Source: Chloropicon primus (Eukaryota; Chlorophyta; Chloropicophyceae; Chloropicales; Chloropicaceae). From it: DNA of 64,000 bases. Positions 1-64,000 of the stretch are shown here, one piece after another. A program made the translations under genes and the position numbers. The notes under the pieces are model-generated. The model saw nothing but the letters and a program-made list of their open reading frames with translations, searched no databases and was not told the origin of the DNA. Where the stretch lies: NCBI GenBank assembly GCA_023205875.1, contig CP060756.1:62001-126000 (forward strand), in the 5' to 3' direction. The first letter of the stretch is position 1. Every line of letters begins with the position of its first letter.

Positions 1-124
1 TGATCTGGTTCAAAAAAATTAATTCTCCAGAGAGGGAGAGGCAATCCATGAAACGGATGAAGGAGACCTGCTTTCTTGAGTTGGTTTTGTGATACATTAC
101 TACTACTGGACAGAAGAAAATAAT

Positions 125-3100
125 TTAAGAAAGGCTGAGGGCGAGGTCAGACTCAAGGACCTCGTTGTAGCTTCCACAACCCTTGAGCGCAAAGAAAGTT
201 CCCAGACCCTTCTTCACCCTAACCCTGTACTGCCTCTTGTACTCGAGGTCGTGCTGGGGGTGGAATCGGATCGTAATCTTTTGCTGCTGGGGCTGTCCGA
301 TGCCCCGGCCCCGAATCATTCCGGAGGTTGGAGCAATCTCGAACACGGGCTTGGCCTTCTCTGCGACGGTCACCCTGTTGGAGAGCCTCCTGGTGCCGGT
401 GCTGGAAGAGGAGAGCTTTCTTGGCTTGCTCTCCTCGAGCTCTGTTATGGACCACATCGCGTCAACGATAGTGGGGTTCGTCAGGGTCAGCTCTATCACC
501 TTTGGAGCATTCGGATGGACGTTATCGAAGCTGATGTTGTCCTGCGACAAGGCGATCTTTGGATACAGCAGCTTCGTCTGCATGGGGAACTCCTGGACGC
601 AGACTGTTGCGGCACCCTCCAGGACGTTCGGTCCGCTCTGCGGCAGGTACAATATCTTCAGGAAGCCGTCGATGTTCTCGAACAACCCTTCGGGCTCCGA
701 AGTCATCTTCTGCTTCTCGTACTGTAAAGTTACGTCTACATTTTCGCTGGGGGGGATGACGAACACCTTGCTCACCCCCTTCTTGTCGGTGGCCGGCTGA
801 GGATACGAGGTGACCACCGAGACGATCTTGTAGGGACCCTCGACCACGATGCGGCACATCACGGTTGTGCTCTGCAGATTGGTGAAGGCCAAGGACTTCT
901 TGTAGCTTGCGTCGTCACCAGGCACGCAGGAGTGGCACGTGAACTTCAACTGCTCCAAGCCCTGCGTGTCCAGCCTTGGCTGAATTGTGTTTGCAAGGAG
1001 GTTCAATCTCAGGCTCCCCAAGGGCTCGCAGGGAGGGGCAGCAAACGGATGGAACGAGCCAGCGAGGTTTGCTCCAACGCTCTCCTCGCTTGGTTCGCTG
1101 AATTGGATGTGTTGCTTCCCCCGGATGACGGCTTCCCACACCCTGGGCACGGTGCCAGCAAACTCGATCTCTGCGCCTTTGACCGATCCCGCGGGAATCA
1201 CCAAGCTCTTTGGCAAGAGCTTGAATGGGAGCTCGCCGTCAAGGTTTTTACCCTTCTCCTCGATCGCCACCTGAACTCCCCCATCGGCCTTTGCGACAAA
1301 GTCCACAAAGGCAGGAGTGTCCTCGTTCCCGCTGTCCGTCTCTCCCAGGAGACTGACCGTCCAATCCACCTTCATGTCGAAGGAGGAAGTGTTCGAGACC
1401 CAGAACTTCCTCTTCTCCGCGGCCGAAGCCACGCAAAGGTCGCCCCAGTTGATGCTCAGAGACCTGTTGTCGACCGTCTTCTCGACGGTATAGACTTGCG
1501 ACTGGAGGGCAAGAGGGCTGCCTATGACCCCCGCCTTCACTGGGATGGACTTGCATGGCAAGCCGCCGATCTCGCAGTGAAGGGTATCAAAATACGTTCC
1601 GCACATGTTGTTCGTGCACGTGATTTGGAACTCCGTAGAGCCCCAAGGCTCCAGAGTCGTTTGCATGGGATTGGCAAGGAAGACGACTCCCCGGTTTCCA
1701 GCTTCCCTGAGGAGAGCCTTGTCCTTATCTTGGCTCAACTTGGAGTCAATCTTCCCGATCACGCTGTCACTCAAGAGCACCGTCTCCAACGCCTTTGCCG
1801 TAAGGGTTTTCGACATCTGCACTTTCCTCTTCTTCGTCGGAACCTTGGTGACCAGGGACACCATATCGGAGGACCGGAGCATCATTTCGGACATGTTGCC
1901 CGTGCCCATGGAGTGGCTAAGCTGGTCGCTGGCAAGGATCTCTTCCTGAGAGAGTCCAAAATTCTCGAACACGATGTCCACGGGGGCTCGGATGGCACTC
2001 TGGTTGTGAATGATGAGCGCCATGGAGGCCCTCCTGCCGATTGGAAGATGTTCCCCGAAGTCTATCCTCAGCTCCTTGCCGTCGTCTTCCGAGACCTCGA
2101 TGTTGTCGTTCCCCCTGATCTCGTACTTGACGGATATTCCCTCGATCTCCGTCGTGATCTGCAAGCCCAGAGGCTCCTCCATACCCGAGAGCTCGCAAGG
2201 CAGGATCACATTGCAGGAGCCCGTCGAGCGTGGGATCATCTCGATGTCGAATTCCTCCGTCTTGCCCGGGCTGATCGTGCCCTTTTGCGGCGAAACGAGA
2301 ATTTGCAGCTTGTCGGCATCGTCCTCGCTCAGCACGTCCTCAGGCATCCAGCAGTAGTGGGACGGCAGTTGGGTCAAGTTGTGGATCTTCACCGTGCGCT
2401 CGACGGCTACGTTCAGGTACGTCACGCCCACGTCGATCTCCGTCGTTGACAAGCAGGCGTAGGGCGCGACAACGTCGGCCCTCACAGTGATCTTCTGTTG
2501 GGAGCAAACCACGTTTCCGACCATGACCTGGCAGGAAATAATCGTTCTCAGCGCTTGAGCTGATGAGCATGTGCAGGAGAGGACGAAGGCCTTGCGCTCG
2601 TTTGGCTCCAGAACTCCAGAGTCTTCAGAGAACTTGAACACCCAGTCCTTTGAAGCTCTGGAAGGCAAGTCGAACTCCTTCAGCACGAACTCGGCCTGGG
2701 CATCCGAGCAGTTTTGCAGCTCGAAGCTCGCTTCCACCTCCTTCGTCTCTTCTACCAGGCCGAAATCAATCTGTGGAGCAAGAAATTTGATCTTTGGGCC
2801 ATCCACATTGTACACCAGCCTCAGCGGAAGTTGTGGCCCGTGCTCGATGTCGTTCGCGATGGTTATATCTGTCCTCCCCAAGTCGGACGCCAGGACTGTG
2901 ATGTCGCACTCTATCGCATCTTCTGGGGGCACGAGGGCCTCTTGCGGGAAGACCTTAACGTTTGGCGGGAGGTTCTTCCACGAGAAGTGTGCGGGAGCCT
3001 TCGAATGGTTCGAGATCGTCACGTTCCTCTCGTACTGCTTGCCAAAGAGCATGGTGCCACTGAACTCGAGCAGCGCAGGAGACACCTCGATGTTCACGCC

Positions 3101-5179
3101 CTTCCCGCTACCTTCGAGGTCAAGCTCTATGACTTTGCTGAGAAGGGAGCCCTCGCTGGTGTGCGAATGCGACTCTATCATGAGCTGAGCACCGTACATG
3201 TACGTCTCGATCTCGTGGGGCTCGAAGACGAACATGAACTCGCTGTTCTCGTGTGCGCCCAAGACGCCCGACATGGGGGAGATCTGAAAGATGTTTTTGC
3301 TCTTTCCCGACCCATCCATGGAGTACCCGTTGTCCACGAGAACCCAGTGATAGGCCAGAGGGATAGGCGTGTTATTCCGGACGACGACGGTTCTCGGGTG
3401 CTTTGCACCCGGCACCACTTCGCCAAACCAAACTTTCCTTTCGAAGGGCACGAGGCCCTTTACGTTCTCCTTGTTCGAAGCCCGTTGCTTGGCCTCCTCG
3501 TCCTCGAACACTGGCTTGCCGTCAACAGATTCGAGGGTGATGTCGAGCTTCACCCCGAGTCCCACTATGGAAAAGGTCTCTATCTTGCAGTTGTCGCAGA
3601 GCATCTTGAATTTCCGAATGAAGTTGCCAGACTCTTGAGGCAAGAACCCTATCTTTATGGTGGTCTCGTCCCCCGTGTACAGCTTGAAGGACGAGGGCTC
3701 GAAGGTGAAAGGCACCAGGTCGATTGGACCACTTGTGCTGACGTCCATTTCGGTGTTCGGCCAGTCCTCCTCCGGGACCACCGTGAACGAGCCCCTTCCC
3801 CCCGAATTCAAGCACTGGAATTCCGTGACCAGGGTGTGCCCAAGCAGGCAAGGGCCGCAGTCGAAGGCCTTCGGCACCGACAAGTTCGGCGACGGCCTCC
3901 TCGCCGCGACTTGAACCTGGAAGTTGCTCACGTCCGTCTCTATCGAAAAGAAGTCGTCGTAATCCGCCAGAGAGTCTGGCATGAAGTACAGCTCGCACTT
4001 GCAGCACATTCCGGGGGCCAGGAGGTTCTTCGATCCAGGGAACTGCACGTTCGCGATGGAGAAGTACTTGGACCTGGGCGGCAAAAACCTCGCCCGCCTG
4101 CTCAGACCGCTGACATTCCTGACCCGGATCTCCATCAAGTACATCCCGCCGAGCTCGTAGTCCAGGAACTCGATGTTGTTTGGCTCCACTTTGAAGAGGG
4201 AGGGCGCCTTCTCGCTGCCCTTCTTCAAGGATTTCGGCACCTTCTTCGACTCCAAGTACCTCGGGTTCTGCGTGTAATTCAGCTTCTGCTTCATTCTTTG
4301 CAGGATCTTGACCTCCTCGTCCCACTGTGCTGCGCTCATCTTCTGTGACAGCTCCTTCAGTCTCCTCTCGGACTCTCTCGCCTTCTTGATGAGCTGCTCG
4401 TCCGTCAGACCGGAGAAGGACTTGTACGTCACCTTCCTCGGGTACTGGTCGAGCATCCTGCTTCTGACCTTCAAGTTGTTCGTGGTCTTGAGGTACCCCT
4501 TGGCCTCGTTCTCAAAGTATTCTATGGTCTTCGGGGGTGCGCTCTTTGCGTCCCTCGCCTGCAAGATGGTCTCCCACAAGGACTGCGGGTTGAGCAGGTT
4601 CATGCTCTCCAGCTTGCCCTCGCTCAGGTTGCTCGTGAGGAACGAAGGCATCTCCGGCAGCCCCGTGTCCCTCCACTGAGGCGTATAGAGCTCGTCCGCC
4701 TTGGAGAGAGCGGCGTCCTCGGCTTCTTTTGCTCGCTGCTCGGCAAGCTTCAAGTGTCCCTCGAGTTCGCACACGTAAGACACAAAGTCCTCGCAGGTCT
4801 TGTTCACCAATTGGATCTTGCCTTCGTAGATGTCCACCACCTCCTCCTCCTCCTCCTCAGGCTTGGAGGGGCTGCCCTCCCCGAGGTCGCCCTCCCCCTC
4901 CTCCTTTCCCTCGTCTCCGCTCGCTACGCTCTTCGCGGGGCTGCCCGGTCCCTTGGCAGGGCTCTCGCCTCCCTCGGCGTCGCCCTCTCCCCCCTCCCCC
5001 GCTCCCTGCTCCTCCTCCTCCGCGGCGGGCTCCGCGAAGAGGTCCGGGAAGGAGTCCACGAACACCGAGTAAATCTCTTGCGTCAGATTGCTGCTGGAGT
5101 CCAGCGACAAGGGGCCCACCCCCGGTGTCTGGACTGGAGCTTGTGCCTCCGTCCCAGTCTCCACCTCCGTCTCCGTCAT
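125..5179 (-). CDS. CFAP81: CFAP81/DLEC1-like ciliary ASH-domain protein
   Basis: A single uninterrupted 1684-residue frame. After an acidic, low-complexity N-terminus (about residues 50-120) and a charged helical region, it becomes a chain of ASH/MSP-type immunoglobulin-like beta domains. The segment from about residue 330, with phrases such as LPPRSKYFSIANVQFPG, APGMCCKCELYFMPD and FDCGPCLLG, follows the order and wording of vertebrate DLEC1 (CFAP81) as I remember it. DLEC1 proteins are axonemal and about 1700-1800 residues long, so the length fits. The ATG at 5179 follows a short GC-rich leader. HYDIN and CFAP74 are related ASH proteins but match less well. Function in the axoneme is inferred from the family. 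Confidence 0.85.
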   Translation of the reverse strand: MTETEVETGTEAQAPVQTPGVGPLSLDSSSNLTQEIYSVFVDSFPDLFAEPAAEEEEQGAGEGGEGDAEGGESPAKGPGSPAKSVASGDEGKEEGEGDLGEGSPSKPEEEEEEVVDIYEGKIQLVNKTCEDFVSYVCELEGHLKLAEQRAKEAEDAALSKADELYTPQWRDTGLPEMPSFLTSNLSEGKLESMNLLNPQSLWETILQARDAKSAPPKTIEYFENEAKGYLKTTNNLKVRSRMLDQYPRKVTYKSFSGLTDEQLIKKARESERRLKELSQKMSAAQWDEEVKILQRMKQKLNYTQNPRYLESKKVPKSLKKGSEKAPSLFKVEPNNIEFLDYELGGMYLMEIRVRNVSGLSRRARFLPPRSKYFSIANVQFPGSKNLLAPGMCCKCELYFMPDSLADYDDFFSIETDVSNFQVQVAARRPSPNLSVPKAFDCGPCLLGHTLVTEFQCLNSGGRGSFTVVPEEDWPNTEMDVSTSGPIDLVPFTFEPSSFKLYTGDETTIKIGFLPQESGNFIRKFKMLCDNCKIETFSIVGLGVKLDITLESVDGKPVFEDEEAKQRASNKENVKGLVPFERKVWFGEVVPGAKHPRTVVVRNNTPIPLAYHWVLVDNGYSMDGSGKSKNIFQISPMSGVLGAHENSEFMFVFEPHEIETYMYGAQLMIESHSHTSEGSLLSKVIELDLEGSGKGVNIEVSPALLEFSGTMLFGKQYERNVTISNHSKAPAHFSWKNLPPNVKVFPQEALVPPEDAIECDITVLASDLGRTDITIANDIEHGPQLPLRLVYNVDGPKIKFLAPQIDFGLVEETKEVEASFELQNCSDAQAEFVLKEFDLPSRASKDWVFKFSEDSGVLEPNERKAFVLSCTCSSAQALRTIISCQVMVGNVVCSQQKITVRADVVAPYACLSTTEIDVGVTYLNVAVERTVKIHNLTQLPSHYCWMPEDVLSEDDADKLQILVSPQKGTISPGKTEEFDIEMIPRSTGSCNVILPCELSGMEEPLGLQITTEIEGISVKYEIRGNDNIEVSEDDGKELRIDFGEHLPIGRRASMALIIHNQSAIRAPVDIVFENFGLSQEEILASDQLSHSMGTGNMSEMMLRSSDMVSLVTKVPTKKRKVQMSKTLTAKALETVLLSDSVIGKIDSKLSQDKDKALLREAGNRGVVFLANPMQTTLEPWGSTEFQITCTNNMCGTYFDTLHCEIGGLPCKSIPVKAGVIGSPLALQSQVYTVEKTVDNRSLSINWGDLCVASAAEKRKFWVSNTSSFDMKVDWTVSLLGETDSGNEDTPAFVDFVAKADGGVQVAIEEKGKNLDGELPFKLLPKSLVIPAGSVKGAEIEFAGTVPRVWEAVIRGKQHIQFSEPSEESVGANLAGSFHPFAAPPCEPLGSLRLNLLANTIQPRLDTQGLEQLKFTCHSCVPGDDASYKKSLAFTNLQSTTVMCRIVVEGPYKIVSVVTSYPQPATDKKGVSKVFVIPPSENVDVTLQYEKQKMTSEPEGLFENIDGFLKILYLPQSGPNVLEGAATVCVQEFPMQTKLLYPKIALSQDNISFDNVHPNAPKVIELTLTNPTIVDAMWSITELEESKPRKLSSSSTGTRRLSNRVTVAEKAKPVFEIAPTSGMIRGRGIGQPQQQKITIRFHPQHDLEYKRQYRVRVKKGLGTFFALKGCGSYNEVLESDLALSLS

Positions 5180-5720
5180 CTTCCCTTGTTCTTCCGCCTC
5201 GTCCCCAGCACGGAGCGGTGGCTAGAGCTCAGAGCCACGAGCGGATTGACTGGCGCTTCAATTCCCGCCCACAACCTCAACCACCACCAGTCCTCCTCGC
5301 TCTCTTCCCTTGGGCCTTTGGTGTGGTCCCAGGCAATCTTGTTCAGCTCCTGGTGCTTTAGGTTTATTTTGTTTTGTTTTGTTTTTGCCGCGGGTATGTG
5401 TCTTGTGCTTCGTTTGTCCTGCCGGTGACAGAGGCGGAGTCCCCTCAGTTGGGTCGCGAAGGGAACCTCGTGTCCGTCCGCACTCCAAGGTCGTCCCCTT
5501 GCGGTCCCTTGGCTTCCAGGGCTTGGTCAAATGTTCAAAATGGAGCAGAGGAAATGTCCAGGGGGAGGGATAGGATATCGATGGAGAGGTGAGATCCGAG
5601 GGAAGGTGGGGGGGGACCAGTGCCCTGTCCTGTTCTTTTCTTTCCTACTAGATTACATACGTATGGAAAACGTGTCGTACAAGTTACAAAGTAAGAAAAC
5701 AAATGGTACAAACAAATCCA
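5180..5720. other. Intergenic: CFAP81 promoter/leader and DGK 3' end
   Basis: No credible gene. It holds the upstream region of CFAP81 and the 3' flank of the diacylglycerol kinase gene, which lies on the same strand. A TTTTG-type run sits near 5370. Frames here are short and of skewed composition. Confidence 0.5.
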
Positions 5721-7367
5721 CTACATGAACCTCCGGCTCATCTCCTTCAGCAGGGCCTGGTACTGGTCCTCCCCCAGGACCCTCCTGTCGCTGGCCCAGG
5801 TGAGGAGCTCCTGCATTCTCAGGGCGGCCTCCCCGTTGGTGTCGACGGTCTTGCGCAGCATGTGCGCCTGGGACTTGTGGGATATGGTCATCTGGCAGGG
5901 CTTCTGAGTCCAGGGCTCCCCGTCCACCTGCATCGCCATCGGGGAGGTCATCTCGATCGTGATCTCCTTGCCCTGGCAGAGCTGGGTGGGCCTCGAGAGC
6001 CCGACGTTCATCTCCCCGAGGTGGAGGGATCCGTTCACCGCCACCACGTCCAGCATGCCGTCGTGCATGCTGGAACGGCCGAAACTCTGAAAGGTTCCGT
6101 ACCTGTGGAGGTTCTCCTGCGAGCCGGCCCTGTCGTTCCACATCTTCACGCCCCCGGCGAAGCTGTTGACGTTCAGAAGAATGATCCCCTCGGCGTAGCT
6201 CGGGATGTCGACCTCCTCGCCGTCGCACACCAGCCTCATCTTGCTGGCCAGGCCGGCGCAGGACCGGTCCACGATCTCCCTCGCCCCGTGCAAGACGTAC
6301 CACAGCTTGTTCGTCAGCCTGCTGAAGAACCACTCGGGGTACTGGTCCCTGGTCTGGTGGAACCTCAGCGCCGTGGTCGCGTCCACCCCGATCCCAAAGT
6401 AGTTGTTGAAGATAATCGAGCTGGGGGCCGCCTTGGACGCCTTCCTGGTGGCTCTGCCCGAGTTGGCCACCTCGATCTCCCACCGGTCCAGGAGCGTGAT
6501 GTGGGCGTCCTTCACGCCAACAAGGATCTCCGGTATGTTGTCGTCCATGTTGAACCCCCTGCCCCAGCCGAGAACCCTGGCCAGGTCGTTGCCCGTTCCC
6601 AGGGGCAGCACCGCCACCGGGATGGGGCCGTTCCTCAGATTCAACCCCTCGATCGTGTTCAGAATCCACTGGATGGTGCCGTCCCCGCCGCACACCAGCA
6701 CCTTGACGTTGGGCACGTCGGAGAATATCTTGAGGATCCTCTCCGGGTTGTGGACCGCGAGGTCGAACACCTGGTGCGGGTTCAGGTTCCGGCTCAGCTC
6801 CTCGTACAAGAAGGCGCCCTTCTGCCCCCCGGACTTCCTGTTCACGAAAACGATCAGAGGCGTGAAGTCGCTCGGGAGGGCCTCCGCGTCGATGATCGGG
6901 CGCTCGGCGCCAGCGGCCGCGCTCCCGTTCGTGCCAGCGGGGGTCGCCCCGCCGCCCCCCTCCCCCCCCTCCCTCTTCTTCTTTGGCGTGAGCAGAGCCT
7001 TACCCCGAGCGGACAGGGAGGTGTACGTCAGCTTGCTCCTCTTCTTCTGCCTCTCCAGCTCCTTGGGCCGCCTCACCGCACTGGGCGGAAGAATGAGCCT
7101 CCTGTGCCGCGACCTCTCGAGGTTCTCGAAGACCCAGACCCTCTTCACCGTCTTGGCGAAGAGCCACCTCGTCGTCAGTATCGCCACGACTATGGTCACG
7201 GTGGTCGCCAGGGTCACCCACATGGGCGGGACTATCACGTCCACCAAGGACCCCGCGTGCGTCGCCGTCACATTCACCTCGCCTCCCTGGTCCAGGCTCC
7301 CGTCCCCCACCGTGCACGACGCAAAGTTCTCCAGCACGAACGTGCAGTTCACCCCTCGTTCTTCCAT
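5721..7367 (-). CDS. DGK: Membrane-anchored diacylglycerol kinase
   Basis: A 548-residue protein that should phosphorylate diacylglycerol to phosphatidic acid. One hydrophobic segment (about residues 49-70) follows a short N-terminus with NVT, then a basic linker. The catalytic domain begins near 168 and has GGDGT (227-231) and PLGTGNDLAR (255-264), followed by the accessory domain with NNYFGIGVDA and a C-terminal DGEPW. The start is the ATG at 7367. The frame stays open further upstream, but that part runs through a telomere-like repeat and has no conserved features. No cysteine-rich C1 zinc domains are visible, although most eukaryotic type I/epsilon-like DGKs carry two after the membrane segment. 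It shares a 605-base upstream region with the divergent CDPK gene. Confidence 0.93.
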   Translation of the reverse strand: MEERGVNCTFVLENFASCTVGDGSLDQGGEVNVTATHAGSLVDVIVPPMWVTLATTVTIVVAILTTRWLFAKTVKRVWVFENLERSRHRRLILPPSAVRRPKELERQKKRSKLTYTSLSARGKALLTPKKKREGGEGGGGATPAGTNGSAAAGAERPIIDAEALPSDFTPLIVFVNRKSGGQKGAFLYEELSRNLNPHQVFDLAVHNPERILKIFSDVPNVKVLVCGGDGTIQWILNTIEGLNLRNGPIPVAVLPLGTGNDLARVLGWGRGFNMDDNIPEILVGVKDAHITLLDRWEIEVANSGRATRKASKAAPSSIIFNNYFGIGVDATTALRFHQTRDQYPEWFFSRLTNKLWYVLHGAREIVDRSCAGLASKMRLVCDGEEVDIPSYAEGIILLNVNSFAGGVKMWNDRAGSQENLHRYGTFQSFGRSSMHDGMLDVVAVNGSLHLGEMNVGLSRPTQLCQGKEITIEMTSPMAMQVDGEPWTQKPCQMTISHKSQAHMLRKTVDTNGEAALRMQELLTWASDRRVLGEDQYQALLKEMSRRFM

Positions 7368-7972
7368 CCTCCTCCGGGATCCTGGCTGAGACCAAGCTTG
7401 CGCCAAGGGTAACGCGAAACGAAGGAAGAGGAAAACCTCCGTGGATTCCCGCGCTTCCAACACAACCACACGCACACGATCGCGCGCGCAAGGCAAAGCA
7501 AGGCAAAGCGAAGCGTCTCGGGTCTCGTCTCGTCTTGGCTTGGCCTCCGCAAGGACTTTCCCGCCCTTTCCTTTAGGTTTTAGGGTTTTAGGGTTTAGGG
7601 TTTTAGGGAGCGTCACGCGAGGAGGCACGAAACCCTTGTAACCGACGGCGCACACGAGGCGAGGCGAGGTTAGGTTGCGTTGGGAGAGAGGGGAAGGGAT
7701 GCAGGTGCATGCTAGGAGGCCGGGGAGTACGGTACTGGGTGCTCGTTAGGGGAAGGAAGACTTGGCAAGAGGGACGGAAACACCAAGCGCGGGCGTTGGG
7801 AACGACGCGAGAAACGCGGGAGGGGCAAGAAGGGAGCGAGGAGGCGTTGGAGAGAAAGAGCGCCGGGGGCGAGGAGAAAGGGACGAGGAGGGGGGGCGAC
7901 GGGTCGGAACACGGAGGGAGTTGCAAGCCGCTGCCGCGACCGGCGAGGACGATAAGAGAGTACTGCGAGATC
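7368..7972. promoter_or_regulatory. Shared divergent promoter region, DGK and CDPK
   Basis: The 605 bases lie between two divergent start codons and contain a telomere-like TTTTAGGG array (7572-7608) and purine-rich leader sequence on the CDPK side. No coding signal beyond low-complexity frames. Confidence 0.5.
7572..7608 (+). repeat. Telomere-like TTTTAGGG/TTTAGGG short array
   Basis: About five units of TTTTAGGG and TTTAGGG variants in a row within the DGK/CDPK intergenic region. The unit resembles chlorophyte and plant telomere repeats and plant telo-box promoter elements. A similar array lies at 22654-22692. Confidence 0.75.
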
Positions 7973-8105
7973 ATGTTGGGCAGAACAGAGAAAGAGACAA
8001 GGCTTGTCTCGCCAACGACGCCGAGGAACGAGAAGAGCATTGTTGCGGGTGAGTTCCACTCCCTTTCCGCCGCTCGACCGGCCGCGCGCGGAGACCCTGA
8101 CCCTT

Positions 8106-8141
<36 letters not shown>

Positions 8142-9698
8142 TGTGTGTGCAATTGCAAACCAAAACTCGAAACAGAGTACGACATCAAGGAGGTCGTGGG
8201 GAAGGGCCAGTACGGCGTGTGCCACCGGGCCATAAGGAGAAGCGACGGCGCAGAGGTTGCCATCAAGAGCATAAGCAGGTCGAAGCTCCTGACGCGGCAG
8301 GATTTGGAGGAGGTCGACCGCGAGATCGCCATCATGAGGCACCTCGCCGGGCATCCGAACATCGTGCAGATCTTCGAGGTCTACGAGGACACGAGCTACA
8401 TCCACCTCGTCCAGGAGCTCTGCAAGGGCGGAGAGCTCTTCGACCAGATCATTAGCAAGGGGCACTACAGCGAGAAGGAGGCCGCCGGGATGGTGAGAAC
8501 GATCCTGGCCGTCATCAAACACATGCACGACCTTGGGGTGGTGCACCGAGACCTCAAGCCGGAGAACTTTCTGTTCGCGTCCAAGGTGGGGACTGCGGAC
8601 ACTGACTCGTCGCTCAAGGCAATCGATTTCGGCCTGAGCTGCTTCTTTTCCAAAGACAACCCGCTTAAAGACTGCGTCGGCAGCTCGTACTACATCGCCC
8701 CGGAGGTCCTCCGGAGGTCTTACGACAAGAAGGCGGACATCTGGTCCGCTGGGGTGATCCTGTACATCTTGCTGTGCGGTTCCCCCCCGTTCTTCGGGTC
8801 CTGCGACAGGGACATCCTGCACAAAGTGATGCGATACAGGGACGGGACGCTCAACTTCAAGTTCCAGCCCTGGCCGGAGATCTCGGAGGGCGCCAAGGAG
8901 TGCGTCACGATGATGCTGAAGCTGGACCCCAAGGAGAGGGCGAGCATCCGGACGGTCCTCGAGCACCCGTGGATGAAGGAGAACGGGTCCGCCTCTGCTA
9001 GACCGATATCGAACGAGGTGGTCAACAGGTTGTCCCGGTTCGTGAAGATGAGCAAGCTGCAGAAGCTGATCTCGCGGATGATGGCGGAAATGCTCTCCCC
9101 CGCGGAGATCAAAGGGCTTCACACCATCTTCCAGAGGCTGGACTCGGACAATGACGGGGTCGTTACCATGGACGAGCTGCGAGCCGGCCTGGTCAAGTGG
9201 GGCGTGAAGAACGGGGAGCTTGAGAACCACGTGGCCCAAATGATGAAAAACATGGACATGGACGGCAGCGGCACCATTGACTTGGATGAGTTCATGAGCG
9301 CGACCATGAGCATGTGCCAGTTCGAGCACGAGGGGAACATGTTGCAAGCCTTCATGAACATAGATAAGGACAGGAACGGGGTCATCAGCAGGGAGGAGCT
9401 CGGGAAGGCCCTGACCGACTACGGCTTGGTGGACACGCAAGATTCCATAGACGAGATCCTGGACGAGGTGGACACCAACAGGGACGGCCTGATCGACTAC
9501 CAGGAGTTCGTCGCCAACCTTTCGGAGGTCAAGATGTTCAGGGTCGCTACCTTCGACCTCAAGATGTCTGGGAGGTCGTTCTGGTCGGGCTCGGAGACTC
9601 TGAGCAGCAGGGACTTTGGAGGCAACCGCAGCAGGAGGGTTAGCAAAACGATCAGGGACTGGGACTCCTCCAAGGACATGGACGTGGACTCGGACTAA
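7973..9698 (+). CDS. CDPK: Calcium-dependent protein kinase (CDPK), four EF-hands
   Basis: Exons 7973-8048 and 8176-9698 give a 532-residue protein. The 127-base intron starts GTGAGT, carries (CT)n(GT)n and ends ACAG; splicing joins SIVA to EYDIKEVVGKG and keeps frame. The kinase domain has a glycine loop GKGQYG (34-39), catalytic Lys56, HRDLKPEN (149-156), a DFG and GSSYYIAPEVL. An autoinhibitory junction and four EF-hands follow (about 342-478), each with a full loop: DSDNDGVVTMDE, DMDGSGTIDLDE, DKDRNGVISREE and DTNRDGLIDYQE. This is the plant/alveolate CDPK layout. The N-terminus lacks a Gly2, so no N-myristoylation is predicted. The unspliced frame would replace the N-terminus with low-complexity residues translated from the repeat. 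Confidence 0.93.
8104..8150 (+). repeat. (CT)n(GT)n microsatellite in CDPK intron
   Basis: About 20 bases of CT followed by about 25 of GT, within the CDPK intron shortly before its acceptor. It probably acts as, or next to, the polypyrimidine tract. Confidence 0.85.
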
Positions 9699-9865
9699 AC
9701 TAGAGTTTTTTGACCCCAGAGTGTTTTGATCCCGGGCCTGGCTCGTTGTAACGCGATTCAAGATTTTCTTCTCCCACGTCCTCCAGGTCCTCTAATCCTT
9801 TGCTGCTCGAAAAGAATGCTAAGTTACACAACCCCCCCCAGTGTTACGTTTACCTCCCGCTCCGG

Positions 9866-10345
9866 TCAGACCGTGCCAGCATACGGCTTCGAAGCCTTTC
9901 CCTCCGCTGGCTTGTTTTCTTTTCGACCCCGGGAGAACCAAGAGAACGGCGCGGACAAGAGACCGGGAACGGAAGAGAGGAGCGTTTTCCCCTTGGCCTT
10001 CTCGAGCTCCCGCGCCAGCCTTCGAGTTCGCCGAGCGAGCGAGCGCGTTGCGATGAATTCGAAGAGCAGGGCAAGAGAGGGAGAGAGAGACAGAGCGAAA
10101 CGCGGTCAGCACGCGTGTTCTCTGGCGGCCCTCCCACCAACCCACAACCACAACCACAACCACAAGACTTTCAAACATGGGATTCACACTTACAGTTTGT
10201 TTTCCCTTCTGCTTCGTTCCAGACTCTTCTCGAGTTCCTCGATCCTTTCGTTCATCTGATACTTGAGGTCGAGGTTTCTATACGTGAGTGCAAGGAAGCA
10301 CACCGTCCCTATCCCCACCACCTGGGCATTGCTAAACCCCGCCAT
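9866..10345 (-). CDS. Small predicted membrane protein with coiled coil, two exons
   Basis: Exon 1 (10194-10345) begins at an ATG and encodes a hydrophobic segment (about residues 8-22) followed by a charged helix EELEKSLERSRREN. It runs into a good donor (GTAAGT) whose bases would otherwise read as a stop. With the acceptor at 10020-10021, exon 2 (9866-10019) continues the same charged helix (LARELEKAKGK) and ends in a basic tail after 101 residues; the two exons sum to a multiple of three. I do not recognise the family. A single-pass organelle or ER protein is plausible. It is divergent from the hydrolase gene at 10469. The acceptor choice is inference. Confidence 0.6.
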
Positions 10346-10468
10346 CACAACTCCACTCCACAACCTCCTCTCGCGTCCTCCAGTCCTCGCCAGAGCGTCG
10401 TCCCCACCTCCGCGGGAAAGGGAAGGGAAGGGAAGGGAAGGGAAGGGGGGAAGCTTTGAGGAGGAGGA

Positions 10469-11365
10469 ATGAGGGTCCAGGGGAGAGGGAGGGGGGAGGG
10501 GCTTGGGTTGAGCGTGAGAGGGGAACAGGCCGAGAAAAGCGAAAGGAAAACGGAGAAGGAGACAAAGGATCGAGGGGGAAACATCTATTTCAGGCAGCTC
10601 TTGCCGGCACAAGATGTTGCAACATTTGCGAAGACGCAAATCGAGCAGCTGATATTCAACGTGGCGGGGATGATGAAGAACTGCATGTACCTCGTTGGCG
10701 ATGCGACGACCAAGGAGTGCGTGGTCGTCGATGGGTGCTGGGATACAGCCGCGATAGAGAGGATAGCCCAGGAGGACGGCATGAAGATTATCGCAGCGGT
10801 GGCGACGCATTACCACTTCGACCACGTGGGAGGAACGCCTCCGGCGCCCTTGCACGAGATTGGGATCAAGATTCCTGGTCTCTTCGACCTCCTCCAGCCG
10901 GAGGGGCGAAAGGGTTTCATCCACGAGTCCGAGAAACCAAAGGCGCTTCAGATATGTGGGATCACAGACGACGGATCTCTGTTAGGTGTTTCAGACGGAC
11001 ACAAGGTGAAGATAAGTGACGACGTTTCCTTGGAGTTCATCCACACGCCGGGGCACTCCCCTGGCTCTTGCTGCTTGTTGGTGTCGGAGAAGGGCGGCCA
11101 AGACGCGTTTTTGCTGTCAGGAGACACGATCTTTCCAGGGAGCCACGGCAGGGTGGACTTGCCGGAGTCGGACCCGGAGGCGATGTACACGTCGCCTGGC
11201 GTCCGAAAGCTTCTGACCTTGCGACCTGACCTGAAAATCTTTCCAGGTCACTCGTATGGCGGCAAAGTCACGACAGTGCAGAAGGAGCGGGACGTTGGCC
11301 TCTTGTCTCAGCTTGAGGTCGGCGACGGGGAGGGGGAGAAGCAGAAGATCAGGTCGAATATCTGA
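10469..11365 (+). CDS. Metallo-beta-lactamase-fold hydrolase (glyoxalase II-like)
   Basis: The frame gives 298 residues. The metal ligands of the family are clear: HYHFDH (HxHxDH, followed by VGG), HTPGHSPGS, SGDTIFPGSHGRVD and FPGHSYGG, in the usual order. The conserved part begins near FRQLLPAQDVATFAK, about 45 residues in, so the Gly/Arg/Lys-rich beginning may be a leader, or the true first exon may lie upstream, since TTTCAG just before GCAGCTC could be an acceptor. Family members cleave thioesters or similar bonds; the substrate cannot be told. An insertion after the HxHxDH motif (APLHEIGIKIPGLFD) suggests the subgroup related to rhodanese-linked hydrolases rather than classical glyoxalase II. 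Confidence 0.85.
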   Translation: MRVQGRGRGEGLGLSVRGEQAEKSERKTEKETKDRGGNIYFRQLLPAQDVATFAKTQIEQLIFNVAGMMKNCMYLVGDATTKECVVVDGCWDTAAIERIAQEDGMKIIAAVATHYHFDHVGGTPPAPLHEIGIKIPGLFDLLQPEGRKGFIHESEKPKALQICGITDDGSLLGVSDGHKVKISDDVSLEFIHTPGHSPGSCCLLVSEKGGQDAFLLSGDTIFPGSHGRVDLPESDPEAMYTSPGVRKLLTLRPDLKIFPGHSYGGKVTTVQKERDVGLLSQLEVGDGEGEKQKIRSNI

Positions 11366-11461
11366 GAACGAGCTTTTTGGCATCAATCCGGTTCGGTTTT
11401 TGTTGCTAACTATCATATTATTATTACGAATTTTACGGGAAAAAAATTGTACACAACACCT

Positions 11462-12493
11462 TCACTTGGATCCCGAGGAGGGCCCGGACCCCGAACCACT
11501 TTCCGAGAGGGAGGACGACCCACTCGTCGTCGGGTTGTCCTCGAACACCAGCGACCTCTTCTTGATCTTCGGTCCCCCCCTCCTCCTCCTGGGGGTTATC
11601 CTCTTCGACCTCCTCTTCTGCTTGGGGGCCATGGGGATAGGCTGGGACGCGCTGCCGAACACGGCTTGGGGGTTCGGGTCCCGCCTCCCCCCGCCCGCGC
11701 CAGCAGCCCCCCTGCTCGAGGTGGTCGCCCCCCCGACGTCGCTTGTCGTGCCGTCCCTGGAGTAGTACGGCGCCCTCTTGGGATCCGGGGTGAGGAAGTT
11801 GAAGTGCGTCGTGATCGCGGTCTTCGCGGCGTCCGCCAGCCTGGTGCAGACGCTCATGATCGGCGCCATGTCCTGGTGCTTCATGCTGCAAAAGACCCTC
11901 GTGAGTATGTCGCTCGGGAGGGACAGAAGCTTCGGGGAGAGCGGCGTCCGCAAGACCCCCTTCTTCTGAGCCTTGTGACTGACGTCGTGCACGGAGACCT
12001 GCCTCTCGCCCCTCGATTTCTTGCTGCCTCTTTCCCCCCGCTGCCTCTGGGCCTGGGCGCCCCCCGAGGCGATGCCCCGCGGCGTCGGGACGGTCGCGTA
12101 CTGAAACTTCAGCTGCTCGTCCGAGAGGTAGCTCCTCACCCGCTTCCCGCTCTTCCCCTTGAGGGTGATGTCCACCGGGGCAGGCGAGCTCGCCTCCCAC
12201 TGGGGCTGCTTCCCCTTGCCCTTTGACGACGTACCCCCCGACGACCTCAGCGAGGCCCTCTGCCTCTCCCCCCCCCCCTTCGCGGGCCGCGGCCTCCCGT
12301 GCACCCCATTCCCCACGCCCTGAAGTATCGCCAAGTTCGACTTGGACACCTTTTGCGCGTCCACATACCTCGCTATCGCCCCCGGCCTGACAAAAGCTTT
12401 CCCTATCTTCCTCGCATACTGGTGCAGTATCTTGCTCGTCCCCGTCCCCGTCCCCGTCCCCGTCCCTTGGCTCCCCACGCCCTTCCCCTTCAT
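11462..12493 (-). CDS. F-box protein, FBS (stress-induced) type
   Basis: A 343-residue protein from the first ATG; the open frame further upstream begins only with GTG. The F-box lies at about 188-225 (LLSLPSDILTRVFCSMKHQD) and is followed by the HFNFLTPDP motif that marks the small plant F-box family typified by FBS1/SKIP27-like proteins, where an equivalent HF.Y.TP follows the F-box. Such proteins bind SKP1 in SCF ubiquitin ligases. The N-terminal half is basic and probably disordered, with a GT repeat (about residues 9-19) encoded by a six-base tandem repeat; the tail is Ser/Gly rich. Confidence 0.78.
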   Translation of the reverse strand: MKGKGVGSQGTGTGTGTGTSKILHQYARKIGKAFVRPGAIARYVDAQKVSKSNLAILQGVGNGVHGRPRPAKGGGERQRASLRSSGGTSSKGKGKQPQWEASSPAPVDITLKGKSGKRVRSYLSDEQLKFQYATVPTPRGIASGGAQAQRQRGERGSKKSRGERQVSVHDVSHKAQKKGVLRTPLSPKLLSLPSDILTRVFCSMKHQDMAPIMSVCTRLADAAKTAITTHFNFLTPDPKRAPYYSRDGTTSDVGGATTSSRGAAGAGGGRRDPNPQAVFGSASQPIPMAPKQKRRSKRITPRRRRGGPKIKKRSLVFEDNPTTSGSSSLSESGSGSGPSSGSK

Positions 12494-12882
12494 CCCACAA
12501 CCCGAGCACCAACACCGCAACGCCCTCCCTCTCCCTCCCCCTCTCTCCCTCCTCGTTCCTCGTCCTCCACCGCAACTCGTTGACCCTTCTTCTGGTTCCC
12601 CCACCTTTCTTGACTTCCCTCCTTCCCCCTTGCGTCCTCCTGAACCTCTCCAGCTCACTCCCCCTCTCGGCGCCGTGCCAGCCTAATTAGGGCTCCAGAG
12701 GCTTTATCAGCGCGGGGGGCGACCTCATCTAAACAAGGAGAGAGAGAGGGGGGCGTGTTATATATGTATTGTTTCTATATATAAAAAAGATATGAAATAT
12801 ATGATTGGGAGAGAGACAGAGAGAGACATCGGTTGCTCGAGGAGAAGATGAAGAAGACGAGAAAAAAAAAGCATGATGAAAG
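12494..12882. other. Intergenic: F-box gene leader, AT-rich stretch
   Basis: No gene seen. The part nearest the F-box gene is C/T-rich on the plus strand; 12755-12810 is AT-rich (TATATATG and similar), unusual for this GC-rich window, and lies at the 3' side of the foreign-composition ORFs. Confidence 0.5.
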
Positions 12883-13437
12883 CTAAGCTGCGGAATGGAA
12901 GTACTTGTCGGTCCACGTGTCTACCTTCTTACGCGCGTGCGGGTTCGGCTGCACGCCAATCTTCGACGCGTGCAGGTGCAGGCACGTCTTCCCAGGCTGC
13001 GACTCCGATCGCAGGTACCCATTCGCCTCCAGCTCTGCCGCGGGGATGATCCAAAAGTATGCTTTGCCTTCCACCCACGCCACCGCCACTAGCTCGTCGA
13101 ACGCCCCTGCCGGGTAAGGATCTTTCAGCTGCTTGCCCGCCTCGTCACGCCCGGCGTAGGTGTGCAGGTCGCACATAAACCCGGCGACGCCGTTAGACGC
13201 CGCGCGCGCCGTCTTGAACTGCTGGCGCGTCGTCGCATCCTTGAGCAGGTCGACTTGGGTGTTCTGTCCCTTGGGGAAGGCGTAGTGGTGCTTTGGGAAG
13301 CTCGCCTTGAACGCGTCGATGCCGCGCATCTCGAGCGCTTGGGCCGCGGACGCGAAGTCGTGCCGCGCGGCGTGCTCGGTGACGGTCGTCCACCGACACA
13401 GATGGGCCTGGGCCTGGGCCTGGGCCTGCTCAGCCAT
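12883..13437 (-). CDS. Unknown ORF of foreign composition, C-terminal part of island
   Basis: 184 residues, unrecognised, beginning with an Ala-Gln repeat. It overlaps the upstream ORF by eight bases in another frame. The middle, with DLHTYAGRDEAGKQ and ELVAVAWVEGKAYFWIIPAAEL, resembles the beta-strand core of proteins that follow a PD-(D/E)XK-like domain in some algal and virus-encoded families, but this is weak. Arginine codons are CGC/CGG and alanine GCG, unlike neighbouring genes, which favour AGG. The two ORFs together could be remains of one gene of transferred origin. Confidence 0.45.
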   Translation of the reverse strand: MAEQAQAQAQAHLCRWTTVTEHAARHDFASAAQALEMRGIDAFKASFPKHHYAFPKGQNTQVDLLKDATTRQQFKTARAASNGVAGFMCDLHTYAGRDEAGKQLKDPYPAGAFDELVAVAWVEGKAYFWIIPAAELEANGYLRSESQPGKTCLHLHASKIGVQPNPHARKKVDTWTDKYFHSAA

Positions 13438-14023
13438 TGCACGAGCGCGTCGAGGTTGAGGTCACGCGCGAGCGCGAGCTCACAGTTCTTGCGGCGGGGG
13501 TGACGCTCAGGTCCAGCTTGCCGCGCTCGTTCAGCGCGTTGCCGTTGTACACCCACGCATCGCCGACGTCGCACCGCCAGCACACCACACACATCCCCGA
13601 GTAGCCGGTGACGTTGTGGAAGTTCCACGTATTCGGGCTACCCTTCACGGTGCCGCTCGTCGTCTTGAGCTGCACCGGCAGCCACGCGTCCTCCTCGCTC
13701 AGGCGGAGGAGGACGTCGGCTTTCGTACCGTCGTTTAGCACGAGCGCCGCGCTCGCGGGGAAGGTCGCCTCCCATCTGGCGACGAGGGCGAGCGCCACTT
13801 CGCGCTCCGTGGCGGAGTTCCGGCCGTAGATCGCCAGGTTGCGGGCGCGCTTCACCGCGAGCGCGGCTCGGTCGGTCTCCCTCTTCTTGAGTTTGCCCGC
13901 GCGGTACGCCTCGAGGGCGGCGACGGCCTCCGCCACGGTGGCGAAGTATTCCGTGGGGCGACCGATACGCACTCCGTACGGCTTCTTCTTGCGGCGCTTG
14001 TTATTGAACACCCCCTTGGGCAT
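13430..14023 (-). CDS. PD-(D/E)XK nuclease-like ORF of foreign composition
   Basis: 197 residues from the first ATG; the frame continues upstream only to a TTG. A basic N-terminus (KRRKKKPYGVRIGRP) is followed by a helix rich in Ala/Glu and then TKADVLLRL...AWLPVQLKTTSG, which matches the D...(E/Q)xK active-site spacing of PD-(D/E)XK nucleases. The HNVTGYSGMCVVCW segment would be the next strand. The GVR...YFATVAEAVAALEAY portion is faintly AP2-like. Codon use (CGC, GCG) differs from the flanking SMC6 and F-box genes. It could be a nuclease-derived DNA-binding gene from a mobile element or virus; function is unknown and the locus may be broken. Confidence 0.5.
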   Translation of the reverse strand: MPKGVFNNKRRKKKPYGVRIGRPTEYFATVAEAVAALEAYRAGKLKKRETDRAALAVKRARNLAIYGRNSATEREVALALVARWEATFPASAALVLNDGTKADVLLRLSEEDAWLPVQLKTTSGTVKGSPNTWNFHNVTGYSGMCVVCWRCDVGDAWVYNGNALNERGKLDLSVTPAARTVSSRSRVTSTSTRSCNG

Positions 14024-14507
14024 GGTCTCGCTCCGTCTTCTGTCCCTCGGCCTCGACGCCCGTCCGTTACTTTTAGTTTTTCGGTTCGCTTCTCGCGGTT
14101 TTGTTTTTTTTGGCGCCAAACAGGAGAAGCAGAACCGATCGATCGAAGTGATCGACGAGGGAGAGGCGGCAGGGGAGGGAGGCCGAGGCGGGGCGCGAAG
14201 GCCACGGCGGAAGGAGAAAGAAGGGACCAGGACCAGGACCAGGACCAGGACGAGTGGATTGTTCTGCAGCTTCCTCCTTTCGCGAGGCGAGCGAACGCCC
14301 GGGTTTAGTTTTAGAAGAAGAAAAAGCTTGCCCTTGGTTTGGTTTGGTTAGGACCACCTTCTCCGGACCGAACGAACCAACCTTTGGACGGAAGAGTGAG
14401 AGAGAGAGAGAGGAAGAGAGAGAGGTCCGGGGCCGAAGAGGCCGAGGCGGACGACGACGAAGGCTTTTGTTCCTTTTTTTGTGTTGGGATCATCGTCGTG
14501 GGAGGAG
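14024..14507. other. Intergenic: upstream of SMC6 and the island
   Basis: No gene. It contains a GGACCA tandem (about 14224-14252) and a GAGA-rich leader just before SMC6 (14397-14425). Confidence 0.5.
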
Positions 14508-17500
14508 ATGACGGGGAGGTTGGGGAAGGGGAAGAGAGTTATGGCGACACCATCGCAGGAGGAGGAGGGAGGGGAGGGGAGCCAGCTCGGCGGGCGTGAC
14601 CCGGTGGAGGGGAAGAGGACAAGATCGGGGAAGGAAGCGACGACGAGCAAGAGGATGAAGAGGGAACCCGTGGGGCAACAACGGAGTGATCTGCTCCGCC
14701 TGGGCGAGTTGGAGAGCGAGACGGAGGAGGAAGCCGCGAGGGCGACGACGGCGAGGGCCTCAGGGGTGTGGAGGGCGGGGTTCATCAAGCGCGTCCACAT
14801 CGAGAACTTCATGCGCCACCAGAACTTCACGGTGGACTTCGGGCCCAACGTGACGTTCATCTCGGGAAAGAACGGCAGCGGGAAGAGCGCGACCTTGTAC
14901 GCCCTGCAGTGCTGCCTGGGGGTGAGGGCGAACAAGATGGGCCGAGGCTCGTCCTTCAAGAGCTTCATCAGGAGGGGGTGCAACTCCGCCCTGGTGGTGG
15001 TGACGCTCTCGAACGAGGGGGAGGGCAAAGAAGCCTACAAGCCCGAGGTGTACGGCTCTTCCATCATCATCGAGAGGAGGATAGACGTCAAGGGGGCGAG
15101 CAGCTTCGCGATAAGGGACGAGAACGGCAGGAAGGTCGCCGCGACGGCGTGGGACTTGCGCAGAGTCCTCGACCACATGAACCTGCTCGTGAACAACCCC
15201 TCGGTGGTGACGACGCAAGACACCGCGAGAACCTTCTTGTCCAACGAGACCAACGACAGCTCGAGGTACAAGCTGTTCATGGACGCGACGTTGCTCAGCC
15301 AGGTGAAGTCGAACTTGACGGGGACGTCGCTGACTGTGGACAAGATGAAGGACCTGCTCTTGGCGAAGGAGAGTGAGGTGAACAAGAAGATGGCAGAGCT
15401 CAAGGTAGCCAAGAAGCGGTTTGACCACGCCAGGCAGATTGCCCAGCACGTGGAGCTCGAGAGTTACTGCGAGAACGTCCTGGTGTGGAGGGAGGTCACG
15501 GCGCTGAGCGATAACCTGGAGGCCATCACGAAGAAACTCGACGTTTCGGCTCCAAGAGTCATGGAGCAGCTGAAGAGCAGGCTGGAAACCGCCATGGCGG
15601 ATCTGGGCGACCTCGAGTCCAACAGGAAAAGGAGGATTCTGGAGGTTCAGAACTTCACCGCGCAAGGCGAGGAGCTGCAGAACTCCGTGAAGCAGTCCAA
15701 GTTGGCCCTGAAGAAGCTCACGAAGCAGGAAGCTGCCCAAGAAAAGTCGCTCGAGAAGCTGAAGGGCGACCTGGCGAACATGCAGCAGGAGAAGGAAGAG
15801 ATGGAGCAAGTCGTCAAGGAGAATGAGACTGTGGACGTTTCTGGTACCCAATCCATCAAGGATGGGCACAAGCGCCAGATTGACGACGCAAAGATGAGGG
15901 AGAAGGAAGTCCATGACGAGCTTGAGCGGCTCCAGCTGTCGATGAGGGAAGAAAAGGACGCGAGGGGTGACCTGAACCGCCGCCTTCGAGACAAGCAGCA
16001 GGCAGAGTCCGTGCTGCGGGGGAAAATAGAGGACTGCGACCGCGATCTCCAAGCTCTGTCAAGCCCAAGCAGGAACCGCGGCGCTAACGCGGCGGCCACG
16101 GCGGACATGTTTGGTCAAGGGTACAGCAACCTGCTGAAGCAGATTAGGTCCAGTGCTTCCAAATTCAGGCACCCCCCGATCGGTCCGCTTGGGATGTACC
16201 TGGAGCTTCGGGACAAGAGCTGGAACGTGGCCATGGAGTGCGCAATCGGAGGCATGCTAGGAATGTTTATCTTGCACGACGAGCATGACTTTCAGGAGTT
16301 CAAGAATTGTGCCAAAAGAGCGAAGATGCGGCCACCCTCCACGGTCATCTCGAGCTTTGATAGGGGGTTGATCAACGTTCCGCGGAACCGGCGTCCTCCA
16401 CAGGGCTACGAAACAGTCGGGTCCGCCCTTAACTGCACTCATCCCTCCTACTCGCACGTGATATGGAACACGCTGATCGACAACAGCAGGATTGAGAGCA
16501 CAATCCTGGTCAAGAACGATGAAGAGGGCAAGCGCGCGATCTTCAACAAGGAGGCTATGCCGTCTACGAGGGCTTACACAAAGGAGGGCTACCTTTGCGA
16601 GCTCAAAGGGCAAACGCAAATCATGAGAAACGCTGTGCAGAAGCGGATGAGACCCAGGCTGAGCGTCGCTGGGTTAGATCGAAGCGAGCAGAAGAATGAA
16701 ATTCAAGCCGCAAAGGGTATCGCCGAGGTGGAGCTCGAATCCGTCGTATCTGAAATCAGGCAACTAAAGGCGAAGTTGAGTGACCGGTCGGCTCGCTGCG
16801 CCAATTTAGAACAGCAAATCGAAGATCGCCACGAGAAGAAGATCCAGCTGGAGGAAGAGATCAGACAAAGGTACGACCGCCTCAAAGACGAGCTTGATGA
16901 GGCTGGGGATGGTGCGGAGGACATGGAAGCCCAAATTACGGCTGCTGAGGTGGAGATCGCCAACATCGAGCAGAAGATAAGCAAAGTCGCGGACATGATT
17001 CAGCAAATTAGGACGGAAGTGGAGACGTGCAAGGCGCAGATGGAAGCCAAGCAGAACGAGATGGACAAAATTGCAAAGCAGAACGACGCTATCGTTTCTA
17101 ATGCGCAGCTTCTCGACAATGACGTGAAGAAGGCCGCTGAGCAAGTCGAGAAGATCAAGGATAAGCAAAACCACGTGCGCCAACAGATCTCGAAACTCAA
17201 ATCAGATCTGGCAGAGCACCAGCCGATCTACGACAGCAAGAAGGAGGCAGCGGAGCAGGTTTGTCCGATGGGTGACCTGGAAGAAGCTCTGAAGGCTGTC
17301 GAGGGGGTCTTGGATTGTGCGCTTGACCTGAGGAAGCAGGAGGACATGGCCCAGGTGGAGAAGCTGCTGAGGAAGCTCCGCCTGAACATCAAAGAGATGG
17401 AAAAGGAGTGCGGGAACCTGGAGGAGCTCGAGTTGAAATTCTATCAATGCGAGAAGGAGTTTGATCAGCACCAGAAGGTGTACGTGAGGATCAGAGAGCC

Positions 17501-18011
17501 CTACGAGCTCATCAAAGAGAGTCTCGAGGATAGGTGGGGCACATTCGAATCGATGAGAAGGCACTTGCAGAAGATAACAAGCAACCACTTCAACAGTAAC
17601 ATGGGAAAGAGAGGGCACTCGGGCCAGATGAAGTTCAATCACAAGGATGAGAAGCTCTCGATCAGCGTGAGGATGAACCAGGGCACGGGGAAGGCAGGGT
17701 CAAAGGTCAAAGACATGAAGAGTCTCTCTGGCGGGGAGAGGTCTCTGAGTACCTTGAACTTCATCCTTGCCCTCGGCACGGAGTGCGAGTCTCCTTTCCG
17801 TGCTGCTGACGAGTTTGACGTTTTCATGGACGCGGTGAACAGGAAAGTCAGCCTGAGAACTCTGTTGACCTTCGCGGTGGATAATCCCCATCAGCAGATG
17901 ATCCTCTTGACGCCCCAAGATCTGTCCCAGGTTGAAGAGATCAGAGAGGAGATCAAGGGGCACCAAGACTACCACCAGAAGTTCATCAAGCTCATCAGGA
18001 TGCCCAAGTAG
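14508..18011 (+). CDS. SMC6: SMC6, SMC5/6 complex ATPase
   Basis: 1167 residues from the first ATG; the open frame starts slightly earlier with GTG. It has the SMC layout: a Walker A GKNGSGKSA (about 120-128), two long coiled coils, a hinge around residues 530-690, then the ABC signature LSGGERSLST (about 1073) and a Walker B region with DEFDVFMD (about 1102). The sequence SFKSFIRRGCNSALV after Walker A and the DEFDVFMD variant are typical of SMC6. The N-terminal extension is acidic and Lys/Arg rich. SMC6 with SMC5 forms a chromatin complex for DNA repair and chromosome segregation. There is no intron in the coding region. Confidence 0.96.
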   Translation: MTGRLGKGKRVMATPSQEEEGGEGSQLGGRDPVEGKRTRSGKEATTSKRMKREPVGQQRSDLLRLGELESETEEEAARATTARASGVWRAGFIKRVHIENFMRHQNFTVDFGPNVTFISGKNGSGKSATLYALQCCLGVRANKMGRGSSFKSFIRRGCNSALVVVTLSNEGEGKEAYKPEVYGSSIIIERRIDVKGASSFAIRDENGRKVAATAWDLRRVLDHMNLLVNNPSVVTTQDTARTFLSNETNDSSRYKLFMDATLLSQVKSNLTGTSLTVDKMKDLLLAKESEVNKKMAELKVAKKRFDHARQIAQHVELESYCENVLVWREVTALSDNLEAITKKLDVSAPRVMEQLKSRLETAMADLGDLESNRKRRILEVQNFTAQGEELQNSVKQSKLALKKLTKQEAAQEKSLEKLKGDLANMQQEKEEMEQVVKENETVDVSGTQSIKDGHKRQIDDAKMREKEVHDELERLQLSMREEKDARGDLNRRLRDKQQAESVLRGKIEDCDRDLQALSSPSRNRGANAAATADMFGQGYSNLLKQIRSSASKFRHPPIGPLGMYLELRDKSWNVAMECAIGGMLGMFILHDEHDFQEFKNCAKRAKMRPPSTVISSFDRGLINVPRNRRPPQGYETVGSALNCTHPSYSHVIWNTLIDNSRIESTILVKNDEEGKRAIFNKEAMPSTRAYTKEGYLCELKGQTQIMRNAVQKRMRPRLSVAGLDRSEQKNEIQAAKGIAEVELESVVSEIRQLKAKLSDRSARCANLEQQIEDRHEKKIQLEEEIRQRYDRLKDELDEAGDGAEDMEAQITAAEVEIANIEQKISKVADMIQQIRTEVETCKAQMEAKQNEMDKIAKQNDAIVSNAQLLDNDVKKAAEQVEKIKDKQNHVRQQISKLKSDLAEHQPIYDSKKEAAEQVCPMGDLEEALKAVEGVLDCALDLRKQEDMAQVEKLLRKLRLNIKEMEKECGNLEELELKFYQCEKEFDQHQKVYVRIREPYELIKESLEDRWGTFESMRRHLQKITSNHFNSNMGKRGHSGQMKFNHKDEKLSISVRMNQGTGKAGSKVKDMKSLSGGERSLSTLNFILALGTECESPFRAADEFDVFMDAVNRKVSLRTLLTFAVDNPHQQMILLTPQDLSQVEEIREEIKGHQDYHQKFIKLIRMPK

Positions 18012-18123
18012 TGAAATGCAGGGCTTTGTGTTGTGTGTGTGTACATTAATGTGTGTTGTATATTAATACAGAATTCTTACGATAGTCATGTTACAACGGC
18101 GCGCGTGTGCTTCCCCGCGGACC

Positions 18124-18780
18124 TCACCTCGGCGAAGTCAGTGGCGACGACAACTCCGTGAACCTCGTCTCCATCTCTGACAGTTTTTTCTGGATGTTTA
18201 AAAGCTTCGTCTTGTCTGGCGTTTGTCCGCCAGGGCTCTGCACCGTCCGCAGGTGGTTCGAAATCTGCTCCGTCAGCTTCCTTATCCCGTTGTGCTTCCG
18301 TTCAATGACTTTGGTCACGGGCTCATACGTCTTCGCGAGGAGCAAGGACAGGCCCTTTTCCAGCGTCTTGAGGGAGTCGTTGATCGACTGTGTCGTCGTC
18401 GTTTGACACGCGAGGGGGGGAGCACGACATGAAGGCTTGCTCGTCAGCAGACGTGTTGACAAGACGGACAAGTTGACGCGACGAGAAAGAGAAAGAGTAA
18501 CAGCTTCCTTACCTTGATCTCCTCTTCTGAAATCGTCCTGGCGTCCTGATTGCTCAACTGAATCTGTTCCGGCTTCAGGCCCTCGGAGTCTTGGCTCTAA
18601 AAGCAGTCGTCTCGTGAGTTGCGCTGGACAAAAGATTATAGAAGAAAGCATCGAAAAGCAGAAAAGGAGGAGGCTCCTCTTCGTTTCACGCACGTACCTG
18701 CTGTTGCAAGTTGTGGTTGAGCTCCTCTATTGCCCCCAGCAAGGTCCTCTGCTGGTCCTGTCGTCCCACGAGAAATCACA

Positions 18781-18822
<42 letters not shown>

Positions 18823-19019
18823 CCGTGTTTCGTCAGACAAAGCTTGGGCCTGATTCCCACGACAGTGCTTGTGTCCTCCTCCCCAAGAGTCTGGGCACTC
18901 CTTCACCTGACTTGTTGTTTCGTTCTTGTTTCGGTTCTCTTTTGGATCAGCCAGCGTACCTGTATTCCCCGGACCTGTTCCTTCAATTCCTCCACATCCT
19001 TACTCGACACACACCCCAT
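18124..19019 (-). CDS. N-myristoylation-motif coiled-coil protein, four exons
   Basis: Exons 18960-19019, 18698-18757, 18513-18596 and 18124-18387 give 155 residues. Every exon is a whole number of codons (20, 20, 28 and 88 with stop) and every donor is GTA(A/C)G-like. The protein starts MGCVSS, a strong signal for N-myristoylation at Gly2 and palmitoylation at Cys3, so a membrane or flagellar-membrane location is likely. The rest is predicted helical and coiled coil (EELKEQVRGIQDQQ, LLGAIEELNHNLQQQ, KSINDSLKTLEKGL). I do not recognise the family. The intron between exons 1 and 2 carries a (CT)n(GT)n tract in the sense direction. Confidence 0.72.
18777..18823 (-). repeat. (CT)n(GT)n microsatellite in intron (sense strand)
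   Basis: Reads as (CA)n(GA)n on the plus strand; on the gene's own strand it is (CT)n(GT)n close upstream of the exon 2 acceptor, the same composite found in the CDPK intron. Confidence 0.85.
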
Positions 19020-19041
19020 GGCGCCCCTCCAGTGGCTCCTC

Positions 19042-19073
<32 letters not shown>

Positions 19074-19287
19074 CGTTCTGTCGTCCCTTTTTAAATGAAA
19101 GGATTGAATTGATTAAGGAAATACGACCGCGGTCGTACCAATTTTTCCGTATCACGTTAAAAGATCAGACAAAGGACACTGGGAAGGACGGGGGGAGGGA
19201 CTGGACGGGGGACAAAGGGAGGACAAGGGGGCCTCGCCTCGCCTTGCCTTGCCGTGACTGCTGGGGCCAAGGGTTTGTGGGGCCACC

Positions 19288-21300
19288 ATGGCGTCTCTCA
19301 GGATCACAGTGAAGAGCGTCCGAACCATGGTAAGGACGCGCACGCTTTCGCTTTGGGTTTTCGGTTTTGCTTTTATTTCCTTGAAGAGTTCCTGTCGATT
19401 TTGTATGCGTCCTGCCTACCTGCCTGCCTGCAGTGTTCCTGACCTTGTATGAACAACAACTCTTCTGTGCTCGCTTTCTCAGGTGGCGCACCAGTACTAC
19501 TTCATCATCTGCTTGCACGACGAGCAGCTGGACCCAAGCAGAGGTGGCTCTCGACGGCCGGGCTTGGACCCAAAGCTGAGCGGAACCTCGGACGTCTCGG
19601 ACTTGACCACGAATCCAGGTGAGCTTCCCACTGACTCCACGCCACCAGTCTGGCGTTCGCTGCTGCTCCCTGTTGTACTTGACTCGCCCGCATTATTATT
19701 CTGACACACTGTCACGATCCCTTGTCGCTCATACGTTCCTTCGCCACGACGACGACGGACGACAACAGAGTTCAAGAACAAGACTTTTTACTTTAGCATA
19801 AACTCTAGCGAGGGCGTGAGCGCGGAGAGGTACCTGAAGGAGTCCAGCTTAACGTGCCAGCTGTTTGCGACGGATTCCTCCACTGCGGCGGCGAGCACGA
19901 GCTACGGCACGGAGGCAAAGATTCGTGCCAAGGACAAGGCCTTCACGGACGAGCTCATCCAGTCGAGCACTCACAGTCTCACGGGGGACGAGGTGACCAA
20001 ATTACTGAGTGGCAATGGGGAGACGGTTCAACTTTCGTTCAAGTTTGGCGATGTTGCGGTCATACACGTCGATGCGACTTGCATTCCCACCCAAGCGATC
20101 TTGGAGAACGACACTTGCAGGACGTTCTTGGACGACCTTTACGAGCACCAGAGCGTGTTGTCCACCGTGCAAGAGCAGGCTCGGCATAACAGCGAAGAGT
20201 CGGATCGCTTGAAGGCCCAGTGCTCCGGGCTGACTTACCAGAACAGGCTGCTGCAAGAGGAGGTTTCCGAGATGAGGCAGATTTTAGACGACGAGAGGAA
20301 GGCTGCGAAGGCTGCGCCCCAACTCTCCGGGTGGGAACAAATGTCCTCGGAGGAGCTTTACCAGAGGGCGGAGCAGTCCATAGGCCTGTACAGGAAGGAG
20401 CAAACGAGGAACACGGAGTTGATGCACCAAATGAAGCGAATGCATGCGAAAGCTGTGGAGCACGAGAACGACATGAAGCGCTTCCACGAGCTCCAGGAGG
20501 CTCACACCCTGCAGTCCAAGCAGATTGCTCACTTTGAGAAGGAGAACACGCGGGTGGACCAGTACAAGTCCACGTGCAAGACGCAGGAGAAAATCATAAG
20601 CCGGCTGGAAAGGATGCTTCAAGCTCACTTGGGCGTGAAGGAGAAGCTCGCCAAGACGGAACAGGAACTCCAGGCGAAGATAGAAGAGAACGAGAAGATC
20701 AAGGACGAGGCCAGGCACAACGAGCTGGAGGTCGCGCGGGCAGAGGTCATGACCCTCCACGGGAGCAAGTCTGAGTACGAGACCAAGCTCGTGCAGGCGG
20801 AGAAGATGCAGCTGGCCATGACGATGAGGGCGGAGAAGGCCGAGGTGAGGGCGATGGCCGCTAGGAACGAGCTGATCGAGGCCACGAAGAGGTTTGCTCA
20901 CGAGATCTCGACCCTGAAAGCCAGGCTGGCCGAGAAGGACGCGCAGCTGCTCGGCGGGTTCAACGCCAAGTTTGGGCCGCTGTCTAACAACTTTTCTACG
21001 ACCACCAACGCCTCCAGGGCGCTGCTGACGAATCCCCCGGTGGTGGGTTCCCACGAGGCCCTCGATCCCCTGACGCAGTCCGGCTCCTCCATCGCCGAGG
21101 CTCTGCAGAGGGAAGGGAGCTTGGAGTCTCAAATCGCTCGGGAGTCGCTGGGGTACCGGGATGGGGAGGCAAGGGGTGCCGAAGGTCCCCACGACAGCGA
21201 CCCAAAGCAACCGGAGAGGAACTCTCCCAGCCCCACCACGACTTTAGATCCAGCCACGGCGGTGGGGGCGCAGCCCCAGCAGGCTGCCGCGGTGGCTTGA
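19288..21300 (+). CDS. Coiled-coil protein with C2-like N-terminal head
   Basis: Exons 19288-19329, 19493-19618 (phase 1) and 19769-21300 make 569 residues. Wait-free evidence for the start is an ideal context GGCCACCATGGCG. Exon 2 starts immediately after the AG at 19481-19482, so its true span is 19483-19618 (136 bases). The first about 140 residues are beta-rich (LRITVKSV, HQYYFIICLHDEQ, NKTFYFSIN, VQLSFKFGDVAVIHVDA), consistent with a C2-like domain; about 170-400 is long coiled coil; the tail is Ser/Pro/Gln rich and disordered. I do not recognise the family; a centrosomal or axonemal scaffold is possible. Exon boundaries agree in phase throughout. Confidence 0.65.
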
Positions 21301-21453
21301 CTCCACCCTCGTCGCTTGTCTTTGTAAACCTCACATTGTACTCTACTACTATTATTAAACAAACAAACAAACTGTTTTACACACGCCTCGTCTCGTGACA
21401 ATCTTTGTTACCCACACGCGCAAGGGAAAAGAGCGTCCGGGCATCATGCTCAC

Positions 21454-22284
21454 TCAGGTGACCTTGAAGTTCTCAAACCTCTCCTTCAACTTCTTCGCGA
21501 ACTGGGAGTCTTTCATTCCGCCCCCGGACCCCGAGGCGTTTGCCGCGGCGCCGGGGGAGCCCCTCGGGACGCTCACGAACCCCCTGAGAACCCCCTCGAA
21601 GGTGGTCCTCAGCGGCTCCAGGGTGGCCTTGATGCTCGCCCTGAGGGAGGGAGCGTCCTCGATGTCCAAGGCGTTCGCGGCGAGGGTGACCGCGCCCGCC
21701 ACGCCGACCAAGCCGACCAAGCTTCCGTACGTCAGCGCCCTGAGGCCCGCGAAGAACTGCCTCCTCATGGCCTCCTTGGCCTCTGGCGAAAGCTCCTTTA
21801 TGTGCTCCTGGTTGGCGTACTTTGCGCTCTCCCTGCTGAGCTCCGCGAGGGCCCTCCGTCCCCCACCCAGGTGGATCCTCTGGCCCCTCTGGGCCCCGTA
21901 CAGGGCTCCGGCCGCGCCGTACATGGCCATGTTCGTCGATATCCTCCTCAGGTCCTCCGGGGAGGCGTCCGGCATCGCGGCCTTCACCCTCGTCAGCATC
22001 CTCTTCCTCGCCTGGCTGTCCATCGTCTCGTACCTGCTCTCCTGCTGGAGTATCTCCATCCCCACCTCGAACACGGCCTGAGGCGCTCCCCCCCTCCTCG
22101 CACTCCCCCCTCCTCCTCCTCTTCTCCTCCCTTCCCGTATCCCTCTGAGCTCCTCCTCGCTCAGATTTATCGCACCCTCCTTCGTCCTTCGGAGAAGGTA
22201 TTGGTGCAAGTCCCCTTCGGCCTCAGCCTTGAAGTGAGCCCCTTCCCTCGCCTGCAGCAGCGAGCCCCCGAGAAGCGACGCCAT
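21454..22284 (-). CDS. Predicted two-segment membrane protein, unknown
   Basis: 276 residues from the first ATG. The frame is open for 22 more codons upstream (starting GTG) with hydrophobic residues, so an additional membrane segment or an upstream exon may be missing from this model. Visible hydrophobic stretches are the N-terminus and YGSLVGLVGVAGAVTLAAN (about residue 195). Between them lie Arg-rich linkers, a Gly tract and NMAMYGAAGALYGAQ. The C-terminus is Ser/Gly rich. I do not recognise the family; a mitochondrial or plastid membrane protein is possible. It is divergent from the PTGES2-like gene. Confidence 0.6.
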   Translation of the reverse strand: MASLLGGSLLQAREGAHFKAEAEGDLHQYLLRRTKEGAINLSEEELRGIREGRRRGGGGGSARRGGAPQAVFEVGMEILQQESRYETMDSQARKRMLTRVKAAMPDASPEDLRRISTNMAMYGAAGALYGAQRGQRIHLGGGRRALAELSRESAKYANQEHIKELSPEAKEAMRRQFFAGLRALTYGSLVGLVGVAGAVTLAANALDIEDAPSLRASIKATLEPLRTTFEGVLRGFVSVPRGSPGAAANASGSGGGMKDSQFAKKLKERFENFKVT

Positions 22285-22771
22285 ACCGAGAGAGATACAC
22301 GACACGAAGCCGAGGACGAGGTTTAGGCTCTCCGAAGCCAACCTTCCCACAGCAGCGTATTCTCAACAAGTCACAACAGTTTCGTTCCCCTCTCCCTCCC
22401 TCGCGAACCAACCGGGACTGGGACCACCGAAACCCTTCTCCCCAACCTCCTCGAGCACTCCTCCCGCCAAAATCTTCAACTGAGGTGTCAAAGCAAAGCT
22501 AGCGAGACGTATCCTCGCACTGTATCCCCCAACCGTGCTCCCCTTGTCGTCCCCTTGGCGAAAAACCTTGCCAAAACCCTCTCCTCTCCCTCTCCTCCGC
22601 TTTTGCCTCGTCACCTCGATCGACAGCTGCAGCCAAAAAAAAATCTGGAAGAATTTTTTAGGGTTTTAGGTTTTTAGGGTTTTTGAGGGTTTTCGAGGAG
22701 GAGAACCTGGAGGCGTGTCGTCGTCCGCGATCGATCGACGATTGGTGTGTGTGTGTTGCGCTGTGGAGACG
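22285..22771. promoter_or_regulatory. Shared divergent promoter region with telomere-like repeat
   Basis: About 490 bases between divergent genes. The end nearest the PTGES2-like gene has a telomere-like array (22654-22692) about 80-118 bases upstream of its ATG. No coding signal. Confidence 0.5.
22654..22692 (+). repeat. Degenerate telomere-like TTTTAGGG array
   Basis: Units read TTTTTTAGGG, TTTTAGG, TTTTTAGGG and TTTTTGAGGG in succession, on the same strand as the downstream gene. Same type as the array at 7572. Confidence 0.7.
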
Positions 22772-23863
22772 ATGAGAGGCGTGTGGACCAAGGCTGTGAA
22801 GTTGTTTCATGCCTCCTCGAGGCATGGAATACGGGTAACGCACAACTTGCCTGCGCTCGGGACGGTGCAAGGGAAAACGACGACGTGGACCTTGGAGACC
22901 CTGACGACGAGCTTGGAGAGGAAGGAGGGGGCGTGGACAGGATTCGCGGCGGCGGGGAAGGGGAAGGGGTCGACGGGGGTGGGAAGGGGCGCGAAGGGTC
23001 TGTCGTCCCTGGTGCTCGCGGCCGCGGGGGCGCAGTACGCGGCAGTCCAGGCCGAGACCGAGGATGTCGTGCCTGCCGAGCCTGTCCTGCAGGAAATCCC
23101 CGCCGAACCGATCGTCGTCTACCAGTACGAGGTCTGCCCCTTCTGCAACAAGCTTCGGGCGTTCTTGGACTACCACAACATCCCGTACAAGGTCGTGGAG
23201 GTGAATCCCTTGACCAAGGCGGAGATAAAGGGGATGAAGAAGAACGACGGGAAGCTGAAGGTTCCTATCGTGGGCCTCGAGGGCAGGGAGAAGGTCGCCT
23301 CGGAGCAGATTGTGGACAGCGACAACATCATCGACGAGTTTCAGAGGCTCTTGGGCGGGGACTCGAAGAAGTCTTGGTTCGGGGGCGGCAAGAGCAAGGC
23401 GGAGGAGGAGGACGTCGCCAGGTGGAGGACCTGGGTCAACGAGAGGTTTGTTCACATCCTGACCGTGAACATCTACAGAAGCGTGGAGGAGTCGTTCGAG
23501 ACTTTCGACTACATCTCGGATCAGGGGAACTTTGGATTCTTCGCCAGAGAGGCGGCTAGGTACGGGGGGGCGGGAATCATGTACGTGGTGTCGAAGAACA
23601 TCAAGAAGAAGAGAGACTTGCCGGGGGAGGAGAGGGCCCACCTCTACGAGGCCGCAAAGTTGTGGATGGACGGCATGAACGGAATGGATTTTCACGGGGG
23701 AAAGAAGCCGGATTTGGCCGACCTTTCGGTCTACGGGGTGATCAGAGCCGTCGAGGGCTTCCAGTCTTTCAAGGACATGCTCGCCAACACAAACATCGGG
23801 CCTTGGTACTTCCGAGTCAAGGAGGCCATCGGCACCTCTGCGAGGACCAACCCTGTTGTGTGA
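22772..23863 (+). CDS. PTGES2: PTGES2-like glutaredoxin/GST-fold protein
   Basis: 363 residues from the first ATG. A basic, hydroxyl-rich leader (1-80) suggests mitochondrial or plastid import. Next comes a hydrophobic stretch (SSLVLAAAGAQYAAVQA) and the glutaredoxin-type domain with CPFC (122-125), KVPIV and a GST-like C-terminal domain ending DLADLSVYGVIRAVEG, which is characteristic of membrane-associated prostaglandin E synthase 2. In organisms without prostaglandins the role is unknown; a thiol-dependent redox function is likely. Length and order match the family. No intron. Confidence 0.88.
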   Translation: MRGVWTKAVKLFHASSRHGIRVTHNLPALGTVQGKTTTWTLETLTTSLERKEGAWTGFAAAGKGKGSTGVGRGAKGLSSLVLAAAGAQYAAVQAETEDVVPAEPVLQEIPAEPIVVYQYEVCPFCNKLRAFLDYHNIPYKVVEVNPLTKAEIKGMKKNDGKLKVPIVGLEGREKVASEQIVDSDNIIDEFQRLLGGDSKKSWFGGGKSKAEEEDVARWRTWVNERFVHILTVNIYRSVEESFETFDYISDQGNFGFFAREAARYGGAGIMYVVSKNIKKKRDLPGEERAHLYEAAKLWMDGMNGMDFHGGKKPDLADLSVYGVIRAVEGFQSFKDMLANTNIGPWYFRVKEAIGTSARTNPVV

Positions 23864-24036
23864 GGAGCCGGACCGCTTCTTAAGATTATTACGTTATTTA
23901 TCGCGTCTTGATTCGATTCTTTTGCTTGATTTTATTTCTTTGTGTGATTATTACATCCCTGGCGTGAGTGAGGGATGCCTCCTCGATCGACCACCCTCTT
24001 CACCGTCTCCATCCTCTGTCGCCGCGGAAGAGATGA

Positions 24037-24042
24037 CGCTGG

Positions 24043-24076
<34 letters not shown>

Positions 24077-24546
24077 ATTGGTGATGCTGCTGCTGCTGCT
24101 GTTGTGCTGTTGTGCTGCTGCTGCTGATGATGATGATGTTGGTGATGTTGGTACTATTGGTGATGATGATGATGCTATTGGTGATGTTGCTTATGTTGGT
24201 GCTGCTGTTGCTGTTGTGCTGTTGCTGCTGCTGCTGATGATGATGTTGGTGATGCTGCTGCTGCTGTTGTGCTGTTGCTGCTGCTGCTGATGATGATGTT
24301 GGTGATGCTGCTGCTGCTGTTGTGCTGCTGCTGCTGCTGCTGCTGATGTTGGTGATGCTGCTGCTGCTGTTGTGCTGTTGCTGCTGATGATGATGATGTT
24401 GGTGATGCTGCTGCTGCTGTTGTGCTGTTGCTGCTGATGATGATGATGATGTTGGTGATGCTGCTGCTGCTGTTGTGCTGCTGCTGCTGCTGATGATGAT
24501 GATGTTGGTGATGCTGGTGCTATTGGTGATGTTTGGTGATGTTTGA
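24037..24546. repeat. Compound CTG/GAT/GTT trinucleotide satellite
   Basis: About 510 bases of CTG (and TTG, GTG) triplets interrupted by GAT runs and TTGGTGATG. A higher-order unit of roughly 60 bases recurs (GATGATGTTGGTGATG followed by CTG repeats and TGTTGTGCTGTTG). Frames through it are just poly-Leu/Ser/Gln and are not genes. Confidence 0.9.
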
Positions 24547-24836
24547 TGTCCCGATCTCCATGTCGCGTCGTGGAGACCGCCCCCGCGCCAGTTCAAACCC
24601 CTCGTCTCCTGCGTCGTGTGTTGGATTTGGATTTAAAATCACAGCACCTGTTCTCTACACCGCCATTTTTCCTCCCTGTGGTTTATGTCTCGTCTCTTGG
24701 TTCTCCAAGATCCCACCTTTGCCCCTTTTCCTTAATCCAATCCAAGACAGACACACCCAACCCAAAAGACGAAGCCCCAAAGGCACTCCTAGGTTTTGTC
24801 TTCCCGACCGGAGACGACGCAGCGAGCAGACACAGA

Positions 24837-24875
24837 AGCGACGAGACAAGCGACGAGACAAGCGACGAGACAGCG
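24837..24875. repeat. Tandem 12-base repeat GCGACGAGACAA
   Basis: Three near-perfect copies just upstream of the centrin leader. Confidence 0.7.
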
Positions 24876-25311
24876 AGGGCAAAGACTCTGGCGCCTTCGT
24901 ACTTTCAACCTCTACTTTACTCTTACCACACCACAAGACAAAGACTTGGTTGCGTCTACGCACGCATAAGCATTGAAGAACAAACGTAACGTAAGTGAAC
25001 ACACACACACACACACACGGAGGGGTGGACACACGCAGGGCGGGAGCGCGAGAATAGGACGATCGATCGAACGAGGGAGAGACCCTGCCTGGCTGGAGGA
25101 GAAACCAAGTTCGCACCTTGGGGGGCAAGGGGAGGTGCCTCTTGAGGACCTCGAACTTGGCACCAAGTACCAAGAACGTCGAAAGGCCGGTTGGCGGAAG
25201 CTGCCGCGGACTTTGCGTGGGTCCGTCTTGTTCCCTCGAGGCCTCGAAAGATCTAGGAGCGTGTTCAAAACTGACAGACCATTGGGTCTTGTTTCTTTCG
25301 TCCCAGTTTGA

Positions 25312-26029
<718 letters not shown>

Positions 26030-26249
26030 GGAAGGGGAACGCAAGGAATCTTTCGAGGAAGGCCTGGCCAGAACATCAAATGAAAACGCTTGTAAATTGA
26101 AGTTTATCCGAACAAAAAAAAATATACGGCTTGGACGGCGACGACGTCATCGCGGAACACACGCGCGCGTGGATCTCCAAAGAGGGGTGTGGTATACCTA
26201 TATATTACAGAAGGGTTCGCAGACACGGACCCGGTGCCCGCAAAAAAAC

Positions 26250-29932
<3,683 letters not shown>

Positions 29933-30044
29933 CCTTGAGGAGATAATGAGAAGAAGATACCTTTTCTCTCTAGAATTTTTCATTGAAAAAGAAAAAGAGT
30001 TGATAGACTTACACAAAATGCGAAAACACACATTGAGAAACCTT

Positions 30045-32633
30045 TTAGACGTGCAATTGGGTCTTGATGATGCCAATCGACTTCTTAATCTCCCGATAGA
30101 GCGCACTATTCTTCTCCGACTTGGGTTTCAGGTGCAGCAAAATTTGGTCTACGGCGAGACTAACCGCCTCCGAGGGAAGCGACCGGTCGGCACAAATTTG
30201 GAGCGTCGTCATCAAGTGCACGCAGCTGGAAATAAGCTCCCTCACCTTCTTCTCGTCTTCCTTCGGCTGCTGGCCCTTCCCGCGACTTCCCTTCTTCTTG
30301 ACGGCTTTCAGCTTGGCGTTTCCAATCTTCTGGGCTTCCGCGACGATGCTCTTTGCGTGCTGCACAACGTCGCTGTTGCTCAGTTTCTGCATCTGAAGCA
30401 AAGGAGACTGGAACTGCTGCGAGGGGTTCTGCACGAACACCTGCGAAACGAGTCGGTACTGGCTCACAGAGACCCTCTGCTGAAGCCGCACCAGGGCTGA
30501 CTTGAGCCTGTCATTGCACTCTCGCAGGTTTCTTACCTGCAGAGCGTAGTTCTGCTGGAATTGCTTGGAGGTGCACCCATTCTCGTCCAAGTGCAGATTT
30601 CCTTCTGCCTCGTCGTTCATCTGCTTCAGCTCGCCAAGGAGCCGCTGCTTCAGGTCCAAGAGGTGGTCGACCTGAGCAAGGGACCGCATGTCCATCTCCC
30701 TCGAGTCGAGCTGGTTCGTCGGGGTGTACGACACGATTGGCTCGACCTCCGCAATGGCCGAGATCCCTTGCCTCCGCGGGGTGAACATGGCCGGCTCGGA
30801 CACGTTCAGTGGTTCCAGCTTCGGCTTCCGTATTGGTACAAGGGGTGTCGTCTCTGTGCTCGTCCGGGCCATGATGTGGACGTCCTCGAGCTGCTGGACA
30901 CCAAGCTCCTGCCGGTCAAACTGCACGCGGTACTTGCTATTCGAGTGGTCTACCGTCAAGATAGAACCGTCGTGGATCTGCCCCGTTGCTGGGTGACGTG
31001 CCGTCACGCGTTGGCCCACGATGAGCGGACGGGGCAGGTCCGAAGGGATCTCGGATGGATCCTTTTCCTTGAACTGCTTGCGCACGCCGGCTCTGTACGC
31101 TTCGAGCTCTGCCCTTTCCTCGTGCAAGAACTGCAGCGAGAGCCTCCTGGGCTTGCCCAGAGACCTTCTTATCATTGCCCACTCCGTCCTCTGCAGGGTC
31201 TTGCACTTGCTGCCGATTCCGGCGTGATCCAAGAAGTCCTTGAACGTGTTCTTCTCGAACCAAAGCTTGTCTATGGCGCTGTAGAACCACTCGTAGTAGC
31301 ACCACCTCCTCATGGAGGGACACAAGCAGTTCTGAATCTTGTTCAAAACGGTTCCTGGCGGGGCGTGAATCTTCTCCCCCCAGCCCAGGAGCCCATCCAG
31401 AGAGCTCTGCAGCTTGAGCTGCCTCTCCAGGACCTTGGCGTTCGGAGAGGAGGCGCCCTTGAACGCCGAGAACCGCTTGTGCAACTTCATCAAGGGAGAA
31501 AGAGGACCAAGGTACCTCCTGTGATCGGGCTTCCTTCTGTTCCTTGGCTTCACCTGCGGGCCCAAGCCCGAGAGCTCCTTCAGGGGCTGCGTCCTGAGGC
31601 TGTCCATGAGACTCTTGTGCTGCTTCTTGGGCGTGGACTTTGGAGTGGAGGCCCTGCTGCCCTTGCCCTTCTTCTGCGGCTTGCCCGAGGAATCGTTGCT
31701 GGTGGTCGCCAACCCAAGCAGCGCAGAGGCTGCCGTCGCGTCGTCCGCAAAGAGCCTCTTCCGCGGCTTGGGAGACTGGCCACCCCGGCCCGCCTTGGTG
31801 CCCACCGCGTTCTGCTCGAGCTTCGACTGGGGGGTCCCCGGGTTCGACCGGCTCACACTGGCGGCCTGGGCCAACGTTTCGATGACGTTGGACATGAGCA
31901 CGTCTGGCGACTTTGCTTTCGGCTTCTCCTTTTCTGGCGACACCGCCGGCCTGACCTGCTGCGCAGGCCTCTTCTTCCGGTCAGACCTCTTCCCTGACGA
32001 AGCCCAGGCCTTTAGGTTGCCCTCCACTGGTTCTCCCTCCTTCCCGCCCTCCCCTTCTTGCACGAACGGAGCGATCGTCTTTTCCTTCGCCGGTGTCCCG
32101 TTCACTTCGGCCGAGGCCCTCCCGCCGTTCAGCTTGGCGGAGTAAGCCTGCAGGAGGCCCCCCGCGGAGGTGTCCTGCTTCTTGAGGTACTCCTCGTTCA
32201 AGTCGTAGAAGCCCCGAACCTCCTCCTCGGTCCTCGCGTGCTTCAACTTGTCGCACACTTGCTTCCACTCCTCCTCGCCGTGCTCCTTGAAAGCGTTGAA
32301 AAAGTCGCTCACCTCCCCGTCCTCCCAGACCCGTCGGCTGTCCCAGCCGGAGTGGTCGGCCCCGTGGCCGTTCCTCTCCCCTTCACCGCCCTCGTGAAGC
32401 CCGTTCCCGTTCCCGTTCCCGTTCTCGTTCTCCACTCCGTCCTCCGCCAGGTCCTGCACCATGGCGGTGGCGGTGGTGGCCTTCTTCAGGTCCTCCACGT
32501 CCTTGGCGATTTCAACTCCCTCTCGCTTCAGGTCCCCCCCCTCCTCCTCGTCCACCTCCATGGCCTCGTTCGCCAGGTCTGGAAGAGCTTTGGCGAAATC
32601 GAGGAGGTCATTCCCCTCCTCCTCTTCCGTCAT
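30045..32633 (-). CDS. LIN9: LIN9/ALWAYS EARLY, DREAM/MuvB core subunit
   Basis: 862 residues from an ATG. An acidic N-terminus is followed by a SANT-like segment (WEDGEVSDFFNAFKEHGEEEWKQV, about 110-150), a Lys/Ser-rich linker, and the DIRP domain (about 430-560: WCYYEWFYSAIDKLWFEKN, DFLDHAGIG, EWAMIRRSLGKPRR). Then comes the LIN9 tudor-like part (GQRVTARHPATGQIHDG, VQFDRQELGVQQLEDV) and long C-terminal coiled coil. In plants ALY proteins and in animals LIN9 belong to a repressive/activating complex with RBR and MYB factors that times cell-cycle genes. No intron. The neighbouring intergenic region to 33593 holds only repeats. Confidence 0.92.
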   Translation of the reverse strand: MTEEEEGNDLLDFAKALPDLANEAMEVDEEEGGDLKREGVEIAKDVEDLKKATTATAMVQDLAEDGVENENGNGNGNGLHEGGEGERNGHGADHSGWDSRRVWEDGEVSDFFNAFKEHGEEEWKQVCDKLKHARTEEEVRGFYDLNEEYLKKQDTSAGGLLQAYSAKLNGGRASAEVNGTPAKEKTIAPFVQEGEGGKEGEPVEGNLKAWASSGKRSDRKKRPAQQVRPAVSPEKEKPKAKSPDVLMSNVIETLAQAASVSRSNPGTPQSKLEQNAVGTKAGRGGQSPKPRKRLFADDATAASALLGLATTSNDSSGKPQKKGKGSRASTPKSTPKKQHKSLMDSLRTQPLKELSGLGPQVKPRNRRKPDHRRYLGPLSPLMKLHKRFSAFKGASSPNAKVLERQLKLQSSLDGLLGWGEKIHAPPGTVLNKIQNCLCPSMRRWCYYEWFYSAIDKLWFEKNTFKDFLDHAGIGSKCKTLQRTEWAMIRRSLGKPRRLSLQFLHEERAELEAYRAGVRKQFKEKDPSEIPSDLPRPLIVGQRVTARHPATGQIHDGSILTVDHSNSKYRVQFDRQELGVQQLEDVHIMARTSTETTPLVPIRKPKLEPLNVSEPAMFTPRRQGISAIAEVEPIVSYTPTNQLDSREMDMRSLAQVDHLLDLKQRLLGELKQMNDEAEGNLHLDENGCTSKQFQQNYALQVRNLRECNDRLKSALVRLQQRVSVSQYRLVSQVFVQNPSQQFQSPLLQMQKLSNSDVVQHAKSIVAEAQKIGNAKLKAVKKKGSRGKGQQPKEDEKKVRELISSCVHLMTTLQICADRSLPSEAVSLAVDQILLHLKPKSEKNSALYREIKKSIGIIKTQLHV

Positions 32634-33593
32634 CTCTTCTGCCTCGGATCAAGCCCAAACTTTCTTTCCGCCCCACACGCCACGCCACGCACGACGTCGA
32701 CGATTGACACAGAGAGAGAGAGAGAGACAAGTCCTTCCTGGTGTCAATCCAATCCACTCCCCCTCCACGCCAACCCCCCCCACACACACCACACCCAGCG
32801 TGCGGTTCCCGTCCCCCTGTCCCTTATCCTCCGTCCCCGTCCCCCCTCCCTCTTGCTCCTCCCCTCGGCGTCCCTCCCGTCCCTCCCGTCGCGTCGCGTC
32901 GTTTGGTTTGCTTCGGTTCAGTTCGGTTTGGTTTGGTGTGGTGTGTGTTCCTCGTCCTCGTCCTCGTCCTCGTCGTCGTCCTCGTCGTCGTTCTGTCTCC
33001 TGTCCCCTCTCCGCCTTTCCCTCCCTCCGCCCGGTGCGTCGTCCGGGTGAGTGACAGATAAAACCAAACCTCACGTCCCTCGCGTCGCGCCTTCTTCTTC
33101 TTGTTCTTCTTCTTGTTCTTCTTCTTCTTCTTGTTCTTCTTCTTGTTGGAGAGAAGGGAACAAGAACACCTTGGGGTGCCGGCTCTCTCCTTGTCCTCTT
33201 TTCTTTTCTTGGGCCCTCCGGAGGGCGTCTCGGTCTCTCTCTCTTGGGTTTGAATAAGGAAAACCCCTCCTCCATTCGAACCCCCGCAACGGTCGGTCGA
33301 CGAGAGAGGGGACCGAGGAGGGACGGCCGAGCCGAGGAGGGAGCCCAGGACAGGAGGGGCGACATGGAACATGGAACATGGAACATGCAACGCGCTTGGG
33401 AGGAGGGGAGGGGAGGGGTTCACGAGAACTTGAAGGGGAAATACAGAGTTCAACTCCGGGTTGGGGGGAACGGAGAGGGACCACGAGGCAGAACTGCACG
33501 TCCGTTACGCCTCTTTTGCTTTGGTCTTGCCCAAGATGTTTGCATAATAATACGATTTATTGCTTTCTTAGATTATGGCGGCGGGGACTCCTC
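32634..33593. other. Intergenic: LIN9 leader, kdsB 3' region, simple repeats
   Basis: No gene supported over 960 bases. Contains CTC/GTC repeats (about 32950-32996), CTT/GTT repeats (33088-33148) and a tandem GGAACAT (33363-33392). The frames here are Arg/Ser/Pro-rich translations of those repeats. Confidence 0.55.
33088..33148. repeat. CTT/GTT trinucleotide repeat
   Basis: About 20 triplets of CTT with regular GTT interruptions, between LIN9 and the CMP-Kdo synthetase gene. Confidence 0.85.
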
Positions 33594-34849
33594 TTACTCG
33601 AGGCCGAGCTCCTTGATCTTGGCCTCGATGAGGGGGACGTCCTCGGGCTCGTCCACGCCGTGGGCGCAGTGGTTCACCATGATGACCTTGATCTTGTAAC
33701 CGTGCTCGATCACCTTGAGCTGCTCGAGGTCTTCCGTGAGCTGCGACGAGCGAATGAGCGCAAGCAATTCAAGGAGAGAGAGAGAGGCGAAAAGAGTTTG
33801 TTCATGGGTCAGCCATCGTCGCAACACGATCCGGAGACAGAACCAAAAGAGGAGGCGGACGTACCATGAGCGGAGTGGCAGGAAGGCTGTTGTAAATCCT
33901 CAAAAAGTTCCTGTCGTAGCACTGGAGCCCCAAGTGAAGCAAGTAGGGCTTGTCTTGGAAGGGTTCTGGGAAGTTCTTGATCTCCCCCTTCTTGTTGTGA
34001 GGGATCACACCCCTCGAGAAGTAGATGGCATACCCCTGCTGATCCGTGATGCACTTCACTCTCTGCCTCAGCTCCACCTCGTCGTGCTTCAGGGGGGTGC
34101 AGGGGGTGCTGAAAAAGAAAGGAGACCGCCAAGTAGTCAGATCGCGCCGTCGTCGGCGTCGTAGAGAGAGGGAGAGAGAGAGAGGTCGTGAGGAGGGACG
34201 ACTCACCTGTAGACCGCGTCCGGAGAGTTCTTCAGGGTCTCCGCGACCTCGTCGATGATCTCGGGCTCGATCAAAGGCTCGTCACCTTGAATGTTCACAA
34301 CAATGTCGTAAGACTCCTTGAGCTTGGAAACCGCTTCGTTGCACCTCTCGGTCCCGTTCGGGCAGTCCACGCTGGTCATGACCACCTCGGCTCCATGCTC
34401 CTTGCACACTTTGGCGATCCTGTCGTCGTCCGTCGCGACGATCACCCTGTCGAGCTGCGTGGCCTTCTTGGCCTGCTCGTAGGTCCTCACGATCATCGGC
34501 TTGCCCAAGATGGGGGTCAGGGGCTTTCCAGGGAAGCGAGTCGACGCGTACCGTGCCGGTATCACTCCAATCTTCAATGCGAGCGAGTCAGCCGCAACAA
34601 AAGCGAGTCAGCCGCAACAAAGGCAAGACCGGACAGAAACAGCTTCAAGTGTCAGTGCACGAAAATGAGTCTCAAAGGTGTCGGTTCCCGGACCGTCACC
34701 CCGAAACCTAGCCGAGGTTTCCACTCGGTCCCCCTCTTCATTCCTTCACTTACGACTTTAGTCCTCTTCTTCTTTCCAAAGAACTTGTCCTTGAGAAAGA
34801 ATGCAGCCGTTGCCGCGGACGACACGATCGCGGTCACCACCAACTTCAT
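33594..34849 (-). CDS. kdsB: CMP-Kdo synthetase (3-deoxy-manno-octulosonate cytidylyltransferase)
   Basis: Four exons (34754-34849, 34207-34571, 33865-34108 and 33594-33740) give 283 residues in one frame. Exon 1 encodes a short hydrophobic anchor ([19 protein letters not shown] then KKKR), as in plant CKS. Exon 2 starts [18 protein letters not shown], the CTP site, and has TDDDRI and NIQGDEPLI; exon 3 has [14 protein letters not shown] and LQCYDRNFL; exon 4 ends with the family EHGYKIKV. All three introns have GT(A/G)(A/C)GT-type donors. The enzyme activates Kdo for transfer to glycans: rhamnogalacturonan II in plants and the Kdo-rich scales or thecae of prasinophyte algae. Confidence 0.93.
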
Positions 34850-35238
34850 GATGGTCTTCTCCAGATGCCTTTGCCTTTGCCTTTGTGACGTCCTCACTCG
34901 CTCGCTCGTCGTCGGTACCAAGGGATCAATCCCGTCCGCTCAAGGTCTGCGGCAGCTGCTGCTGGTTTACTTTACGATGAAGGTACGCGAGGCCAGCGCG
35001 ATCAGCACAGAGGAAGGGGAAGGGGAAGGGGAGGACAAAAGATGACAAAAGGTGGCTTGAGGATGAACTTGGGGACGAGAACATGGAGACAGGCGTGAGC
35101 TTGACAATCGGATGTAACCACGACACCGGCACGGTGGAGGTTGCGAGGAGAGGAGCCTCGCCAGGAACCGTACCAGGGCCAGGGCCACCCCAGGAACCAG
35201 GAGGGGAACAACGGCAAAGGCAGGAAGAGGAGGGGAAG
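34850..35238. other. Intergenic: kdsB promoter and NSF-like gene leader
   Basis: About 390 bases between divergent genes. The frame of the downstream gene is already open from an earlier ATG at 35083, so part of this may be coding; otherwise nothing is seen. Confidence 0.5.
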
Positions 35239-38200
35239 ATGAAGGGGAGGACGGTCCCGTGGGGGGGACGAAGGCGCCTTGGAGGGAGATCTAGCACATT
35301 CACGCGCGCGGTGTTGGTCCTGGCTTGCCTCTTGGTGGTCGTGAGCCCGGGGCAGGCCGTCGAAGGGGGGGAAGGGGAGGGGAGGGACGCGCTCAGGACT
35401 CAAGCACCGCCTCCAGCGCGAGCGTTGAAGCCTCAGAAGGCCCTCTCCGCGCCAACCCGCGTCGAAGGGACGGTGGGCGCGTGGTCGGATGAACTGGAGG
35501 TAAAATTCTCCCCGAGCAACGCGTGCAGGGTGAACTTCAAGGTGACTGGATTTGGCAACGCGAAACCGGAGGATGTCACCTTCGAACCGCCTTTCCTCGT
35601 CTTCGATGGAGACGTGGAGACCAGGACCTTCAAGGTGAAGAGCTCGGGGCTGGGATGGTACTCAGTCATTTACGAATTCGAGAGCGACCACGCGTTTCCA
35701 TTCGATGGTGTGAGGACGACGGTTCTGCAGGTCTTGGATAAGGCCCGAGTGTCCCTGGTTCAGCCAGGGAATTCCCAGCTCGTTCTGGGGTCCACCTCCC
35801 CGTTTTACAAGCTAAGCCTGACAAAGAATCTGAACGTGAAAGTGGTCCCCGTGGCCGAGGAACTCGTTTTCGAGCCTCGCGAGCTCTCGTTCTCGCGTTC
35901 GGCATCGCTGGCTCCTCAAGTCCAAGAGTTCAGGGTTCGAGTCCCAGGAACGTTGCCAGAGAAGCTTCGCGCGAGCGGGGACATTCACAAGTTCGAGGTG
36001 CCAGTGAACCTGGTGCTGCAGTGCAACGAGGGGGAGGAGGACGCGGCGTGTGATGTGGCCCGCTTGCACGAACCAGTGGAGTTTCTGTGGCAGATCTTGG
36101 ATTTGAACGAGCTCCGCGTGGAAGAGAAGATCGTTGGACCAATCACTGGCATACGCTTGCCCTTGTCGCTTAAGTTTCCTCAGGAAGCAATTGTCGAAAT
36201 TTACTCCAGGGAACTCGTGTTGAGCAAAAACAGGTTGGTGATCAGCAAGGAGGACGTAGGAGTGAACACTGAGCTCAGGGTGGTCGGGAGAAGGGGCACG
36301 AAGAGATCTTGCAGCGCAGCGGAGCCTTGCGTCATTCAGTATGCCGTGAAAGATGTCCAGGGTAGACTCAGCCCCAACTTTGCTCAGGGGGCAACGACAA
36401 ATTCCGGTTTTCACGGAAGCACGATCGTCCACGTCGTCGACAAACTCGAGCTGGACACGCCCAATTCCACCGTGGCCTTTGTGAATCAAACCATCGACTT
36501 GACCTTCACGTGGCGCACTGCTGTCCCTAGCGACATGGCACATCATCAGCTGGAGAACGTGGACCGCGCAAAAGGAATCGCAGGGGGAGAGAGCCTTTTC
36601 GAGATTCATTGCCTGGCCTCACCGGACGTCATGGTCGAGCCAAGCGTCCTGGTGGTCTCTGACTTGAGTCAAACGCTTGGTTTCAACATCACGCCGACGA
36701 GAGAAGGGAAGTTCGAGGTCAAGTTCAACTTGGGGGAGGGACGGTTCCAGAACCTCGTTGAGTTCAAGCCAGAACCCGTGGTGTCGATCATCGTGTACGA
36801 CTCCTTCCACGCCGAGGACTTCTCATTCGAAACAAAATACGGTTTAGGAGGGTTGGACACCGAGCTCAACATGATCCTGAGAAGGGCTTTATTCTCGCGC
36901 ATGGCCACGAAGGAGACAGCGGAGGCCCTTGGGGTTAAGCCTGTCAAGGTAAGCCAGCAACGCTTCATCACCTTTCCTTCTGTTCGTTTTTCTTGGGAAC
37001 TTATCTAATTGTGCATTTCCACTCGCTTGTGTTGCATCTTCCGGAAACCTGCAGGGCATCCTGCTTTTCGGCCCGCCGGGCTGCGGAAAGACGACGGTGG
37101 CGAGGCAGATAGGAAGAATGCTCTTGACACAGGAACCCAAGGTGGTCAATGGTCCAGAAATAATCAGCAAATACCTCGGCGAAAGCGAGAACCAAGTTCG
37201 TTCCCTGTTCGCTGACGCTGAACTCGATCAGAATGAGCGAAACGTTCACCTCATCGTCTTTGATGAGATTGATGCTCTCGTGAAGCCGCGCGGCCGGGGT
37301 CAAGGAGAAGCGGCGGATCAAGTGTACGACGGAATAGTCAATACCATCTTGAGCAAAATGGATGGTATCCATAGACTGGACAACGTCCTCGTCGTGGGCA
37401 CGACCAACCGGAGGGATCTTATCGACCCAGCTCTGCTGAGACCGGGTCGGTTCGACGTTCAGGTGAACATCAAAATCCCTGATGAAGAGGGAAGGCTTCA
37501 GATCTTCCGCATCCACACGAAGAGGATGTTCACGTCGAACTTGGTCAGCAAGGACGTGGATTTGGTGAAGCTGGCCAAAATGGCACGAGCCTTCACGGGG
37601 GCGGAGATCGAAGGCGTCGTGAAATCAGCTGCCTCTTTGGCGGTGGAAGACGCTTTCAAAGCCAGTGATTCCAGTGCCACGACAATCGATCGAAACCGAA
37701 TTCAGCTGACTCAGGAGCACTTCGAGAAGGCGCTCAAAGACATCGAGCCCGCGAACATAGACTCCAAGGATGCTCTGGAGCAGCTGTACAGCGGCGATCT
37801 GTTCAAGTTTTCTCCAGAAATGGTTGAAGCGATTTCTCGATTCTCTCAGTCCCTTGAGTACGTCTGCGCCGACTCGGGTGGGGATGAGTCCGAGAGAAGT
37901 CACAAGGCTATCAGCATCCTCGTGCATGGGGCACCGGGGACTGGGAAAACGTCTTTCGTCTCCAGCATTCTGAGGGACAAGTACATCGACAACATCGCAA
38001 TGCTGGAAGTCCTGTCCGCGGAACTCCTCCTTCAAGAAAGCAAGAGCTCCGTGGAGCGGAAGATTCGGATCTTTGGAGATGCGTTTCGGTCCATCCTGTC
38101 CAACAAGAGCGGGGTCGGTGTCCTTGTCTTGGACGACTTGGAGGGGATCATTGAGCACGTCGACACGCAAGCCGGTTCGTACATCAATTCTAACATCTTT

Positions 38201-38590
38201 TCCCAACTCAGGATACTGATGCGGAGCAAGATGCACAGCGACGTCATCATCGTGGCGACCGCGTCGACGCAATCGATCATGAAGTTCGACCAGCTCCTCG
38301 ACTTGTTCGACGTGGAGATCGAGTTGCCCCTGGTGCAGTCCAGAGCTGAGATCAAGACGCTCCTGGCTTTGGCAGACATGAGCTCGCAGACGGACTATTC
38401 CGCAATCGAGGACTTCCTCCCTCTCCCCATCAAGAGGGTGATCAAGTTCCTGGACCTGGAGGCTTCTGGCAACGGGGACCTCCTCCCTTCCGCCGGACTA
38501 GCGCCTTCCCGTTACGGCGAGGAGGCCGACATCGGGATGGTCGATGTCATCGCCAACAACAACACGATGCTGAAAATATTCATGATCTAA
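35239..38590 (+). CDS. NSF-type double AAA+ ATPase with secretory-type beta-sandwich N-region
   Basis: Exons 35239-36948 and 37055-38590 (phase 0, donor GTAAGC, acceptor CTGCAG) give 1081 residues. The C-terminal half is NSF-like: SFETKYGLGGLDTELN, Walker A GPPGCGKT (576-583), Walker B LIVFDEIDA, NRRDLIDPALLRPGRFD and FTGAEIEGVVKSA in D1, then D2 with GAPGTGKT (about 861) and VLVLDDLEGII. Before it lies no recognisable NSF N domain. Instead, an Arg-rich start, a hydrophobic stretch (TRAVLVLACLLVVVSPGQA) and about 500 residues of beta-strand-rich sequence occur, with three similar motifs (VTFEPPFLVF, LVFEPRELSF, VMVEPSVLVV) and Asn-X-Ser/Thr sites. Exon 1 runs from leader into D1 without a stop. 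An upstream ATG at 35083 is possible. Confidence 0.85.
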
Positions 38591-38756
38591 AAGCAGCAGC
38601 AATGCGCATTGCTCTTTCATCCAATTCATAACCATAATCAATCCCATGCTGTATCTATAAAAACTGTAAGTCATCCACCAGTAGCACTAGTGCTTCGAGT
38701 TCCATCGCCATCCGCCTCCATCTCATCGCGGACATCTGAGGACGAGGAGTTTCACG

Positions 38757-38936
38757 ATGGACAAAATGATGGAGGTGGAGGTCGAGGCAACGAACGGGTC
38801 GAGTTACCCACACGGACTCCTGGAATCGGCGGACGTGGAGGTACGTGGGATCGCCTCAATCTACTGCGCACTTGTCCTTTCGCGCGATCTCCTCCGTCCC
38901 TTCCCTTGAAGGACGACACGCGCGCGCGCGCGCGCA

Positions 38937-38971
<35 letters not shown>

Positions 38972-40309
38972 GACTCAGAGATCGCGTTTCATGAGCGTGT
39001 TGTGTGTTTGTTTGTGTCTGACGAGTTTTTCTCTCGACTGTTCCCGCAGACTATCGTCGCCCAGTACACGGGCCACGCCCTGCTTCAGCGGCTGGTGTTC
39101 GTGGCGAAGAAGGCTGCCGAGAAGAAGGATGAGACGCTGGAGCTCGAGGCTTTGAAGGTTGCCTGCGATGAGTCGAAGAAGGGGGAGCACACGTCCCTTC
39201 ACAAGGAAGTGACGGAGCTGATGCGTGGCAGGTGCGGTCCGGAGTACGACTGCGACGCGGCCTGGGTGGATCAGGTCGACAGGCGCACCGCGCAGAAGCA
39301 GGACAAGTTGGAGTCGGAGCTGAATGGTTACAAGGCGAACCTGATCAAGGAGTCGATCAGGATGGGTCACACCTTCTTGGGGGAGTTCTTTTACGAGAAG
39401 GGCGACCTCAACGCGGCCCTTAAGTGCTACATCAGGACCAGAGACTATTGCACGACGAGCAAGCACGTTGTGACCATGTGTCTTAACGTGATCAAGGTTT
39501 CGCTCGAGTTGGAGAACTACCTTCACGTTCTGAACTATGTGCAAAAGGGGGAGCAAAACCCGGGTGTCCAGCAGGATGCGAAGACCATGGATAAGCTCAA
39601 GTGCGCCGCGGGCCTGGCGAACTTGGCGAACGGGAAGTACAAGATTGCTGCCAGAAACTTCTTGGAAGTGAGCGCGGAGTTAGACAACAACTACTCGGAC
39701 GTGATCGCTCCTCAGGACGTCGCGACCTACGGAGCCTTCTGCGCGCTTGCGTCCTTCGACAGGTCTGAGCTGAAGCAGAAGCTGATCGACAGCGTCTCGT
39801 TCCGAAACTTGCTGGAGCTCGTGCCGGAGGTCAGGGAGGTGGTGTACGACTTTTACGCCAGCAGGTACGCCTCGTGTCTGAAAATGCTGACGGGTCTGAA
39901 GAAGTACCTGGAGTACGACATCTACTTGCACAAGCACATCGAGGAGCTTGGGAACCAGATCAGGGAGAAGGCCATCGTCCAGTACACGATTCCGTTCACC
40001 TCGGTAGTGCTGCAGAACATGGCCACCGCTTTCAACGTGGATGTGGACTCCCTGGAGAAGGAAATTGCTGATCTGATTGCTAACGGGCAGATCCACGCCA
40101 AGGTGGACAGCCACAACAAAATTCTGTACTCCCGCGGCACGGACCAGAGGGACACCACCTTCGAGCGGGTGAAGAAGACGGGAAGCGATTACCAGAGGGA
40201 CTCGGAGCACGTCCTCCTAAGGGCGAGACTGCTGGAGTACCAGTTAGTGCAGACGTCCGGAAGCTCGAAGGCCGCTGCAGCTATGTCGCTGGAACTAGAC
40301 GAAAAGTGA
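38757..40309 (+). CDS. CSN1: COP9 signalosome subunit 1
   Basis: Exons 38757-38840 and 39050-40309 give 447 residues. The protein follows plant CSN1/FUS6 nearly throughout: LESADVE then YTGHALLQRLVFVAKKA, AWVDQVDRRTAQKQDKLESEL, IRTRDYCTTSKHV, VIAPQDVATYGAFCALASFDRSELKQK and RIDSHNKILY-like HAKVDSHNKILYSRG. TPR-like helices lead into a PCI domain. CSN1 helps the signalosome remove NEDD8 from cullins, which links it to SCF ligases. The proteasome paralogue RPN7 is excluded by the Ala-Ser-Phe-Asp-Arg-Ser-Glu-Leu-Lys stretch. The intron starts GTACGT and ends CCGCAG and carries (CG)n(CA)n(GA)n. Confidence 0.95.
38921..38971 (+). repeat. (GC)n(CA)n(GA)n microsatellite in CSN1 intron
   Basis: Composite repeat in the intron; its orientation relative to the gene is opposite to the composites in the CDPK intron and the gene at 18124-19019. 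Confidence 0.85.
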
Positions 40310-40409
40310 AACAAGGGGGGGGGGGGGCAAAGCACCTGAAGGTGGGTCTTTTGATATGTACTATAATAATAACTCTATCAAGTTTACAATTGGACGACGT
40401 ACGGCGGCG

Positions 40410-41702
40410 TCACGCGGGGAGTTTCGTCGGATCGATGATCAGATGTCGGATATTGTGGCGCTTCCAAGTGTAAGTGACGTGGACAAGCTCGTCGTCGGAT
40501 TGAATGATCGACGGGTAGCTGAATTCGACGTTCCTCTTTGAGCTCTCCAGCGTCGTGACCTCTTGCCACGAATCGCCGTCGTCTTGCGAAACGGCAAGGG
40601 AAATGATCTGCCTTCCAGCAAAACCACCCTTCTTGAAGGAGTGGTTGTAGATCAAAACAACCCTTCCGTCCTTGAGCTTCACGGCATCCAGGCCAGAGTT
40701 GGGGCAGGGGATCGTCGTGAGCTGGGGTTTACCGAACTCCCTTCCCGTGCTGTCCGACTTGGCACTGACCATGTAGGTCGATCTGGACCTCGCAACCATT
40801 CTCACCCTCTCCGAATCATCGATCCAAACCGACGGCTGTATGATGCGTCCGTTGAATTCTATGGGCCCCCACGCTTTCCAAGTCTTCCCCCCATCAGTCG
40901 ACTCCTCCATCATGCAGCTCCAGACTCGGTTCCTCTTCTCCCTCGAGCTCGGCGCGATGATGGTGCCGTCCGAGAGCTGGATGGGCTTGTTCTTCGCGGG
41001 GCCTATGATGCCTGCTCCCAGGTGCTCCGGCTCCGACCAAGTCACCCCCTCGTCCAAACTCCTCTTGACGTACCCCTTCCAAGTCTGAGGGTTCCTCCCC
41101 GTCTTGTAGAAGAGCAAGACTTCGTTCCCCTTGGTCCTGAACAGCACGGGATTCCAGGTCGGCACGCCGTTCGTTGGCTTGACGAGCTCGACGGGCTCCG
41201 TCCAGTTGCTCTGGTAATCCTCGAGCCTGGACAGGAATATCCCAACATCGTCCTTTCCCTCGAACTTCCCCGCAAACCACGCGGCCAGGAGAGCCCCGCC
41301 CTCGACCTCCACAATGGTGGAAGCGTGATGCGATGGTTTCGGCCGCTTCCTCCTGTCGGGCATCACGAACTTCCTGGCCACGATGGACTCGTGGAGATCG
41401 ATCTCCTCGCCGTGGTGGACACCTGTGGGAACACCTGCCTTTGCCTCCTCCTCGGAGGTGGTCACCTTGTGGGACTCTCCTTGCCAGCCAATCAGGTTGA
41501 GGTCGCTCTTGTTGTTCTTGTGGGTCGCTCTAGCCGCCCTTGCGACGTCACTCGCGACGAGGAGGAGAACGACGAGGAGGGAGACCCAAAGACTCGCATC
41601 TTGCGCACCCCCTTGCCTTCTCCGTCCCCCTGCTTGGACCATCCTACCACCGCAGCCTGCGACGGCGAGGGGATCTGATGAATCAAGATTGTCGATCATC
41701 AT
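40410..41702 (-). CDS. Secreted sialidase/BNR-repeat-like protein
   Basis: 430 residues, starting ATGATG. A hydrophobic stretch (SLWVSLLVVLLLVASDVARA, about 37-56) would be a signal peptide, especially if translation starts at Met21 (41642). The rest is a beta-propeller of the predicted neuraminidase type (COG4692-like/BNR_2): Asp-box motifs SLDEGVTWSEP, STDGGKTWKAW and SQDDGDSWQEV, plus SHHASTIVEVEGGALLAAWFAG and IIAPSSREK. Bacterial relatives act on glycan-linked sialic or related nonulosonic acids; substrate here is unknown. No intron. A Kdo-activating enzyme is encoded 6 kb away, which could be coincidence. Confidence 0.82.
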   Translation of the reverse strand: MMIDNLDSSDPLAVAGCGGRMVQAGGRRRQGGAQDASLWVSLLVVLLLVASDVARAARATHKNNKSDLNLIGWQGESHKVTTSEEEAKAGVPTGVHHGEEIDLHESIVARKFVMPDRRKRPKPSHHASTIVEVEGGALLAAWFAGKFEGKDDVGIFLSRLEDYQSNWTEPVELVKPTNGVPTWNPVLFRTKGNEVLLFYKTGRNPQTWKGYVKRSLDEGVTWSEPEHLGAGIIGPAKNKPIQLSDGTIIAPSSREKRNRVWSCMMEESTDGGKTWKAWGPIEFNGRIIQPSVWIDDSERVRMVARSRSTYMVSAKSDSTGREFGKPQLTTIPCPNSGLDAVKLKDGRVVLIYNHSFKKGGFAGRQIISLAVSQDDGDSWQEVTTLESSKRNVEFSYPSIIQSDDELVHVTYTWKRHNIRHLIIDPTKLPA

Positions 41703-41777
41703 GGGATGGCAGTGATGATCGACAGAGAAGAGAGAAGAGCATGTGCTTCCAATGGTTTAAGACTCTGGTTTCTTTCT

Positions 41778-43796
41778 CTACTTCTTTTCGTGGACGGGCG
41801 CTGGCCCCACCCCTGACTGGTGGTGGTAGTGCCCGAGGTCCTCCAGGAAGTCTGGGAACTCGCCGATGGCACCCACCCTCATGTCCGGCCTCACCATGAC
41901 TCCCGCCAAGCAGTCATCGCTCCCAAAGTACTCGAGCATGAACTGGGACTTGGCGTCCACAACGTGCACCGGGTCACGAATCAGCTGGTAGTCCAGGCCG
42001 TCCATGTGGGCAATCTTGGACGTCGTGTGGAGGATGTAGAACTCGCACTGGAGAACGAATTCTTTGCCGAGCATGAACTCGACGCTGTGCTGGATCTTGT
42101 CCCAGGTCATCTTCTCCACGCTGGGCCGTGGGCTTTTGACGGCCTTCTCCCCGCAATTTTCCTTCTCGGCTGACTCCCCCAGGCTGAAGGACATGCCGGA
42201 GTGCGAGGGCTCCGAGTCGTTGTAGGGCGAGTCCATCTTCACCGGCCAATCGGAGCAGAAGCAGAAAATCTTGTGCTTGTTCGAGGACGTCAAAATCTCA
42301 CCCAGGGTGGTCTTCTTCATCGTGTTCGTCAGGAAGAGCTCCCTCACGTTCGGGGCGATCTCGCCCGCCTTGACCAGGTACTTTTGCTCCCTGTTCGACC
42401 GCACGATCAGCCGTGACTCTGGGTACGTCGCGAAGAGGCCACAGTCGTTGTGCGCGTAACGGATCGGGCTCAGCTTCCCCTGCATGAGGTCCGAGAAGTA
42501 CCCCGCGATGCTCTTGCGCACCGCCTCCGCACGGGGCTTCCTCTCCTCCTCGTAGCTCGCCAAGACTCCGTCCTCGCCTTCCCTCAAGCCAAGCTTCACC
42601 GCCATCGAGAGCTTCCAGGACAAGTTGTCGGCGTCCTCCAGCGCGGCGTTCATGGGGAGAATGCCGACCGGGGGGTGGGCGTGGGCAGCCTCCCCGACGA
42701 GGAAAACCCTTCCGGACGCCCAAAACGCCGAGGAGATGAAGTGGTTCATTCTGTAGTACCTGGACCACTTGGGATCAGCCAGCTCGGTGCCCTTGGGCAG
42801 CTTGGGCTTGAGCTGCTTCTGCAGCAGGCTCAGGGGCGGTGGCTCCATGCATTCCATGTTGCTGCCCCACATGGTGAACGGGGCGTTGACGCTGAGCCTG
42901 TAGAGGGAGTTGTCGCTCCCGGGCACCGGCATGGCCGCCCCCCCTCCGATGGTGGGCCCGAAGCCGTTGAGGGACTTTTGCTCCAGCCGGTAGGACTTGC
43001 GCTCCAGCCCCCACTTGACCTGGCACTCGCACATCATGTGGAGCATCACGCCCTTGTGCTCCTTCCACTCGTACCCCTCGATGCGGTCGCCGTTGAAGCA
43101 GGTCTCGCGGACTTTCGAGGACCTCCCGTCGCACCCCACCACGTACTTGCACCGCACCTGCATCGATGCAGTGGGGGAGGACACCAGGGCGGTCGCGCCA
43201 CCAGCCTCCCCGTCCCCCGCCAAGCCCTCGAACGCGTGGTTCCACAGCACCTTGACGAATCTGCTGGACCGGATGCGCTCCAGGATCTGGTCCTCAATGA
43301 ACGACTGGCTCAGGCTCAGGTAAGCGAACTCGTCCCCGGCGTAGTTCTTCCTGCCCTCGACCTCGGCCTTGAGCCAGCCGAGAGAGTTCGAGTTCGCGCC
43401 GGAGGACGCGGCGACGCCCTGCTGCACCTTGCCGTTCGTGATCAGCGCGGGGCTCGAAAGGGCCTCAAAGTCCGGCTCCCTGGAGCTGCTCGGGTCCCCG
43501 CTCAGGGACTTGTAGAGCCCCATCCTTCGTGCCCAGAGCACGTTGGTTGGGGTGAGGAGGGTGCCCCCTCCCTGGAATGCCGAGCGCTTGGCCTCCTCGC
43601 TCGGGTGGGCGTCGACAAGCGCGACCCTGACCTGGTCCCTGGAGAGCTGCAGGGCCGTGGCGAGGCCCGCGAGGCCCGCGCCGACGACAAGGACGTCGCA
43701 GGTGAAGCCATTCCCAGAGGTGTCCTCCCACCACGAGGCCACGTTGTTGTTGTCCACAGACCTCGCCGTCCGCGCAGTCGACTTGCCGCTCTCCAT
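41778..43796 (-). CDS. FAD-dependent aromatic monooxygenase, phenol hydroxylase-like
   Basis: 672 residues from an ATG. The FAD-binding motif DVLVVGAGLAGLATAL (GxGxxG) lies near residue 35. A second FAD motif reads RVFLVGEAAHAHPPVGILPMN, with Glu where most relatives have Asp (GDAAH), and VVGCDGRSSKVRE is the DG motif. The C-terminal region (about 470-650) would be the thioredoxin-like domain of phenol 2-monooxygenases. Family members hydroxylate aromatic rings or steps of ubiquinone-like pathways; the substrate is not evident. No intron. A 165-base gap separates it from the pseudogene region. Confidence 0.85.
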   Translation of the reverse strand: MESGKSTARTARSVDNNNVASWWEDTSGNGFTCDVLVVGAGLAGLATALQLSRDQVRVALVDAHPSEEAKRSAFQGGGTLLTPTNVLWARRMGLYKSLSGDPSSSREPDFEALSSPALITNGKVQQGVAASSGANSNSLGWLKAEVEGRKNYAGDEFAYLSLSQSFIEDQILERIRSSRFVKVLWNHAFEGLAGDGEAGGATALVSSPTASMQVRCKYVVGCDGRSSKVRETCFNGDRIEGYEWKEHKGVMLHMMCECQVKWGLERKSYRLEQKSLNGFGPTIGGGAAMPVPGSDNSLYRLSVNAPFTMWGSNMECMEPPPLSLLQKQLKPKLPKGTELADPKWSRYYRMNHFISSAFWASGRVFLVGEAAHAHPPVGILPMNAALEDADNLSWKLSMAVKLGLREGEDGVLASYEEERKPRAEAVRKSIAGYFSDLMQGKLSPIRYAHNDCGLFATYPESRLIVRSNREQKYLVKAGEIAPNVRELFLTNTMKKTTLGEILTSSNKHKIFCFCSDWPVKMDSPYNDSEPSHSGMSFSLGESAEKENCGEKAVKSPRPSVEKMTWDKIQHSVEFMLGKEFVLQCEFYILHTTSKIAHMDGLDYQLIRDPVHVVDAKSQFMLEYFGSDDCLAGVMVRPDMRVGAIGEFPDFLEDLGHYHHQSGVGPAPVHEKK

Positions 43797-43989
43797 CGAT
43801 GACCTGGACGAGTCTGACGAGTCTGCGGGCGAACGAGAGGCCGGACGCGTCCTACGAGTCTAACTTTGGTGGCGCGGTGTGTGTTCGCGCTCGTGCTCGT
43901 GTGCTCGCGTGCTCGTGTGCTCGTCGTCAAAAGCGTTACTTTTTTGATATTGATATATTTTAGGGTTAGCGGGAGCCTAAAGGAGGAGA
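43797..43989. other. Flavin monooxygenase promoter/leader
   Basis: No gene. Has GTGCTCGT repeats near 43885-43925 and a single TTTTAGGG at about 43957. Confidence 0.45.
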
Positions 43990-44510
43990 GGCGGGCTTTC
44001 CGCGAATGGGGGATGGGTTTGGAACAAGGGGACTTGTTCTTCTGCAGCTATCGGAGGTCACCTTGATGTTCTCAAGTGGTTACGAAGCCAGAACCCGCCT
44101 TGTGATTGAAGCGAGGGGACTTGTTCTTCAGCAGCTCAAGGAAGTCACCTTGGTGTTCTGAAGTGGGCTCGAGGACAGAAGGGTGGTGCCGAGGGGAACC
44201 GCCTGGCCGTGCAAAAGACGGACGAGCTGTGGGGTCTCAGGCTGACGATGCAGCGGATAAGGGAGTTGGTCAGCGCGAAGAAGGTCGCGGAAGGACCCGC
44301 GACGGACCAAGTCGGGAACTCTTCCGTTCAGTCCGACGTCTGCAAGCTGTGAGCAGCAGTAGAAGCTTGGATTATAAGTCATCGTAACGACAGACAACGG
44401 TGTGTATGACGGTGTGTTCATTCATTCATTCATTCATTCATTCATTCATTGGCCCTTGTCAAGCAATCCTTCCTCCCTATAATCTGATCCCTTGGTTCGC
44501 CGCGGTCTCG
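43990..44510 (+). pseudogene. Chimeric relic: two ankyrin-repeat fragments plus bZIP gene tail
   Basis: Two related fragments of about 90 bases (44030-44105 and 44105-44170) read, in one frame, AAIGGHLDVLKWLRSQNPPCD and AAQGSHLGVLKWARG, the wording of long ankyrin-repeat arrays common in algae. The second runs on into a near-copy of the end of the bZIP gene: GNRLAVQK then DELWGLRLTMQRIRELVS through to SDVCKL and a stop, then the same 3' flank. About 140 bases present in the intact gene (about 45330-45472), including the leucine-zipper, are missing. The copy also covers the last codons and 3' end of the neighbouring minus-strand gene. No start or complete product is seen. Confidence 0.75.
44417..44450. 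repeat. (ATTC)n tandem repeat
   Basis: Eight ATTC units in the 3' flank of the copied segment; the parent locus (about 45665-45680) has about three, so the tract expanded after copying or contracted in the parent. Confidence 0.85.
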
Positions 44511-44739
44511 GACTTCAGAGCCTCTAGAATTCGAGGGAGGAAGAGCCCTCTAATCTAAAAAAAAAATGTCAACATAGAGGGGAACTAGCGACGGCAACTA
44601 GCGACGGCGACGGCGACGGCGACTTGTGGCGACCCTACCTCCTTCCATTGTTGCGTACCTCGACCTCGAACCCTGGCCTGGCATCATCTCACAGCACCGC
44701 ACCGCAGCATCCAGGGAAGGAGAAAGAGATTCAAAGGCC

Positions 44740-44864
44740 ATGGAAGACCACCTGAACGCAGCCAGGAGCATGGAGAACCAAACACCAGAGTTCTGCGCCT
44801 TCTGCAGCGAGGTGTTCTGTAAGTGACAACCCCGGAGACGCACGTGCGCAACACGGAACGCTGA

Positions 44865-44931
<67 letters not shown>

Positions 44932-44983
44932 CTTGCTTCTTTCCATCGGATCGGATCTCTTTCTCTTTCTCTTTCTCTCATTC

Positions 44984-45014
<31 letters not shown>

Positions 45015-45606
45015 AGGCCACCTGCCGGACGCCCACGGGAACTACTGCGGGAACTGCTGCGCGCTCCAAAAGGATGAGGTCAAAGAGGAAGTCGACCTGG
45101 ACACGGGGCTGGCCACCTGCGGCGGGTTGGGCGCTTTCCAGGCGACTCTGAACGGTGCAGCGGGCATAACCCAAACAGCGGGCAAGGTGATCCCGGTGAC
45201 CTCGGAGTGCCCCGCCGTGGTGCAGCACGAGCACGAGACGTTCTTCGAGGGAGGGGTCGAGTACAAGAAGTGCACCCAAGTCCGCAAGGTTCAGTCCAAG
45301 TGCAAGAAGGGGAACCGCCTGGCCGTGCAAAAGTACAGGCAGAAGAAGAAGAACGAGTTTGAGATGCTGAAGAAGGAGAACGCCGAGCTCAAGGCCAAGG
45401 TGGCGAAGCTCGAGAGCATTGTCAAGTACTGCCGCGGCGGGGACCCCAACAACGAGACAACGGCGAGTCAGGCTGACGAGCTGTGGGGTCTCAGGCTGAC
45501 GATGCAGCGGATAAGGGAGCTAGTCAGCGCGAAGAAGGTCGCGGAAGGACCCGCGACGGACCAAGTCGGGAACTCTTCCGTTCAGTCCGACGTCTGCAAG
45601 CTGTGA
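44740..45606 (+). CDS. bZIP-like protein with N-terminal Cys-rich motif
   Basis: Exons 44740-44818 and 45017-45606 give 222 residues; the splice (donor GTAAGT, acceptor CGCAG) restores a Cys codon. The N-terminus has Cys19-x2-Cys22, Cys27-His28, and Cys37-x2-Cys40-Cys41, which looks like a zinc-binding module. The centre has a basic region KKGNRLAVQKYRQKKKNE with the bZIP Asn-x7-Arg spacing (Asn126, Arg134) and then FEMLKKENAELKAKVAKLES, a short zipper. The C-terminus is Ser/Thr rich. A DNA-binding regulator is likely; the family is not recognised. The intron has a (TC)n tract and then (ACG)n just before the acceptor. Convergent with the next gene, 97 bases apart. Confidence 0.78.
44866..45013 (+). 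repeat. (TC)n and (ACG)n repeats in bZIP intron
   Basis: A (TC)n run to about 44929, TTTCTC repeats, then (ACG)n from 44984 to the acceptor. They make up most of the 198-base intron. Confidence 0.85.
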
Positions 45607-45703
45607 GCAGCAGAAGAAGCTTGAATTATAAGTCATCGTAACGACAGACGACAGTGTGTATTGTATATCATTCATTCATTTGGCCCTTGTCAGCAATCAT
45701 TCC

Positions 45704-45906
45704 TCATCCCGATTTTTTGTTCGCCTCGGCGGCCTTCCTCTTTTCCCACGAAGGGACAAAGCAATCCTTGTCCGAGGACTTGCAGGGGTTGAACCACATG
45801 TCGCCATCCACCCAGCCGACAATGTCCGCGGGCTTTAGCTTAGCTGTAACGTGGACCTTCTTCTTGGGCCTGTAGAACGTGTAGTGGTCGTTCGTCAGTT
45901 GTTTCT

Positions 45907-45947
<41 letters not shown>

Positions 45948-46773
45948 AGAGAGAGAAGTCAGCACGTCATCCCGCCAGTTGCTTGGTCAGCCGCACACAG
46001 AGCCTTCGCCCTCTTACCCTGAGTTTCCCCAGGCACTGGGGCTCCTTCTTCCTGTTCAAAACAATCTTGTCGCCCTGCATCGAGAACGGGATGGGGCCGC
46101 ACCAATCCAAACGAATCAGAGGTCGGTTGCCGTTGGCCTTGACCCAGATCTCCTTCTCCGCGTCATTGATGTCGAGGTAAATGTACTGCCTCACGTCCCC
46201 GAACGTTCTGCGCAGGCCCATCATGTTGCACAGCATCTTGAACTGGGGCATGTTGCACACCATGTCGATGGTCATTTTCGACTTGTACCCCCCGTGCACC
46301 GCGTCGAGCTTCTTCGCGGGCTTCTTCGCGGGCTTCTTCGCAGGCTTCTTCGCCGGAGGAGGTAGTTTGGGCTCCACCGACCTCACTCTGGGCGGGTCCA
46401 CGGCGACCTTCGGGATGATCTCCGGGATCGCAGTCGCGTTCCCCCCTCCCGTCGACGCGAGTGGGTCCAGGTCCAAGTCCAAGTCCCACGCCGAAGGGTC
46501 GAGGGTCCAGGTGTCCGGGACCACGAGCCTGGGGCCCGCCTCGATCGCGGTCGCAAGGCTCGTGGTGTTGTCGCTCGGCTCCGCTGTCGTGACATTCGCC
46601 GAAGCGATCGAGTCCACCACCTCGTCCACCACCTCGTCCAGCTTCTGCTGGACCTCGACGAGTTCGGTCAGGAAGTTCCTCACATCGATCGCGTCCGCTC
46701 GCCCGCCGTGGAACGACGAGGAGGCGGCGAGAGCAAAGAGCAGGACCACGAAACAGATCACCCTCGCGGCCAT
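45704..46773 (-). CDS. Secreted protein with Pro-Ala-Lys-Lys repeats, unknown
   Basis: Exons 46018-46773 and 45704-45904 give 318 residues. A signal peptide (AARVICFVVLLFALAASSS) leads, followed by an acidic Asp/Leu-rich region, four PAKK repeats (about 145-162), and a globular C-terminal part with several Cys/Trp (DMVCNMPQFKMLCNMMGL, WCGPIPFSMQG, GWVDGDMWFNPCKSSDKDC). The intron starts GTAAGA and has (TC)n in the sense direction before TTTCAG. Phase 0. I do not recognise it; a luminal or cell-surface protein is likely. The model replaces a longer unspliced reading that ends soon after the donor. Confidence 0.7.
45908..45956 (-). repeat. (CT)n microsatellite in intron, sense strand
   Basis: (GA)n on the plus strand, abutting the acceptor of exon 2 of the minus-strand gene. 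Confidence 0.85.
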
Positions 46774-47453
46774 GGTCACGCACTCACAACAAATCCAATC
46801 CAATCCGATCTCCCTCTCCAAACTCCGTCTCCAAAACCACCCCTCCTGTGGGAGTTAGCCCAACTCAACCTCGACAAGCTTACGCGCGGATCCCAATCCC
46901 AATCCCAATCCCAATCCTAATCCCAATCCAAACCTGAAAGCGTTCCGTGTTGCCCTACCGGTCCCGCCCTTCGATACAATGCGAGTGCTCTGAACTCGAT
47001 CGTCATTCGCCTTGCCATTGACCCCCCTGTCTCGGTCTCGTCGTCGATCCCTCCCGCGAACGCTTTCCCTCCGTCGCACGTTATTCATTATTCTATCTAA
47101 GACGTTATTCTATCGTATCGTTTCATGAGTGTACCCCGGGGGAGGAGGACGTTGGCTCGGCTCTGTCTTTGGAAGTCAAACCCAAAGGCGGTGCCTTGGA
47201 CAGCGGGCAAGACCACGAGTGAGTGACTGGTGACCGGGGGGAGAGTGAGAGAGACGGACGGAGCTTCAGGTTTCCTTGGTGAGAGTCTTACCGGGCTCGG
47301 ACAAGACGAGGAACAGTCGCCACAGTGTCCATACACACGAGTTATCAAAAAATAGAGAGAGACAAGAGAGAGACAAGAGAGAGAGAGAGAGAGACATACA
47401 TACATACATACATACATAGAGAGTCGGGGTCGGGTCGGGTCCTTGCTGGCGTG
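46774..47453. other. Divergent intergenic region with ATCCCA and ATAC repeats
   Basis: No gene. Contains (ATCCCA)n at 46890-46936, a purine-rich stretch and (ATAC)n at about 47394-47418 just before CFAP61. Long open frames here are antisense or repeat-derived. Confidence 0.5.
46890..46936. repeat. ATCCCA hexamer tandem repeat
   Basis: About seven units, some degenerate (ATCCTA, ATCCAA). Confidence 0.75.
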
Positions 47454-50400
47454 ATGGTGACCGCGGTGGACGTCGTGGAGGTCCGCGTCTGCGAGGCGGG
47501 GAACCTCGCGAAGATCAAGAAGGATGTGAGCTGGGAGAATTCGGGGAACTTTTTTGACTGCGTGGACTTGGAGCAGGCGTTGGACGACAGCGTGCTGTCG
47601 GTGTACGCCACGGACTCGAGCACCGGGCAGGTGGTGGGGTTCCTGGCTCTGGAGGTCAGCCCGAGCCAGGAGGACGTGGTGGAGAACGCCCCGAGGAGGG
47701 AGTGGATTGAGGGCGAGATGAAGACGCTGGGATACTCCAAGGGGTCGACCCTGTGGGTGAACGTGGCGTGCCTCTGCAGGAAGGGCGGGGACGTTCCCTT
47801 GAGGAGCATGCTCGCGTTCGCTTTCAACAAGTTCGCGCACGTGGACTCGATCGCCATGGCGGTCGTGGACAGGGACTACCTCCCGAACAAGGCCATCGGG
47901 GTGGGCATCCCAAAGATATCCAAAAACCTCGAGCTCAAGGTGAACCTGAGCTGCGTGGAGAGGAGCACCATCTGCCCCAAGCTGGTCGTCAGGCCGGCCA
48001 AGGTGGAGGACCACGACGACCTCGTCCCCGTCGTGGAGGAGATGAAGGCCAAGTTCCCGGACTTGTCTCAGCTCCCCGACTCGGTCAAGCCGGGGGAGAA
48101 GTTCGCCCTGGCACGCCTGATAGAGAACGACTCTTGGAGCGTCCTCGTGGCCACGGTGAAGGACAAGATCGTCGGAATGATGTGCCTGCAGGAGGTGGAG
48201 GACTTGCAGTACTACCAGGAGAACTTCGACTTGGAGATGTTTGACGACTTGGCCGAAGTGATCGAGGCGGAGCCGCAGCAGGCGGAGCCCAAGGAGGCCG
48301 AGGCCGCGACGGAGGGGGCCGACGGAGGCGAGGCCGGGGAGGCTTCCCCGGAAGGAGAGGGGGAAGGAGAGGGGGCCGAGGAGGGCCAGGAGGGGAGTGC
48401 TCAGGGCGAGGCGTCTCCCGCCAAGGAGGGGAGCGAGGAAGAGAAAGCCGAGGCGCAGGGAGCCGAGGGAGGCACGGAAGAGGACCAAGAAGCGGCCCAG
48501 GAGGCGAACGAGGAGGACGAGGACTTTGATTTCACCGGCGACGAGGAGGATGGGGAGGAGGAGAACGCGAACGTGGAGGAGGACGGGGAGGCGGCCCCAG
48601 AAGCCAAGAGGGAGTCTTTGGCCTTTGCGGTGAAGATGTTCTGCATGAAGGACGAGTACGCCAACCAGGCCATGGACTTCCTTCAGCCCGCTTTCGACAG
48701 CTTTCCGAACAAGGACTACTGCATAGTCTCGCTGTCCCACAACTCGAGGGTTCCAGACCTGCTCTCGTCCTTCTCCCAGGCCACTGCAGCCACCGAGAAG
48801 CTCTCTTCTGACGTCCTTTACGTGCTGCACAGGTACTCCCTGCTCACGGACTTTCAGACGGACAAGGCGGAGGCCGGGGACTACAACGAGATCCTGGACC
48901 TTCTCGGGGAGCTTGCGGAGGACAAGTCGATGCTGGAGAGCATCAACAAGGCTCTTGACACCGGCAACTTGATCAAGGCGACCTGCCAGGGTCAGATCGT
49001 GGGCGTGTGCTCGGTCGAGCCCAAGGTGAATCTTGCGGAGCTCATGACCAACTTCCAGCTCAGCGCGTTCTCTGAGACGCTCAAGTACCGGAATTACAAC
49101 TTGGGGGAGCTGACGACGTTCGTGATGAACCCCGTCTTCTCTTACCAGAAGAAGTTCTTCCTGAGCAACGTGATGAGGCTCGTCTCCAAGACCAGCCTGT
49201 GCTTCCTCCTCAGGGAGGGAAAACCGGTCGCCGATATCCTAGACGTCTTCTACCCGATCCAAAGGAGGACGGGCAAGGGAAATGGCGAGACGGACTACCT
49301 ATTGTTCTCCCTGAACCAGAGGGACGTTTACAAGGAGAAAGACCCCCTGAACGCCAGGGTGATTGTTGTGGGGGCGTCCAAGTGCGGCCTGTCCTGCTTG
49401 GAGTCCCTCCTCCAGAACCCGCAGTACCACTTCACGAACATGACCATGGTCACCGCGGACCAGGCGGTGACCAAGTTGGCCGGCGAGCACGCCTTCCTGT
49501 CGCAAGTCCGCCTGATCAGCTGCTCGGTCGTTGAGATCAACAGGGAAGAGAAGCAGGTCTTCCTCGAGGACGACACGGTCCTTTCCTACGACATTCTTGT
49601 ACTCACCTCGGGGGTGCAGGATCAGCTTGACTTTGGCATGGGCGAGGAGGCTCTTCCAGTGGTCACGGCCGCCGGCCTGAAGGATTACTTGAAGTCGAGC
49701 GAATCCAAGCCCGAGCACGCGATCGTGTACGGCGGGAGGGGGGAGGCCTTCGACGCCATGAGCGCCTTGGACGACGAGGGGGTCGAGTACACCTACGCCT
49801 CGCCGGAGACCTCGCTGAAGTCCGTGCTCGTGGAGCGGATCGCCGCCGAGGTGGAGATCGACAAGTTCCTGAGGAAGCCAACGAGGATGACCCTCCACAG
49901 CGTTTCCGCGGGGAGCGACAAATCTTTGGGCTGCTCTTTCGTGAACATGGACGGGAGCATCGTCAAGACGGAGACTTCGCTTCTCGTGCTGGCGCACACC
50001 CAGAACGTGAACTCCAACATCTTCGGCTGCCTGAACGACTCCTCCATTGTTTATGATGGCAGGCTGGTGGTGAACGGCAGCTTCTGCACCACGGACGAGT
50101 TCATCTTCGGCGGGGGAACCATGGCGAAGTTCTCCCGGTTGTACGGCGGTCTTCCCGTCGAGATGTTCAACTCGGAGGAGGTTGGCAAGATCTTGGCGGC
50201 CAACATCACGGCCAAGTGTGAGCAGGCCAACGGCACCAGGGAGCACGCCAAGGACCTGGCGGAGGTCCCCCAGTTCAAGGAGCCCGTGGGGTTCAGCTAC
50301 AGGTTGCCCCACAAGGGAACGAGCGTGACGTACATCTCGTACCCCCCCCTCAGCAACACGACCGTAGCCGTTCCCGAGGGAGGGAGACTCCTCAGGACCA

Positions 50401-50774
50401 CGAAGGATGGTCAGCTCAGCATTCTTGGGATCGACAAGAACGACGTCGTGTGTACACTATGCTTCTGCGGTCCCCACCACGCCGACGTCGACAAGATGAA
50501 GGGTCTGATGGGTCTGCACACCAACTACCTCGGCAAGAGGAACAAGGAGCTCGACAAGATCCCTTGCATCTACTCTTACCTCACAGAAACGTGGTCGGCG
50601 GCCCTGTACTCGGAACAAGTGCAGCAACTCCGACGACTGATTCTGACCCAAGGCCTGCCCAAGACCCAAAGCGGCTTGAGAAGCTCGATACACAACGGCG
50701 TCCTGGAGCTGGTGAAGGAGAACATCCAAGACTTCACGAACTACCACCTGCCGTACACCGACTCCTATTACTAA
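47454..50774 (+). CDS. CFAP61: CFAP61, radial spoke/calmodulin-and-spoke complex subunit
   Basis: 1106 residues from the first ATG in the conserved part. The N-terminus has two acetyltransferase-like (GNAT-like) units, split by a low-complexity acidic insert (about 265-385). The C-terminal half holds a Rossmann/FAD-like region with ARVIVVGASKCGLSCLESLLQNP and a long oxidoreductase-like stretch, ending ...DFTNYHLPYTDSYY. This order, with DLLSSFSQATAATEKLSSDVLYVLHRYSLL-like motifs in the middle, is that of CFAP61/FAP61, an axonemal protein at the base of radial spoke 3. No intron seen. The frame is open upstream but that part is repeat-derived. Confidence 0.9.
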   Translation: MVTAVDVVEVRVCEAGNLAKIKKDVSWENSGNFFDCVDLEQALDDSVLSVYATDSSTGQVVGFLALEVSPSQEDVVENAPRREWIEGEMKTLGYSKGSTLWVNVACLCRKGGDVPLRSMLAFAFNKFAHVDSIAMAVVDRDYLPNKAIGVGIPKISKNLELKVNLSCVERSTICPKLVVRPAKVEDHDDLVPVVEEMKAKFPDLSQLPDSVKPGEKFALARLIENDSWSVLVATVKDKIVGMMCLQEVEDLQYYQENFDLEMFDDLAEVIEAEPQQAEPKEAEAATEGADGGEAGEASPEGEGEGEGAEEGQEGSAQGEASPAKEGSEEEKAEAQGAEGGTEEDQEAAQEANEEDEDFDFTGDEEDGEEENANVEEDGEAAPEAKRESLAFAVKMFCMKDEYANQAMDFLQPAFDSFPNKDYCIVSLSHNSRVPDLLSSFSQATAATEKLSSDVLYVLHRYSLLTDFQTDKAEAGDYNEILDLLGELAEDKSMLESINKALDTGNLIKATCQGQIVGVCSVEPKVNLAELMTNFQLSAFSETLKYRNYNLGELTTFVMNPVFSYQKKFFLSNVMRLVSKTSLCFLLREGKPVADILDVFYPIQRRTGKGNGETDYLLFSLNQRDVYKEKDPLNARVIVVGASKCGLSCLESLLQNPQYHFTNMTMVTADQAVTKLAGEHAFLSQVRLISCSVVEINREEKQVFLEDDTVLSYDILVLTSGVQDQLDFGMGEEALPVVTAAGLKDYLKSSESKPEHAIVYGGRGEAFDAMSALDDEGVEYTYASPETSLKSVLVERIAAEVEIDKFLRKPTRMTLHSVSAGSDKSLGCSFVNMDGSIVKTETSLLVLAHTQNVNSNIFGCLNDSSIVYDGRLVVNGSFCTTDEFIFGGGTMAKFSRLYGGLPVEMFNSEEVGKILAANITAKCEQANGTREHAKDLAEVPQFKEPVGFSYRLPHKGTSVTYISYPPLSNTTVAVPEGGRLLRTTKDGQLSILGIDKNDVVCTLCFCGPHHADVDKMKGLMGLHTNYLGKRNKELDKIPCIYSYLTETWSAALYSEQVQQLRRLILTQGLPKTQSGLRSSIHNGVLELVKENIQDFTNYHLPYTDSYY

Positions 50775-51162
50775 GCCTATTACACCTTTGCCTTGTGAGT
50801 GTGTGTGCCTGTAATCGTAATCGTAATCGTAATCGTACCGTACTGTTTTTTGACTCCACTCCACTCTCCATTCTCGTGAGTTTGGTAAAACGCTTTTCAT
50901 CTGATTCATCCGCCAGAGGCGACGCTTTACCAGGAGAGAACGAGAGAGAGGAGAGTGCGGACGAGGAGAGGGGAGGAGAGCAAGGAACGCAGGAGGGGGA
51001 AGGGATCCAATTCGCACGTTTGTCGTGCATTGAGTCTCCTTCGTTGGGAGTCGCGAAGACGATGGAGGCGGTGCACCGGCCACGCTAGCAGTTGGACTTG
51101 CAGTTGTTGGGTATTTGTATAGGGATTGGAAGGAGCGCGGGGAGTACTCTGAACGGGGAAGG
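50775..51162. other. Intergenic with TAATCG repeat
   Basis: No gene. TAATCG repeated about four times at 50811-50838; GAGA-rich stretch near 50945. Confidence 0.5.
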
Positions 51163-51805
51163 ATGAGCGCGGCGGCGAGCCAGAACGGCATTCCTCTCCA
51201 AGCGAGGAAGGGGAGGGACTTGCAAAAGTACGAGGCGGGGCACCGCCTGGTCGCTGGGTGCATCCCCATTCGATACGTGCAGAGGGACGGGGGGCAACAC
51301 GTCGAGATACTCATGATCACGAGCAAGAGCAGTGACCTCCTGGTGCTTCCAAAGGTACGCGGACGCGTGCAGGGCCTTCGGAGTTGAAGGATCCCACCTT
51401 TTCTCTAACTCTCTCTCTTCGTCGTGTCTTTTGCTTCGCTTTCCTTCCGGGAACTCAACAACACCAAAACACCATCGGCAGGGAGGCTGGGAGGTGGACG
51501 AGACCCTTGAAGCGGCAGCGGCCAGGGAGACCATGGAGGAGGCCGGCGTCACTGGAGACCTGAAGGGCCCGAAGCGGGGACCCTTCTCTTTCACGACGAA
51601 AAGGAAGAGCCTTTGCAAGGCGTACTTGTACATTATGAAAGTGAATGAGGAGCTCTCCGAGTGGCCCGAACGGCACGAAAGGAAGCGTTCGTGGTACTCG
51701 ATTGACGATGCTGTAAAGTTATGCAAGTGGGACTGGATGAAAGATGCTTTGTGTACACTAAAGGAGGAGGAGCTGGCCGCAAAAGGTGTAGAGCTGGTTG
51801 GTTGA
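51163..51805 (+). CDS. Nudix hydrolase, diphosphoinositol-polyphosphate-type
   Basis: Exons 51163-51354 and 51482-51805 give 171 residues. The Nudix box is GGWEVDETLEAAAARETMEE then AGV (residues 65-87), matching Gx5Ex7REUxEExGU; the intron falls exactly before it. AGCIPIRY, the LVLPK strand and the WYSID segment match DIPP/Aps and plant NUDT16/17-like enzymes, which hydrolyse inositol pyrophosphates or diadenosine polyphosphates. The start is the first ATG; the open frame before it begins with TTG. Donor GTACGC, acceptor GGCAG. Confidence 0.88.
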
Positions 51806-51923
51806 CGACGGAAACCTTCCTTGCCTTGGGACAGATGAGATTAATCCTTAGAATACAAACATCGTTTTTGTTGCGTTTTGCTGGAAGCGGGGAGCACACC
51901 CAGTAGAAGCAGGAGCCCTGTGA

Positions 51924-53357
51924 TCAGCCCTCTGCTGGCTTTCCTTCCCCGTCCTCCTGCGGCTCTTTCTTTGGATTGAAAATCTGCTCAAGGAGCTCAG
52001 GGTCCGCGCTCTGCGGAGCCTTCAGGACCTCGGCCTTCACGCTGGGCAAGATCGGTATCGGGGCCTGCGCCAGGGACACGATGGTCGGGGGCACTCCGCT
52101 GGCGACCATGTAATCGTAGCACCCGTTGAGGATGCACAAGAGGCACAGGGTGTACTTGGCGTTCGCCCTTATCTTCGTGATCGTGCTCGTCTCCGCCAGC
52201 TGCGTCAGCATGGGCACAGCCCCCGAGGCGACAATCCTCACCTTGTTCGGGTCACTGCACGCCAGGTGCCTCAAGCAGCCCGTCGAAGCTTTCATGAGGA
52301 GCTCCATGGTCGGGTGCACCTTCACCTTTGCGCTCTTCTTCTTCTTCTTCTTCTTCTTGCCACCGCCGTCGTCGCCCGCCAGGGAGGCGACCCCCTCCTT
52401 GAGGCCCTCCATGGCGATCGTGACCACGTCCTGGTCCGTCATCTCCTTCAGGACCTCGTCCACGTTGGGAATCTGGAAGATCCACCAAAGGCACCCCACG
52501 ATGTAAGCCCTCGTTTGAGCGAAGAACATCTTTTGGGGGTGGTTGGGGTCCACCGTGTCTGGCCTATTCCCCCTCGTCTTGTAAAGCCTCGTTAGCATTG
52601 GGATCACCCCGTTCTGGTACGACAGGATTCTGTTGGCTTCCACCTCGAGCAGCCTGTAAAACAAGCCAGTCGCAGCCTCGACCACGTTGTCCGTCTTCCA
52701 CCTTCGTATGGCACTCACCAGAACCTTGATGCCCCCCACTTTCCCGAAGTGTATCTTGAGGTCGTCGTTCCCCGCGGTGGCGAACCGCATGGCCATCATT
52801 GCGTCCGCTACGATGATGTCCGAGGGCGTGTCGTCAATGGCACGCAGGACAACTCTCCAGGGCAGCTCTATCTGGCTCAGCACGGTCTTCCTCGTCGCCG
52901 TCTTCTCCAGAAGCAGCCTCAGTATTCCCATAGCGCTGGCCTGGCAATCGTCCGTTGAGGAAAGGAACTTGCACACCACCCTCGCGGTGTAGTTCTGCGT
53001 CACTGGCGACCGCCACACCGCTATCGCTTCCCTGTTCGCCTCGTCCTTGCACAGCGTGTGAAGGAGCCCTATGGCGCTCGTCCGCTCAATTTGCCCACAC
53101 TCTTTGTTGTCAAGGACGAAGAGGCAGGAGGACACCGCACCTGCGGCGCATATTTCCTTTGCAGACTTGAGAGCATGGTGCCTGAGAAGGAACGCCGCCT
53201 CCGTTTTCGTCGTAGGTTGACCCCCAGCTCCCTTGTTGAGAACCCCGAGACCTCCAAGGACAGCCACCAAGCTCGGGATGTCGTTCTTTGACTCGCTGTT
53301 ATTCTGCGGATAATACAGCACTTCGCCCGCAGGCTCACTCGTCGAAGCCACAGCCAT
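51924..53357 (-). CDS. Armadillo-repeat protein
   Basis: 477 residues from the first ATG (the frame before it starts with GTG). It is built of armadillo-type helical repeats (for example GLLHTLCKDEANREAI, SAIRRWKTDNVVEAATGLFYRLLEV, GCLRHLACSDPNKVRIVASGAVPML). An insert GGGKKKKKKKKSAKVK (about 350) sits between repeats, encoded by an AAG run. The tail is acidic/Pro rich. ARM proteins are scaffolds; no specific family is recognised. No intron. Confidence 0.75.
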   Translation of the reverse strand: MAVASTSEPAGEVLYYPQNNSESKNDIPSLVAVLGGLGVLNKGAGGQPTTKTEAAFLLRHHALKSAKEICAAGAVSSCLFVLDNKECGQIERTSAIGLLHTLCKDEANREAIAVWRSPVTQNYTARVVCKFLSSTDDCQASAMGILRLLLEKTATRKTVLSQIELPWRVVLRAIDDTPSDIIVADAMMAMRFATAGNDDLKIHFGKVGGIKVLVSAIRRWKTDNVVEAATGLFYRLLEVEANRILSYQNGVIPMLTRLYKTRGNRPDTVDPNHPQKMFFAQTRAYIVGCLWWIFQIPNVDEVLKEMTDQDVVTIAMEGLKEGVASLAGDDGGGKKKKKKKKSAKVKVHPTMELLMKASTGCLRHLACSDPNKVRIVASGAVPMLTQLAETSTITKIRANAKYTLCLLCILNGCYDYMVASGVPPTIVSLAQAPIPILPSVKAEVLKAPQSADPELLEQIFNPKKEPQEDGEGKPAEG

Positions 53358-53981
53358 TCCGAGCGTCTCTCCCCCTCCCCTCCTCACACAAACACAACAC
53401 CAAGGCCAAGAAGGGGTTTAGTCCCCTCAAGAGGTTGTCTCGACCACCTCAAAAACTCCCAGTGCTTCCCGGTCCTCCCCTGGAGTTGGAATGTGCTTGA
53501 TGACCCGTGAATGACTTTGCCCCTCGTGCTCCCAGTCAGGCCACCGAACCAAACCGAACACTCCCTCTCGTGACCTCGCCTGGGTTCACAAAAGCACTCG
53601 AGAGTTGTCCTCCTCGCTCGTCGCTCCTCGTCGCTCTGCAGAGAGGTGAGGTGATATGATGGTCAAAACAAAACGAAGGCAAACACTTTACACCCAAGGT
53701 GGTCATCTTGGACAACGACACCTGGCCTTGGCAGGACAAAGGTACGAGGGACAAAGTCACTCGTCTCTCTCGTCCACTTGGTTGTCGCAACCTTTGACGG
53801 TGCAGGGTGGAAGGGCTTGGCTTGGCACCAAGGGAGAACGCTAGAACGCTCGTGGTGTGTGTGTGTGTGTGTGCTGTCGCAACTTCTCTCTCGACTGGTC
53901 GGGGAGTGGTAGGTTTTAGACCTTGGGGGTTGGTTTGCAGGACAATACAATACTGTATCCCTATAGGGGTTCGAGGACAAG
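53358..53981. other. Divergent intergenic region
   Basis: No gene supported. Includes GT-repeat near 53860-53876. Frames here are Ser/Pro/Thr rich and antisense to the RRM gene's leader. Confidence 0.5.
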
Positions 53982-55068
53982 ATGACAGATAGTCCAGTGA
54001 GTTACCCAAAGGTGGAGATGCAGCCGCCTTTGGATCAAGGGGAGTCGTCGAAGGCAGGGGCTGAGAAGGCTGTGACACAAGGTGAAGCTCAGGTGGAAGC
54101 TGAACCAAAAAAGGACATACACAGGTGAGTCTCGGAGCAGCCAGGGTCTTCTTGGCCCTTCGTCTCATCGCATTCGCGCCCGTCATTCTCTCTCTCTCTC
54201 TCTCTCTCTCCTTGCCTGAGGATGACTTTGTTGCGTGCTGCGCTGAGCGCGGAGAGGGGAGACAGCGTGCAGCAGTTTTGGGGGACTGACCAGCGTTTGT
54301 GTTGTTTCTTCGCGAAAGGTTTGGAGTACAGGTAACAGGTGAGTGACGTTTGCCCCGACCCCTAACGCCCGCACGACCGTCCTGCTGACGCACGCCACCC
54401 TCTTGCAATCAGACTTGAGCCCGAAAGCCACGGAGCACATCTTGAGGGAGTTCTTCGAGTTCAGTGGGAAGATTACGGATGTCCAACTGTACATGCCTCC
54501 AGAGGGCGGGCACGCGGCAAAGATCTACTTCGAGAAGGAAGAGGAGGCCGAGACTGCGACACTCCTGACCGGAGCCATCATTCTGGACGAGCAAGTAGTG
54601 ATATCGAGCCTGTTCGAGGGGAGCGCCCCACCGGTCATGGGCAAGAAGGCGGTCGACGTCATCTCTCAGATGCTGTCTCAAGGCTACCTCTTCGGGAAGA
54701 CGACTCTCGACAAGATCGGGGAGTTTGACAAGAAGATGGGGTTGTCGGAATCGGTGAAGCAAAACATCGCAAAGGCAAAGGAAAAGTTGGAGGGTCTGGA
54801 CGGCAAGCTTCAGATCCGGTCGAGGACCAGCTCCTTCCTGAAGTCTGTACAAGGAAAACTGAACGAGGCGGACTCCAAGTTCAAGATTTCGGAGAAGTTC
54901 AACTCGACTTCGCAAAAGGTCTCGGAGAACCAGAACATCAAGAAGGCGACCAAGGGCATGAAGTATGGCTTCTCGACCATTTCTGCGAATTTTTCCAAGA
55001 TCAGCAACGCGACGAGCTCGAAGATCAAGCAGCAGCTGGGCAAACCCGAGACGAACTCGACGTCGTGA
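53982..55068 (+). CDS. RRM protein, BPA1-like (binding partner of ACD11)
   Basis: Exons 53982-54124, 54319-54338 and 54413-55068 give 272 residues. The second exon is only 20 bases and carries the first RRM strand (FGVQVT); without it the frame and the strand are lost. The RRM continues DLSPKATEHILREFFEFSG, AAKIYFEKEEEAETATLLTGA and VVISSLF, the phrasing of plant BPA1/VIP1-type proteins. The C-terminal half is a helical, charged region (DKKMGLSESVKQNIAKAKEK). These proteins are associated with ceramide transfer and cell-death control in plants. Phases of the three exons agree (2, 1). Introns have GTGAGT donors. Confidence 0.8.
54186..54211 (+). repeat. (CT)n microsatellite in intron
   Basis: About 12 CT units in intron 1 of the RRM gene. 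Confidence 0.8.
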
Positions 55069-55304
55069 CAATTTTGTTGTAACCACCCCCAGCCCACCAT
55101 CCGCACCATTGAATTGAATTCATCCTCCATCCCTCCAAAGCAAAAGTCCAAGTCCGTCGTCGCCACGCCCTATATTCCAGTATTCCGAGATGAGACAAGC
55201 TTGCTCATACTGAAGGGGAAGATCAGAGCGCGCGACAGGTCTGGTCTCGCCTTGTGACAAGGAAAGACTCGAGCTTTGGGCTTCGGAGGACAAGACACAG
55301 AGGC

Positions 55305-56343
55305 ATGAGTCACTACGTCTCCCACTCGTCACAACACCAGGCTTTTGTCCTCACAGACTTTTTGGAGCAAGATGATTTGGCGCTCCTCGAGGAGAAACCC
55401 ATCGTGGCCGAGAAGGACGACAAGTTCAGGAACTTCCTTCGCTGCCAAGCAGGGTGAGTCAGGGCGACCCCTTGGGGGAGTCAACTACCAACTACCGGAA
55501 CAACATTGTGTCTGACTCTGGTCTTCCATTGTGTCCTTTCTCCAGGGCTGCCGCGCTCGCGAGTGGCTGCCTGTCCCTCTTTTTTGCTCCCTCGACCTGC
55601 TACTGCAACCGCATCTTCGAGGGTTCGAGCCTGGTGCTGAGCGCGGATAACGTAGAGTTCTCTCAGCCCACCCCGAGCTTGTGCGTCCTGGCAAACCTCA
55701 AACGAAGCGTGCCCCTGGAGAACATCACAGACGTCACCGTGGAGGACGACTGCATGCTGCAGATGTTCGGCTTGAAGAAGATAATGGTACAAACGGCGGG
55801 AACGGGTGGGATTCCCGTCGGCCCGGGAGGGAACAACATGGCGGGGGTCCAGGCAATATTCGTCAAGGAACCCGAGGTGAGTTGATGATCCAAAATCGAT
55901 TATTATGCATGAGTAGACGGGCGGTTGCGCGGCGCTGTGTTGTGCGAAAGACAGCAACAACAACAACAACAACGACGACGACGACGACGACGACGACTGA
56001 CTCTTCTTTCTTCCAGCTCTGGAAATCGGCCATAAATCACGCTCACGCGCTCAAGGTTCAGACGCAGGCCCCCGGTGGGCAAGCGATGTCCCGAAAGAAC
56101 GCGTCCCGTGCCATGGAGAAGAGCTTGAACTACCGCGTGGAGAGCCTGAGGCAACTTGTGGTTTCGAACGCCTTGACGGAAAAGGAAGCCGACGCGGCCA
56201 GGGTCGGCCTCATGCTGCAGAAAGATGACCTCGCCCTGACCCTCCTGGGCATCTACGGTCTCAAGTCCAAGGGCGTTCTTTCCAGGGAGGACTTTGAACA
56301 AGCCAAAAAGCATTTCATGGCAACCTGCACCAACCTAACGTAG
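55305..56343 (+). CDS. PH-like protein with C-terminal SHOCT-like motif
   Basis: Exons 55305-55453, 55546-55876 and 56017-56343 give 268 residues; all splice sites (GTGAGT donors, CCAG acceptors) keep frame. The middle (about 60-160) is beta-rich and resembles bacterial-type PH-like domains: NRIFEGSSLVLSADNVEF, PLENITDVTVEDDCMLQMFGLKKIMVQTAG and AIFVKEPELWKSAI. The C-terminus has LLGIYGLKSKGVLSREDFEQAKK, close to the SHOCT motif that oligomerises bacterial proteins. The N-terminus contains Cys/hydrophobic residues (ALASGCLSLFFAPSTCYCN). Family not known by name. Intron 2 carries (AAC)n(GAC)n. Confidence 0.72.
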
Positions 56344-56569
56344 TAGTACAACACAACCAATCTACCCAAAGCCAGCATGGAACAATGGCAGCGACAACCC
56401 ACCCAGCCAAGGCGAGGGACTGCCGGCGTTCCCGCCTCCACCTCCTCAATCAGTTAATCAGTCAGTTCGAGCTCCCCTCCTATCCTCCCGTCCAATCAAC
56501 GTCATCATCGCATCAGATCTTGTGAGCGGAGCGGAGCGCCCTGACGAGCGAGCGAGCGAGCGGGTGGTG

Positions 56570-57253
56570 ATGGCTTTGCCTCTGCGAACGAGGCTAAGGC
56601 GGGGGGGGGAGGATGGGAGGAGCAAGGGGATGCGTTCGCGTTCGGTCATCGTGAGGTCAGGTTCCTTCGGAGACCAGCTCTCGGAGAACTGGAGGAAGGT
56701 GAAGGAGGCGGTGACAGAGACCTTCGACTACGAGAGCTGGGCGCCCAGGAGTGCGAGGGCGTGGAGGCTCGGCTCGATGCCCGAGTCGATGACCAAGGTG
56801 GAAGAGACCGAGGTGGACACCCTGGTGGCGAATTTGCAGCGCCTTTCGGTCAACAGGGAAAGCTGCGCGGGGGAGCTCGAGGGAGGGGCTCTGAACGGGG
56901 ATCAGCTCAAGGACATGATCAAAAACAAGTACGGGGTTCTTTACGACATGAATTTCAAGGTGGTTAGCCTGCCCATGAAGCGAGTCCTGTCCCTGAACGT
57001 AATGTGGAGCTACTACGGCCAGAAGAGTTTTCCTTATACTGAGGCGCAGTACCTGCTCAAACTCGATGGTCTCGCCCAGAAGGTGCGCGAGCTGCAGCAG
57101 GAGGCCGTCGTGAGGGACTTCTTCGCCAAGGAGCCAAAGGCGGAGAGGGGACTGCCGGCGTACCCAACCGTCGGAACGGCTGTCATCATTCGAATGCCGG
57201 GCGTCGAGGACGCCATTGTCGACGAGTTCTTCCCCCAGTCCTCCCAATTTTGA
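56570..57253 (+). CDS. DUF3067 plastid-type protein
   Basis: 227 residues from the first ATG. The leader is Arg/Ser-rich and transit-like. The conserved part (about 120-190: GDQLKDMIKNKYGVLYDMNF, LNVMWSYYGQKSFPYTEAQY, LLKLDGLAQKV) matches DUF3067, a cyanobacterial and plastid family of unknown role. The tail (VGTAVIIRMPGVEDAIVDEFF) is not part of it. The first, GTG-started upstream stretch of the open frame is not convincing. Convergent with the next gene, 84 bases apart. Confidence 0.78.
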   Translation: MALPLRTRLRRGGEDGRSKGMRSRSVIVRSGSFGDQLSENWRKVKEAVTETFDYESWAPRSARAWRLGSMPESMTKVEETEVDTLVANLQRLSVNRESCAGELEGGALNGDQLKDMIKNKYGVLYDMNFKVVSLPMKRVLSLNVMWSYYGQKSFPYTEAQYLLKLDGLAQKVRELQQEAVVRDFFAKEPKAERGLPAYPTVGTAVIIRMPGVEDAIVDEFFPQSSQF

Positions 57254-57337
57254 AACAAACCACCCGCGAGGTCGGAGAGTTCGAGACCACGTGTCTTACA
57301 ATTTTGATAACAGAGAGTTCACCGTTTTTTTTTTCCT

Positions 57338-58891
57338 TCACGACTCGCGCTCCCAAGCTTGCGGTCTGTCTTCTAAAAGTCGCGTGACGCTTTCGAGCGG
57401 CTTTCTGAGCGGCCCCAGGCCTAGGATCAACTCCTTGAGCTGGTCGCCACTCTCCACCTTCGCCGAGGAGAGGAAAACAACGCAGGAGTCGCCCTCGCCG
57501 CCCGGAACCTCCAGGGAGTAGACGCAGCGGCCCGTCCCCGCCTCTTCTGCGATCCGTTTGACGACGCCTTTGTTGTCCCGGTGCGCGAGGTGCAAGGCGA
57601 GAACTCCCCCCGGGTTGAGCTTCTCCAGGACGCCGCAAAGGAACTCCTTCTGCAGGAAAGGCTTGGGCGGGGGGATCGCGCCCACGAACGAGGTGGGCGA
57701 GCTCGGAACCTCCTCGATGCTACAGATATCAAGGAGGATGACGTCAAACGCCGCGTCGTGGCCTACAATCTCGGCGGCATCCCTCACCCTTTTCTCCACT
57801 TTCCCTCCCTCCCCGGGAAACTCGGCGCCGAAGTAGCTCTCGGCCAAGTCGAACATCTCGCCATCGAGGTCCCAAGCCTCGACTTTCGCGTCCGGAACCA
57901 GGGCCGACAGCACCGTGGAAGCCACGCAGGCGCCGGACCCCAGAAAGCACAGGGACCCCAAGTTTTTCGGAAGGGCGCAGGCTGCCAGCAAGCCCTGCTG
58001 CACGCCTTGAGGGAGCAAGTCCCTGCAGACGTTGCCGTCGGCCCTCACGTAGACCTCGCTCTGAGCGAGCCACGGCGCCTGTTTTGAGATCAGCACCCTC
58101 TTGCAATCGACCTCTGGTCCCGCAGACGAGTAGTCCCCGAAGAAATCCACGACAGCGTGCTCGCGCCCGTCGTGGCGCACCACCCGCCTGTTCTCCCTCA
58201 CGTGCTCCTCCTCGAACTCCTCCAGGAGCGAGTCGTCCACCTCGGACAACAAGGATTCCGATTCTGAATGGGAGAGGCCGCCGCTCTCCCCGGCCTCCCC
58301 GGCGAGCCTCGACAGCGTCTCCAGGACGAGCTGAAACCTGATCTCCTCCCTCGTCACGACCTTCGCCTCGCCCTTCGCCTCGATGCCCTCGCAGCGGACC
58401 TGCTCAGCCCTCCACTCGTACGAAGAGGCCACGACCTCCGGCCAGAAAGGATAGGTCCTGCACTGCGTGGGCTTCGCCTTCTCCACCAGGCACAGGTTGT
58501 CCTCCGTCAGAAACGTGCACACCCTCTCCCCCCTGGCGTTCACCTTCCCTCGCAACACGCCCCGCCCGCTCTCGACCCTGTCCCTCCTCACGCTCTTCAG
58601 GCTCTCGTTCAAATGCTGCGCGATGGCCTGGATCTCCCTGTCGTTGACCCTCACCACTCGCCGCTTCGACAAGTGGCAGCACTTCCCACATCTCGTGCAC
58701 GCGAAGTTCACACCCTTCTCCTCGTACCACGGCGACAAGCTCGTCGAGGCCCCCCTCGCAAGAGACCACGCTCCCCACCACCCCGTCCGCGAGACGTTCC
58801 TCGAGGAGGCGTTCCTCGAGGAGGCGTCCACGATGGCAACGAGGGAAGACAAGACCCTTCCCCTCCTTAAATTAGAATACCCGAGCACCAT
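57338..58891 (-). CDS. YkgJ-type cysteine cluster domain fused to class I methyltransferase-like domain
   Basis: 517 residues from the first ATG; the open frame further upstream starts with TTG. A leader rich in Arg/Ser suggests organelle import. The first domain has Cys65-x2-Cys68-x2-Cys71-Cys72 (CTRCGKCC) and later CTFLTEDNLCLVEKAKPTQC followed by RTYPFWP, the YkgJ/UPF0153 metal-binding arrangement. After a variable acidic linker, the second domain has GSLCFLGSGACVAST, VEAWDLDGEMFDLAESYFG and DVILLDIC, the motif I-to-post I layout of spermidine-synthase-like methyltransferases. Both halves in one frame suggest a real fusion. The substrate is unknown. Confidence 0.78.
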   Translation of the reverse strand: MVLGYSNLRRGRVLSSLVAIVDASSRNASSRNVSRTGWWGAWSLARGASTSLSPWYEEKGVNFACTRCGKCCHLSKRRVVRVNDREIQAIAQHLNESLKSVRRDRVESGRGVLRGKVNARGERVCTFLTEDNLCLVEKAKPTQCRTYPFWPEVVASSYEWRAEQVRCEGIEAKGEAKVVTREEIRFQLVLETLSRLAGEAGESGGLSHSESESLLSEVDDSLLEEFEEEHVRENRRVVRHDGREHAVVDFFGDYSSAGPEVDCKRVLISKQAPWLAQSEVYVRADGNVCRDLLPQGVQQGLLAACALPKNLGSLCFLGSGACVASTVLSALVPDAKVEAWDLDGEMFDLAESYFGAEFPGEGGKVEKRVRDAAEIVGHDAAFDVILLDICSIEEVPSSPTSFVGAIPPPKPFLQKEFLCGVLEKLNPGGVLALHLAHRDNKGVVKRIAEEAGTGRCVYSLEVPGGEGDSCVVFLSSAKVESGDQLKELILGLGPLRKPLESVTRLLEDRPQAWERES

Positions 58892-59192
58892 CCCCGTCCT
58901 CCGCCAAATCCCATCCCACCAATCCTCGTCGAAATCCTCGTCCAAACCGCCGCCGTTCCTTTCGATGGACCACTCGAAACGAAGCTGGCGAGCGCACCAA
59001 TCGGATCGTCCTACTGCTCCCCCTCCCCTCGTCCTCCTCACAACGCAACAACCAATCGATCGGTCTTGATCGATCGCGATCGCTTCGCCATGATCGTGAT
59101 CGATCAAGAGAAGGGCAAAGAAGATAAGAAAGTGAGGAAGCGCGCGCGGTGATCACGTGCGTACGGAGCGGAGAGGAGAGGAGAAGGGGAGG
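58892..59192. other. Divergent promoter region
   Basis: About 300 bases between divergent starts; GATC-rich around 59065-59105. Nothing coding. Confidence 0.45.
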
Positions 59193-61011
59193 ATGAGAGG
59201 GGTTGGGGTGTGCGCGGGGTGGAGGGCAGGGCGCGGGAGCGTCGCGAGTGTCGGAAAATGGAGGGAGGAGTTCGGGACGAGGACGAGGACGACGAGGACG
59301 AGGACGACGAGGACGTGCAAGGCTGCCTCGACGTCGAGGGACGGGGCCAAGGGGACCGCGAGGCCCTCCCTGGCGAGGAAAGCCATCGCGGGGCCCGCCA
59401 AGGACGTGCTCGGGGACCAAGTCGAGGAGGAGGTTGGCGTGGAGCCTCAAGTCCGAAAGTAAGTAACAACAAACGAACAAAAAAAAACGCATCAACATCA
59501 ACCCACTCTGTGGTCGGATTAATGAACTGAGCGAGCGTTTCGTTTTTCGTTTTCTCTGCCACTGCAGGACCAAGATTGTGGCGACGATCGGGCCGGCGAC
59601 GTCCTCGTGGGAGACATTCTCGGCGCTCGCGACCAGCGGCGTGAACGTGGCCCGGCTGAACATGTCCCACGGCGACCACAAGTCGCACGGCGAGGTGGTC
59701 GACCTCGTGAAGCGCTACAACAAGGAGAACAACACGGGCATAGCCATCATGCTGGACACCAAAGGGCCCGAGGTCCGGAGCGGAGACTTGGTGGAGCCCA
59801 TGGAGCTGCAGCCGGGGGAGGAGTTCACCTTCACGATCACGCAGAAGGGCCTCAAGTCGAGGAAGAACACGTGCACCGTGAACTACGACGACTTTGTGAA
59901 CGACGTCCACGTGGGAGACCTCCTGCTGGTGGACGGCGGAATGATGAGCTTCGAGGTCGTCAGGATCAAGCCAAAGGACGTGGAGTGCAAAGTGGTTGAC
60001 GGGGGGGTGCTCAAGTCCCGGCGGCACCTGAACGTCAGGGGGAAGAGCGCCAGCTTGCCCTCCATCACGGACAAGGACTGGGAGGACATCGACTTTGGCG
60101 TGAAAGCTGGCGTGGACTACTACGCGTTGTCCTTCGTCAAGGACGAGCACGTGGTTCATGAGCTCCGGGACTACTTGAGGAAGAAGCAGGCGGACATCAA
60201 AATTTTGGTCAAGATCGAGAGCGCCGACTCCATTACCAACCTGGACAAGATTCTGGAGGCCACGGACGGCGCCATGGTCGCCAGGGGGGACCTCGGCGCC
60301 GAGCTTCCCGTCGAGGAGGTGCCCATACTCCAGCAGAGGATCGTGCAGACCTGCAGGAGGCTCGGCAAGCCCGTCATCGTGGCCACGAATATGCTGGAAT
60401 CCATGATTGACTACCCGACGCCGACCAGGGCAGAGGTTTCGGACATCTCCATCGCGGTCAGGGAGGGAACCGATGCTGTCATGCTCTCCGGGGAGAGCGC
60501 GTACGGCCAATTTCCCTACAAGAGCGTCCAAGTCATGAGCTCGGTCGCAGGAAGGACGGAAAAAGCTTTGGAGCTCTACTCTGGGATATCCCGTTTCGGC
60601 AGCGCGAACAGTGATCCCATCACTTGGATCGACGGCCAAGACAGGACGATGTCGGAGGTCCTTGCCTACCACGCCACGACGATGGCGAATACCATCAAGT
60701 CCCCCGTCATCGTCTTCACCAGGCACGGGAACATGCCGAGGCTCGTGAGCCATTACAGGCCAAAGAGCATGATTTTCGCCTTCTGCGAGAACGAGGCCAT
60801 CCAGAGGAACCTGAACCTGTACAACGGCATCCGACCTCTCCACCTCAAGTTCGGCGCCGACAAGGAGGAGACCTTCGGGAGGGCCCTGGATCTGCTCAAG
60901 GCCAAGGGGTACGTCCGCGCGGGGCAGGAGGTCACCGTCGTGCAGAGCGGAACCAGGCCCATCTGGAGGCAGGTGGGTGCGCACACCATCCAGGTCATTG
61001 AGGTGGAGTGA
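59193..61011 (+). CDS. PYK: Pyruvate kinase, plastid-type leader
   Basis: Exons 59193-59458 and 59568-61011 give 569 residues. Exon 1 is an Arg/Ser/Thr-rich transit-like leader (RTRTTRTRTTRT); exon 2 starts TKIVATIGPATSSWETF. Pyruvate kinase motifs are present: NVARLNMSHGDHKSH, MLDTKGPEVRSGD, ILVKIESADSITN, the signature MVARGDLGAELP and TNMLESMI, and SGESAYGQFPYKSV. It makes ATP and pyruvate in the last step of glycolysis; a plastid form feeds fatty-acid and branched-chain amino-acid synthesis. Donor GTAAGT, acceptor TGCAG. Confidence 0.95.
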
Positions 61012-61115
61012 TGATCCATAAAAAAAAGTCTTGTTCGGTCCGCCTTGTTTGCTTGCTTCAATCCTACTTTTTACGCTTTCTTACAATAAAACACATCGTC
61101 GTTTGTTGTACATAC

Positions 61116-63003
61116 TCATATGTCCCTTCTACTATATCTGCAAACGCCGTTCACAAAGGTGTGGAGGACAACTGGCTTCTCTTCCACCTCAAGGAGATCG
61201 CGGTCGAGGACAACGAAGTCGCACTTCTGGCCTTTCTGCAGCCGCCCCACCAAACCCTTTGCCCCAGCCGCTTCGGCCGCGTTGCTTGTGATCGCCCGGA
61301 ACCCTTGTTCGCGGCTTACGGCCTCCTCTGGCACGTGCCTGCGTCCACTTGTGGATTCCAAGAGGCTTCCAAGAGGGTCCAGCGGCGCTACCAAAGGCCA
61401 GTCGCTTCCAAAAGCAATCTTGACCCCCCGATCGAGCATCGATTTGAATGGAAAGCTGCGACCCTTCCCCGATCTCACACTTCCTAGCTTCTCCAACATC
61501 GTCCTCGCGTCGTCCTGGATGTGGAGAGGGTTGACAACGGCGTAGATCTCGGCATCTCGGATTCTGTCCAACGCTCCCGAGCCGCTGACGTGTTGTACGT
61601 GCTCCAAGCGATTCGGGTTTTTCGACCGACTGCCAGCTGCTGACAAGATCGCGCTCGCTTCATCAACGGCAAGGTCGCCGATCGCGTGCACAATCGCTTG
61701 CAACCCCCTCCCCGTCGCATTCGCCAGCCTCTCTTGCAGCACCGCGCGATCCTCATGAATCCTTAAGCCTCTGTTGGTCGTGCCCTCGTACGGCTCGTTC
61801 ATCAGGGCGGTTTCGCTACCCAGCGAGCCGTCATAGAACTCCTTCACGCAGCCCCAGCTTAGCATCCCCAGCGAATCTCCGTTCTTCTCGACAAACGAAG
61901 CGAGGGAGTCGTACAAGTCGAGTGGCACGCACGTCTGCACTCTAAGCGTTAGCTCGTCCTGAGCTGCAATTTCCATCCACACATCAACAAGATCCGACCA
62001 GCACTCGTCCGCTGACTGAGCAAACGCGGGTGTCCCCATGTCCGAGACCATCGTCACGCCCATGCTGTTTGCGTAGGCCATTGCTTTCATGATCGAATCC
62101 TTCCTTTCCCCCTTTGATGGTTTTGGTTGGAGGCTCCTCACCATCGCGATGGCCGTGTCCGTCAGAATTCCCGTCGGGCTGCCCCCAGCGTCTCTCTCGA
62201 TCTTGCCCCCAAGCGGGTCCGGCCTTGAGGTTATGTTGGCCATTGCGAGGAGGTAGAAGTTGACAAGGGCTCTGTGGCCGTCCGCTCGAAGGATCAGCAC
62301 CGGGTTGTCGGGCGTTGCTTGGCTAATCCAACCGGCGTTTGGCATCTCTCCCAGCTTTCTCTCGTCAAAACCATAGCCTATGAGCCACGCCCCGGGTTCG
62401 AGATTCGCTGCTCGGTCGCGCACCCTCTCGATAAAGTCAGCTCTGCTGGTGGCATCACGAAGGTCCAATTGGGAGAGGAAGCTTCCTCCCATGATGAGGT
62501 GGGCGTGCGCATCCACGAGCCCGGGAAACACGTACTTCCCTTCCAGATCCACTGCCTCGATAACGGATCCCTTTAGCCTCTCACGAACACCCGCCTCCTC
62601 CCCGACATCTAGAATATCTCCCAGTGCGTTCGAGACAATCGCTCCTTTCCGCACAACTGCCTTCCCCGTGTTCAACGTGAAGTTGAAGAAGAATCTCGCG
62701 GGGTGGTCTCTCGCTTCTGGTCCTCCTCCTCCACCTCCGCCCGATCTGTGCGACACAAACACGAGGACGAGGTACGAGACGCAAGCCACCAACCAAGTTG
62801 TCCACGTCACCCACTTCGATCCCGCCATCCTCCTCCACGCACTCTGGAGCAGCACCTTATATCTCGATGACCTCAAACGTGGTCCGTTTCCGCCAAGTTC
62901 GGGTTCATTGCAAAGATCGCGAGACGAAGTTTCTCTGATGATCACACCTCCCTCGCCAACGCCCTCCTCTGTCGCGCTCAAACCGCCCCCCGAACTCGCC
63001 CCT

Positions 63004-63034
<31 letters not shown>

Positions 63035-63059
63035 CTCCAGCGCCTCGAAGTGACTCCAT
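61116..63059 (-). CDS. Amidohydrolase, YtcJ/LAF3-like, membrane-anchored
   Basis: 647 residues, but the Glu/Arg run near residues 10-20 is the translation of a (CT)n repeat, so the true start may be Met80 (62822). A hydrophobic anchor (TWLVACVSYLVLVFVS) follows at about 86-103. The catalytic domain begins FPGLVDAHAHLIMGG (metal ligands), then a long insertion, KEFYDGSLGSETALMNEPY, VHAIGDLAVDEA, LEHVQHVS and the late Asp in KIAFGSDWPL. This is the Amidohydrolase_3/YtcJ pattern seen in plant LAF3. Substrate unknown. No intron. Confidence 0.88.
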
Positions 63060-63399
63060 GAGTGTACCGAACGAAGGCTCTCTTAACTCTTGTTATGGTG
63101 TTCAGACATCAGATCAAAAACAGCACACAGAAAAGTCACGAAAGGACGGTAAGATAATCACAGTCAATACTGGAAGCACAAAGGCAAGTTCTCCTTTCCA
63201 CTGAAAGAGAGAAACACGGAGAGAACGGAGACCGGCCCCTACTTACCTGTTAGTTTTCTGCAAAGGTCGTTTCACCGAGTTTGTAAGTTTCTCGGCAGGG
63301 TAATTCGGCCCTACCACGACCATTCCACCGTACATGAACGAATACTTCCGCCCACGCACGGCAGCCCGTACTAACAAACGTATGTGCAACCCTGAGGAG
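63060..63399. other. 3' flank of the TnpB-like gene, hairpin-rich
   Basis: No protein gene. On the strand of the downstream TnpB-like ORF this is the segment directly after its stop; two adjacent hairpins lie at 63275-63315. Confidence 0.5.
63275..63315 (-). ncRNA. Candidate guide-RNA scaffold (omegaRNA-like) hairpins
   Basis: On the minus strand, GGTAGGG...CCCTGCC (63294-63315) forms a seven-pair stem with one G-U pair, next to CCGAG...CTCGG (63275-63295), five pairs; the two share two bases, so they may be alternative. They begin about 85 bases after the TnpB-like stop, where omegaRNA scaffolds of TnpB genes are usually found. No guide end or element end could be seen. Confidence 0.35.
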
Positions 63400-64000
63400 T
63401 TACACACTTTTTGGTTGACGCAAGTGCTTCAGGAGGACGTTGCGTGCCCCGTTCACATCCCGACCGCACTTGAAGCCACACTTCTGGCACTTGTACACCT
63501 CTGCTCCACCCAGGTTCTTCTTGATGTGTCCGCACCTGCCACAGGTCTTGGAGGTGTACTCCTCCGTCACGATCGCCAGCTCACTGCCGTGCAAGAGCAC
63601 CTTGGAAGCCAAGAACGTTCTGAACGCATAGTGCCTCAACGTCAAGAGCGTGCGAGCCGTCTTCTTCCTGATCACTCGGCGTCTCCCGTTGTTGTTCTTC
63701 TTCACCATGTCTTGGGACTTGAACTCCGGGAGGAGGATTGTGTCGAACCTCCTGCATAGATCGTTGGCTACCTTTTTGTGAAGCTCGTTCGTCAGACCTC
63801 GAAGTTTCTCCATGCAGGCGTATTGCTGTCTCTTCAAGTCGCGGCGGTCGAGGTAAGGGAGCTTCACCTTTGGGTCTTTGCGCTCGGAAATGATCTCATC
63901 AATCCTCCAGCAGAGGTTGAACAGCCTCGCGAAGCCTCGCTCGCCCTTGGCATACTCCCCGACGCCTTCTTGCGGCGAGTACGACGTCTGAAAGGTCCTG
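63400..64000 (-). CDS. TnpB/Fanzor-type RNA-guided nuclease, C-terminal part, cut by the window
   Basis: The frame is open from the right edge (codon starting 63999) to a stop at 63400, about 200 residues. The visible start, RTFQTSYSPQ, is the stretch that follows the RuvC-I Asp in TnpB, so the catalytic Asp lies outside. LLPEFKSQDM carries the RuvC-II Glu, and two Cys pairs in CGRCG and CQKCG form the zinc-ribbon. GRDVNGARN holds the RuvC-III Asp. These are the hallmarks of TnpB and of eukaryotic Fanzor proteins, found in IS607-like and other DNA transposons. It is probably a mobile element gene acquired by this alga; an RNA-guided nuclease activity is inferred. Confidence 0.88.
   Translation of the reverse strand, partial: RTFQTSYSPQEGVGEYAKGERGFARLFNLCWRIDEIISERKDPKVKLPYLDRRDLKRQQYACMEKLRGLTNELHKKVANDLCRRFDTILLPEFKSQDMVKKNNNGRRRVIRKKTARTLLTLRHYAFRTFLASKVLLHGSELAIVTEEYTSKTCGRCGHIKKNLGGAEVYKCQKCGFKCGRDVNGARNVLLKHLRQPKSV

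Follow-up and report, generated by a model that had tools for sequence, protein, structure and literature searches.

What does an NSF-type AAA+ ATPase do behind a secretory-type leader, and on which side of the membrane does it act? The question is raised by a single gene of Chloropicon primus RCC138, a marine green alga whose haploid genome of 17,584,162 bases is listed with 20 chromosomes and 0.54 introns per gene (PMC12301720 Table 1). The window, that is the whole stretch of 64,000 nucleotides that we analysed, corresponds to C3:62001-126000 of the RCC138 assembly. The gene comprises two exons and encodes an NSF-type motor of 1,081 residues, in which the secretory-type leader is followed by an N-region of about 450 residues and then by the ATPase domains D1 and D2. 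Both the gene and this domain order are well supported.

35239..36948, plus strand: exon 1, with the leader, the N-region and the first 50 residues of D1 (residues 1-570); open frame, codon score
36949..37054, plus strand: intron of 106 bases, GT-AG
37055..38590, plus strand: exon 2, with the remainder of D1, the whole of D2 (residues 571-1081) and the stop

The preliminary description had placed the gene at 35239-38590, and this placement holds, with the start codon (ATG) at 35239 and the stop codon at 38588-38590. From this ATG the exon 1 frame runs for 570 codons without a stop up to 36948, and the spliced gene contains no stop in all of its 1,081 codons. The intron, which is required by an in-frame stop at 37006-37008, is the only one that we found; it sits in D1 just upstream of Walker A, between a donor AAG/GTAAGC at 36949 and an acceptor CTGCAG/GGC at 37054. 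The spliced junction, GVKPVK/GILLFGPPGCGKT, aligns without gaps with the alga's own NSF (see below). Because the exon 1 frame stays open to 36948 and the intron comes only afterwards, the N-region/D1 junction (around 36799) lies inside exon 1. Leader, N-region and the start of D1 thus share one exon with neither a stop nor a splice site across the junction, as had been proposed from the first inspection.

Codon statistics were obtained from 22 training frames (38 loci were offered, 12 were skipped because they showed no family motif, and the remainder were repeats), each being the longest frame over the locus centre with a family motif; one or another of them may have been chosen wrongly. The all-feature score of every exon segment is positive and the best of six frames: +0.022 (weak) for the leader, +0.199, +0.119, +0.118 and +0.150 for the four segments of the N-region, +0.163 for the first part of D1, +0.128 for the rest of D1, and +0.272 for D2. 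The score remains positive and best of six frames across the N-region/D1 junction, and the intron scores -0.503. When only synonymous choice is scored, the values lie near zero (-0.032 to +0.101), indicating that the coding signal is largely one of amino-acid make-up. The open frame and the positive codon score across the junction argue against two separate genes, a reading that we rejected. A further in-frame ATG lies at 35083; the 156 bases from there to our start (35083-35238) score -0.013, again best of six frames, and since this is the lowest value of all non-intron segments, we favour 35239 as the start.

The ATPase part carries the following landmarks, all on the plus strand:

36799..36948, plus strand: start of D1 (residues 521-570), NSF-type linker plus GLGGLD...GVKPVK; aligned with C. 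primus NSF
37070..37093, plus strand: D1 Walker A, GPPGCGKT; aligned with NSF
37169..37186, plus strand: D1 pore loop 1, KYLGES; aligned with NSF
37259..37276, plus strand: D1 Walker B, FDEIDA; aligned with NSF
37433..37453, plus strand: D1 arginine-finger segment, LLRPGRF; aligned with NSF
37928..37951, plus strand: D2 Walker A, GAPGTGKT; aligned with NSF
38423..38446, plus strand: D2 sensor-2 segment, LPIKRVIK, with the NSF-type lysine; aligned with NSF

The motif strings came from the protein itself, so that a scan for them merely locates each one; it is the alignment that shows the correspondence with NSF. The Walker A and B motifs, both sensors, pore loop 1 and the arginine-finger segment of D1 all align with C. 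primus NSF. The start of D1 is matched weakly by NSF in the PDB, from residue 525 on (E 0.044), and by C. primus NSF in tblastn (E 0.007). In D2, LPIKRVIK is aligned to LPVKKLLL of C. primus NSF and keeps the sensor-2 lysine, which is described as particular to the D2 of NSF (PMC5070193 section 9). Among solved structures, exon 2 matches Sec18 best (E 1.6e-89, 304.5 bits), followed by NSF (1.4e-81 to 1.8e-80) and CDC48 (9.1e-80); animal NSF (278 bits) scores only slightly above CDC48/p97 (up to 272), and Sec18 alone stands clear. We take the species behind these PDB entries to be yeast and hamster.

In line with these matches, a tree of nine rows groups the window's D1-D2 with Sec18, animal NSF and C. 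primus NSF at a support of 100/100, apart from the archaeal and C. primus CDC48 proteins, and a tree of D1 only returns the same NSF/Sec18 set, again at 100/100. D1 and D2 are indeed NSF-like in wording and order, as the preliminary description had it. Because the tree covers nine rows (no torsin among them) and exon 2 only (D1 from Walker A on, plus D2), and four of its six inner branches are open, it leaves the duplication undated. The window protein sits on a branch of 1.25, compared with 0.38-0.41 for the other NSFs. Its D1 is 57% identical to that of C. primus NSF, 59% to Sec18 and 59% to animal NSF, whereas those three share 70-72% with one another; its D2 is 26%, 29% and 24% identical to the same three, which mutually share 41-51%, and taken alone is about as similar to the equivalent part of C. 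primus CDC48 (28%) as to NSF. The near-equal distance to algal, yeast and animal NSF would fit either an old duplication or fast evolution.

A search for a canonical NSF elsewhere in the genome, suggested at the outset, found one at C11:337517-338893, which matches animal NSF structures over residues 23-723 (E 3e-200). The window gene is the second NSF-type gene of C. primus. There is no third among the 46 candidates scored from the alga's own genome, where the match drops from 303.7 to 144.9 bits after these two. Doubled NSF genes are known already, two being marked for Leishmania/Trypanosoma (PMC5070193 Table 1). With a separate canonical NSF present, the window copy would be free for another task.

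What precedes D1 cannot be recognised as the SNAP-binding N domain of NSF, and here too the first impression holds. Pfam CDC48_N gives no match in the N-region up to E 10, with a profile for which even the canonical C. primus NSF stays below the cut-off (27.1 vs 35.1 bits). NSF/Sec18 structures in the PDB align from residue 525 or 526 onwards, with no match upstream, and an alignment of the N-region with the N domain of C. primus NSF scores 32, when the shuffle mean is 33.7 and 309 of 500 shuffles score as high. Having found no signal in profile, structure-match or alignment tests, we rejected a diverged NSF N domain hidden in this region.

Upon profile search, no Pfam or NCBIfam family exceeds its cut-off in the N-region; the sole Pfam family up to E 10 is fn3_6 (residues 461-503, E 0.0039, 17.8 bits, cut-off 26.4), and NCBIfam yields no match up to E 1. 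By eye, the region divides into four segments of about 100-120 residues each with a common V.FEP..L.F...F.V pattern:

35458..35748, plus strand: repeat a, predicted beta-sandwich; model of residues 71-170, Foldseek
35755..36108, plus strand: repeat b, which holds Cys 262 and 271; resembles repeat a weakly, z 1.89
36109..36444, plus strand: segment c, which holds Cys 358 and 364; position set by spacing, without a significant match to any other repeat
36445..36804, plus strand: repeat d, running straight into D1; sub-threshold fn3_6, weak match to repeat a, z 1.87

When the six pairs were compared against 300 shuffles, a-b and a-d reached z values of about 1.9 (20 and 17 of the 300 shuffles score as high), and the remaining four pairs gave no similarity signal. 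A model of repeat a, built with the other three segments as alignment, has seven strands (mean pLDDT 63.3, pTM 0.55). Foldseek returned 657 matches to it at E up to 10, headed by PapD-like pilus chaperones (E 0.0092), with none at 0.001 or better; lower ranks include cystinosin (10), a ciliary central-pair protein (13), a subtilase (36) and an MSP-domain protein (37). Folding the whole of exon 1 from one sequence gave a mean pLDDT of 33.5 and no usable structure. From one model of modest confidence and a sub-threshold FN3 profile match, we regard repeat a, with moderate confidence, as a predicted Ig-like/PapD-like beta-sandwich; repeats d and b may share this fold, with less confidence than for a, and for segment c it is unproven. 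The three similar beta-sandwich motifs of the preliminary description thus find weak support, in the a-b and a-d similarities and the seven strands of repeat a, but none in the other four pairs; likewise, the profile and structure searches that it had proposed produced the fn3_6 match and a modest fold for repeat a, but nothing past either threshold.

The predicted location of the motor rests on its leader:

35239..35358, plus strand: leader, residues 1-40; candidate cleavage after residue 40
35311..35343, plus strand: hydrophobic core of the leader, residues 25-35

Ahead of the core lie 24 arginine-rich residues with no acidic one among them, giving the N-side a net charge of +7; residues 24-35 read AVLVLACLLVVV and are followed by SPGQA/VEG. 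Residue 40 is our pick among six candidate -1 positions for cleavage. In a comparison of hydropathy only, the 11-residue mean of the core peaks at 3.68, next to 2.31, 2.76, 3.03 and 3.10 for the leaders of four ER proteins from the same genome (calreticulin-like, BiP-like, Grp170-like and calnexin-like, respectively) and 0.84-1.56 for five non-ER controls, including mitochondrial and plastid HSP70-type leaders (1.47 and 0.84); all of these protein names are readings of family hits, leaders and endings. None of 5,000 shuffles of the first 50 residues reaches the hydrophobicity of the leader, which is therefore present beyond chance and resembles the leaders of the alga's ER chaperones. Such a start occurs in none of the 62 ORFs in the window when these are counted from their first ATGs, a count in which the studied gene begins at 35083 and hence goes unscored.

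Beyond the leader, the protein has no second strongly hydrophobic segment (the next best 19-residue window reaches 1.24 vs 2.03). By the positive-inside rule, an arginine-rich N-side puts the remainder of a protein in the lumen, for a cleaved signal and for an uncleaved anchor alike. These two considerations make the lumen the likeliest predicted place for the N-region and the ATPase. The preliminary description had weighed an ATPase that is luminal if the leader is cleaved against a membrane-tethered unfoldase with an ectodomain; its luminal branch is the one favoured here, but the tethered form would be luminal as well and is no cytosolic alternative. The mature N-region contains six cysteines, four of them in two close pairs, which fit an oxidising lumen, and N-glycosylation sequons are unenriched (3 vs 2.3 expected). 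The C-terminus, ANNNTMLKIFMI, is without an HDEL-type ER retrieval signal, in contrast to the BiP-, calreticulin- and Grp170-like proteins of C. primus, which end in KEEL, HDEL and HEEL; retention would then depend on an anchor or a partner, unless the protein resides at a later station of the pathway. The HSP70-type proteins with ER-type leaders and KEEL or HEEL endings that we read as BiP and Grp170 suggest that ATP is available in the ER lumen.

We lean, by a modest degree, towards a diverged NSF paralogue that was moved to the secretory pathway and acts there as a remodelling motor within the lumen of the ER or Golgi, binding its substrates through beta-sandwich arms. NSF grips its complex via the N domains and pulls chains through D1, while D2 mainly holds the hexamer together. 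In the window protein, a cleavable signal sequence would take the chain into the ER, and the D1-D2 rings would assemble into an NSF-like hexamer. Since the NSF N domain is replaced, the beta-sandwich repeats would be the natural substrate-binding parts, six arms catching luminal or membrane-attached substrates. D1, with its Walker motifs, pore loop and own arginine fingers, would pull these apart with ATP, and D2 would mainly hold the hexamer together, so that the whole may serve as an ATP-driven remodeller of luminal protein complexes. For this luminal remodeller speak the continuous frame, the NSF clade at 100/100, the D1 motifs, the sensor-2 lysine, the existence of a canonical NSF, the leader core and the cysteine pairs. 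Against it stand the lack of an HDEL-type ending, the unenriched sequons, the strongly diverged D2, the small NSF-over-CDC48 structure lead, and the failure to find an N-region relative in viral and prokaryote collections or elsewhere in the C. primus genome.

The missing retrieval ending would be explained if the leader stayed uncleaved and tethered the luminal motor to the ER or nuclear-envelope membrane, a form that differs from the one we prefer only in its tethering. Its core is more hydrophobic than all four ER-protein leaders (3.68 vs at most 3.10) and follows a positively charged N-side, as an anchor might; by contrast, a 12-residue hydrophobic run before SPG and a small-residue site at 40 (among six candidates) are typical of cleaved signals and short for an anchor, and we consider the tethered form unlikely, if still worth keeping in mind. 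Somewhat less probable is an organelle-targeted motor with a bipartite leader of the mitochondrial intermembrane-space or thylakoid type. The acid-free stretch of net charge +7 and the absence of an ER retrieval ending would suit such targeting, yet only 24 residues precede the 11-residue core, which is short for a bipartite leader, and the leaders that we assign to mitochondrial and plastid HSP70 bear little resemblance to this one (maxima 1.47 and 0.84). Improbable, in our judgement, is a cytosolic motor with a new N-region, made by skipping or burying the leader through a start at 35083, a later methionine or another transcript start: the ATG at 35083 would put 76 residues before the core, and 35083-35238 is best in this frame, though near zero; yet its score falls under that of every later exon segment, and the hydrophobic core stays in the protein even from 35083. 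Finally, a recent fusion or decaying copy without a function of its own, to which the long branch (1.25 vs 0.38-0.41) and diverged D2 might point, is very improbable for a gene whose 1,081 codons are free of stops, whose D1 motifs align with NSF and whose all-feature score is positive in every exon segment.

How does the proposed luminal remodeller compare with known systems? With NSF/Sec18 the protein shares the D1-D2 order, the clade (100/100), the D1 motifs and the D2 sensor-2 lysine. It differs in that the N domain is not found, its place being taken by a secretory leader and, after it, likely beta-sandwich repeats that span about 450 residues, in that its D2 is strongly diverged, and in that a canonical NSF exists besides. 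NSF/Sec18 is cytosolic, whereas the secretory-type leader argues against the cytosol for the window protein.

Torsins, according to a review the sole AAA+ residents of the nuclear envelope/ER network (PMC7175109), resemble the window protein as AAA+ proteins of the ER lumen, a placement here predicted from the leader. Their relatives are the Clp/Hsp100 proteins, and they depend on LAP1/LULL1 for a donated arginine (PMC7175109); by contrast, the window protein is NSF-type and double-ring, with an arginine-finger segment of its own. Pfam Torsin is absent among the matches listed for exon 2 (25 of 56 families). A torsin-like AAA+ gene does occur in the alga, at G000:C11:688355-688567 (L036, minus strand ORF 679-2514; Pfam Torsin E 4.6e-12, 46.6 bits, cut-off 27), with a hydrophobic segment of hydropathy 2.54 just upstream of its AAA+ part. 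This suggests that luminal AAA+ proteins may be at home in C. primus.

The SELMA sCdc48 variants of complex plastids carry signal peptides and offer a precedent for a Cdc48-family double-ring ATPase sent away from the cytosol. They are Cdc48-type and sit in a periplastidial compartment, which a primary-plastid green alga does not have. We rejected a SELMA-type Cdc48 as the wrong clade, the window protein being separated at 100/100 from archaeal CDC48 and from the CDC48 of C. primus. Targeting of complex-plastid Cdc48 variants to the periplastidial compartment is described in PMC5070193, which also describes eight ancestral Cdc48-family members and names NVL and Yta7 as members with novel N-domains. 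The window protein likewise joins a novel N-domain to a Cdc48-family ATPase; unlike it, NVL and Yta7 are not NSF-derived, and the passages of that source on the two mention no secretory leader.

In the search for relatives of the N-region, one stretch of viral_contigs and 18 of genome_contigs matched the pattern and none was confirmed; within the C. primus genome the two matches are the N-region itself and the D1 edge of NSF, with no other relative. For exon 2, none of 17 candidates was confirmed in viral_contigs and two of 34 in genome_contigs. One of the two (L031) was rejected as an ordinary archaeal CDC48, and the other (L032) matches over 16 residues, at Walker A. A two-row NSF alignment run against viral_contigs left two confirmed of 284 (L044 and L045, 33% over 203 residues), which we judged, from the match rows alone, to be generic AAA. 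Because these collections by description hold viral, bacterial and archaeal contigs, absence from them says little about algae. Among the literature matches listed, most subscription papers being outside the scope, none showed an NSF that carries a secretory leader or has an N-region of beta-sandwich type.

What we rate as new is an NSF-derived protein that apparently fails the N-domain feature on which known NSF function rests. That it represents an undescribed AAA+ class, an ER/Golgi-luminal, NSF-derived double-ring unfoldase, self-sufficient in ATP hydrolysis and with tandem beta-sandwich arms replacing the SNAP-binding domain, we put at slightly under an even chance. If true, an NSF-type motor that works in the lumen and brings its own arginine fingers adds a second kind of AAA+ protein to the ER/nuclear envelope; the NSF core can be re-aimed by an N-domain swap; and disassembly of the NSF type has found a new use across the membrane, which makes one ask what complexes in the lumen have to be taken apart with ATP. 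Since the gene is one clean locus and the algal genome is small and finished, this is directly testable.

The neighbouring genes do not point to a pathway. Upstream, a cytidylyltransferase frame on the minus strand (34203-34577; CTP_transf_3, E 7e-45), presumably a CMP-KDO synthetase by its looks, seems by eye to continue in another exon at 33802-34206. Downstream lies COP9 signalosome subunit 1 (38609-40309; RPN7, PCI and sub-cut-off CSN1_C matches), whose conserved part is preceded by simple GC/AC/AG repeats (about 38918-38972). It is followed on the minus strand by a BNR-repeat (sialidase-like) protein (40410-41702; BNR_2, E 2.6e-77), which by eye also starts with a hydrophobic leader.
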